A stretch of DNA of 42,407 bases. It comes from a virus. Of the stretch, positions 1 to 42,407 are shown piece by piece. A model generated the notes under the pieces. That model had not been told where the DNA came from and made no database searches. It worked only from the letters and a program-made list of their open reading frames with translations. The stretch lies in IMG/VR virus record IMGVR_UViG_3300036760_000386, positions 1 to 42,407 of that record; one strand, 5' to 3'. Position numbers and translations under genes: made by a program. The number at the start of each line of letters is the position of its first letter. Positions within the stretch are counted from its first letter, which is position 1.

Positions 1-126
1 ATGCAGTGTAACTGCACCGCAGTTTACCATATTAAACAATCTAACTTGGTGTGATCATGCAGTGTAACTGCACCGCAGTTTACCATATTAAACAATCTAA
101 CTTGGTGTGATCATGCAGTGTAACTG
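1..126. repeat. 56-bp tandem repeat, left end
   Basis: Two full copies and a 14-bp partial copy of a 56-bp unit lie head to tail. The same unit fills 42281-42407. Each unit holds TGCAGT-GTA-ACTGCA and ACTGC-ACC-GCAGT inverted repeats, which share an arm and so can fold in alternative ways, plus a TGATCA palindrome. The copies are identical and have no unique spacers. The last 29 bases of the window equal the first 29, and the last 85 equal the first 85, so the two ends lie in one array in a circular, concatemeric or terminally redundant genome. The stop and last seven residues of the 97-411 gene lie in the repeat. Confidence 0.9.
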
Positions 127-411
127 CTTGAGGTCTGCTAGGTATTCCTTTGCGTCCTCTGGCTCTTCGTGTCTGGATATCGCACGTAACTCGTTACGGA
201 ATTTGAGTTTCGCCATCCCAACAGCGACTGCGAACTCTATGTATTCCTCCAATACCTCCTCCCACTTGGTCTCTTTGTCTGTGTACATGATGTGGTGCTT
301 TATTGTGCAGGAGGGACGATACATATATGCGTAGTCTTTGCAAGTATTACATATATTTTCTGGTTGAAAAATGGCGGTAGTTGTTACTTTACCGCCGCGA
401 TAAACTTTCAC
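97..411 (-). CDS. Hypothetical protein with CxxC motif
   Basis: This 104-residue gene has a GTG start directly after an in-frame TAA, so no longer form is possible. It overlaps the previous leftward gene by 28 bp. Near residue 21 it has a CNTC (CxxC) pair, followed by a charged, helical middle and a C-terminus encoded by the terminal tandem repeat. It is the last gene of the leftward operon, and a terminator for this direction sits across the repeat at about 42252-42286. I do not recognise the family. No in-frame TGA is needed. The weak ribosome-binding site leaves the exact start less certain than the frame. Confidence 0.6.
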   Translation of the reverse strand: MKVYRGGKVTTTAIFQPENICNTCKDYAYMYRPSCTIKHHIMYTDKETKWEEVLEEYIEFAVAVGMAKLKFRNELRAISRHEEPEDAKEYLADLKQLHCMITPS

Positions 412-581
412 TTACTAATCTTCAGAAGCTCGAATATACAAAGCCCTTCCTCGATGCTTTCGGAGTGAGAAACCTCAATCCAAATGCGGTTAAACCTATC
501 GAATGTTGTTTTGTTCTCGTAACTCCAGTTCACTACTTCGACCATCATGGCGAGCCATTGCTGATCCATAGATTGTGCCAT
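384..581 (-). CDS. Small early protein, paralogue family member A
   Basis: This 65-residue protein has one UGA-glycine near the C-terminus (KISKGKF); in the standard code it would stop there. The ATG at 581 is preceded by a good AGAAGGAG Shine-Dalgarno, which fixes the start inside the upstream gene with a 49-bp overlap. It aligns by eye with its neighbours: a Trp near the N-terminus (QQWLAMM), a second Trp (VVNW), then an IWIEVSHSESIEEG block matching LWVDVASCETVEEA in the next gene. The function is unknown. Tandem duplication of a small early phage protein is likely. Confidence 0.7.
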
Positions 582-748
582 AGTTTTTTCTCCTTCTCGA
601 TAATGGTTTTTGCTTCTTCTACAGTCTCACACGATGCAACATCGACCCATAGTTGAGCAGCCTTTGCATGCGGTATCTTGTGTGAAGCCGACCAGTGTAC
701 CATATCAAGCATGGTGGCGTACCATTCAGGCGATCGTTTCTTGTTCAT
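533..748 (-). CDS. Small early protein, paralogue family member B
   Basis: This 71-residue protein ends ...NGSPGWSK when UGA is read as glycine; in the standard code it would lack four residues. It shares the pattern W-x(4)-MLDMVHW, then SHKIP, then LWVDVASCETVEEA with three neighbouring proteins. It is the first gene after a promoter candidate at 778-805. The start ATG lacks a strong Shine-Dalgarno. The frame stays open further upstream, but that extension shows no family similarity. I do not recognise a function; small size and position suggest a host-modulating early protein. Confidence 0.65.
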
Positions 749-777
749 ATCGTGGATAGCGTTATTGTGCTTGTGAG

Positions 778-805
778 ATCATAGGGAGACGTAAACTTTT
801 TTCAA
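778..805 (-). promoter_or_regulatory. Leftward promoter for genes at 748-97
   Basis: On the minus strand TTGAAA (800-805) and TATGAT (778-783) are separated by 16 bp. The site lies just downstream of a leftward terminator and upstream of three overlapping genes, where a promoter would be needed. It is a sequence match only. Confidence 0.5.
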
Positions 806-880
806 GTATTTCTTTAATCTTTTGAGGTGAAGGGGAAAATCCCAAATCCTCAAAACATTGAAAGCAAATACATTACATCT

Positions 881-912
881 ACAAAAAAAGCGGGGTTTAT
901 ACGTCCCGCTTT
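881..912 (-). terminator. Rho-independent terminator, leftward
   Basis: An 8-bp perfect stem (AAAGCGGG 887-894 with CCCGCTTT 905-912, 10-nt loop) is followed on the minus strand by a run of T. It ends the transcript of the 1315-928 gene pair, 16 bp after the TAA at 928. Confidence 0.8.
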
Positions 913-927
913 AGCCATATTCTTCAA

Positions 928-1137
928 TTAAAATCTTCCATGATCGCACTCAAACTGTGCTTTGATCTGTTTCAATTCCACAGTCGCTTCTTCCGAAGTC
1001 TCGAGCTTCACGAGTCGATGCCAGTAATCGATAAACAACTTACTGGGTACTCGCTGTTTGTCCGACCATCTGATAAGATCGCCAGTAACAGCTTTCCATC
1101 CGGGGTCGATATTAACAATAGACATCTTGGTAGTCAT
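928..1137 (-). CDS. Small early protein, paralogue family member C
   Basis: This 69-residue protein starts at the ATG at 1137, behind a clear GGGAGGAG Shine-Dalgarno; a longer upstream reading in the same frame is less likely. It matches its neighbours: GWKAVTGDLIRW, QRVPSKLFIDYWHRLVKLETSEEA, then a charged helix. It overlaps the preceding gene by 26 bp, and a terminator follows its stop. It has no in-frame UGA. The function is unknown, and the relationship to the other three members is seen by eye only. Confidence 0.7.
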   Translation of the reverse strand: MTTKMSIVNIDPGWKAVTGDLIRWSDKQRVPSKLFIDYWHRLVKLETSEEATVELKQIKAQFECDHGRF

Positions 1138-1315
1138 ATTGTTGTATCTCCTCCCTGATAGCTTGTAGCTCTTCGATGTTGGTGAGGGCATATAACCGAA
1201 CCATGAAGTCGGTTCTGATGGTGGGTGGTATACGGAGCGTGTCCATATACGCCTGTAGTGCGTTCGCTTGTCTACGCACTGTTACGGGGAGATGGTGAAA
1301 GGTAGTCTGTGCCAT
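1112..1315 (-). CDS. Small early protein, paralogue family member D
   Basis: This 67-residue protein (RRQANALQAYMDTLRIPPTI, then MVRLYALTNIEELQAIREEI) is the most diverged of the four. It keeps the pattern of a helix, an R/K-x-P segment and a second helix with a conserved E-E-L/A. It sits at the head of a two-gene leftward unit that ends at the terminator near 881-912. No Shine-Dalgarno is visible before the ATG. A perfect 12-bp palindrome lies 24 bp upstream at 1339-1350 and could bind a regulator. The function is unknown. Confidence 0.6.
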   Translation of the reverse strand: MAQTTFHHLPVTVRRQANALQAYMDTLRIPPTIRTDFMVRLYALTNIEELQAIREEIQQYDYQDVYC

Positions 1316-1338
1316 AATGGGGGTGCTTTAGTGCATTG

Positions 1339-1350
1339 ATAAGTACTTAT
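1339..1350. promoter_or_regulatory. 12-bp palindrome, possible operator
   Basis: ATAAGTACTTAT is a perfect palindrome in the 38-bp gap upstream of the leftward gene at 1315. On the minus strand a TTGAAA lies upstream, so a promoter overlapped by an operator is possible. The AT-rich setting makes chance plausible. Confidence 0.25.
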
Positions 1351-1353
1351 TTA

Positions 1354-1752
1354 TTATTTATTTTCAAGATATAAAAGTAGATTCTCCAAATATCCTATCC
1401 TATCATTGCTTGAAGCTATTCTAATCAAATGATAGTCTGCTATACTCATCTCTATTTGAGGGATTGTCTCACTTTTCACATAATTCGTTGTAGAAAAATC
1501 ATTAGCACAAGGAAACACAAATTCATTAGCATAAGGAAACACAAAATCATTACCGACCAACGCTTCTCGGAATCATCTATTGAAAATTATATCATTGATA
1601 GGATATATCATACCATGATCTGTCGCATCAACAAAATCATCTACAACACATTCTTCTGCATCATCTCGAACCATATCTGTGCTAAGTTGGTATCAATTCT
1701 TTAGTGCTATCTCTATAGCCTTCTGGATTACTTCTTCTCTTTGCATGTGCAT
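1354..1752 (-). CDS. Hypothetical phage protein with 8-residue repeat
   Basis: This 132-residue protein is read through two UGA-glycines near the N-terminus; the standard code shows only the last 68 residues. It begins with an amphipathic helix (EEVIQKAIEIALKNGY), followed by FNRGFREALVGND, a pattern I know from small phage proteins of unknown role. A short tandem repeat follows (NDFVFPYA, NEFVFPCA, NDF), encoded by a near-perfect 24-bp direct repeat around 1505-1555. The start at 1752 has a weak GGAG upstream; a second ATG at 1746 is possible. It overlaps the upstream gene by 25 bp. Confidence 0.7.
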
Positions 1753-2057
1753 TCGTTTTTCAACTCCAAGAATTTCTTTACCTTCTTATTGGCAACCTCT
1801 TTCCTTGTCTCTATCAGATACTTTCTTGCATGTTCCCCAAAACGTTGTCGTCCTCTCTCTAGCATATCCTCATACGTCTCTGTTTTTTCGCTCTCGATAG
1901 TTTGCTCCCGAATCACTTTCCTTACCCTCATCCCTTTCTCGTTGAGCAGTCCAAGATCAGCCATAGACTCCATAATATCGTCTATCTCATAAATACCTAA
2001 TTGGAAGTGTCCGGCAAGTATCGTATCTGCAAGTACCATCTCTACTGTTTTTTCCAT
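1728..2057 (-). CDS. Hypothetical charged helical protein
   Basis: This 109-residue protein has no in-frame UGA. The N-terminal half (MVLADTILAGHFQLGIYEIDDIMESMADLG) could be a small helical, DNA-binding-like fold. The C-terminal half is very basic and acidic (RKYLIETRKEVANKKVKKF), ends in lysines and has a CTC pair. I do not recognise the family. It lies in the middle of the leftward operon and overlaps the next gene. The ATG follows an A-rich stretch rather than a Shine-Dalgarno, a start context common in this genome. Confidence 0.6.
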   Translation of the reverse strand: MEKTVEMVLADTILAGHFQLGIYEIDDIMESMADLGLLNEKGMRVRKVIREQTIESEKTETYEDMLERGRQRFGEHARKYLIETRKEVANKKVKKFLELKNECTCKEKK

Positions 2058-2066
2058 TTTTTTGTG

Positions 2067-2336
2067 TTATATACCTAAAAAATTGCACATGCTTTTCAGT
2101 CCTTTTATTCATTCTCTAAAGTCAATCTCCTCTGTTGGATAGTCGGGGGAATCGACATAGTATCATCTTCAAGTAGTACTTTTGCGAGGTATAAAACTTA
2201 TTTTATTCTTGTATCTCTCACGTGAGACAAAAAATTCTTTGCCGAGGATCATACGCTCTATTTTTTTAACGAACTTTTCCTGCTCATGCAGATGCTCATC
2301 AATCATGCTCTCTATTGTTGGTGGCATTACTTGCAT
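2067..2336 (-). CDS. Hypothetical protein, read through UGA
   Basis: This 89-residue gene is invisible in the standard code because three TGA codons break it. With glycine it reads continuously: a helical N-terminus (PPTIESMIDEHLHEQEKFVK), then FIPRKSTTGRGYYVDSP and REGIKGLKSMCNFLGI. A TAG just before the ATG fixes the start. A TTGACA-like promoter candidate is 60 bp upstream. It ends 9 bp before the next leftward gene. The function is unknown; the glycine-containing turns are what supports it as a real protein. Confidence 0.65.
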
Positions 2337-2371
2337 CTAGGGAATAAAACATCTATCACACGACAAGAATA

Positions 2372-2401
2372 TATGTAGTTCACACAAGGATTTTTTGTCA
2401 A
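2372..2401 (-). promoter_or_regulatory. Possible leftward promoter
   Basis: A perfect TTGACA (2396-2401) on the minus strand is followed after 18 bp by TACATA (2372-2377). It lies in the gap upstream of the gene starting at 2336. The -10 box is poor, so this is tentative. Confidence 0.35.
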
Positions 2402-2418
2402 AAATATTACTTCATTAC

Positions 2419-2628
2419 TTATCATACCATTATTAACATACTTGCATATTTATCTATCCGTTGCTTGCATCTCTCCATAGCTTCTTTCCTACTATCTTCA
2501 CTATCATCTCCCTCGAGAAATGCTGGGCTTTCTAGTATTGTATCTGGTAGCATCAAAAATATCGCTATATATCCTCTCATATCATGTGTGATATACCATC
2601 ACTTATATAATCAAGTATTTATTCACAT
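2419..2628 (-). CDS. Small hypothetical protein, UGA-rich
   Basis: This 69-residue gene is found only with UGA as glycine: its second codon is TGA (ATG TGA) and TGA is also the last codon before TAA. The reading is MGINTGLYKGWYITHD, a hydrophobic stretch (GYIAIFLMLPDTI) and a charged C-terminal helix. The length, the absence of other stops and the fit between its two leftward neighbours support it. I cannot assign a function, and the hydrophobic stretch is too short and mixed to call a membrane segment with confidence. Confidence 0.55.
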
Positions 2629-2661
2629 GTTATCTGGGTTATATAAAGTACATACGGGAGG

Positions 2662-3039
2662 CTAAATATAATTCTCTATCTGTTCCTTTAGTCTTTCTGT
2701 TTCTTTTATGACATCTTCTTTACTTCGATTAGTCATATTATCGCAATAATGTGCAGTATCAAATCACACTAACCATCCACCTATATCGTCTTCTATCAAT
2801 CATTCCCATTTTCAACTGCATGAGACTGAATTTCTGAATATCCTGCGACCTATCTTTATCATTTTTTCATCAACCATCTCTGCAAAAGTTAGCCCAGCGT
2901 GAACATCAACATAATCATCTATATTACTATATTCCATTCAATGGAATTGATGTCATTGAGGAATAAGAACATAACCATTACCTCGTCAATGATTAACCGC
3001 TCAATCTAATCGAGTAATTTTTACAACAAATGTTTTCAT
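2662..3039 (-). CDS. Conserved phage protein (GFDxAH type)
   Basis: This 125-residue gene needs seven UGA-glycines and is wholly missed in the standard code. Decoded, it matches a phage protein of unknown function that I recognise from its pattern: GYVLIPQGHQFHG, then YSNIDDYVDVHAGLTFAE, then GGWLVGFDTAHYCDN and a C-terminal helix of Glu and Lys. It is the first gene of the leftward operon and starts behind an A-rich leader. A 38-nt stretch encoding IGRRIFRNSVSC is almost identical to one in the first rightward gene (3847-3887). Confidence 0.85.
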
Positions 3040-3044
3040 TTTTT

Positions 3045-3110
3045 TATATACAAAAATAAAGGGGCTGGTCTTGCGTTCCTCACCCCTCTATAGTTTGCAA
3101 GACCATTTAA
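3045..3110 (-). promoter_or_regulatory. Possible pseudoknot leader of leftward operon
   Basis: On the minus strand an 8-bp stem (GGTCTTGC 3104-3097 with GCAAGACC 3074-3067) encloses AGGGG (3087-3083), which can pair with CCCCT just downstream (3064-3060). Together they make an H-type pseudoknot or two exclusive hairpins. A T-rich tract and the start codon of the gene at 3039 follow. This layout suits an attenuator or small riboswitch, but no family is recognised. Confidence 0.4.
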
Positions 3111-3298
3111 GAGAGATTGAAGTATATACCAAATTGGTGCGGTCGTTTCCGATCCCGTATTTGGTGCTTTCCGATACAGCATAAATATATAAATCCAAAA
3201 ATCAAGTGGAAATTCAGATTAAAGAAAAGCCACCTAGTCTACCTAGATGGCTTCCCGAGAGACACTAACGACCTTCAGTATAATTAAAAAATAATCTA
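3111..3298. other. Non-coding region with direct and inverted repeats
   Basis: No gene is seen. ACCAAAT and ATTTGGT can pair around 3129-3162. The string TTGGTGC followed by TTTCCGAT occurs twice. A hairpin AGCCA...TGGCT with internal CTAG arms spans about 3228-3252. It is followed by the 14-mer GAGAGACACTAACG (3257-3270), which recurs at 3359-3372. This could be operator DNA or the 5' half of a structured transcript. Confidence 0.4.
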
Positions 3299-3326
3299 TT
3301 GCAATAGCAAGATGAAAGGGTATATT
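3299..3326 (+). promoter_or_regulatory. Promoter of candidate small RNA
   Basis: TTGCAA (3299-3304), 16 bp, TATATT (3321-3326) matches the promoter module found elsewhere in this genome. No convincing protein start follows. Confidence 0.5.
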
Positions 3327-3332
3327 AGTGAT

Positions 3333-3519
3333 GAGTAAAATCTATCATTCGATAGAGGGAGAGACACTAACGGCATTTCTCCCACTTGAGAGGCACTATA
3401 ACTCAGGGCGACACCTACGGGTGGTGCGGGGTAAGTGAATAGACAATCAACGTATACCGATTGTTCTCTCCTAAAATGTTGTTATATGTAACAGACACAA
3501 AAGTGTCTCACTGTTTTTT
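3333..3519 (+). ncRNA. Candidate structured small RNA
   Basis: About 190 nt lie between a promoter match and an intrinsic terminator, with no ORF of note. Consecutive hairpins are visible: TCTATC/GATAGA near 3340, GGGAGA/TCTCCC near 3357-3384 (holding the 14-mer GAGAGACACTAACG), CTTGAG/CTCAGG near 3386-3407, CACC/GGTG near 3411-3422, CAATC/GATTG near 3445-3465. It ends in the terminator at 3490-3519. No Rfam family is recognised. It sits between the divergent operons, a usual place for regulatory RNA. Confidence 0.45.
3490..3519 (+). terminator. Intrinsic terminator
   Basis: AACAG (3490-3494) pairs with CTGTT (3511-3515), and inside it ACAC pairs with GTGT around an AAAA loop; a T run follows directly. 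Confidence 0.6.
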
Positions 3520-3759
3520 CTGTACTTATATTTTTTTACAAAAAAATCACTACATATAATAACAACCTTTAGGAGTAGGATATAATCTAGGGGCTCCTCC
3601 TTGGGTGATGTTGGGTGTGTTCCTTGTTTTGAATAAAACAAGGTGTAGAAACATAAGATATATCTTATAGGATATATGGGAAGTTAGTAAAGAAAATATT
3701 GAAAAACGGTAGGAGAAATCTACAGTATAGGTAAACCATATTTTACATATCTCCAATAT
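3520..3759. other. AT-rich non-coding gap
   Basis: No supported gene. It holds a perfect 9-bp hairpin (CCTTGTTTT 3622-3630 with AAAACAAGG 3635-3643), an AGGAG/CTCCT pair (3571-3598) around a TATAAT string, and A/T runs. A minus-strand ORF at 3550-3756 has low-complexity composition and was not accepted. The promoter of the rightward operon is probably here but no good -35/-10 pair was found. Confidence 0.35.
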
Positions 3760-4008
3760 ATGTCAAAAAAAAGACATACATATTATAGCAAGTTTTTTAG
3801 CACACAATTTCTGAGAATGCATACACTCTCCCGATTTACCGACAGAATAGGTCGCAGGATATACAGAGATTCAGTCTCGTGCAAATGTCAATCATGTACA
3901 GATGGTGAAGTGAATGGGATCGAGGTTATGGATGAACAGCACGCCTACTATCTGCATGCTCGATCTTGAGATGCTGATATAGATTATAGGGACAAGTTTT
4001 TATCCTAG
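3760..4008 (+). CDS. Small phage protein with Cys pair and DEQHAYYL motif
   Basis: This 82-residue protein is extended past one UGA-glycine (HARSGDADIDYRDK). It contains IGRRIYRDSVSCKCQSC, then a hydrophilic loop, then DEQHAYYLH and a final YRDK. The C-x-C-x2-C group suggests metal binding. I recall the general layout from uncharacterised phage proteins but cannot name it. It is the first gene of the rightward early operon. The stretch encoding IGRRIYRDSVSC is nearly identical in DNA to part of the divergent gene at 2662-3039. Confidence 0.7.
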
Positions 4009-4023
4009 ATCAACGAAAAAAAC

Positions 4024-4305
4024 ATGATACTCCCGCAATCAATACATGATGGACTTCTAGAACTAGGGAAAAAATACGAAAAAGACGGGAAAGTATTGAT
4101 AGTATCTTTCTATAGTAGAGACCCCAAGGCACCACCGAAGCAGAATGAGGATGGGACACCAGATATTTGTCCTTTGGCTGGTGATTACGAACACATAAGA
4201 ATAAACACAAGATACGGTGCTATAGATATAGCCCTATTCGAAGAATTCGGTAAACAGCAGATACATGACATGAGGAATATAATATGTAGTCCTTGAGAAG
4301 AATAA
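4024..4305 (+). CDS. Hypothetical early protein
   Basis: This 93-residue protein has one UGA-glycine three codons before the stop. Visible parts are LLELGKKYEKDGKVLIVSFYSRDP, a proline-rich turn (KAPPKQNEDGTPDICPLAG) and a mixed alpha/beta C-terminus. I do not recognise a family. It lies 15 bp after the previous gene and begins at an ATG behind an A-rich leader, as many genes here do. The following gene starts 31 bp later in another frame. Confidence 0.6.
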
Positions 4306-4335
4306 TGCAGAGTTTTATCAAAAACATTAACGCAA

Positions 4336-4650
4336 ATGGGGAAACCAGAAAATAGGACACTTGATCTGATCACAGATTACAATACCGCATACGAGGAACT
4401 CGTGAGAGAGTTTGTACGTATATACTATACGTTCGATGACGGGAGCGTAGCAGATTACTATATTATCTGAAGGAATGGCATGAGTATATGACCAGTAGAG
4501 ATTAACGATATGTATTGGGATATAGATACCATGTATGAGGCATTACTGAACGGGTTCAGTAAGAAGGTGGTGATGGAGTGGTACGATTATTGTGCCACGA
4601 GAAAAGAAAAGCCAGTAGTTTTTGTCAATTTTTGCAGAAAGGATGTCTAA
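4336..4650 (+). CDS. Conserved phage protein, aromatic-rich
   Basis: This 104-residue protein uses two UGA-glycines (YYIIGRNGMSIGPVEI). It reads as a small alpha/beta protein with YIIGRNG, NDMYWDIDTMYEALLNG and MEWYDYC blocks, a pattern I associate with uncharacterised small phage proteins. The frame is open from 4306; the ATG at 4336 is the first start. It overlaps the next gene by 8 bp, which suggests translational coupling. The function is unknown. Confidence 0.65.
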
Positions 4651-4903
4651 ATTTCTGAAAGCTGGGATGGTGGATGGCGTATTTGTTAGACAGACGAACT
4701 ACAACAGAAAATCACCGAGGAACAACCCGTACAAGCCGTATTCTCCTGATAACGAGAGCATTGAATACCATGATGGAGAGAGAACTACCAAGAAGGGGTC
4801 GAGCGTGTTGTATCTCTCACAGAGCCAGATGGAGGAGCTAGGGTATAGAGACGGTGAGAGAGTGGGTGAGGTGAAGATAGTATTGCAATCATCTCCCAGA
4901 TAA
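4643..4903 (+). CDS. Hypothetical early protein
   Basis: This 86-residue, basic and hydrophilic protein has no in-frame UGA. It has an N-terminal helix (SKFLKAGMVDGVFVRQ), a low-complexity NRKSPRNNPYKPYSP segment and a C-terminal part ending VGEVKIVLQSSPR. The ATG at 4643 overlaps the stop of the preceding gene; a TTG at 4622 would give a longer form. A strong hairpin terminator follows directly, so this is the last gene of the first rightward unit. No function is assigned. Confidence 0.6.
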   Translation: MSKFLKAGMVDGVFVRQTNYNRKSPRNNPYKPYSPDNESIEYHDGERTTKKGSSVLYLSQSQMEELGYRDGERVGEVKIVLQSSPR

Positions 4904-4913
4904 TAAGCTAAAA

Positions 4914-4978
4914 AAAAGCTCCTAGGAAGACAGCATAACCACATGGATATGCACGACTAGCTCCTAGGTGCTTTTCAT
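4914..4978 (+). terminator. Large hairpin terminator
   Basis: AAAAGCTCCTAGG (4914-4926) pairs with CCTAGGTGCTTTT (4963-4975) with one mismatch; an inner GCATA/TATGC stem (4933-4952) lies in the loop. T-rich DNA follows on the plus strand and an A run precedes it, so it may act in both directions. Confidence 0.7.
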
Positions 4979-4994
4979 TTATATAAAAAAAGAC

Positions 4995-5022
4995 TTGCAA
5001 TTTGGTTTTGGATTGTTATAGT
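4995..5022 (+). promoter_or_regulatory. Promoter of the replication unit
   Basis: TTGCAA (4995-5000), 16 bp, TATAGT (5017-5022). It belongs to the recurring module of this genome and lies upstream of a hairpin-rich leader and the DUF6291-like gene. Confidence 0.65.
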
Positions 5023-5028
5023 GTACGT

Positions 5029-5157
5029 AATCGACTAGACCAATCTAGGTTGATCGAGACAAGAAACCATCTCTGTTGTAGGTATAGCGTAGGAGCTGTG
5101 CAAACAACACCTACGCTATACCACTCCTACACAACATGGGTGGTTTTTTGTAATAAG
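5029..5157 (+). ncRNA. Structured leader or small RNA
   Basis: This RNA would begin just after the promoter. A small CTAGA/TCTAG hairpin (5035-5049) is followed by a perfect 13-bp stem (GGTATAGCGTAGG 5081-5093 with CCTACGCTATACC 5110-5122). Around it GTTGTAGG can pair with the CCTACACAAC region and AAACCA (5064-5069) with TGGTTT (about 5141-5146). A run of T follows, so the whole can end transcription. It may be a free small RNA or an attenuator for the gene at 5181. No known family is recognised. Confidence 0.5.
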
Positions 5158-5180
5158 ATTTATATAACAAAACATAAATA

Positions 5181-5933
5181 ATGCAGAAGAAGACATTCAT
5201 ATTCTATAGTGACTGGATAGACTATACAGAAGAGATGACTATGGAGGAGAAATGACTTTTTTTGCAAACCATACTTTTGTATCAACAAGGTAAAGATTTA
5301 TGAAATATTGAAAGTATAAAATTTGTACGAAGTAGAGTAAAAAAACAATTAGATGAAACAAATTCACAACGAGAGATCGAAAAAGAGAAAAGAAAAGCCT
5401 CATGAAAACTATGATGAATAGCAAGCAGTAGCAAACGCAAGCAAATGGTAGCAAGTGCTACCAACTCCAAGCAAATGGTAGCACCAAGTAGCACGACCAA
5501 GCAACTTCAAGCTGTTAATGTAAATGTAAATGTAAATGATAATGTATCTGTGAATGATAATGATAATGATAATGATAATATTAAAACTTTACTTCGTAAA
5601 GAAGAGCAAAGCTCTTGATCCCCAGAAATAAACTTTTTAATTTCTGAATTAAAAAAAACTGCAGACTCTCTAGGGATAGCATACGTGCACCGAGACGACA
5701 GGAATTTTGCACACCACATCCTCTCTGCTAAACAATTTTGAGAATTTTGTGAAAAAATTTGACAAACGAGGGCGGAATTCGCAAAAAATATAATGATTGC
5801 CAGTGTCAAGATGAAGTATCGAAAATGACCTCGTGGAGGTTGCAAAGAGATATATCAGGACTATGCAGACGTATACAATTCGTGCAGGAAGGGGCAACAG
5901 GAGCAGGAGAGCAAGAAAATAGTCAAGTTTTAA
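5181..5933 (+). CDS. DUF6291-like phage replication protein
   Basis: This 250-residue protein is read through nine UGA-glycines. The N-terminal 80 residues (FIFYSDWIDYTEEMTMEEKGLFLQ, then ILLYQQG, then FVRSRVKKQLDE) resemble the domain at the start of many phage replication-initiation proteins (DUF6291-like). A basic, Ser/Gln-rich linker and a Val-Asn/Asp-Asn repeat follow (encoded by hexamer repeats at about 5516-5580), then a C-terminal helical domain with a GPRGGCKEIYQDYADVY segment. It probably binds the origin or recruits host replisome parts; that is inference. It is first in its operon behind a structured leader. Confidence 0.65.
5516..5580 (+). repeat. AATGTA/AATGAT microsatellite inside CDS
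   Basis: About ten hexamer units, mostly AATGTA then AATGAT, encode a Val-Asn then Asp-Asn run in the linker of the replication protein. The length is probably variable between strains. Confidence 0.8.
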
Positions 5934-5950
5934 TTTTTCATCAAAAAAAT

Positions 5951-6301
5951 ATGTGAGAGATCAAAGATTGGAAGCAACTGCTGATCGTGGAGCTGAGAGA
6001 TGGTACTGTTCTGAGATCAGAGAGAACAATGGAAGAGCTGGAGGCATACCTGAATACTCCCAACCCTATACTCAATATCGATGGTGTACTTTTCAGTAGA
6101 TTCCAATTCAAGAAAGCGTACGTCCAAAAGATAGATGACATGGAGGACTTTATCCTCTCACACGAAAAGGAAACCCAAGATGTACTGCGTGCAATCCTCG
6201 CAGACAGGAAGACAAAATACTTAAAAACTAACGGGACAACCCACCTTCGAGCGATTTATCTCAAAAAAACCGAAAATGAAAACAAAAAAGAAACCCCGTA
6301 G
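5951..6301 (+). CDS. Hypothetical early protein
   Basis: This 116-residue protein starts ATG TGA, so its second residue is UGA-glycine; it could start at other codons only with loss of the N-terminus. It contains LLIVELRDGTVLRSERTMEELEAYL, then ILNIDGVLFSRFQFKKAYVQKI, a pattern like a small beta-hairpin domain, and a lysine-rich tail. It follows the replication protein by 17 bp, so it is likely co-transcribed and may assist it. I do not recognise the family. Confidence 0.65.
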
Positions 6302-6332
6302 CCAAAATATTAAGTTATTGGATAAAAATCTA

Positions 6333-6360
6333 TTGCATACACAGTATATAAGTCTATAGT
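6333..6360 (+). promoter_or_regulatory. Promoter upstream of endonuclease gene
   Basis: TTGCAT (6333-6338), 16 bp, TATAGT (6355-6360), 30 bp before the ATG at 6390. Confidence 0.55.
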
Positions 6361-6389
6361 CGTATATGTTTATATATTAACATATTTTT

Positions 6390-7052
6390 ATGGCAAAGAT
6401 ATACTGGGAGGATAAATTTATTGGAGAAAGGTTTTGATACTTAACCATTATTTGAAACTGATGATTAAGATTTAGAAAGAGTTGAGCTAGGGAACAGATG
6501 GCAAAAGTTAGGTGCGTGTGTGACAAAGAAAAGGATGTTATGTTTTATCGGTTGAGAAAGTGAGATATAAAGAGCTGTTGATGCAGAAGGGTGGAGTTGA
6601 CTACAGCATATGTCATAACTCATTGATTAAGTAGACATCCAATGTACAAAGTACGAACGGAACTTAAAAGGCGTTGCAATACAATAATTCATCCAGAGCA
6701 TAAAAATTACTGAGGACGTTGAATAAAGTGCTTGTGGGATAATTTCAAAGAATTTTATAAAGATATGGGTGATACATATGAAGAATGATTAACAATCGAC
6801 CGTATAGACAACAATTGAAACTATTGTAAAGAAAACTGTAGGCGAACTACTCAAAAAATTCAATGCAATAATAAAAGGACAAATCATAAAATAACAATAG
6901 ATTGAACAAGCAGAAATATATGTGAATGGAGTATAATATCTTGAATACCATACAATACAATAATTTATAGATTACAAAGATGATATTCTGAATATGATGC
7001 AGTTTTTACTCCTGCCAACTGAAAATATGAGAAAACTAAAAAAAAAGAGTAG
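6390..7052 (+). CDS. AP2/HNH-like homing endonuclease
   Basis: This 220-residue protein contains about 20 UGA-glycines and cannot be seen in the standard code. Landmarks are the N-terminal IGERFGYLTIIG, a Cys pair (KSCGCRR), then YGGRGIKCLWDNFKEFYKDMG and LTIDRIDNNGNYCKENCR, and a C-terminal HTH-like segment (GTSRNICEWSIISGIPYNTI). These match phage AP2/HNH-type free-standing endonucleases, which act as mobile genes by cutting DNA at a target site. The DRIDNNGNYxxENCR block is the usual active-site region. It has its own promoter candidate and overlaps NinG by 26 bp. Its place inside the replication cluster fits a mobile insertion. Confidence 0.8.
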
Positions 7053-7446
7053 AACGCAACTAATTAAGTCACTGGATAAGTGCATGAGCGTATACATTCG
7101 CCTCAGGGACGCAGATGATTACGGCTATATTTCCTGCATCAGTTGTAGCAAAAAAATATTCTGGCGTGATGCAAACTGTTGCCACTGGATAAGTAGGGGT
7201 TGCTTACGTTATCGCTTCGCAGAGCAAAATTTGGCATGATGATGTGTAGCTTGTAACAACTATCACAAAGCTTTCCATATTCGTATGTACACTCTTGCGA
7301 TGATAAAGAGATACGGGCAGGAGGTAGTAGACGATATGATAGCCAAAGCAAAAGAAGTCTACAAAATCCCCACCCGACAACTGGAGGAGATGATTGACGA
7401 ATACACAGCAAGGGTCGTTGTTTTACTTTCTACCAAAAAAATATAA
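7027..7446 (+). CDS. NinG-like recombination protein
   Basis: This 139-residue protein spans two adjacent UGA-glycines (NLAGGCVACN). It shows the NinG/Rap layout: RLRDADDYGYISCISCSK (zinc-binding Cys pair), WRDANCCHWISRG, LRYRFAEQNLAGGCVACNNY, then IRMYTLAMIKRYGQEVVDDM. In lambda, NinG/Rap is a structure-specific nuclease in Red recombination. The gene overlaps the endonuclease gene and shares a TAATG with the next gene, so coupling is likely. The start at 7027 is chosen because it begins the conserved domain; an upstream ATG at 6994 is possible. Confidence 0.85.
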
Positions 7447-7778
7447 TGCTATCAAAAAAATGTATAGAAGACATCAAAAAGTATACTGTCGAATATCGAC
7501 AAGAAGAATATGAAGAGGAGCTACGATACAGATTTTGTGAAATAAAAGAAGATGAACGAGAAAGGCAAAGCGACAAAGAATTGCAACAAGAAGTGCGGGA
7601 AATAATAAAATACACAAGGCAATACAGTCCACGAATAGGGAAATGAGTAAAATATAAAGATGTAAAAGAATATGATAGTGATACAATTATGGCGGAGCTA
7701 GGTGCTGAATTAGAGATGTGATCATACTACCACGATGAGTATGTGGATTTCATAGTTAATGTGTATATAGACGACTAA
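7446..7778 (+). CDS. Hypothetical acidic protein
   Basis: This 110-residue protein has two UGA-glycines (RIGKGVKYKD, LEMGSYYHDEY). It is mostly helical and charged, with many Glu and Arg residues in the first half and an acidic, Tyr-rich C-terminal half. Its ATG overlaps the TAA of NinG, so it is translated as part of that unit. I do not recognise a family; a partner of the recombination proteins is possible from position only. Confidence 0.6.
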
Positions 7779-7798
7779 AAAAGAAAGTAAAAAATCCC

Positions 7799-7826
7799 TT
7801 GCAATTGATAAAAAAAAGATTATCAT
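7799..7826 (+). promoter_or_regulatory. Promoter of annealing/Gp157 unit
   Basis: TTGCAA (7799-7804), 16 bp, TATCAT (7821-7826). About 50 bp from AAGAAAGTAAAAAATCCC through the GTAGCCG after the -10 box is nearly the same as at 9514-9566. Confidence 0.6.
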
Positions 7827-7861
7827 GTAGCCGTTCTATTTTATTTACTAAAAAAGAAAAG

Positions 7862-8371
7862 ATGGGTAACTTCTTGCCTAAGGACTATGTAGGTGTGCAT
7901 GTACGTGTGGATCAATTCCACGATAGATACCCGCAGGGTAGCATCACTACTGAATTCACTGTATCTGATGGATTGTGCCAATTCAGGGCTGTAGTGACAT
8001 GTGATGTATCTGTGCCATCGAGAGTATTTACGGGGTCGAGTTTTGGGGAGCTGAAAAAAGAAAAAGCACTTGAGAAGCTGGAGACTGTGGCGGTGGGTAG
8101 AGCATTGGCTTTCGCGTGATTCGAGACGCAATCTGGCATTGCTAGCAAAGAAGAAATGCAAAAATTCTCAAAAAAGGAGGTATACGTAGATACTCCACGG
8201 GACGACGAGAAGCCACAATTCTCGCAAGACGATTTTGAGCGTCTGTCTGCGGACATTACGATTTTCTCCTCTTTCGAGGAGGCAATCAAAATCATAAAAG
8301 ACAAGTGGGAGGTGTCCCCCGATCGGGAGGTAAAAATAAAAAATCTTCTCCCCCAACTACCGCTTTTTTAA
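7862..8371 (+). CDS. ssDNA-binding/annealing-like phage protein
   Basis: This 169-residue protein is joined by one UGA-glycine (ALAFAGFETQSGIAS). A beta-rich N-terminus (VHVRVDQFHDRYPQGSI, then FRAVVTCDV) precedes EKLETVAVGRALAFAGFE, the ExxAxGRALAxxG signature I associate with phage single-strand annealing or ssDNA-binding proteins near Gp157. The C-terminal 60 residues are charged. It likely acts with Gp157 and NinG in recombination and replication. Exact family is uncertain. It follows a promoter candidate by 36 bp. Confidence 0.6.
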
Positions 8372-8390
8372 CTTCTCACGAAAAAAGAAA

Positions 8391-8828
8391 ATGGAAACAA
8401 CAGAACTGGTGGAACAACAGCGACCTCTTATCTGCAAGGTGCAGATGGAGATGGGAGAGAAGAACGAAGAATTACTACTTGCGGAGCATCAACTCACGAA
8501 GACACCCGAGTATCAGAGAGTGCAGGAGCTTCGCACGGTCCTCCAAGGGTACCAAGCACAGGAGCAGATGATGAAGGACGGGATCAGGCAGTCCCTCATA
8601 GCTGGAGGGATCAAAAGTGTGGATACTCTCACACACAAATTCACGATCAAGGACAATCCGCCTGCGGTAGTGATCCAAGATGAGGAGGTGATCCCAGCCG
8701 AATACAAGAAGGAGAAGATCACCATCACCATCGACAAGACGGCGATAAAAAACGACATCAAGGCAGGCAATAGTGTACTGGGAGCGTATCTCTCGCAGAG
8801 CAAGTCTCTACTCATCACGCCGAAGTAA
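8391..8828 (+). CDS. Siphovirus Gp157-like protein
   Basis: This 145-residue protein has no in-frame UGA. A helical N-terminal half (coiled-coil-like, ELLLAEHQLTKTPEY) is followed by KFTIKDNPPAVVIQDEEVIP, AEYKKEKITITIDKTAIKND and GNSVLGAYLSQSKSLLITPK, the typical C-terminal half of Gp157. Gp157 family members occur in replication/recombination clusters of siphoviruses and have been linked to resistance and DNA metabolism, with no fixed biochemical role. It is coupled by TAATG to the next gene. Confidence 0.85.
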   Translation: METTELVEQQRPLICKVQMEMGEKNEELLLAEHQLTKTPEYQRVQELRTVLQGYQAQEQMMKDGIRQSLIAGGIKSVDTLTHKFTIKDNPPAVVIQDEEVIPAEYKKEKITITIDKTAIKNDIKAGNSVLGAYLSQSKSLLITPK

Positions 8829-9223
8829 TGGAACACGAGACACTGACCGCACAGGCGGACAAAATTCTCCAAAAGAAGGTATTATTAGCAGAGGACAAGA
8901 CGCTTCTTGGCTGTATCAAGCGATCGATGGTGCTCGAATACAGTAAGTACATAATCTGATCTGCTGAAGCAGAGCAACATTATGAGACTGCGAGGAACGC
9001 GGAGTACATCCGCATAAAATCCAAAAAAAGAGAAGACGGGAAAAGATATACGGACGACGAAGCCAATAGGCTCTCCAAACAGAAGGCGGAGGAGGAACAC
9101 GGTGATCGGAGAGTCCGCAAATCTATAGCACAGGCAATACGTAGCCAGATCGACCACATAGAGAGTGTGATTATCGATTACAATGTAGAGAAGAAGTTCG
9201 GATTTACAGATTTTACAAAATAA
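8828..9223 (+). CDS. Hypothetical helical protein
   Basis: This 131-residue protein has a single UGA-glycine (KYIIGSAEAEQHYE). It is predicted to be almost all helix and very rich in Glu, Lys and Arg, with a long charged run (KRYTDDEANRLSKQKAEEEH) that may form a coiled coil. Its last segment (HIESVIIDYNVEKKFGF) is less charged. It is translationally coupled to Gp157 and probably works with it. No family is recognised. Confidence 0.65.
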
Positions 9224-9235
9224 TTTCAATAAAAA

Positions 9236-9502
9236 ATGTGAAACGAAATAAGAGCGATAACAGAGAACATACAATATGAATTCGCACTGAGTTACGCCAA
9301 TCTTGCTAAACACCTACGTAAGAACACGGTATCTATGCGAGCTTTGGCGGATTATATGCAGATAAATTACGATCGACTACAGCACCCCGACCATTTCTCA
9401 GAAAAAACACAAAAAAAAATACTACGCGAAATAAAAAAAGTGAATATCGATAAACTAGTGCTGCGATTCATATCGAAAAACGTAGTCGTGAAGCACAAAT
9501 AA
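9236..9502 (+). CDS. Small HTH-like protein
   Basis: This 88-residue protein starts ATG TGA (Met-Gly). The middle (SYANLAKHLRKNTVSMRALA, then DYMQINYDRL) reads like a Cro/XRE helix-turn-helix: a helix, the turn VSMRAL, and a recognition helix. The C-terminus is basic. It is last in the annealing/Gp157 unit and directly upstream of the large RNA, so it could regulate that region. The DNA-binding role is inferred from pattern only. Confidence 0.55.
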
Positions 9503-9530
9503 ACAAAGTTAAAAGAAAGTAAAAAATCCC

Positions 9531-9558
9531 TTGCAATTGCACAAAAAATGATTATACT
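9531..9558 (+). promoter_or_regulatory. Promoter of the large structured RNA
   Basis: TTGCAA (9531-9536), 16 bp, TATACT (9553-9558), the best match of the module in the window. The surrounding 50 bp nearly duplicates 7781-7836. Confidence 0.7.
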
Positions 9559-9975
9559 GTAGCCGACATGAGGGATGGTTGATCACCTGCCTAGCAGGGT
9601 TAACGGACTATGCCTCATTAGGATCAGCTCCCTGCACGAGTATAACTGACAGCGTAGATGGCATTATGTCTCTGCATACGACAAAGTAGACTCTGGCACG
9701 TGGAGTACGTGCCTCAACCACACAGGGTGTAGCTACCTGCTGATGATCTATTGTGTGGTGTAGTCAATTAGATGCGAATAAGCCAACCACCCACGGTGAT
9801 CCAACGTACCTCTACGTCATGAGGTGGATCCCGGGGACGGGTGTCCGATAGGCAATGGACACTCGTCCCCGAGATACGAACCCCAGCGGCTGGGGTATAA
9901 AAATGAAACCCGTCTCCCTCCGTATGAGGGAGGGTGAAAGCCTACCAGATCAGGCTTGACAAGAACGGAGAGACG
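9559..9975 (+). ncRNA. Large structured RNA, about 410 nt
   Basis: No ORF covers this GC-richer stretch, which follows a strong promoter. Clear stems are: ATGAGG 9568-9573/CCTCAT 9613-9618; CCTGC/GCAGG 9586-9598; GGCACGT 9695-9701/ACGTGCC 9707-9713; CCACACA 9718-9724/TGTGTGG 9752-9758; GATCC+ACCTC 9798-9812/GAGGT+GGATC 9821-9830; a 15-bp hairpin 9832-9846/9857-9871; ACCCCA/TGGGGT 9880-9896; CTCCCT/AGGGAG 9914-9932; AAGCCT/AGGCTT 9938-9957. The last part can pair 9911-9923 with 9965-9975, hiding GGAG and the GTG start of the next gene. No known class (tmRNA, RNase P, 6S, group I/II intron) fits. It could be a giant leader or an independent RNA. Confidence 0.75.
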
Positions 9976-10355
9976 TGCATTATTTAATTCACAATAACCC
10001 TATGCCTATGACACCAGACAAATTCTTAGCTGACAATCGAGAGTGTCTTCGCTCCTCATATGAGGATCACATAGTCAATGAGTGCGACTATCCGAGGATC
10101 GCAGCATCTGAATGCTATGATGGACGGTATGATTGGGTGATGGATGCATACAGAGATGCATACGGATCAGATCATCTCATATTCATTAATGACAGATGGG
10201 TGGATCTGGATACACCTATGGTGCAGGAGCTATGGAGAGACGAGATGTATCTCACGCCGTACATCAGGGAGCATACAGCTCTCTGGCATCAGATTGGACA
10301 CCGAGAATACGTCTCCATAAATAACAATATTTTTACCAATTATTTTTGAAAATAA
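9975..10355 (+). CDS. Hypothetical protein downstream of structured RNA
   Basis: This 126-residue protein begins at GTG 9975 with GGAG 4 nt upstream; internal ATGs at about 10002 and 10008 are alternatives. One UGA-glycine precedes the final Lys. It is acidic and aromatic, with CYDGRYDWVMDAYRDAYG and LIFINDRWVDLDTPMVQELW. I do not recognise a family. Its ribosome-binding site lies inside the 3' end of the large RNA and can be paired with 9911-9923, so its expression may be set by RNA folding. Its stop overlaps the next ATG (TAATG). Confidence 0.65.
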
Positions 10356-10534
10356 TGACTATCCCAACTATCGTACTACGTAAGTACGAATGAAGGTATC
10401 TCACGGGTGTGATCGTCCACACAGACGATGAAAAGAAATGGGCTCTCACGACCTTCCCGTGCTATATGCGTGGTATGAACGCCAATCACGGAGATGGCCA
10501 GATTTATTTCTTTGACACCCAAAAAAATGGATAA
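10355..10534 (+). CDS. Small hypothetical protein
   Basis: This 59-residue protein needs one UGA-glycine (LRKYEGRYLTGVIVHT). It contains KKWALTTFPCYMRGMNANHG and a short C-terminus, and looks like a small beta-rich domain. It overlaps both neighbours by 1 and 8 bp, so it belongs to one translational unit with the genes at 9975 and 10527. The function is unknown. Confidence 0.55.
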
Positions 10535-10760
10535 ATACCAAGAACTCATATCACAGATATGACTCACATATACAGAGGCGGAGAAAGCGGGAATACAGGT
10601 GAAGGTATCGGTGTATGGCATACACAAGCAAGATATCAAGGAGATAGCGGAGAAGCTAGGTGGTGATTGTGTTACTACCAAGAAGCTGACACACAGCGTA
10701 GTCAATGCACCATTTGGAGAATTCCTTTTATTTGATAAAAAAATAGATAGATATGAATAG
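10527..10760 (+). CDS. Small hypothetical protein
   Basis: This 77-residue protein has one UGA-glycine (ISQIGLTYTEAEKAG). It begins with a helix, then IQVKVSVYGIHKQDIKEIAE, a helix-loop segment, then TTKKLTHSVVNAPFGEFLLF. The size and alternating strands and helices suggest a compact alpha/beta fold. No family is recognised. It overlaps the previous gene by 8 bp and the YopX gene by 8 bp. Confidence 0.55.
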
Positions 10761-11199
10761 AAAATTCAGGGCGTGGTATAAAAATGAAATGTATGATTGG
10801 GATAGACTCATACATAACGAGAATAACAATTATTTCCCCTCCTTATTTCATATATTTTTGAGAGAGGAAATAAAAGATATGGAATGGATAGGGCTTACAG
10901 ACCGTCATTGAATTGATATATACGAAGGAGATATCATAAAAGTATGAGACGTAGAAAGAACGTCAGATGATAAGGTTATATATCATGCAGATGGTGGAGG
11001 TTATTATATAGCACAGGTCATATATAATACAGCAAGCTTTGCTATCCTAGAACCTAGTGGACGTATGAGACAATGGTGGAACTTTGATGGTTCAAGAACG
11101 ATTGAAGTAATTGGGAATATATACAAAAATCCTGACCTGTTTGTGTTGAGAACCACTATAGATGAACCTTTATCTTGTAGTAGCAATAACAATGTCTAA
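10753..11199 (+). CDS. YopX family phage protein
   Basis: This 148-residue protein matches YopX: MNRKFRAWYKNEMYDWDRLI at the start, then EWIGLTDRHGIDIYEGDIIK with UGA as the glycine of DRHG, a second UGA-glycine after IIKV, and the C-terminal block IEVIGNIYKNPDL. YopX-family proteins occur in many temperate and lytic phages of Firmicutes and others; their role is not known. The recoded glycines fall exactly where the family has them, which is strong support for table 25. It overlaps the next gene by 8 bp. Confidence 0.9.
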
Positions 11200-11380
11200 A
11201 AAATACCATCCTGATTATCTGATATGATTGTTAGATGCAGAAACAAGACTGAACATAAAACGGAAAAGATGGTTAATGATAAATGAGTTTCTCCTATCTT
11301 TGGGTTGCGGGATATGACTTATGCTTATTGTAGTTTCGTTAATAAATATTTTAGAATATTATATAAACGTATGTTGATAA
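11192..11380 (+). CDS. Single-pass membrane protein
   Basis: This 62-residue protein has a basic cytoplasmic start (KRKRW) followed by a long hydrophobic stretch (FLLSLGCGIGLMLIVVSLIN), a likely transmembrane helix. UGA supplies two glycines and the last residue (ATG...TGA TAA). It could affect the host membrane, act in lysis or block superinfection; nothing in the sequence decides. It overlaps the YopX gene. Confidence 0.6.
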
Positions 11381-11420
11381 AAGATTGCGATATAGTTTTA
11401 TCTAATAACAAACAAGAGTA

Positions 11421-11708
11421 ATGATAACATGATTTATCGCACTTATTGCCTATGGGCAGATGCTTTTGTCTGGACGACAACCCAACCATGGAGAGTATAA
11501 CCTAACAGGCGTAACTATAGCAAGCAATATAGCGTATGGAGGAATGGAAAGACTAGACGGTGGAAATAAATGTATAGGAATGTGACACTGACGAAGTTGA
11601 ACACTATACTATAACGCTATTACCTGCGATCAGGGTAATGGTTTCTTGATTATGCAGACAGTCAAGCCCTATAGGTTTTATAGAGTACGAAGATATAAGT
11701 TTTATTAA
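11421..11708 (+). CDS. Small protein with hydrophobic N-terminus
   Basis: This 95-residue protein starts MITGFIALIAYGQMLLSG, a possible signal or membrane anchor, then a Gly/Asn-rich part with GMGHGRSGTLYYNAITCDQG (four UGA-glycines in all) and a basic, aromatic C-terminus (YRFYRVRRYKFY). It is probably exported or membrane bound. No family is recognised. It sits in a cluster of small accessory genes between YopX and the endolysin. Confidence 0.5.
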
Positions 11709-11722
11709 TCAAATCATTATCA

Positions 11723-11851
11723 ATGAAACGACCTAATTGATACTGATACTGATACTGAATCTGAAACTGATACTGATACTGATACTATTTTTATAGCTTA
11801 GTTATTATAAGACTAGATCAAATAATTCCCCACAATATTGTGGTTTTATAA
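11723..11851 (+). CDS. Gly-Tyr repeat peptide encoded by TGA run
   Basis: This 42-residue ORF begins MKRPN and continues with a run in which every second codon is TGA: GYGYGYGIGNGYGYGYY. All eight glycines are UGA; in the standard code only five residues exist. The C-terminal part (SLVIIRLDQIIPHNIVVL) is hydrophobic. The underlying DNA is a hexamer repeat (GATACT). It might be a real surface or membrane peptide or only repeat DNA left open by the code. A perfect 14-bp palindrome (11830-11843) lies at its 3' end. Confidence 0.4.
11830..11843. promoter_or_regulatory. 14-bp perfect palindrome
   Basis: CCACAATATTGTGG is followed by TTTT. It could be a weak terminator or an operator ahead of the repeat protein at 11866. 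Confidence 0.3.
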
Positions 11852-11865
11852 ATACAAAGATAACC

Positions 11866-12675
11866 ATGGATAATAATAATACAGGAAACCGTAACAGTGG
11901 AGACCGAAACAGTGGATACCTTAACAGTGGAGACCGAAACAGTGGAGACCGTAACAGTGGATACCTTAACAGTGGAAACCGTAACAGTGGAAACCGTAAC
12001 AGTGGATACCGAAACAGTGGAAACCGTAACAGTGGAGACCGTAACAGTGGAGACCGTAACAGTGGATACCGTAACAGTGGATACCGTAACAGTGGAGACC
12101 GTAACAGTGGATACCTTAACAGTGGAAACCGTAACAGTGGAAACCGTAACAGTGGAAACCTTAACAGTGGAAACCGAAACAGTGGAGACCGTAACAGTGG
12201 ATACCTTAACAGTGACAATCCCAATGTGCGTATATTTTGAGTGCAGACTGATATTGCATATGGTAATATAACATTCCCCAATCGGTTTTATTTTGATATA
12301 TTAAACTCTGACAATAATAACGAATGACCATGTATATGGATACACAAAGATAGTATGACAGATCAGGAGAAGATACAAAATCCAACACGATCTAGTGCAG
12401 AATGATACCTAAAAAAAGTAAACATAGAAAAAGATATAAAAGTACATCGACGTGCAGCATTCAATAAATGTACTGATATAGAAGACATTAAAAAAACATT
12501 AGAACTCCCTCATTTTGACTACGATAAATTTGAATTTATCTCTTGAATCAGCAAAGAAGATTTTGATAAAAAATTAGGTAAGTCTCATAAAAAAGAGACT
12601 ATCATCATTGGAGGTATAGGATATGACAAAGATGAACTAGAAGAGAAACTCAAAAATATAAATCCAGTGAAGTAA
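11866..12675 (+). CDS. Pentapeptide-repeat protein
   Basis: This 269-residue protein has about 22 copies of the five-residue unit NSG[DNY][RL] (residues 7-118), a pattern close to the pentapeptide-repeat families that form right-handed beta helices. The C-terminal 150 residues begin NVRIFGVQTD and contain IWIHKDSMTDQEK, EGYLKKV and LPHFDYDKFEFISGISKEDF. The last block matches LPHFNRDIFTKITGIGKEND in the Cys-repeat protein at 13986, so both carry a common C-terminal module. Five UGA-glycines lie in the C-terminal part, none in the repeats. Its role is unknown. Confidence 0.8.
11882..12217 (+). repeat. 15-bp tandem repeat encoding pentapeptides
   Basis: About 22 copies of a 15-bp unit (AACAGTGGAGACCGT and variants GATACC, AAACC, CTT). 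The array stays open in other frames and on the opposite strand, which produces misleading ORFs there. Copy number is likely to vary. Confidence 0.9.
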
Positions 12676-12699
12676 CATTTTACCCCTTACAAAACAAAA

Positions 12700-13128
12700 A
12701 TGATGTTAAAATTCAAACAATTATTACCGTATGTTGCTTGACTATTGTTTGTTATATGATCTGTTACGCTTCGATCACATTACCATAACAACGCAATAGA
12801 TCCTGTATTGCAGGATATGTATACCCAGAAAGCACAATACGAGACTATGCTTTCACAACAAATCACAGAAAATAAAAAAACAGAAGCTATATTGCAAAGC
12901 GGTAGACTATCAGAGCAGGAATACAGATCCCATAAAGATAGTATCCAGAACCAGATCAACGCATATATCCATAACAACACAGGAACAGCAGAAGTTTTTC
13001 CAACGAACCGCAACGTTCAGAAACTATCCACAACGAAGAAGATGTCCAATCCGTGGAAGGGAAGCCCCTCATCGTTATCCACCACACAGCCCTTAAAAAT
13101 TACGCAGATGCACAATTTGACAAAGTAA
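12700..13128 (+). CDS. Membrane-anchored coiled-coil, likely N-part of endolysin
   Basis: This reading gives 142 residues: a hydrophobic helix with two UGA-glycines (LLPYVAGLLFVIGSVTL), then a Gln/Glu/Lys-rich coiled coil. The last 43 residues, after AEVF near 12999, look like an out-of-frame tail because the same DNA encodes the start of the amidase in the -1 frame. That frame is open from 12975 and reads SNEPQRSETIHNEEDVQSVE straight into the amidase. A -1 shift on GTTTTTC near 12994-13000 would give one protein of about 400 residues (12700-13904): anchor, coiled coil, amidase and 3D domain. Otherwise it is a separate spanin- or holin-like protein. Confidence 0.6.
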
Positions 13129-13904
13129 TACAAGGGATAAATAAAGACCACTTCAATAGGATAAGTTCCAGAACAAGCGACCGAAACACCAGTATAGTAT
13201 ATCATTTCTTGGTTAAACAAAACGGAGAAGTAGTGCAGACAAGACCATTAGATGATGCAGGCGGTAACACAAGAGATCAGAGCATCAATATTCGTAGTGT
13301 CGCAATAGCGTATCTCAATAACGGTGCAGAAGCTCCTACAGATGCACAATACAAGTCTATGCGTTTGCTGGTGATGGAGTTAAAAAAGCTACAGCCTACT
13401 GCAGATGTTATTAGACATATGGATGTATGACACACAAGCCCTACAGGATGTGGAAAGAATGTTGATATGTCTAGGATTATTGATGAACCGAAGCAAGAAG
13501 TAAAAGAAGCGGGAATAGGAGAATGGAAAGACGGTAAGAAATATCTGGGTAGGTTCAATCTATCGAGATACTACAGCGTTATACCATGACAGAGAAGGTA
13601 CTATGCTTGAAAGACATACGAACAAGACCTGCACGATCAATTCAATGGTGGTGGGGACGCGCTTGTATGAGCAGGTTGACCTATTGATGATAGCATGGCG
13701 ATGAAGATCGCAGCATGTCCTCCAGAATTACCGTTGTGATCTATCATAGAGATTGAATGATGGGGGCAGATCAAGTGTCGGGATAGAGGTGGCAGTATTG
13801 TAGGACAGCGTTTGGACGTGTATTGTGGATCGGGCGACAATGCGTTAGATAGGCGATCAAAATGCTGGACATGATCGAACAAAAGAGTTCGGTTGATTAA
13901 GTAG
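13053..13904 (+). CDS. Endolysin: N-acetylmuramoyl-L-alanine amidase with 3D domain
   Basis: From GTG 13053 the protein has 283 residues. The amidase_2 domain begins at once (KPLIVIHHTALKNYADAQFD), continues with YHFLVKQNGEVVQTRPLDDA and IRHMDVGHTSPTGCGKNVD, and cleaves the peptidoglycan amide bond with zinc bound by the His residues. The C-terminal part (IIEIEGWGQIKCRDRGGSI, VGQRLDVYCGSGDNALDR) is a 3D/double-psi beta-barrel domain as in RlpA- or MltA-like proteins, including its Asp residues. Eleven UGA-glycines lie in it. There is no ATG start; a frameshift fusion with the gene at 12700 is likely. Confidence 0.85.
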
Positions 13905-13985
13905 AGCCTACAGAGCAAGGATAGTGGATTATTTTCCTTCACTATAGATGACAGTAATTATATTTTTATATTAAAATTATATCCA

Positions 13986-14402
13986 ATGCCTAATATTAAT
14001 ACTAACTGCAAATCCTGCGACTACTGCAAATCCTGCAACTACTGCCACTCCTGCGACTTCTGCGACTACTGCAACTCCTGCGACTACTGCATAAATATGA
14101 AGATGACAGAATATAATGTGTTTTGTTATGCAGAAGATAGAGATAAGGACGGTTTACAACCCCCTAGATATAGGATTTTTAATACACAAATAACAGAAGA
14201 AGAATACAGCAAAATAGAAATCCCTACTATCAAACTATCATTCAATAAAGGCGATAGTTATGATGTAAGATATACGAACGCACGACAGAAAGTACGAGCA
14301 GAACTCACGCAAGAAGAGAAACAAAAGTTCTACGACTTACCCCATTTCAACCGAGATATATTTACAAAAATAACGTGAATCGGAAAAGAGAACGATATAT
14401 AG
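13986..14402 (+). CDS. Cys-repeat protein with shared C-terminal module
   Basis: This 138-residue protein starts with repeats of CKSCDYC type (15 Cys in residues 8-35), encoded by tandem triplet-rich DNA, which could bind zinc or form disulfides. Then RYRIFNTQITEEEYSKI and LPHFNRDIFTKITGIGKEND follow; the last motif is shared with the pentapeptide protein at 11866. The frame ends at TAG 14400, but the next codons continue in frame as EMTLAEVCIKLGKKIKIIK, a typical C-terminal motif of such phage proteins. The TAG may be a recent nonsense change or a read-through site. Confidence 0.7.
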
Positions 14403-14405
14403 GAG

Positions 14406-14462
14406 ATGACACTTGCAGAGGTGTGTATCAAACTAGGGAAGAAGATTAAGATTATTAAATAA
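14406..14462 (+). pseudogene. C-terminal motif separated by TAG
   Basis: Eighteen codons (MTLAEVCIKLGKKIKIIK) lie in frame with the Cys-repeat gene and directly after its TAG GAG. The piece looks like the missing C-terminus of that protein. A GGAG next to the ATG could allow separate translation, but the spacing is too short to be convincing. Confidence 0.45.
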
Positions 14463-14464
14463 CT

Positions 14465-14530
14465 ATGACAGTAATAACCAAGACAGTAATAGTATTGCTT
14501 GTAATCTATGGGGTAATATATACTGAGTAA
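14465..14530 (+). CDS. Tiny hydrophobic peptide
   Basis: This 21-residue ORF (MTVITKTVIVLLVIYGVIYTE) could form a single membrane helix. It starts 3 bp after the previous stop. Size and composition make chance possible. Confidence 0.25.
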   Translation: MTVITKTVIVLLVIYGVIYTE

Positions 14531-14568
14531 GAATGAATATATAATCACTATTATATACATATACGTAT

Positions 14569-14793
14569 ATGAAAAAAACAGAACGCGAGAAAAGAAGCGA
14601 GCAAATAAGGAGAATCAAACATCTGCACTACAAACAGATCTTCATAGATCTATGTTTCTTTGTAAGTAATACCTACGAGAAAGAGGGAAGGAACAGCAAC
14701 CAAATAACAGCAACCGAGATTATAGCATTTATACAAGACAAATTAGGAGATTGTAGTAGGCATAATATAAAGAAAGTACACGAGAAGCTTTAG
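14569..14793 (+). CDS. Small hypothetical helical protein
   Basis: This 74-residue protein has no UGA. It is basic at the N-terminus (KKTEREKRSEQIRRIKHLHY), followed by IFIDLCFFVSNTYEKEG and ATEIIAFIQDKLGDCSRHNI, which reads like a helix-turn-helix or small helical bundle. It lies 16 bp before the ParB-like gene and may be co-transcribed. No family is recognised; a regulator is one possibility. Confidence 0.5.
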   Translation: MKKTEREKRSEQIRRIKHLHYKQIFIDLCFFVSNTYEKEGRNSNQITATEIIAFIQDKLGDCSRHNIKKVHEKL

Positions 14794-14809
14794 ACCGTAT
14801 GTATACAAA

Positions 14810-15286
14810 ATGATAAAAAGAGAATATAAAAAGGTAAAGCTAACAAGTCTTCTTGAATATTCAAGAAACAACAAGATACATGCAAACAATGTTGACGAGA
14901 TAGTTAAAAGTATACAAGCAAATACATATATAAGTCCTATAATAATAAACAAAGAAGGCTTGATACTTGCTGGTCATGGCAGAAAGCTTGCCATGGAGAG
15001 ACTAGGGATGGAAGAGGCGGAAGTATTACAGATAACATGACTATCGAAAGCACAGGAGAGAGATTTTAGGTTGCGTGATAACAAACTATCGGAGCTGTCA
15101 GAGTGGAGTATAGAGAACATAAATTTTGAGTTGGAGCAGTTACAGATACCGGAATTGACGGCTTTGTTTGATGTCCCCCTAGAAGATATTGATTTTGATG
15201 ACATAAAATCTAATGAAGATAGAGAAAATACAAAAAAAGTCCAGAATGTTATATGTCCAAATTGTAGTCATCCATTTACTTTGTAG
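14810..15286 (+). CDS. ParB/Srx-like domain protein with Cys pair
   Basis: This 158-residue protein has one UGA-glycine (EVLQITGLSKAQERD). It shows the ParB/sulfiredoxin-like domain common upstream of phage DNA methylases: LTSLLEYSRNNKIHANNVDE, then YISPIIINKEGLILAGHGRK with the GHGR motif, AMERLGMEEAEVLQI, and LRDNKLSELSEWSIENI. The C-terminus ends with CPNCSHPF, half of a zinc ribbon. Such proteins are usually paired with methyltransferases and may guide or regulate them. The next gene, 8 bp away, is a D12-class methylase, which supports this. Confidence 0.85.
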
Positions 15287-15294
15287 TATATAGT

Positions 15295-16200
15295 ATGCCT
15301 TGTCCGTACATGTGAACAAAAAGAAAATCATGTCATAATATAGCAAATGTTATAGAAGCATATATTCCTAATAATAACAAAACATTAGTTGAACTATTTA
15401 CATGATGATTTGCCGTAGGTGAGGAGTTCTATAAGAGATGATACAAAGTGATTGCAAATGATAAGAACAAATATGTAATAGCACTCTTGGATCAAGTAAT
15501 AAATAAAAAGCTGGATGAAAAAAAATGTTTAGAATGGGTCAGTAGAGAAAAATTCTATGATGTTATACAGAACAAAGATAAGTATGAAGATTGGTATGTC
15601 TGATATGTAATGCAAATACGGAGCTTTGGCAATAACCAGAAATGATACTTATTTGGAGATGAAATGGAGGAAAAGAAATACTCGTTATATGAGTTGGTAA
15701 TAAACAGGACAGCAGATAGTTTTGTGAAGAAGAATATACCTCAAAAATATATTGACTGAATAATAAAACAAAGCGACTGGCATAAAAGAAGGATGGCATT
15801 AAAAAAGGTGTTGTGAGCATTACAAAGCAGAAGTGATCTGGAAATGGAAAGACTGCAAAGTCTGGAAAGTCTGGAAAGACTGGAAAGACTGGAAAGACTG
15901 GAAGATATTGAATTTATGGGTAAAAGTTATGAAGAAGTACCCATACCAGATGGAGCAATAGTATATTGTGATCCTCCATACCAAGGAACAGCAACATATG
16001 CAGAGTTATGATTTGACCATGATAAATTCCGAGAATACATAAGAATACTCTCAAAGACAAATAAGGTATTTATAAGTGAATATACTGCACCTGACGACTT
16101 CAAAGCTATATATGAATTCTCTCAGAAGAGTACGCTTGCATGATGAACACAGAAACATAACAATCAACCAAATGAGAAACTATTTATTCATAACTGATAA
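15295..16200 (+). CDS. D12-class N6-adenine DNA methyltransferase
   Basis: This 301-residue protein contains twelve UGA-glycines. Motif I (LFTGGFAVGEEFY, near residue 33), which binds S-adenosylmethionine, has two of them. The catalytic motif IV DPPY is near residue 226 (IVYCDPPYQGTATY). D12 (Dam-like) enzymes methylate adenine, typically in GATC, and protect phage DNA from host nucleases. A Leu-Glu-Arg/Ser repeat encoded by 9-bp units (about 15847-15902) sits between the domains. The last codons are TGA TAA. No restriction partner is seen. It is probably co-transcribed with the ParB-like gene. Confidence 0.9.
15847..15902 (+). repeat. 9-bp tandem repeat in methylase gene
   Basis: About six copies of CTGGAAAGA or CTGGAAAGT encode Leu-Glu-Arg/Ser between the two conserved parts of the methylase. 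Confidence 0.85.
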
Positions 16201-16201
16201 G

Positions 16202-16570
16202 ATGACGGGAACGGGGGATAAAACGAGGAAGATACCTGAAGGAAAGAGATTTAGTAAAGATTCACAACCTGCACCAGAAGCTAAATCGGCATGATGGAAT
16301 AGGATTAAACAAGCTCAACGCATGATGGATCTAGTTTTGAAATATAAAGACATGACAAAAGATCAGCTTGAAGATATAGCCAAAGATAAGACGCTTACAG
16401 TACTTGAGTTGCTTATGATCAAGTACGTAACGTCGGGATTCAAAGACAACAAGATGTTGATGGATATGATGAACAGACATGTGCCATATGCACCAACCAA
16501 GACGGAGATCACGGGTGAGGATGGGAACGCAATCAAGATAATAAAGATATGAGAAACAGAAAAAGAATAA
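16202..16570 (+). CDS. Small terminase subunit-like protein
   Basis: This 122-residue protein has two UGA-glycines (EAKSAGWNRIK; IIKIGETEKE). The N-terminus is disordered and basic (KTRKIPEGKRFSKDSQPAPE). A helical core follows (RIKQAQRMMDLVLKYKDM; TLTVLELLMIKYV), and it ends with ITGEDGNAIKIIKIGE, a tail type seen in small terminases. It lies 93 bp upstream of the large terminase and starts 1 bp after the methylase stop. The position is the main support; the sequence is too diverged for a firm call. Confidence 0.65.
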
Positions 16571-16663
16571 TGTCAAATCAATAGCATGATTGTCTCCCGA
16601 GAGGGTCTTTGAGTGTTCGCAGATTAAAAGCATAAAATTGACAAATTATATAAAAAATATTAT

Positions 16664-17869
16664 ATGCAAATATTAGACTTCAATAATAGTGATCTGTATG
16701 TGGACTGGGTGCAGGAGGTAGCTCGCCCGCTGTATGATGAGAGCATAAGATACATTTTATTGAAATGAGGAGCATGAGCAGGTAAATCGCATGTAGTTGC
16801 ACAGCTATTACTTCAGAATGTTCTGGATGGTAGAAGAGTAGGAGTAGTCCGCAAGCTGTACAGCACAATCAAAGCATCCTGTTTTCAGTTATTATCGGAC
16901 TACAGGAAGAGACGGAAGCTGGAGTTATATATAGAGGAGAGACAGAGTTTTGGCGAGCTACAAACTGTGAAAGGGTTGTGTAAAATGTTCGGGATGGACG
17001 ACGAGGAGAAGATCAAATCACTAGCTGATTACGATTGGTTCTGGGTTGAGGAAGCTAACGAGCTAACGTATGATGACTTCGTACAGCTTGACTTGAGGTT
17101 AAGGGGCGGGAGAAACCATAAGATTATATGTACGTTCAATCCTGTATCGGCACAATCACGATTAAAAACAAGAATAAAAGATAGTCCGGGATACGACCAC
17201 AACAGTGTCTGGATAGAGAAGACCGCACGAGATAACAAGTTTGTTGACGAACAGTATCTCAAGACATTGGAGAGTTTGAGGGAGAAAAACCCTAGTAAGT
17301 ACAAGATATATGCACTGAATGAGTGGTGAGAGTGACTAAAGGGTTTGATATATCCAAGCTATGAAGTATTTGATTATGATATAGAGCCGGATATTATAGG
17401 GTTAGATTTTGGGTTCAATCACCCTACAGCTCTTGTATATCTAAAATTCGTAGACGAAGGCAAGAAAGAAAAACTATATATACAGGAGAAGATATATCTG
17501 AGAGAGCTTACGTGACCATCTTTAATACAACTTATGCAGGATATATGAGTACCCAAGAATGTGACTATAGTAGCAGATTGTGCAAGACCGGAATTGATTA
17601 GAGAAATAAAAAAAGCAGGTTATACAATAGTTGAGTCTCCAAAAGGAAGCGGTAGTGTCAAAGATGGTATCAATATGGTGAAGTCGTTTGATCTATATCT
17701 GAATGGCACTAATCTCGTATCAGAGGCAAATAAGTATGTATGGAGATTAGATAAGAACGGTGATGCTATGGACGAACCAGTAAAACAGGACGACGATATT
17801 TTTGATGCTACCAGATATTGAGTATACTATCACAGGGGAGGCAAGAAGGTAAGTTTGTTTTTATACTAA
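16664..17869 (+). CDS. terL: Terminase large subunit
   Basis: This 401-residue protein packages DNA into the prohead. Walker A is GGAGAGKS at residues 35-42, with two of its glycines encoded by TGA. Walker B is WFWVEEANE near residue 125. The coupling region CTFNPVS follows, and the RNase H-like nuclease has GLDFGFNHP near residue 246, VADCARPE near residue 303 and DDDIFDATRYGVYY near the end. These are the Terminase_3/3C landmarks, and length is normal for the family. The motif glycines are the clearest proof that UGA is glycine and not tryptophan. A TTGACA just upstream has its -10 on the start codon, so it was not called. Confidence 0.95.
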
Positions 17870-17892
17870 ATATATAAAAAAAACCTACTTTT

Positions 17893-17932
17893 CTTCTTAT
17901 GAAAAAAGGCTTTCATTGTGCCAAATAAGAAG
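17893..17932 (+). other. Hairpin between terL and portal gene
   Basis: CTTCTTAT (17893-17900) pairs with ATAAGAAG (17925-17932) around a 24-nt loop. No T run follows, so it may be a processing or weak terminator structure. Confidence 0.35.
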
Positions 17933-17948
17933 ATAGAATACAAAAAAC

Positions 17949-17975
17949 TTGCTTTTCTAAAAAAATCAGTATAAA
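17949..17975 (+). promoter_or_regulatory. Promoter of head operon
   Basis: TTGCTT (17949-17954), 15 bp, TATAAA (17970-17975). A stretch of 31 bp here is identical to that at 31486-31517 ahead of the fibre gene. Confidence 0.6.
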
Positions 17976-17981
17976 GAATAA

Positions 17982-19217
17982 ATGAAAATACTAGATTTTT
18001 TCAAAAAATCCGTGAAGAACAAAGATGAGAGCAAGCTTTTTGAGAAAGCATTGTTTTCGTGATGAATGGCAGGGACATGGTCGTTTCAGAACAATTTGGA
18101 TAATTGTGGTGAGTTGGTGATCTCGCTTGAGTTGTTCTATAAGATACAGAAGACGAATGCGGTATGCCAAGCAATGAAAGATATAGTCGCCCAGAAAGTA
18201 GCAAAAAACGGACTGTACCTAGAGAAAAAGAATGGTGATGTTGCAGAAAGACCGAGAGATAAAGAGGCACTGGCGGAGGTATTAGATTATTTTTCGACTC
18301 CGACGTTGAAGAGTTTCAAAGGTGATTATTTTTCTCATTATTTTGCATGAGGTGAGGTGTTTATTGCACAGCAGGAGATGATACTAGGCACCAAACCAGT
18401 GTTGGTGGACAACAGAACAGTAGCAAAAAAGATCAACAATAAGACTGGTGCTATAGAGTGATATGAGCAGAGGAATGCAACGGGCAGTAAGCAGTACATG
18501 ATGAAGGAGATGTATAACCACATCATCAAGAGAGACCCTGATCGCCCGAACTTCGGGATTTCAAAATACTATTCGGTAATATACGATGTGTTGTCGAGTA
18601 ATGAGATAGGCAGAAGGAATTATTATTTTTTCGTGAATAATGCCAAGCCAGGGCTGATAGTTATGATGAAGCAGATTGAGGGGATGAAGCCGGAGGAGTA
18701 CACGGAAGCGATAAGACAGTTTGAAAAAAGGTATTCAGGGGCAAGTAATAATAATAAGCCTATAGCGAGTAACGCAATCGAGGACATCAAGATACTGGAA
18801 ATGAACCACAAGGACTTGCAACTTATACAATTGGATGTCTTAAATATCAAGAAGGTGGGGATGATATTCGGGATTGATCCTAGACTATTGGGGTTTTCAG
18901 ATGATGTAGGAGCGTATGCGACAATGTCGGAGATTGGGAAACATAGTATGGATGCACTCAGTACATATCAGAGGGATTTTGAGGTCGATATCAACAATGT
19001 GTACAGACAATTCGTTGATCCTAGTTTTGAGTATATTATTAGATGTGATGGTGAGAGTTATACGGAGAGAGAGAATATAGAGGATGGTCAGAGGAAGGAT
19101 ATAGAGTTGGGGATCATCACGATAGAAGAAGCGAGATCGGAGAGAGGATTGGATATTAGGAATATTCCAGAGGGAGCAAAAAAGCATTATATCAAGAGTA
19201 ACCTTATAGTTTTATAA
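17982..19217 (+). CDS. Portal protein
   Basis: This 411-residue protein spans four UGA-glycines. It shows the HK97-type portal plan: an N-terminal region with WSFQNNLDNCGELVI and AVCQAMKDIVAQKVAKNGLY, a long helical middle (MMKQIEGMKPEEYTEAIRQF), and the typical block GMIFGIDPRLLGFSDDVGAY, followed by ATMSEIGKHSMDALSTYQRD. The portal forms the ring through which DNA passes and lies next to the terminase. It is preceded by a promoter candidate and followed 14 bp later by the protease gene. Confidence 0.85.
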
Positions 19218-19231
19218 TATAAAAAACAACC

Positions 19232-20956
19232 ATGAAAAGAAGTCAACGTAGAGAACACATTGCCCCCTTCATAATCCACAGCAAAGCACTGGAGAAGAAG
19301 AGTTTAGTTGAGGAGGTGTTGGGTGATTGAAGTATCAAGTTCTACGTAAGGGGTTTTGCAAGCACTATAACGAAAGATGGGAGCGGTGATATTGTGATGC
19401 CAGACGGCATCAAAACCCAACGCTACCTCGCCAATCCGATAATAAAGATCGGACATAAGAGAGGCGAGGAGAATAATGTGTGACTAACTACCCAACTATC
19501 CATTCTGCCAGACGGTATGTATATCGAGGCGGAGGTAGTTCTGAACGATAGTATACAGATGCACAAGAGCATCATTCACGGGCTACGCCATGGGCTTATC
19601 AAGGGGTTCTCGATAGGGTTTGGCGATGTCCAGTACCACTATGATAGGGAGAAAGATGCGAACATAATCACTAGCTTGGAGTTGTATGAGATATCGCTGG
19701 TAGATATACCAGATAATCCATTAACTGTGGTCAAAGCTTTACAATTTTACAAAGAGAAGATCGAGAAAGCGGCGGTGCCTTTCAGATCGTATGATCTGAT
19801 GGATGAAGGGGCGGAATGGAGCGGATCGACAGCTGAAGGGACAGTGAGGAAGCGGGCTAGTTCGGATGGGTCATGACACGAAGATACTATGGATCGGGGG
19901 AAGTATAAGAATGGGTTTGCATGGTACGATAGCGAGAACCCAGAGGGGTTTGGCGGATATAAGTTGGGTCATCATCAGGTAGTGGATGGAACGATGCAGA
20001 CGAACTGGAGAGGGACAGCGGCGGCTATGGCTGCACTGTTTGGGGCGAGAGGAGGTGTTAATCTACCGGATGCGGATAGACAGGCGGTGTATAATCATCT
20101 CGCTAAGCACTATAAGGAGTTTGATAAAGAGGTACCAGCATTTAAATCTTTACAAGATAAACAGATGGATAAACAGAAGTTTTTGCATCAATTTGAGGGA
20201 AAGATTTTGGGGAAATCGGATATCAGTATCGGGAAGATTGTGGAATACAAGAGGATGGATTTTGGTGGTAATGAGATTGATTTGTATCCAGGTAATCATT
20301 ATTTCGTGGGGAAGATTATTGATATAATGACATCAGGAACGATATTGATGTATAGTGATGCTATGAACGCTACGCCGGAAGATCCTATCATCACTCTCCA
20401 GGATCATATTGTTATTAATGGGCAACTGGTGATGACGGGGAACTACTGTGTAGATAGATTCTCATCTCTATGGATAGAGAAAGAGTATAGTGCTAGTAAG
20501 AGTTATGTAGCCATGTATATGAAGGATGCGGAGGATAACATCCACAGTAGTGGAGAAGAGGATGACAAGGAGGGAGAGATAGAAAACCAAGAACCGGAGG
20601 GGGGGGATACTCCACCTGAAGGATGAGAGCATACTGATGGTGGTGACACCGCAGATATAGAGCCTGAAAACGGAACACAATCTGAAAAATGATTGATACA
20701 GAAGACATTATTGGCGAAGGACTTTGAAAGCTATAAGTCAGAGACATCAGAGACTATCAAGACATTGGAGGAGAACCTTTGTGCTATTGTAGAGAAACAG
20801 TTTGAACGCATTGCTGATTTGGAGAAATCACAAGCAAAAATTGTAGCCTACATGAAGAGCAAAGTAACATGAGCCCCACTTCTTTACGAACAGAAAAAGG
20901 AGGAGAATAGCAACACACAACTAGGGCAGATTATCAAGCAGCTCAAGAGTGAATAA
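19232..20956 (+). CDS. Prohead protease fused to scaffold-like region
   Basis: This 574-residue protein is one open frame with six UGA-glycines. Residues 1-180 are an HK97-like serine protease: FYVRGFASTITKDG, IIKIGHKRGE (catalytic His near 75), LIKGFSIGF (Ser near 127) and LELYEISLVDIPDNPL. Residues 190-300 carry a separate domain (NGFAWYDSENPEGFGGYKLG; TAAAMAALFGARGGV). Residues 300-430 are beta-rich. An acidic low-complexity linker and a coiled coil (FESYKSETSETIKTLEENL) at the end suit a scaffolding domain that the protease would cut away. Usually protease and scaffold are separate; the fusion is long. Confidence 0.85.
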
Positions 20957-20981
20957 CTTTTTATCTTAAATTATTTAACAG

Positions 20982-22169
20982 ATGACACAGAGAAAAAAAC
21001 TAGGTGATATTATCGCGGATGCGAAAAAAAAGTTCCTCGTGGATATAAAAGGAGAGAAAGAAGAGTTTGCAGTAAAAATCATAGAGAAGGAGCTTGCAGA
21101 ATTACAGACGAAAGATGTACTTGATACACAGGGGACAAATGAAGGTGCAGAATATGTACCAGCAGAGAGCAACAATGGGATGCTTGTAGACCTCATGGTA
21201 AGGAAATCAGGACTTATTGAAGCTTTGCTACCTGGGTTTATCGGAAATAACCTACAGCAGAACCAAGCGATCAACATCATTGGAGAGACTGGTAGAGCAA
21301 GAGTACTTCCAGAATATACAACATGACCGTTCCGGGATGGTGTCACGCCGAACAACACATTGATTACTGATAAGGTGTTGGCGAATTCCAAAATACTCAA
21401 AGCATCAATTGCTATTTCAACGGAACTCATGGCGTTCTCTGTTGTAGATATTGAAAGGAGGATCAACCAGGCAGCAGCAGAAGAGATCGCACAGTCAATC
21501 GAGAACTCAATGTTGAATGCGGATAGCAATCCTGGAGCTACAGGGAACATTAACTCTGATGACCAAGCGTTTACCGCTGCTACATATCTTGACTATGCAG
21601 GAGCGGATGACGACATGTATAATTATGACAAAGGCATTAGAAAAGGCGTAGTCGATGGAACGTTGAACCTAGACTACCTCTCTGTTGGTTCCATCACCGG
21701 ATATTCCGACATCACAAGTCTTATCAAGCTTGTCCCATCAGATTTTAATCCTGATGAGTTTGTGTTGGTTATGGATCATAAGACCTATGCTACGTTTATG
21801 TCTAAAGACGATTTCGCAAAATATATCAACTGGGGGACACCTAACCAAACTAATAGGACTTCAAGACTTCCTATGATTTGAGGGATGCCAGTAGTGGTCT
21901 CCAAGTATATGAGATTGTCTGATAGCGACGGGAAGGTGAACACCATCCCAGGAGCTGGTGGAACAGATGACAACATCAAAGGTACAATCCTTCTTGCGAA
22001 GAGGAATGTACTACAGCGAGGGTTCACAAAACCAATCGAGTATCTCTCTCACAGAGTTATTGCAAGAGGAACGATGGTAGAGGCAGCAATCCCATTCGCA
22101 TTTGTGAATATCAACAAACTTGCACTTTCCCCAACAAGGATTGTAGCAGGGATCAACGTTACCGTGTAA
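20982..22169 (+). CDS. Major capsid protein, HK97 fold
   Basis: This 395-residue protein has two UGA-glycines. The N-terminal 100 residues are helical and charged, as in the delta or scaffold part of HK97-like capsids. Then come GMLVDLMVRKSGLIEALLPG, ISTELMAFSVVDIERRINQA, DDFAKYINWGTPNQT and a C-terminal VEAAIPFAFVNINKLALSPT. This is the usual order of the E-loop, A-domain and P-domain of this fold. It follows the protease gene as expected. A hairpin terminator lies right after its stop, which would favour high capsid expression over the next genes. Confidence 0.85.
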
Positions 22170-22175
22170 CCTATG

Positions 22176-22200
22176 GAGGATAGGTGCTATCCTCTTCTTT
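22176..22200 (+). terminator. Hairpin after capsid gene
   Basis: GAGGATAG (22176-22183) pairs perfectly with CTATCCTC (22187-22194) around GTG, followed by TTCTTT. The T tract is imperfect, so partial termination is likely. The hairpin contains a GGAGG, which may mislead start calling at 22184. Confidence 0.6.
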
Positions 22201-22219
22201 AATTTATAGCGTCAAATTC

Positions 22220-22762
22220 ATGAAGACCTATTTGTACATAGGGAAGGAGCATATGAATGTGATGCTCAAGAGGAACAGCGAGAAAGTGGTAGTTAAACCG
22301 TTCGAGGTTGTGGTTTCCGATAACGATCTCGACAAAAATCTTTTTGTGGAGAACGATATTACAAACCTCAAAGAGATGGAGAACAAGATCGCTTCCCACA
22401 AAGTGCAACTTACAGATACCAACAAGAGATTGGAGCTTGAATACCAGTGTTTTGACAGGATATGTAAGGAGAACAAAGAGAGCATCAAAAAGACATATTC
22501 TAAACAGATAAGTGCTATTGAAGGCGCAATTACAGCATATACCAGGATAGTTGATGCACTCAAACAGACTGTTGGTGAGATACCTACTCCAGTACATCCT
22601 ATTATCCGATCTACTACCCAACCTACTGTAGAGACTGTTCAAGTGGAGCCACAAGGAGAGATAGAAGTGGCAAGAGCTGAATATATAGAGAAGTTCAAAA
22701 CGGATGTCCCAAACAGATTCAAGAATGATATTGAGTGGCTAAACAAGAAGCTCGCTGAATAA
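22220..22762 (+). CDS. Hypothetical virion-region protein with coiled coil
   Basis: This 180-residue protein has no UGA. It starts MKTYLYIGKEHMNVMLKRNS, a beta-rich N-terminal domain, then a long coiled coil (EMENKIASHKVQLTDTNKRL, then LEYQCFDRICKENKES), a Pro/Thr linker and a C-terminal helix. It lies between capsid and connector genes, so a head fibre, decoration or assembly protein is possible. An upstream GTG at 22184 in frame would fall inside the hairpin and was not used. No family is recognised. Confidence 0.65.
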   Translation: MKTYLYIGKEHMNVMLKRNSEKVVVKPFEVVVSDNDLDKNLFVENDITNLKEMENKIASHKVQLTDTNKRLELEYQCFDRICKENKESIKKTYSKQISAIEGAITAYTRIVDALKQTVGEIPTPVHPIIRSTTQPTVETVQVEPQGEIEVARAEYIEKFKTDVPNRFKNDIEWLNKKLAE

Positions 22763-22783
22763 TTATCTCAAAACAACATAGCT

Positions 22784-23365
22784 ATGTACGCAACGGTCGA
22801 TGACATCAAGCTAGTACGAGGGAAAGAGACAATGTCTGTTTTTACGAGCAGTCGTGTGAATTTTTCCCTCAAAGCCACAAAAGAGGTTATTGATGGCATC
22901 TTAGGAGGCGATTTTATCGAGCTCAAACAGCGTACACAACGCTTCGATAAATGTTTGTTAAAATGTAAAGATGGGTGTGCATGTGGTTGTTTTGGGTTAT
23001 TATTTGATGGTGTGAATGTTGTTTCGATAGACAAGATAGATGGTCAAACCTACACAGGAGTGGCGGGTATAGACTACGTCATCACGGAGCCCAATAACAG
23101 AAAAGTAGATATATGAAACTTTCCTGTTGGGTTATTGAATAACGAGTTTTGTACCTTCGAGGTGGCATACACTTCGGGATACGATCCTGTGCCCGTAGAT
23201 ATTGTTTATGCGCAATCGTTACTCGTGGTAGGTGAAATGTCTAAAGCAGATGGACAAGAACTGAAGAGCTATAAGTTAAGAGAAAGGACTGTTACATTCA
23301 AGGATGAGTGAAGCTTCTTGAGCTTCAAGAGTATTCTTGGGAGGTATCAGACTTTAACTATCTAA
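22784..23365 (+). CDS. Head-tail connector (adaptor) protein
   Basis: This 193-residue protein has two UGA-glycines. It follows the layout of gp6-like adaptors: MYATVDDIKLVRGKE, a helical region, a beta region with NVVSIDKIDGQTY, then EVAYTSGYDPVPVDIVYAQS and a C-terminal helix. Adaptors join the portal to the tail in siphoviruses. Unusually, residues around 66-76 hold five Cys in CLLKCKDGCACGC, which suggests a metal site or disulfide. Position after capsid supports the call. Confidence 0.7.
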
Positions 23366-23375
23366 TCACATATAG

Positions 23376-23759
23376 ATGGGACTTGACCTATTCTTTGACA
23401 AGAAATGTACGATATATCAGGTGTGATATACCATGATCGACCAAACCGAGGTAAAGATGAAAACAATACTCCATGAGCTGATAGATTGTGATTTCGGGAA
23501 ATCAGGGATAAGTTGAAGGAACTTGAGACAATCTACTGGAGTACAGGAGTATGATGACGAGAGTTTTGATCTTGTGTTGAACTGACCAGGGTATACTGAC
23601 ATCACCAAAGGGATGCTTGTGGAAGTATTCGAGGATATAGGTTCGCTGCTTTCTCAGGGGGTGTACAAGGTAGTCGCGATTGACTACGTGAAAAATCTTG
23701 CTGGTGAGGTAGATAATGTTTATATTTGATTGAATGCTATTGATGGCGACACCTATTAA
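23376..23759 (+). CDS. Head closure/stopper-like protein
   Basis: This 127-residue protein has four UGA-glycines. Its beta-rich content (CTIYQVGYTMIDQTEVKMKT, LVLNGPGYTDITKG, GVYKVVAIDYVKNLAGEVDN) and place, second after the capsid connectors, fit a stopper or head-closure protein that seals the capsid after packaging. It overlaps the next gene by 17 bp. Sequence similarity is weak, so the call depends mainly on gene order. Confidence 0.6.
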
Positions 23760-24126
23760 GCTTGACGTTGAAGCGGTCTGAAGGGCTGTGCTTGCTACAT
23801 TGGTTGCGAACATGAACAAAATCACAGACGCTTTCAAGAAGAGTGCAGAAGGGATCGCACCTACTGATACAGGAGAGTACAGTAGATGATTTCGTACAAA
23901 TCCCGCAAAGATAGAATGACTATCGCTTGTGTGAGAGATAGGTAACTACAGTAGATATGCTCAATCAGTAGAGACGGGTTTCAGGAAAGTGCCAGTAAAA
24001 TGGCATAAATGACCGCCTAGATCAGATAGTACGGTGATCTATGTCTGAGTAGGTGCACATGTGCAGCAGAGAGTATCACAGGAGTTTATCCCAAAAATCC
24101 CCAAACTATTATGATCCAAACAATAG
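23743..24126 (+). CDS. HK97 gp10-like tail completion protein
   Basis: This 127-residue protein has seven UGA-glycines and is not seen in the standard code. It carries the HK97_gp10 signature: an N-terminal helix, then AEGIAPTDTGEYSRGF, EIGNYSRYAQSVETGFRKVP and a C-terminal helix. Such proteins join the tail to the head. It overlaps both neighbours (17 and 16 bp), so translation is coupled. Good agreement once TGA is glycine. Confidence 0.8.
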
Positions 24127-24506
24127 CATTGGAGAAGATAGCGATGACGCTCTCCGGAGCGGTGTGATTTACTATATTCGATGGAAAACCACAGAAAGAG
24201 CAAACAGATGAAATCTACTGATTTCTGAGGGTGATAGCAGAAACCACCGAGAATATAGCAGGCAAACTATGTAGTATAGAGCTTACACTTATTGGTAGAC
24301 CACCGGTCACGAACAAGCTAATGAGAGGATACATTACTATGGTCACGAACACTATGTTGAATGATAATTGTATGAAGACATACAATTATGATGGTTTTAT
24401 GATATATGGGGTAGAGGATAGCACGATGAATTGACCTGGGTATACGGATAAGGAGCAGATAGTGTATACCAAGCAGTACAACTTTAGATTTTTACGCACC
24501 ACATAA
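24111..24506 (+). CDS. Tail terminator-like protein
   Basis: This 131-residue protein has three UGA-glycines (SGAVGFTIFDGKP, EIYGFLRVIAET, TMNGPGYTDKEQ). An N-terminal helix, central strand-helix segments and a C-terminal strand (IVYTKQYNFRFLRTT) suit the tail terminator fold, and gene order (after gp10-like, before the tube) agrees. It overlaps both neighbours, by 16 bp and 1 bp. The assignment is from position. Confidence 0.6.
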
Positions 24507-24739
24507 TGTGTCTAGTAAAAGTAATATCACAAGGAGGGCTTATGTTTTGAGGGAAATACTACAAAACAGGCGACACTTTGGATGTCCCGTGTGAACAAGT
24601 GCCTATGTACGATAACTTTTTTGTGTCTATCGAGCCTACCCAGTCACAGGAAAGAGCGTCCATAGAAATGAAGATGAAAAAAAAATATCAAAATAAAATG
24701 ATGAAGAATACCGAAAATAAAGACTGTTCAGCATGTTAA
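24506..24739 (+). CDS. Small hypothetical structural-region protein
   Basis: This 77-residue protein has one UGA-glycine (SQGGLMFGGKYYKTG). An N-terminal beta segment (VKVISQGGLM, YKTGDTLDV) is followed by a lysine-rich C-terminus ending KDCSAC. It is coupled by TAATG to the previous gene and lies just before the tail tube gene. I cannot assign a function; a small tail accessory protein is possible. Confidence 0.5.
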
Positions 24740-24766
24740 TTTTTATATCACTATACCTATATACTC

Positions 24767-25639
24767 ATGGCAACAGATGTAGATAAACTATTAAGACAAG
24801 GTGGAAAAATTTATATTTCCACAAACTATGATGAGAATACATTCACGTATTCCCAACCAACAGATACGAATCTGGATACTAATATTGCATTGATTGAATC
24901 ACAAAACACATTCCAAGCATTGGCATATTTCCAAAACTTCAATGTAAATCATGCAAGAGAAGACGAACAGACAACAATCTTTGATGATTGCGATAAAGGA
25001 TCAGAGGTGTCAGCAAGATTTACACCAAGCTTCAATTATGATCTTTTCGGTGTGAACGATTTCCCGCTTATGAGATTGATATTGAATACAGCTTTATTGA
25101 ATGTTGCAGGTACGCTTGTTACTGGTGCAACACAAGACATAGTGAATCCAAGTGCGTATTTGAACTTCTATCCTATAGCTAACCAAAACTTTGACGGATC
25201 TATTATCTCTATTACGAGTATTACAGGTTCAGTTGATGGTGCGATAGTTGCAGGAACAGATTACAACGAGATAACAAATGGACTTGGTATATATGGAGTT
25301 GAGTTCATATCTGGTTGAGCTATTACAACACTTACGCAGACGTTTACTATAGTATATGATTATACACCGTCAGCATCTACCATTATTGGGTACAGATCAA
25401 ACGCTATTAGTATACCTAAGGTATTGCTTAAGTTTGTGTCTTGTGAAGATACTTTTGAAGATGCGGGAGTTACGAAACTCAAGACAAATACAGTATATAT
25501 CACAAAAGCATTTTTGAATAGTGAATATGTAGAGAACTTTACCAATCTTGCACAACAAGAATTACAGTCATCTTCTCTCACATTTACTGTTGATAAGAGT
25601 GGTGATTATTACCATAAAAAAGCGATTGTAGACGCATAA
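24767..25639 (+). CDS. Major tail (tube) protein
   Basis: This 290-residue protein is joined by one UGA-glycine (EFISGGAITTLTQTF). It is beta-rich and acidic, with GGKIYISTNYDENTFTYSQP, FQNFNVNHAREDEQTTIFDD and TFTIVYDYTPSASTI. It lies before the tape measure gene and has the usual size of a tail tube protein, so this is the best assignment. The internal ITSITGSVDGAIVAGTDYNE block looks like an Ig-like or tube-wall strand set. No strong signature lets me be certain. Confidence 0.75.
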
Positions 25640-25645
25640 AAAAAC

Positions 25646-25672
25646 TTGCATTTAGCAAAAAAAGATTATACT
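25646..25672 (+). promoter_or_regulatory. Promoter ahead of tail chaperone gene
   Basis: TTGCAT (25646-25651), 15 bp, TATACT (25667-25672), 28 bp before the ATG at 25701. Confidence 0.6.
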
Positions 25673-25700
25673 GTATTTATTTATGGTATAATTTTTTTAT

Positions 25701-26357
25701 ATGCTCGATAAACGAAATCATATACCACTACGTAAAAGACATACAATAGATATTGTTGACAACTCAAGAGAAAAGATATTCACTATCAGTTTCACGCAAG
25801 CAACAGCATGTGAAACGATAGAGTTTCAGGAGTATGGATATTTGGAGCAATTAAAATGGTTAATACTTTTTATAGATAGTAATGGTGCATATCATTATCC
25901 AGAATATGCATTCCCCAAAATAAGGTGGTGGTATCCAAAATATATACGAAATAAGATGGTAAAAAAACAACAGGATATGGTTAAAGGTAAAGTGAATAAG
26001 ATACTATCAGATAATATAGAAAATATATTCAAAGAGATCATAGGTAAATATCACAAGGAACATACAAGTCTATATGATGGGATACAAAAATCTTTATCCA
26101 AAGGCGAAGAAAGAAGAAGAGGTGTATTATGATCTAATTTAATGGCTATATGTAAAGAGTTCAATATCAACGGTATAAATGAATTGCTTGATGAGTATAC
26201 TATAGAGCAGATAGGCTGGATGTCTGATATGATTACATTTACATATTACGAACAGACAAAAGAGGGAAGATGGGCAAATAACAAGATGCTCGGTGGCGAT
26301 AAATTGAGTAAAGATCAGGAAGCGATTATGAAGTTTTATGATAGATTTGATCTATAA
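25701..26357 (+). CDS. Probable tail assembly chaperone
   Basis: This 218-residue protein has one UGA-glycine (RRRGVLGSNLMAICKE), so the two parts seen in the standard code are one gene. The N-terminal half is a strand-rich domain (TIDIVDNSREKIFTISFTQA); the C-terminal half is helical (EFNINGINELLDEYTIEQIG; EQTKEGRWANNK). Position between the tube and tape measure genes is where tail assembly chaperones lie. These often use a -1 frameshift; here none is needed. It ends in TAATG with the tape measure gene. Confidence 0.6.
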
Positions 26358-29300
26358 TGGCAATCCAAACAGAACCAGTAGTCACGCAATTCAAAGCTGA
26401 AATAGATCAGTGAAGTTTCAACAAAGCTATACAATCAATTAAAGATATACAGAAACAGGCAAAGATAGACGTAGAGATAGCAGTTGGGAATGTAGACAAA
26501 CAGATACAGTCGATCACAAAACAGATTAGAGAGGGTGGACAGAAAGGGAAAATAAGTTTCGATTTCGATGAAACGTTACTGAGAGCATCACTAGCAGATG
26601 GATTAAAGAATGTTAAAATGTTTGCAAGAGATACCAAAGTTGAGTTGGATAAAAATAAGTTTATAGATTTAAACATAAATATTGCTAAGGCAGAGTCACA
26701 ACTTGCTACTTTTAGACAAGAATTAAAGACAGCAACAGGACAAAGAAGGGCGGAGCTTATATTGGACACAAAGAACGCACAGAGTTCGCTAACGGAAGCG
26801 TCAAGAAGACTACAGAACTTCAAGAATATATGAGATGAGGCAACCAGTAGACTACAAGCAAAATTCAATGCATTATGATCTGGTATAAGATCAAGTATCG
26901 GTAATGCGTTAACAAGTATAGGTATTGTTGGAGGTATAGCAGGAATAGTTTGATTATGAAAGGCTGTTTTTGGATTGGTTGCAGACTACCAGAAATATAA
27001 TGCTGTATTAAAAAATTCTCTTTGATCTCAAGCAGAAGCTACAGCATCACTCAATCTTATTAAAGATGTAGCAAGTAAAACTCCTTTTGAGTTGAACTCT
27101 TTGACAGAGTCATATATCAAATTAGTCAACAGAGGTTTCAAACCAACAAGGGAAGAGATTATATCACTTGGTGATCTTGCGTCCTCACAAGGTAAACAAT
27201 TTGATCAACTTACAGAGGCGTTGCTTGATGCACAAACAGGAGAATTTGAAAGACTAAAAGAGTTTGGAGTAAAAGCTAAAGTTTCAGGCGATCAGGTAGC
27301 GTTTACGTTCAAAGGTGTCACTACTACGGTATCAAAAACAGATGATGCTATTAGAGCATATGTTTTATCATTATGAAACTTGCAGGGTATCAGTTGATCT
27401 ATGGCGGAGCAGTCAAAGACATTGGGTGGTCAATTCTCTAATCTATTAGATAGTCTTACCCAACTAGGTACACAAATAGGTGTAGCGTTATTGCCAGTAT
27501 TCCAGTGATTAGTATCGTGAATATCAAGTTTGATTAGTTTTCTTAGTAGTATATGAACTCAATTGCCTATAATAACAACTTTATTTGCTTGATTGTGAGC
27601 ATCTTTACTGATATTGAATTTTTGAGGAATAGTTGCATGAGTGACTGGTTTCTTATGAACATTACCGCTGTTAATATCGGGCATTACCGCTCTTTGATTG
27701 TCAGTATGATTAGCGACTGGTGGACTATCACTATTGGTTTGAGGTATAGTAGCATTATGAACAGCGTTTGCTACCAATGCTTTTTGATTACAAGATTTTG
27801 TAAATGGTTTATTTGGAATAGAGGCATGAGTGAATGTCACAAGTACTACACTAACTGGATTGAACACAAAACTTGATGAAGTTTCCCAAAAAATGAAAGC
27901 TCTACAAGAAGATTTCAAAGCAGGCAAAATATCGTTGGAAGAATATCAAACAGCGTCTGCAGATTTGGAGTCACAGAAAGCAAGTCTCACTGCTGAGATA
28001 GATAAAGAAACACAAAAACTTCAAGAAAATCAAGCTGTTCTAGGAAATACTACTGAAAGATTAAAAGAAAACATTGCTGAACTTGAAAGACTTGAAGCAC
28101 AAAAGAACTTGAATAATCAATTGTATGAAGATGGTATGATTACGGAAGAAGCGGCTATTGCAACAAATGAGTCTCTATCAAAAAAGATTGCAGAACTTAC
28201 AAAAGAGAATAGAGATTTACAACTATCACAACAAGATGTCCAAGATATAATCAATAGTTTCAGTGCAGCTAGGACAATAGATGAACTTAATAAACAAGTA
28301 GCTAAAGCAAAAGATGTAGTAAAGGCAAATATCAATGCAGCAAGATCATTTATAGCATTACAAGAATTGAGAGGTGAGGAAGTGGATACAAAGGCACTAC
28401 AGAAGTTTCTTGCTACACAACAAGAGATAGCAAAAACAATAGATCAGCAGGCAAAAGTACAAAAAGAGGTTATACAGAGTGGCAAACTACCTTCTATAGA
28501 TAGCTGAACCGATACACAAAAAAAGAAAACATGATCTGGGAAACAGAAACTATCCGCAGAAGATCAAGCAAAGAAAGACAAAGCAGAGGCAGAGAAAGCA
28601 GAAAAGGAAATACTTGACAATAAGATAAAAGCTGTCAATGATGCGGCTGAAGCTGAAATATTAGCCCTTGGTAGAACTGAGAAAGCAAAACAAGAAAACG
28701 CAGACAAGATATTACAGATAGACAAAAAAAGAAACGAAGATATAGCAAAACTACAAGGGAAGCAAGATGATCTTATAGTGAAGTCAGCACAAGCTATAAA
28801 AGATGCAAACGATAAAGCTCTTAAATCTTTTGGTGATAGTGCGGGAGGAATATTAGATAAGTTTGATACAGCAATAGCCAACACAAAAACCAAACTCCAA
28901 GAAATAGACGATAAAATTAAAGATGCAACCACCAGTCTTGGTGATATAGATAAAGAGATAGCGGATAGAGCAGTTGAACTTACCAAGAGCATTGCAGAGA
29001 CACAGGTATCCATTACCACAGAACAAGACCCACAAAAGCAGTTAGACCTCCAAAAAGAGCTAGCGGCACAACAGGCTGAATTACAGTTAGCACAATCCAA
29101 AGTATCGGCTGATCTTATAGCACAGGAACAGAAACAGTCTGAACTATCAGACACAGAGTTATTGCTACAAAAAAAAGATGAACTCAACCAGCAATTGGTA
29201 GACTTACAAACACAGAAAGATCAAGAGAATGCTATCTTGAAGACTGCACTAGACCAACAACTTATTGCTGAGCAGGCATTCACGAGTGCATTAGGGCTGG

Positions 29301-29509
29301 AGATTGGCAGGAGGAACGCCTTTTTGGATGCGTACATAAAGAAGTTGTCGGAGTCATCACTTGCTAGTAGATTGTGAACATTAAGTGAGACACAGACCGC
29401 CGCTGGACGTCTGCAGTCTGCGGTGAATAACACAACCATTACCAACAATATATCCGATCCCACCTCTGTTCAGTCTGTTATCAACGCACTTACCCAGCTA
29501 ATTGTTTAA
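26357..29509 (+). CDS. Tape measure protein
   Basis: This 1050-residue protein sets tail length. The N-terminal 200 residues are coiled coil (KAIQSIKDIQKQAKIDVEIA). Next comes a TMP core with KTPFELNSLTESYIKLVNRG, FKPTREEIISLGDLASSQGK and a hydrophobic stretch (residues about 370-490) with several membrane-like helices. The last 550 residues are a long coiled coil rich in Gln, Lys and Glu. About 37 UGA-glycines occur, most of them in the hydrophobic part, where nearly every glycine is UGA. The standard code breaks it into five or more ORFs. Confidence 0.9.
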
Positions 29510-29526
29510 TACATAACACTACGCAA

Positions 29527-30444
29527 ATGCTCTGAAAGAATTACACTTACAGATGATACAGCCTCTCTGATGATATAGGCTGGATCAAAAAAGTAGTGCT
29601 CCAGAATATCACTAAAAACAAAGCAATACGTGGGAATACATATGCTTTTGCGAACACACATGGGAGTACTATTTGACCACGTATTGCAGAGTCGAGACTT
29701 TTCTCGTTTGAGTGACGTATCCATATTATAGACGACTATATAAAAGAAAAAAGACGATCAGAACTATCGTCCGTATTCCATATAGAAAGTAATCTAAACA
29801 ATCCACGCTTCTACCCACTCACTCGGGATACCAAATACGGAGAACCAAGAACAGCTGAATGTATGGTATATACTCCGATGCAAGGCACAAACGAACTCTG
29901 TAATCCGGTTATTGAGTTCAATTTCGAGTTGGTGTCTGCCGATCCAAGAGTGTATGATCCAACAGTGATAGAGGTCAATGGATGATTGGCACAGATGGGA
30001 GCATGACCACTCCGGCATATCCTACCAGACGATCTTGAAGACACAGTCTCAGATGCTTTGGAGTGCTCGCATGACGGTGATTGGGACGCTCCTATGAGTA
30101 TATCGGTTGTTGGTACAGTAGTGAACCCAAAGATATTCATCATCCAAGACAATGAGATCAAATACTTCATCAAGATAAAGAAAACTTGTACTGATCTTTT
30201 CATAACCAACAGAGATACTGTAGCGACAGACGCAAACGATAGGTTTATTGTGAGAGATGCGGGCGTAAATATCAGTTCCTACAGGCAGGAGACACAAGGT
30301 GGTTGACCACTCTTCATTGCTGCCTCTTTGGAACAATTTGGGTGAACTAAAGTGTCGTATGTGGCGGTTATTGCGGACAATTATTGGGAAGCGAAGGATA
30401 CAACGACAGTACAGGTTTTATATCGTCATACATATAGTTACTAA
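29527..30444 (+). CDS. Distal tail (Dit-like) protein
   Basis: This 305-residue protein has eight UGA-glycines. It reads like a Dit: YSLSDDIGWIKKVVLQNI near the N-terminus, GRIHIIDDYIKEKRRSELSS, then NEIKYFIKIKKTCTDLFI and RFIVRDAGVNISSYRQE near the C-terminus. Dit caps the tail tube and starts the baseplate. Gene order (after tape measure, before a hub-like protein) agrees. It shares a TAATG with the next gene. Confidence 0.75.
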
Positions 30445-31484
30445 TGATACTTTCTGCATATATGTATGATAGTTTTTTTTCAAATGTACCAGTAAATCAA
30501 TTCTTTCTTGATCTCCAGCAGACAGCGGTGAGTGTCAAATATGAGCTCAAGAATCACCATGTTGCTACATTCTCGTTGGCTTTGGATACAACCATAACGC
30601 AAGGTCAGAAAATAAGGATATATGAAGAGCAAGATGAGACTAATTTGATTTTCTCGTGATATGTTTTTTCTATTTCTCCGGTGCTGGATAGAGCAAATTC
30701 ACTGTTACAAATAATATGCTACTCAGAAAAACATTTTTTGTCGAGGAGGATAGTGCTATGAGACCAGATGTTAACAGGTAACGTATCTGATTTGATAACT
30801 AAGTTGATTATGGAGTACAATAGTAACGGGGACAGCTGGGTATCGGATTGTGATGCTATAGTCATGGATATTGAAGCAAAGATAGGTGCTTCATATTATG
30901 ATCTCATTAACGATGTTTGTGATGGAGCAGGAGCAGATTGGGATGTATTGAATGGGGTGGTTAAGATAAAAACGACAATAGGGATAGATAGGACATATGG
31001 TGTTGATTTCCAGGAGATAGTATTTTCGGAGAATGAGTCAAATGTATCAGGCATAGAGGTGATGGTAGAGGCGAATGGTGCGAATGTGGTGGTAGCGAAG
31101 AATGCGGATAGCGGATTGACACAGATATTCCCTTCCCCGCTGCCTGTGGTGGTAAAGTCGGTAATTTTCAAGGAGTTCAAGGAGACGGATCTTGCGGTGG
31201 CTGCAGAGAAATATCTAGCAACTATCAGTACCACAAACTACAAACTACAGCTCGAACAAGGGGCGGTGAATGCAGCGGTGGGAGATAAGATAAAGTTGAG
31301 GGTAGAATGATTTGGGGTATATGATTTTGTAGGTTCTGTGTATGTAACTGGCAAGACTGTAGAGTTTACCAACGGGGTGAAGGTGGAGACTATAGAGGTA
31401 TCGGAGACAACAGCAGAGATAAGGAACTTTGGATGAGCGATAAGAAAAATACAGGCGGATGTTAAAAGATTACAAGTTTCGTAA
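30444..31484 (+). CDS. Tail hub (Tal/gp27-like) protein
   Basis: This 346-residue protein has four UGA-glycines. It is beta-rich at the N-terminus (QQTAVSVKYELKNHHVATFS; QGQKIRIYEEQDETN), with a middle helix (GNVSDLITKLIMEYN) and a C-terminal RKIQADVKRLQVS. This layout resembles hub or tail-associated proteins that hold the tip and may lead to a lysin domain; no peptidase motif is seen. It follows the Dit-like gene, as expected. Confidence 0.7.
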
Positions 31485-31491
31485 AAAAAAC

Positions 31492-31518
31492 TTGCTTTTC
31501 TAAAAAAATCAGTATTCT
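31492..31518 (+). promoter_or_regulatory. Promoter ahead of fibre gene
   Basis: TTGCTT (31492-31497), 15 bp, TATTCT (31513-31518). A 31-bp stretch matches the one at 17942-17973 ahead of the portal gene without a change. Confidence 0.6.
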
Positions 31519-31548
31519 TTCAGGAAGATATTTATTTGTAGTTTAATT

Positions 31549-34500
31549 ATGCCAATAACGTGAGCTTTGGAGACAGTAAAACTCATAAATGCACGTCCTA
31601 ATGGGGTAAGGACAACAGACCAGGATCATACTGATAACTGGGTATATTTCACCGAAGGCAGAGTAAAATTCTTCGATGGTGATCTCAAAAAGGAGTTTAC
31701 GCTTACGTATGTTCTGGAGGTTTCCACTACGGTGAATGCTGTGATTGGGCAGACTATCACAGGCGGTACATCTACCCAAACAGCGGTTGTTGTAGGGATT
31801 TCGAACAATTATCTGTATGTGAATACGGTATCTGGGATATTCACGAATGGGGAGACTATCACACATACAGGATATAGTGCAACTTTGACAACACAGCTTG
31901 GGGTTGGTATATCTGGTGGGAAGGCGGCAATAAAGTGTACTAGAGCAACGACAAGCCAGTTCTCTGCGATCCCGAACAAGCCGTTACATGCTATGTTTGA
32001 GGCGTATATCTCTACAGACCCTACTTATCAGCTACAGCATGCAGTCAAGATTTTGGATATATCTGGTAACAAAAAAATATACATAGAGATACCGGAGAAT
32101 AATGTTGAGGACATGAGCTTGAACAGCGATACCAGCGGATTGAGTATTGGAGAGCTCAAAAGCACAACCTCATATCCTACACACACAAACTATGTGCCTT
32201 TGTGGACTGTAACGAGTGGAGCATGGGAGACAGCTACAGATGATAGAGAGCATTATCTGATAGACGGGGAGTATGTTGATACATCTGTATTGGAGGCGGA
32301 GATCACGCAGCAGATACAGAACGGGGTGAATAATTATGTGGTATCAACAGGAGCGATAAATTACTATGAGGCTACCTACACACCACTCCCTGCTGCTGTG
32401 ACACAATCAGCAGTATACTATTTTAAGTCTCATCAGACTAACACGGGCACTTCTTTTTTTACGTTAAATACAGTAGGTTGACCGGTAACTGCAGAGGTCA
32501 AGAAATACCACGATCAGGGACTCCAAGCAGACGACATAGAGATAGATCAACAGATGGCAGTCAAATATGATGGCACATATTTCCAGCTAATCACTCCTAC
32601 TGCGAGTGCTAATTTGGCACAAACAGAGCAATCACTTATCACAGGTACAGTAGGCGAGGATGTGGAGACTGGCAAGATAGGTTTTGTATGATGAGGGGTG
32701 GTTGAGAAATCAAAACTACAGCAGACCACTGGTTGATATAACCTGATAGTGGGAGATGGTATAAATATAAGGATACAGCAGTGATTTATTGCACAATCTG
32801 ATAATATACTCAGGGCGGTAACTGTTCATGTGAAAACAAACGGAACCCCAGTAGATACACTACAAGCGAGGATATATGAGGCAGATCAGACAACACTTGT
32901 TGCTACGAGTGAGCAGAATATCCTTACTATCAGCGGCACTTACGTGGACTATGATTTCACGTTTGCTGATGTGGTGCTTACGGAGGGGACAAGATATAAT
33001 ATTGAGATTAGGAGAACAGGCTCCCAGAGTGGGACAAACTATTATATAGTGGAGAACTATATTGGGGAAGAGTTATGGGAGTTTTGAGATACTACTATTT
33101 TTGATGGTTCGGTATATAATTATACAGCTGGCTCTCTCTACTTTGTAATGCAGATGGCTAAAGACTATACTGTAGGTGAATGGTATCTTTCAGATAGCTA
33201 TTTTTCGGCTACTGGATTATGTGATGGGATATTCACAGAAACTAAAAATACAGGTGAAGATTGTCTGATTACGGTAGCAGGTGCGAACGGTAACCAGTTG
33301 GCGTTAACGCCATGATTAGAACTTTTTTTGAATACCGATATTGTGGGAGATAAGCAACTGGTGTATGATACAACAACATATTTCGGGTATGATGCTACAG
33401 ACCACGAAAAGATCGCACAAAAGTTTAAGATAAATAGATCAGTCCAGATGAGTAATATTCTGCTTAGGGTGCAGAGGAATGGATCACCATCAGATAATAT
33501 GCTTGTAAGGATAGAGACGGATAATAATGACGAGCCATCAGGGATATTGGTTGATCCAAACGCAGAGGCTACTGTTGTATGATCTAGTTTATCGAACAGC
33601 TTTATTCGTCCACTTTCATTCCCTTTTGCTGGTTTTTTCTCGCTCTCACAAGAAACAGACTATTGGATAGTACTTACAAGAGATGGGGCGGTGAGTACCA
33701 CTAATTACTATTCACTATCAATAAGAGATTGAGCAGACGATTATCCATATGGTCGTCTCGTGAAACTCAATAGTTGATCCCGGTCTAATCTCAGTAAAGA
33801 CATATTCTTTGATCTTCTTTTGCAGTATGACGGGAAAGAGGAGCTTGATCCAAGGAACCAGGAAACCCCTTTCGGGGGAACCACAGCACAGGAGAAACAA
33901 TCTCAGTCGTTCATCATAGATCAAGACCAAGATATAGCACATATCATGCTATATCTTAAAAAGGAAGGGACACCGGTAGATAATGTGAATGTGAGGATAG
34001 AGACGGATGCGAGCGGGTTACCTTCAGGGACGTTGGTTGATCCAAATGCTATTGCTACATTTGTTGGTAGCGATCTAACAACGACCGAGAGGAGGACGTA
34101 TATGGATTTTATTGGTTCATTTTCTCTCACTAGGAATACTCGTTATTGGATAGTGGTAGAGAGAGATGGAGCTATCGATCTATCCAACTTCTATAGGGTG
34201 GGAGAAACGGATGCAGAGTTTTTTTATGGGAACAGAGCGAACTACAACACAAGCTGGAGTTTGTTGACTACGGGTCGTGCTTTTGTGTACCATTTCTATG
34301 ATATATACCATCCGGAGAGAGGGAATATCACCCAGTTCCCAGACACCTACACAGATATATTGACCACACAAACTCATTATGCGAAAGTAGGGACATCTAT
34401 ATCAGATACTCAGATAGTTATTGATAAAGTAGTGAGATTAAGGAACAGAGGACAAACTATCCAGACTGATGGTACGCAGTATTATTGTCCGAATGGTGGG

Positions 34501-34719
34501 TATGTGTATTGATATGTAACAGCTTCAGGTGCAAGTGCGATGTTGATGAAACTATATCTTGGTGATACGCCAAGCACAAGTATTGTGTATGCGAATACGA
34601 ACGATGCTAGTTGAGATTTGGGTATTTCATCCTATATCCCCAAATGAAAATACTTCAGCATCTCCATAACACACAACGGTTCGACGACTGCATCATACGC
34701 CACATTTTATATGTTGTAA
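31549..34719 (+). CDS. Large tail fibre with repeated beta modules
   Basis: This 1056-residue protein is continuous only with UGA as glycine (about 16 of them). The N-terminal 400 residues are fibre-like. Then three related beta-sandwich modules follow: around residue 420 (VKTNGTPVDTLQARIYEADQ), residue 630 (RVQRNGSPSDNMLVRIETDN) and residue 800 (LKKEGTPVDNVNVRIETDAS). The last two carry PSG-LVDPNA blocks. Such modules resemble jelly-roll or choice-of-anchor domains and may bind the host surface. It has its own promoter candidate. Confidence 0.8.
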
Positions 34720-34728
34720 TATAGGAAG

Positions 34729-35097
34729 ATGATAACAAGCCAGAGCATAACCACCCCACAAGGCACACAAAAGAATTATTTTATTACTCGTGAGGATTAT
34801 TGGAGGATTGATCTCAATATGTGAGTTGATCTTACGGACAAGCAGATTGATATGACAATCCGTGTAAATTATGATACTACTCCGAAACTAGAGAAGACAG
34901 CAATCATCACAGACATCCCACTAGGGCTTGCGAATATAGTGATAACGAAAGACGATACTCCTACTAATGATTATGTAGACCTTGCTCCTGGGAAATACAT
35001 ATATGACATCCAGATGAAGACTGTATCAACAGACGGAGATAGGGATACATTCCAGTTCGGAACAGTTATTATTTTAGATCATGTAACAACAGCATAA
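34729..35097 (+). CDS. Baseplate/fibre-associated beta protein
   Basis: This 122-residue protein has one UGA-glycine (RIDLNMGVDLTDKQI). Its pattern YWRIDLNMGVDLTDKQIDMT and GKYIYDIQMKTVSTDGDRDT matches the N-terminal Ig-like domain of many upper-baseplate (BppU-like) proteins. It would attach a fibre to the baseplate. A Shine-Dalgarno AGGAAG precedes the ATG, and the stop overlaps the next start (TAATG). Confidence 0.65.
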
Positions 35098-35408
35098 TGT
35101 ATATTACCATAGACACCACCGCGAAGACCTTGGAAGAGCTTATCAACGAGTATGATGTTGCAGAGAGTAATCCTTCTGGGCAGACCCTCTCTCTCATCAC
35201 AGAGAGAACAAACAGACAGCTATCTAATCCAGCTGTGGGGTTTGATCTCACGGGGGTAACGGATGACATCAGGATAGATGGTCTCTACCCTGCAGACATG
35301 ACGAACTCTCCAAGATTGTCTGCGTTTTGACCGGTGGAAGCAGAGAAGATACAGTACATATCTCTTATAGCTAGTGCTTCTGTGGTTGTGCCACTCCTTA
35401 TTATATAA
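35097..35408 (+). CDS. Hypothetical protein in fibre cluster
   Basis: This 103-residue protein has one UGA-glycine (PRLSAFGPVEAEKIQ). It starts MYITIDTTAKTLEELINEYD, a likely helix after a strand, with VGFDLTGVTDDIRIDGLYPA in the middle and a hydrophobic C-terminus (YISLIASASVVVPLLII). The last part could be a membrane or core helix. No family is recognised. It is translated in coupling with the previous gene. Confidence 0.55.
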
Positions 35409-35418
35409 TAATACAAAA

Positions 35419-36042
35419 ATGAGCTTGAGTACAAAAAAGATCTCCCCCAAACAAGGGAACGATAGCCTGCTCGTAGAGAGTGGGCAACCAAAAAAAATAT
35501 CTGCTCTCACCGCCTGAGCACCTGCTATTGGTACAGACCTTGTGCCTATCGCAAGAGCTGGTGCGAACTTTTCGTTATCACTTATAGATATAGCCACCTT
35601 CATCAACGCAAACGGCTGGGAGCGGAAAGGGGTGGCAAACAGTGGGGCTTCTTTGCCTACATGACCATATCTCGATGGATGGGCGTATTTTGTATCTGCC
35701 AATGGCGGGACAAATGACTTTTTGGGTACTTGGAATGCTAATTGCCAACCAGAGTTTACTAATAGGAAGCTATATGAGTGAGATATTATCGTGTATTTTA
35801 CAGGCGGGTTTGTAATTTTGGATAACAGAAGCAAATACTCGGAGACGTTTACCGCACAGACAACAGTAGCGATTGCAACGACTACTCATTGAATAAGATA
35901 TCCGTTCGATGTGGTAGTATATGAGACAGTAGGCACGACAGATTCGCAGATAGGATGTGATGTGGATATTGATAACACGAACGGTGATGTGTTAATAACA
36001 TTCGGGGTTCCTACTACTGGGAGGGTCGTTATTCTTGGATAA
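35419..36042 (+). CDS. Tail fibre-like structural protein
   Basis: This 207-residue protein has four UGA-glycines. It contains KKISALTAGAPAIGTDLVPI, which resembles the short repeat seen at the start of many phage fibres, then GPYLDGWAYFVSANGGTN and a beta-rich C-terminus (GIRYPFDVVVYETVG). It is likely part of the fibre or baseplate. It starts 10 bp after the previous stop, behind AAAAATG. Confidence 0.65.
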
Positions 36043-36067
36043 GATTTATATAGAAACATAGAAAACC

Positions 36068-37072
36068 ATGTCAAATAGTAAGATCAGACAACATCTCGGA
36101 CTCGTAGGCGGTATCAATCCTGGCACAACAACAGGAAGCTGATCTGCGTATGTGCTTCCGCTCCCATACGCCAATCGGGTATTACAGGAGTGGACGCCTA
36201 TCACTGTTACTATCCACACCACGAACAACGTTAACGCAACGTTTGATGTAGAATGATCAGGTGCGATCCCGTTGTATGATGCTTCGGCTAGTCCGTTGTC
36301 ACCACTAACACTCACAACATGAGGCACATATATTTTCGTGTACACCACCCAGTTGCCTGGTGTGTTACAAGCACGACAACTGATCTCTGCGACCGATAAA
36401 GGGACATATTACAGTGCTACGGTGATGACTGCTGCGAGTGTAGATATGGGTGCAGATATAGGAGCGTTTGTGCCTGCAGGCGAGAGAGGCAAGAAAGATA
36501 TACGGATCGATGTTGATCTCACAGCGAACGATGTACTACTCACCAATATCATAAACAAAGAGGCACGGGTGTATGATGGTATGAGGATACATTTCGTTGT
36601 AGCTGTAGGAAGCACGACATTCAAACTTATCGTTTCGCAATATCCATGAAATGTGGAGTATCTTAGTCAGTGAGATGTAGCGTGTCTGGTATGGAGTACG
36701 AGTGGTAACAGATGGGCGTTGCATTCAGTGTTGCAGACAACGAGTGTTAACCAATGAGTGGAAGCGGTGTGATCGCAAGTGATTGCTGATATTGATCTCT
36801 CGGGATTGACTGGTGCGACACTGTACAACAAAGCAAAGTATCTGTTTTTTGTGGATACGAGTATAAACAACCAGAACATCACACTGGATATAACGGCAGG
36901 TACATTGCCTGCGATATTTGAGGAGGGGATGGAGATCGAGATAATGATGGTGAACGCCACAGGGGTGTACAACTTCTATGTAACGACACCGTATGGCACG
37001 CTCTCGTTCATCAACAACCAGGATGTATTCAAGATGACGGTTGTCAATAGTACAATGGTAAGACAATGATAA
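36068..37072 (+). CDS. Fibre-type structural protein
   Basis: This 334-residue protein has eight UGA-glycines and ends TGA TAA. It starts MSNSKIRQHLGLVGGINPGT with a Thr/Gly-rich part (TTTGSGSAYVLPLPYANRVL) that is similar to the start of the next gene (TTTGTSTAYVLDANSWQL). The rest is beta-rich, with GADIGAFVPAGERGKKDIRI and IFEEGMEIEIMMVNATGVYN. The shared N-terminus suggests both attach to the same baseplate part. Confidence 0.7.
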
Positions 37073-37098
37073 GTTTTAGAAAATAATGTAATAATAGG

Positions 37099-38997
37099 AT
37101 GACACAGCAATGATATATCTTGTGAGCGGGTACGACCACAGGCACGAGTACGGCGTATGTTCTGGACGCAAATTCATGGCAATTAAAAGACAAGCGTGCG
37201 GTGTTAGTGGAGGTAAACGTAGCGAGTGGTAGTTCACCAACAATAGATATTGAGTGAACAGGAGCGTTTCCTCTGTACAAGCCAGATGGGACGGCTATTG
37301 CAACAAACGAGCTGTTACCAAGTGGGCAATATATCATCCTCTATGATGCAGATAATAGTAGGTATGTTGTTATCAATCCACAGGGCGTGCCGAGTGGCAT
37401 AATACCGCTCACAAGAGCGGGTGCGTTGGCGTTGATAGCAGGTAGCACGGTCGTAGCTGGTCAGATATATCAGATAACTGATAGGAGGAACTGCGTACTC
37501 ACTGGATCATCTACCAAGAGTTTTGGCATGGAATGATTTATGACAATCAATGCTTCAGAGTTCAGTAATGTAGCAGAGGAGACGCTTGATCTAAAATACG
37601 ATATTGTCGGTGATGAGGTACAATCATACAAAGATATACTTGGGAACAGACTTAACCATACACTAGCGTATTGATCGCTTACTGCGTTTTTGACGAGCGT
37701 AAAATATGGGTTGTCTACGGTCACGGATAACACATACGAGTATGGCACGTTTTCTATCACGACAAGCGGTGTAGTGAGTAGGAACACGTTCAGATCGGAG
37801 ATGGTGCTTGCGAATACCGTATCACTGACAGATTGTTTTTGGGATTGTACAATAACGCAAACGAATATAACCGGTACGAGTTTGCTACAGAATTGTACGG
37901 TCGATAAACCTGATCTATCGGTGGGAGCGATAACACTAGCGAGCGAGAGCCACAATGACAAGAGATGTAATCAAGGGTTCTCTAATTTTGAAAAAACATT
38001 TTCGGTCACATGAAGCACAGGCATAAATATGTCGGGCTATGAGTTGTACGGTGTAATGATTTTGACAACGAGTAACACGATTGAGACTATCACGAGTATA
38101 TCCAATCTCCAGACTAACCATCCAGTGAATTTTGTGTGCAGGACGAACGGAAAAGATATAAGGTTTGATTGTGCGGATCAAGAGGACTATGCTACGACCA
38201 ACGATATAGTATCCAAGAGTTTGGTTGAATATATCAAATGAAGCATTGTATGTGAAGATATTATCACCATAAAAAGAGACACAACAGAGGACAAGAACTA
38301 TGTATTGAAGATAGTGAATAATGATTACGACCGGATAACTCAAAGAAAGATAGAGCGGTATGATGATTTTGAGAATGTACAATTCTTTACTCCGCCTGCC
38401 GCATGGACAGTATCGAGTTCATGAGGTGGGGGAACGGAAGCAACTCTTGTCCCAGCAGATTATGGGATGATAAATCAAAGAACAGGTAATAGCATCAATT
38501 CATATACTGTAATGGCTAAAGGTTGATTTTGAATAGTATCAGGAAGTAAAGGAAAAATGTGATTTAATTTTAGATTTAGACCAGCATTTTCTCTTTCAAC
38601 TGCAACAGATGCACGAGATCGCTTTTTTGGTATTGCCACAGAGAATACAGGGGTAGAACCAAGTTCTTGACTGTATTTCAGATACGTTTTCAGTCTTAAT
38701 GGGAATTTCTGGGTCGCAGTATCCGCAAATATTACAAGAACAGCCACCGTTACGGCAGTAGCGGTAGTTATTAACCAATTCTACAAATTCAGGATCGTAG
38801 TAAATAGATCATGGACTGTTGTTAGATATTATATTGATGGTGTTTTGGTTGCGACACATACAACGAATATACCATCTGCTGCGATCAATTTGGGACCTCT
38901 TTCTTCCATTAGGAAGACGGTATCTACAGTGCCATGAGCTTGAATGACACAAATTGACTGAATAGGATTACAATTCTATAATAACGCAGGCAGATAA
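37099..38997 (+). CDS. Fibre or receptor-binding protein with lectin-like end
   Basis: This 632-residue protein has about 13 UGA-glycines; the standard code gives only fragments. It begins MTQQGYILGAGTTTGTSTAY, like the previous gene. A beta-helix-like middle follows (NTFRSEMVLANTVSLTDCFW, then QNCTVDKPDLSVGAI). The C-terminal 180 residues (FGIATENTGVEPSSGLYFRY, then KFRIVVNRSWTVVRYYIDGV) look like a concanavalin-type jelly roll, typical of sugar-binding tips. It is a strong candidate for host recognition. Confidence 0.75.
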
Positions 38998-39021
38998 TTT
39001 TACACTATAAGTACAATCATA

Positions 39022-39960
39022 ATGACAGTATCATCTTTCGAGATAGTAGCACGAGACAAAATATGGACTATAGATCACGAAGTCCCGTTCGAGGATTATG
39101 ATGGACTTTCTGAATCGGAACTGGTAGAGTTCGGGTTTACCGAAGTTTGACCGTATGTTGTCACGCAGTTCGCAGACGACACCACCGCAGGTACAGCTAC
39201 TGCGTACACACTAGCCATCACCGATCCAGCGTTCACAGAGCTTGTGGATGGGATGACGTTTACGGAGACAATCCATTTTACATGTGGTGAGACACCAACG
39301 CTCGATATAGAAAGCACAGGCGTGAAAAATCTTGTGAAGCAAACTGGTGAAACTCTTATTTCTGGTGAGTTGGTAGCGGATAGGGTGTATCAATGGAGTT
39401 ACAACGAGACGGATGATGTGTTTGTGGTGCAGAATGTGAGTGAGATACCGTTCAACGATCTGTTGGATAGGATTACTGCGGAGACCGAGATGGCTGTTGC
39501 TGGGATCACGTTGAGTTCGCAGTATGCTGATGTTGGGAACATAGGGAACGGTGAGGATGATCTGATGACGTATAGTCTACCAGCTGGCAAGCTTGCTACT
39601 GATGGTAGCTATCTTGAGATGACGGGGTTTGGTACGTTTGCGAGTAACGGAGAGACGAAGAGACTACAGGTATATTTTGGTGCGATGGTGTTGTATGATA
39701 GCGATATACAGGCACAGGTTGGCGGTAATCGGGAGTTCAAGGCTACCATCATAAGGACAGGTGCTACCACCCAGCGTGCTATCTGTACGTTCAACACAGA
39801 CGCAAACCTGTTCACTTCAGGCGACACAAAATACACTACTCCAGCGGAGACGTTGAGTGGAGCGGTAACGATCAAAGCTACTGCTGCGTGTGTTGGGGCA
39901 GGTACTGCTACCAATAACGATATAGTACAGAAAGGTTTAACCATTAAATACTACGCATAA
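39022..39960 (+). CDS. Structural protein of fibre cluster
   Basis: This 312-residue protein has one UGA-glycine (EFGFTEVGPYVVTQF). It is beta-rich, with YTLAITDPAFTELVDGMTFT, YQWSYNETDDVFVVQNVSEI and a C-terminal domain (YLEMTGFGTFASNGETKRLQ, then VYFGAMVLYDSDIQ) that resembles trimeric fibre heads. The gene order places it with receptor-binding proteins. No exact family is recognised. Confidence 0.65.
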
Positions 39961-39961
39961 C

Positions 39962-40282
39962 ATGACAACTAACAGAAATTTAACAGAATTGGCGAACAGT
40001 CTAGCGAGCCTACCCGCAGATGGTAGACCAGTAAAAAAGACTAGTGCTACAAAAGTTGCGAAGATAGAGATCGATTACGGGACGATCACTTTTAACAATT
40101 CCAAGAACTATAACGTCAATTTCTCGTTCCAGTTTACGAGAGTACCGTTGATTACGCTTACATTCAACGACTCGGGAGGAGTACCAGCGTACAAGGCGTT
40201 ACCTACAACCAACGGGGTGCAAGTGAAGATGCAGAGTAACTGGACGGGTGCTATCGATTGGGTAGCGGCAGAGAGACCATAG
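39962..40282 (+). CDS. H-type lectin-like protein
   Basis: This 106-residue protein has no UGA. The C-terminal 70 residues (DYGTITFNNSKNYNVNFSFQ, then FTRVPLITLTFNDSGGVPAY) follow the H-type lectin pattern (a strand, then P-x-I/V-x-L-T), a small trimeric sugar-binding fold found at phage fibre tips. It is 1 bp after the previous gene and probably part of the adhesion complex. Confidence 0.65.
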   Translation: MTTNRNLTELANSLASLPADGRPVKKTSATKVAKIEIDYGTITFNNSKNYNVNFSFQFTRVPLITLTFNDSGGVPAYKALPTTNGVQVKMQSNWTGAIDWVAAERP

Positions 40283-40307
40283 TTTTAGAGCGTAATAATT
40301 AACCAAC

Positions 40308-40520
40308 ATGAGCGAACTATCATTCACTATCGAGAGTATTGAAGAGCAGGACTATAATGGGGACACTATCACCAACAAGATGGTACGTCCATCTTTCGAT
40401 AGTGTGGAATATACCGCTTTCGGGTCATCGTTCCCGACATCCACAAGCGATGCGGACTGTAAGACATCGGTCAAGACAGCGATGACATCGAAAGGGATCA
40501 CTTGGGACACAGAGATTTAG
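40308..40520 (+). CDS. Small hypothetical protein
   Basis: This 70-residue protein has no UGA. It is acidic with a beta-rich N-terminus (LSFTIESIEEQDYNGDTITN) and a C-terminal helix (CKTSVKTAMTSKGITWD). It sits between the lectin-like gene and the holin. I recognise no family; a fibre accessory or assembly protein is possible. Confidence 0.55.
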   Translation: MSELSFTIESIEEQDYNGDTITNKMVRPSFDSVEYTAFGSSFPTSTSDADCKTSVKTAMTSKGITWDTEI

Positions 40521-40537
40521 TATGTACGAAATAACAG

Positions 40538-41038
40538 ATGGATCAGTTGCTGGCACTAGCTAAGACACTGCACTATCAGGTGTTTATGGTGTTTGGGATA
40601 CTGGGGTTCGAGTTCTTGGGTGAGACGTTACCACTCACTATTTTTGGGTTTTGGGTACTATTTTGTGTGATGGATATATGTCTCGGTTGGAGTGTTGCCA
40701 TCAAAGCGAACAAAAACACCAGTCGTGATCTCAAAGCATGATTGGTGAAGAAATGTTTAGAGCTGTTACGGGTGGGGTTATTGACGTGTTTATTGGCGCA
40801 CGTCAATTATATGGTACAGAACGAATATGTTTCTTTGTTGATTGGTATCTGTACTCTCGGATTACCTGTACTTTTTTTGTTATCTGAACTACAGAGCAAC
40901 GTAGAGAATTTACTGATCTTGACTGGTTATAGGAATGGTGCGTTGGTTAAAGTCTCAAAGATTATAGGGTTGGCGAATAAGTTTATCGAGCAGAAGATTA
41001 AAGAGAAATCTGATAGGGTGACGAAGACAGAGAAGTAG
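40538..41038 (+). CDS. Holin
   Basis: This 166-residue protein has one UGA-glycine (RDLKAGLVKKCLELL). Three or four transmembrane helices are clear: residues about 10-50 (FMVFGILGFEFLG; LTIFGFWVLFCVMDICLGW), 72-88 (LLRVGLLTCLLAHVNYM) and 96-115 (YVSLLIGICTLGLPVLFLLS). The C-terminus is basic and coiled (KFIEQKIKEKSDRVTK). Topology and the lytic gene two steps downstream fit a phage holin, similar to holin_4/toxin-secretion types, which opens the membrane for the lysin. Confidence 0.8.
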
Positions 41039-41061
41039 TTTTACTGCATGACCTGTATGGT

Positions 41062-41433
41062 ATGAGTAAGAAGGGGATGAGGTTTTATGACAACCATCAT
41101 TGCGTGCCAAGTTCAAAATGAGGTACTAACAATCCCGACAACCTCTTATCTATGAATAGGAGCATCCATGAAGCACTCCATAAATTATTCAGCAACGATC
41201 TACCACATGAGCAACTACTGCGTATGATCGAACTCAACATCTCGGTATTCAAGAACCCGTTTATCCACGAATTGTTGAAGGTATTGAATTGGGAGGAGGA
41301 AGATATATATCTCCCGCATGTGAGAGACGATAGGGGGAGACTGGAGACTACGTATGAATACAGCAAGAAGAGATATAGACACCACAAACACAAGAAGAGA
41401 CACAGAGACGAGCTTTTAGATGATAATCTATAA
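41062..41433 (+). CDS. HNH-type endonuclease-like protein
   Basis: From ATG 41062 this gives 123 residues; one UGA-glycine lies in the motif (HHCVPSSKGGTNNPDNLL). The HH-x(2)-P-x-S-x-GG-x(4)-DNL block, followed by HEALHKLFSNDLPHEQLLRM, is an HNH-like pattern with the HH pair as the first histidines. The C-terminus is very basic (KKRYRHHKHKKRHRDELL). A standard-code start at 41152 would lose the motif. It may be a small nuclease inserted in the lysis cluster. Activity is uncertain. Confidence 0.7.
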
Positions 41434-41435
41434 CG

Positions 41436-41924
41436 ATGACAGAGCCAAAAAGACAAAACGAGCTATCGCTCCTCAACCCATCTACAGAGATAAAGATGAA
41501 AGCTTTCAAGCGGTTTTGTCGTGAGCAAGGGATGATGATCCAGGAGTTTGAGACGATGCGTACGTTAGAGAGACAGAAATACCTGTATTCTGTTGGTCGT
41601 ACGATACGCACAGACGAGCGTCCAATAACTTGGACGATGCAAAGCAAGCATCTTGATGGTAAAGCTACAGATCGGGTTTTTCTTGTCGATGGAGACCCGA
41701 AAAAACCATCATGGCAGTGAGATTGGTGAAAGTTTGTGAGGTTCTCTAAGTATTTTGGGTTGGATAGTCTCGCACCTACGGAGCAGTGCCATCTTCAAGA
41801 TAACGGGAAGACGTTGAGGGAGACGATGGAAGCGAACGGTAGTTTTTGGAACATCACGAAATCAGCGGACGAGAGGAGGTTTTTGAGGAGGGCGAACGAT
41901 ATAATCCGTTGATTAATAAAGTAG
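41436..41924 (+). CDS. VanY-like M15 peptidase (second endolysin)
   Basis: This 162-residue protein has three UGA-glycines (SWQGDWGKFVRF; IIRGLIK). The M15 signature is visible: RTLERQKYLYSVGRTIRTDE, then ITWTMQSKHLDGKATDRVFL with S-x-H-x(6)-D as the zinc site, and GLDSLAPTEQCHLQD with the E-x2-H motif near the end. It is a D,D- or L,D-carboxypeptidase/endopeptidase that cuts peptidoglycan stems. With the holin it forms a lysis cassette, while a different lysin is at 12.7-13.9 kb. A terminator follows. Confidence 0.85.
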
Positions 41925-41962
41925 ATTACTTATTATTGCATTGGTAGCTTAGCGGCGTAATT

Positions 41963-41994
41963 GAGGCAGAATGTAAAGGATTTTGCCTCTTTTA
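41963..41994 (+). terminator. Terminator of the late operon
   Basis: GAGGCAGAAT (41963-41972) pairs with ATTTTGCCTC (41980-41989; one G-U pair) around a 7-nt loop, followed by TTTT. It lies 39 bp after the last long rightward gene. Confidence 0.75.
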
Positions 41995-42012
41995 GGGATT
42001 TATTGGATTAGG

Positions 42013-42087
42013 ATGGTACTCAACTGGTATGGTCGAATATGGATAGCTCTGTTGATATGTATCTTTTTTGTATGGAGTAGACAGTAA
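42013..42087 (+). CDS. Tiny membrane peptide 1
   Basis: This 24-residue ORF (MVLNWYGRIWIALLICIFFV, then WSRQ) is one likely transmembrane helix with a basic end. AGG lies next to the ATG. A second small hydrophobic ORF follows. Both could be chance in AT-rich DNA. Confidence 0.3.
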   Translation: MVLNWYGRIWIALLICIFFVWSRQ

Positions 42088-42095
42088 TTTTTCTC

Positions 42096-42173
42096 ATGTT
42101 ATCAAAAGAGACAATCGATAACATGTTCATGTTAATTGTCATAGTGTTTGTATGAGTAAAAACACAAAGTTAG
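42096..42173 (+). CDS. Tiny membrane peptide 2
   Basis: This 25-residue ORF (ETIDNMFMLIVIVFVGVKTQ) has one membrane-like stretch and one UGA-glycine. It starts 8 bp after peptide 1. The pair resembles small holin/antiholin or toxin-like peptides by size only. Confidence 0.3.
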
Positions 42174-42251
42174 AGATTATGATAGCCCCTATATATGAGC
42201 CTCCTAATTGTGTATAGCAATCACACTATACCAAAAAAAACAAAAATGCAA

Positions 42252-42286
42252 CCAAAAAAAAAGCGGTAGAGGGGTTACCTCACCGC
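42252..42286 (-). terminator. Leftward terminator at the repeat array
   Basis: GCGGT-a-GAGG (42263-42272) pairs with CCTC-ACCGC (42278-42286); on the minus strand nine T follow. It would stop leftward transcripts that leave the gene at 97-411 and cross the repeat array, which supports joining of the two contig ends. Confidence 0.75.
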
Positions 42287-42407
42287 AGTTTACCATATTA
42301 AACAATCTAACTTGGTGTGATCATGCAGTGTAACTGCACCGCAGTTTACCATATTAAACAATCTAACTTGGTGTGATCATGCAGTGTAACTGCACCGCAG
42401 TTTACCA
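42281..42407. repeat. 56-bp tandem repeat, right end
   Basis: Two full copies and a 15-bp partial copy of the unit described at 1-126. The first bases of the array form one arm of the leftward terminator. If the ends overlap by 85 bp the array has three units, if by 29 bp four; the real number may be larger because such arrays break short-read assemblies. Confidence 0.9.

Follow-up and report, generated by a model that had tools for sequence, protein, structure and literature searches.

A 25-nt element, CTCCCTGCAnGAGTnTAACTGACAG, located at positions 9628 to 9652 (plus strand) of the window (the whole 42.4-kb stretch of phage DNA from an IMG/VR virus record that was analyzed here), is conserved in six copies on five phage contigs, with at most one mismatch. 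It had gone unmentioned in the initial annotation of this DNA. Five of the copies are identical outside two n positions, and the sixth carries a single change; this sole one-mismatch copy is the second of the two found in phage G354, and all unrelated sequence has at least four mismatches. The element is probably a signal that is read by the host's own machinery.

The copies outside the window are found at L265:4231-4255 (phage G095, minus strand), L266:569-593 (minus), L262:17602-17626 (G354, minus), L261:286-310 (G354, plus), and L263:5707-5731 (G355, plus). When the untranslated stretch that contains the element was used as the query against 353 host-class genomes, two contigs matched it at 26 of 28 nt, both at one and the same place, each with an E value of 7e-5 and in intergenic DNA; at up to three mismatches, these 353 genomes contain two exact phage copies of the element and no other. 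The two further phages with the element, G354 and G355, come from IMG/VR, where two relaxed pattern scans showed, beyond the known copies, only chance-looking sequences with at least four mismatches. A broader set of 380 genomes from the phylum has no copy at up to two mismatches, and no further members are found in the phage and plasmid collections searched; the window itself, scanned at up to three mismatches, has only the copy at 9628-9652. With the reversed motif as a control on the loci compared, the best match is no better than five mismatches. The sample consists of the six copies only, and several of the contigs are fragmentary. L262 is closely related to L266 (92% over 493 nt); apart from this pair, little beyond the 25 nt aligns among the copies.

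In the window, TGA encodes Gly (code 25). Its genes are open only under that reading, and the large terminase has TGA on three columns with Gly in every relative and TGG on the Trp columns. Because its genes use TGA as Gly, the window is assigned to a phage that infects Gracilibacteria or Absconditabacteria, hosts for which code-25 phages have already been described (PMC10746230). IMG/VR searches with the terminase and the proteins neighboring the stretch find distant relatives only. Upstream of the stretch, the window encodes an HNH nuclease (6390), NinG (6994), Gp157 (8391), and small genes up to 9502; downstream, it encodes an orphan open reading frame (ORF), YopX (10753), an endolysin (13053), and a methyltransferase (15295), followed by the terminase (16664) and then by portal, head, and tail genes. 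The gene at 8391-8825 is a Sipho_Gp157 gene, and a "Mu Gam-like" assignment for it was dropped. A 1,056-aa protein encoded in the tail region (31549-34716) has no PHROGs or Pfam match. Genes at 384-3957 point leftward and those from 4024 on point rightward, with the divide at about 3.9 kb; the GC skew flips its sign near 3 kb. The part near 3.9 to 4.0 kb, which has no copy of the 25-nt element, is likely a divergent control region.

All six copies are intergenic, lie in the sense orientation to the downstream genes, and follow a gene end or a tRNA-like sequence. In the window and in G355, NinG-type genes are followed by the element, then by YopX and later by the terminase, which places the element at the early/late boundary. 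G354 carries two divergent copies near the two ends of its record, heading opposite gene blocks: the plus-strand copy at L261:286 stands at the head of a rightward block of tail and structural genes, and the minus-strand copy at L262:17602 heads a leftward block with NinB, a methyltransferase, and an endolysin. In G095, the element is immediately followed by a 244-aa ORF without a PHROGs match (L265:3282-4016, minus strand). In the window, in L265, and at the second copy of G354, a promoter-like site precedes the element by about 55 to 90 nt; of the five copies whose upstream 100 nt or so could be examined, just these three have one, and none is seen in G355 or L266. A comparison of the window, G354, and G355 shows no protein common to all three. 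A reader encoded by the phages is therefore unlikely, which favors reading by the host or an intrinsic activity; unrelated TGA = Gly phages would keep this 25-nt cis-acting signal because the host machinery reads it.

The 25 nt could instead represent recently spread passive DNA or a hitchhiker on a mobile segment, with the folding seen in the window being that of a GC-rich 5' untranslated region. Just 25 nt are shared, and transfer between such phages does happen, as seen in the 493 nt shared by L262 and L266. However, a passive piece would be expected to have random ends and changes, whereas the element is identical in four unrelated contexts, with changes only at the two positions plus one, and it keeps a constant orientation and the same kind of place. 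Such an origin appears quite improbable.

Several familiar signals were considered and rejected. A CRISPR repeat or a host-derived attachment site has no near copy in the host class. A likeness to 5S rRNA, noticed by eye, was ruled out against host 5S sequences, and a partial likeness to 23S rRNA amounts to a 9-mer judged to be due to chance. Complementarity to the host 16S rRNA is at most 8 nt and is not conserved. The element is not a plain boxA, since the host rRNA leaders have boxA GTTCTTTAAAA, which is absent from it; this boxA is clear in the rRNA leaders of code-25 hosts (L283-L287), where it is found both ahead of 16S and in the 16S-23S spacer. Were the element a T7-type promoter on the reverse strand, its transcript would run antisense to every one of the genes that follow, and promoter "hits" in host genomes are A-rich chance matches. 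As for a protein-coding element, the variable positions fall at second codon positions.

A DNA site, either a late promoter or activator site or a site of replication, recombination, or packaging, is the main rival reading, only slightly less favored than the RNA-based one described below. It would agree with the sharp 25-bp borders of the element, its near-absolute conservation, and the lack of covariation, which is seen neither at the two variable positions nor in the 3-bp CTC/GAG inverted repeat, as well as with flanks that lack conserved structure and, across the copies, any conserved sequence outside the 25 nt. In addition, GAGTATAACTG resembles a -10 box, with TATAAC found 6 nt before the element end. 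However, when the element is compared with a sigma-70 promoter (-35/-10, spacing of 16 to 18 nt), only the TATAAC-like -10 is found, and the flanks contain no -35 match at the proper distance. The uniform sense orientation to the downstream genes argues against a DNA site, as does the lack of a common phage protein as its possible reader; a packaging site is further disfavored by the presence of two copies in G354 and by a location kilobases away from the terminase genes.

With respect to action as RNA, most copies have sequence immediately following the element that could pair into a stem, e.g., CGTTGT/ACAACG in L265 and CGTG/CACG in the second G354 copy. In the window, a possible short stem CGTA/TACG is located at 9653-9689 (plus strand), together with the sequence ACAAAGTAG, which is common to the window and L265. 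This stem is drawn by sequence and is not significant across the copies (combined Fisher p of 0.07 for five independent copies); the core is invariant. Excess folding downstream of the element is found in the window (z of -3.7) and in L174 (z of -5.1) and is not clear in the other copies.

Tentatively, the element is interpreted as a cis-acting signal of an operon leader that would be read by the host RNA polymerase and might work like the put elements of phage HK022. These are leader RNAs that act on the host RNA polymerase without phage proteins (PMC9378689). The two of them, putL and putR, are found one in each of two divergent early operons, putR about 270 nt after its start site; put RNA is about 70 nt long, forms two stem-loops, and has a proven activity that is exerted via the zinc-binding domain of the beta-prime subunit (PMC9378689). 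By analogy, the nascent RNA of the 25-nt element would bind the elongation complex of the host RNA polymerase, and the bound polymerase would read through the pauses and terminators of the long downstream operon without a phage protein. We infer all three steps of this model, namely, action as RNA, RNA polymerase as the partner, and antitermination as the effect. Similarly to put, the element is found in phage-operon leaders, in the sense orientation, and is strongly conserved; it apparently needs no shared phage protein and may be placed some distance after the promoter. The two copies in G354, which serve divergent units, resemble the putL/putR pair. In contrast to put, with its approximately 70 nt and two stem-loops, just 25 nt are conserved here, fold and activity are those of a candidate, and the hosts are different. 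We do not assign the element to the put family, because two conserved stem-loops were looked for and not found. Also counted against the put-like reading are the Fisher p of 0.07 for the stem, the conservation of only 25 nt, the small number of members, the presence of an upstream promoter-like site at just three of five copies, and the window sequence downstream of the element, where no intrinsic terminator is recognizable. The same observations would be accounted for by a site that acts as DNA.

The nut and qut elements of phage lambda are short conserved elements that head early and late operons, with qut at the late operon start, and they require the phage proteins N and Q. The 25-nt element is similar to nut and qut, and to the bacterial boxA, in being a short conserved element at the head of a phage gene block. 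However, no N- or Q-like protein is shared by the phages studied here, and the host boxA has a different sequence. The element might be the 25-nt core of a new class of leader RNA, present in phages with no gene common to all, that the RNA polymerase of CPR bacteria with TGA = Gly would read without an intermediary, allowing long operons to be transcribed without a phage antiterminator, a proposal that is conceivable and somewhat unlikely as it stands.

The surrounding stretch (9559-9902, plus strand) is GC rich (53%, versus 39.5% for the whole window), folds strongly, and has non-coding codon scores. In the best explanation, itself a tentative one, it would be the untranslated leader of the late gene block. 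The region 9559-9990 folds at -162 kcal/mol, compared with a shuffle mean of -134 kcal/mol, and beats 100 of 100 dinucleotide shuffles (z of -4.5); in nine helices, each 4 bp or longer, the pair probability exceeds 0.7. A large structured stretch, as described in the initial annotation, is thus confirmed for the window. Upstream of the element, it contains a stacked hairpin at 9568-9618 (9568-9573/9613-9618, 9575-9580/9606-9611, and 9586-9590/9594-9598, all with pair probabilities above 0.7), which the other phages lack, having coding or tRNA-like sequence at that place instead. Folding also predicts an 8-bp hairpin at 9695-9713, a 16-bp hairpin without a U tract at 9832-9871, and a 7-bp hairpin at 9880-9896, directly before ATG 9903 (all on the plus strand). 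The Rfam search that had been proposed, with GOLLD, ROOL, and OLE included, was run and shows no match of the stretch at the gathering level and only chance-level matches at a relaxed level. The same is true of the individual covariance models for ROOL, GOLLD, OLE, RNase P, tmRNA, 6S, SRP, and group I/II introns, and a tRNA/tmRNA search of the stretch finds none, in agreement with the earlier statement that it does not look like a tmRNA, RNase P, 6S, SRP, or group I/II intron RNA. Of the new class of phage RNA suggested there, what stands is an untranslated, structured stretch outside Rfam with a core common to phages of the same host group; the whole 410 nt as one conserved RNA does not, as only 25 nt are kept.

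ROOL and GOLLD are large structured phage RNAs that are often found near tRNA genes. The present case is similar in having a large structured stretch in a phage and copies near tRNA genes but differs in the absence of an Rfam match and in the limitation of conserved sequence to 25 nt. It is improbable that the element belongs, as a conserved core, to a distinct noncoding RNA of this kind that acts in trans, with its late-gene location being the usual site of phage tRNA and noncoding RNA genes. Although L265, G355, and G354 have tRNA or tRNA-like genes next to the element (in G354 by eye), and the stretch in the window is long and folds well, there is no recognizable terminator or common 3' end, conservation ends at 25 nt, and no excess folding follows four of the six copies. 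The tRNA-like genes beside the element in G355 (L263:5884-6014) and G354 (L261:460-630 and L262:17636-17687) have unusually long insertions or variable arms. The one in G355 is called by ARAGORN only with introns allowed; those in G354 are missed by both Rfam and ARAGORN, with a T-arm and acceptor visible by eye.

The stretch is preceded by a putative promoter, TTGCAA-16-TATACT (9531-9558, plus strand; 9 of 12 consensus matches), from which, judging by its sequence, transcription would begin near 9565. Previously described as the best promoter of the genome, this site is mediocre: it ranks about 165th among the 2,881 candidates in a consensus scan of the window and is outscored by a second promoter-like site, TTGACA-16-CATTAT (9956-9983, plus strand), which might serve ATG 10002 or 10008. 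The absence of an ORF, reported for about 410 nt, holds to about 9902; beyond that, the last 70 nt or so may be coding under code 25. In that code, the ORF that shares the frame of the next gene extends back uninterrupted to ATG 9855 or ATG 9903, and codon scores are non-coding to about 9860 and ambiguous from 9920. No relatives were found for this orphan ORF (9903-10355, plus strand), whose candidate starts are 9855, 9903, 9924, 9975, 10002, and 10008.

The second promoter-like site overlies a start-codon switch proposed in the initial annotation at 9911-9975 (plus strand), in which a hairpin (9914-9919/9927-9932) would alternate with a long-range helix (9911-9923/9965-9975) that hides GGAG and GTG 9975. 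Both pairings are present in the sequence, and the region folds strongly. However, the hairpin has a probability of about 0.73 and the long-range helix one of 0.001 to 0.06, and forcing the latter costs 5.6 kcal/mol (about 5 to 6 kcal/mol above the minimum). The two folds, said to exclude each other, do not strictly do so: partial long-range pairing (9911-9914/9972-9975) and partial hairpin pairing (9915-9919/9927-9931) can coexist, at a similar energy cost. A translational riboswitch has two comparable, mutually exclusive folds, one of them hiding the ribosome-binding site, and such a pair is not found here. Under code 25 this part may encode protein, GTG 9975 sits between the hexamers of TTGACA-16-CATTAT, and the 9911-9975 part is absent from every homologue. 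Shine-Dalgarno sites are also rare in this phage. The Shine-Dalgarno logic of the switch is weak, because SD-like sequence is found at few of the gene starts listed and 16S in the hosts has the 3' end TATCTCCTTA or CACCACCCTAA. One group of the hosts (L281-L291) has TATCTCCTTA and another has CACCACCCTAA or CACTTCCCTAA, and their anti-Shine-Dalgarno looks altered or lost. Control by a riboswitch-like leader, with 3' helices that either cover or expose GGAG and GTG 9975, is thus very improbable.

That phages without a common protein keep a 25-nt signal nearly invariant suggests that the host imposes a strong constraint. Most Gracilibacteria and Absconditabacteria have not been cultured, and the signal offers a rare handle on the control of their RNA polymerase or another core machine. 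In the form of the pattern CTCCCTGCANGAGNNTAACTGACAG, it provides a search string to recognize phages of these hosts. Should the element prove to be an RNA antiterminator, factor-independent RNA antitermination, best known from HK022, would be extended to a deep-branching group with an altered genetic code.
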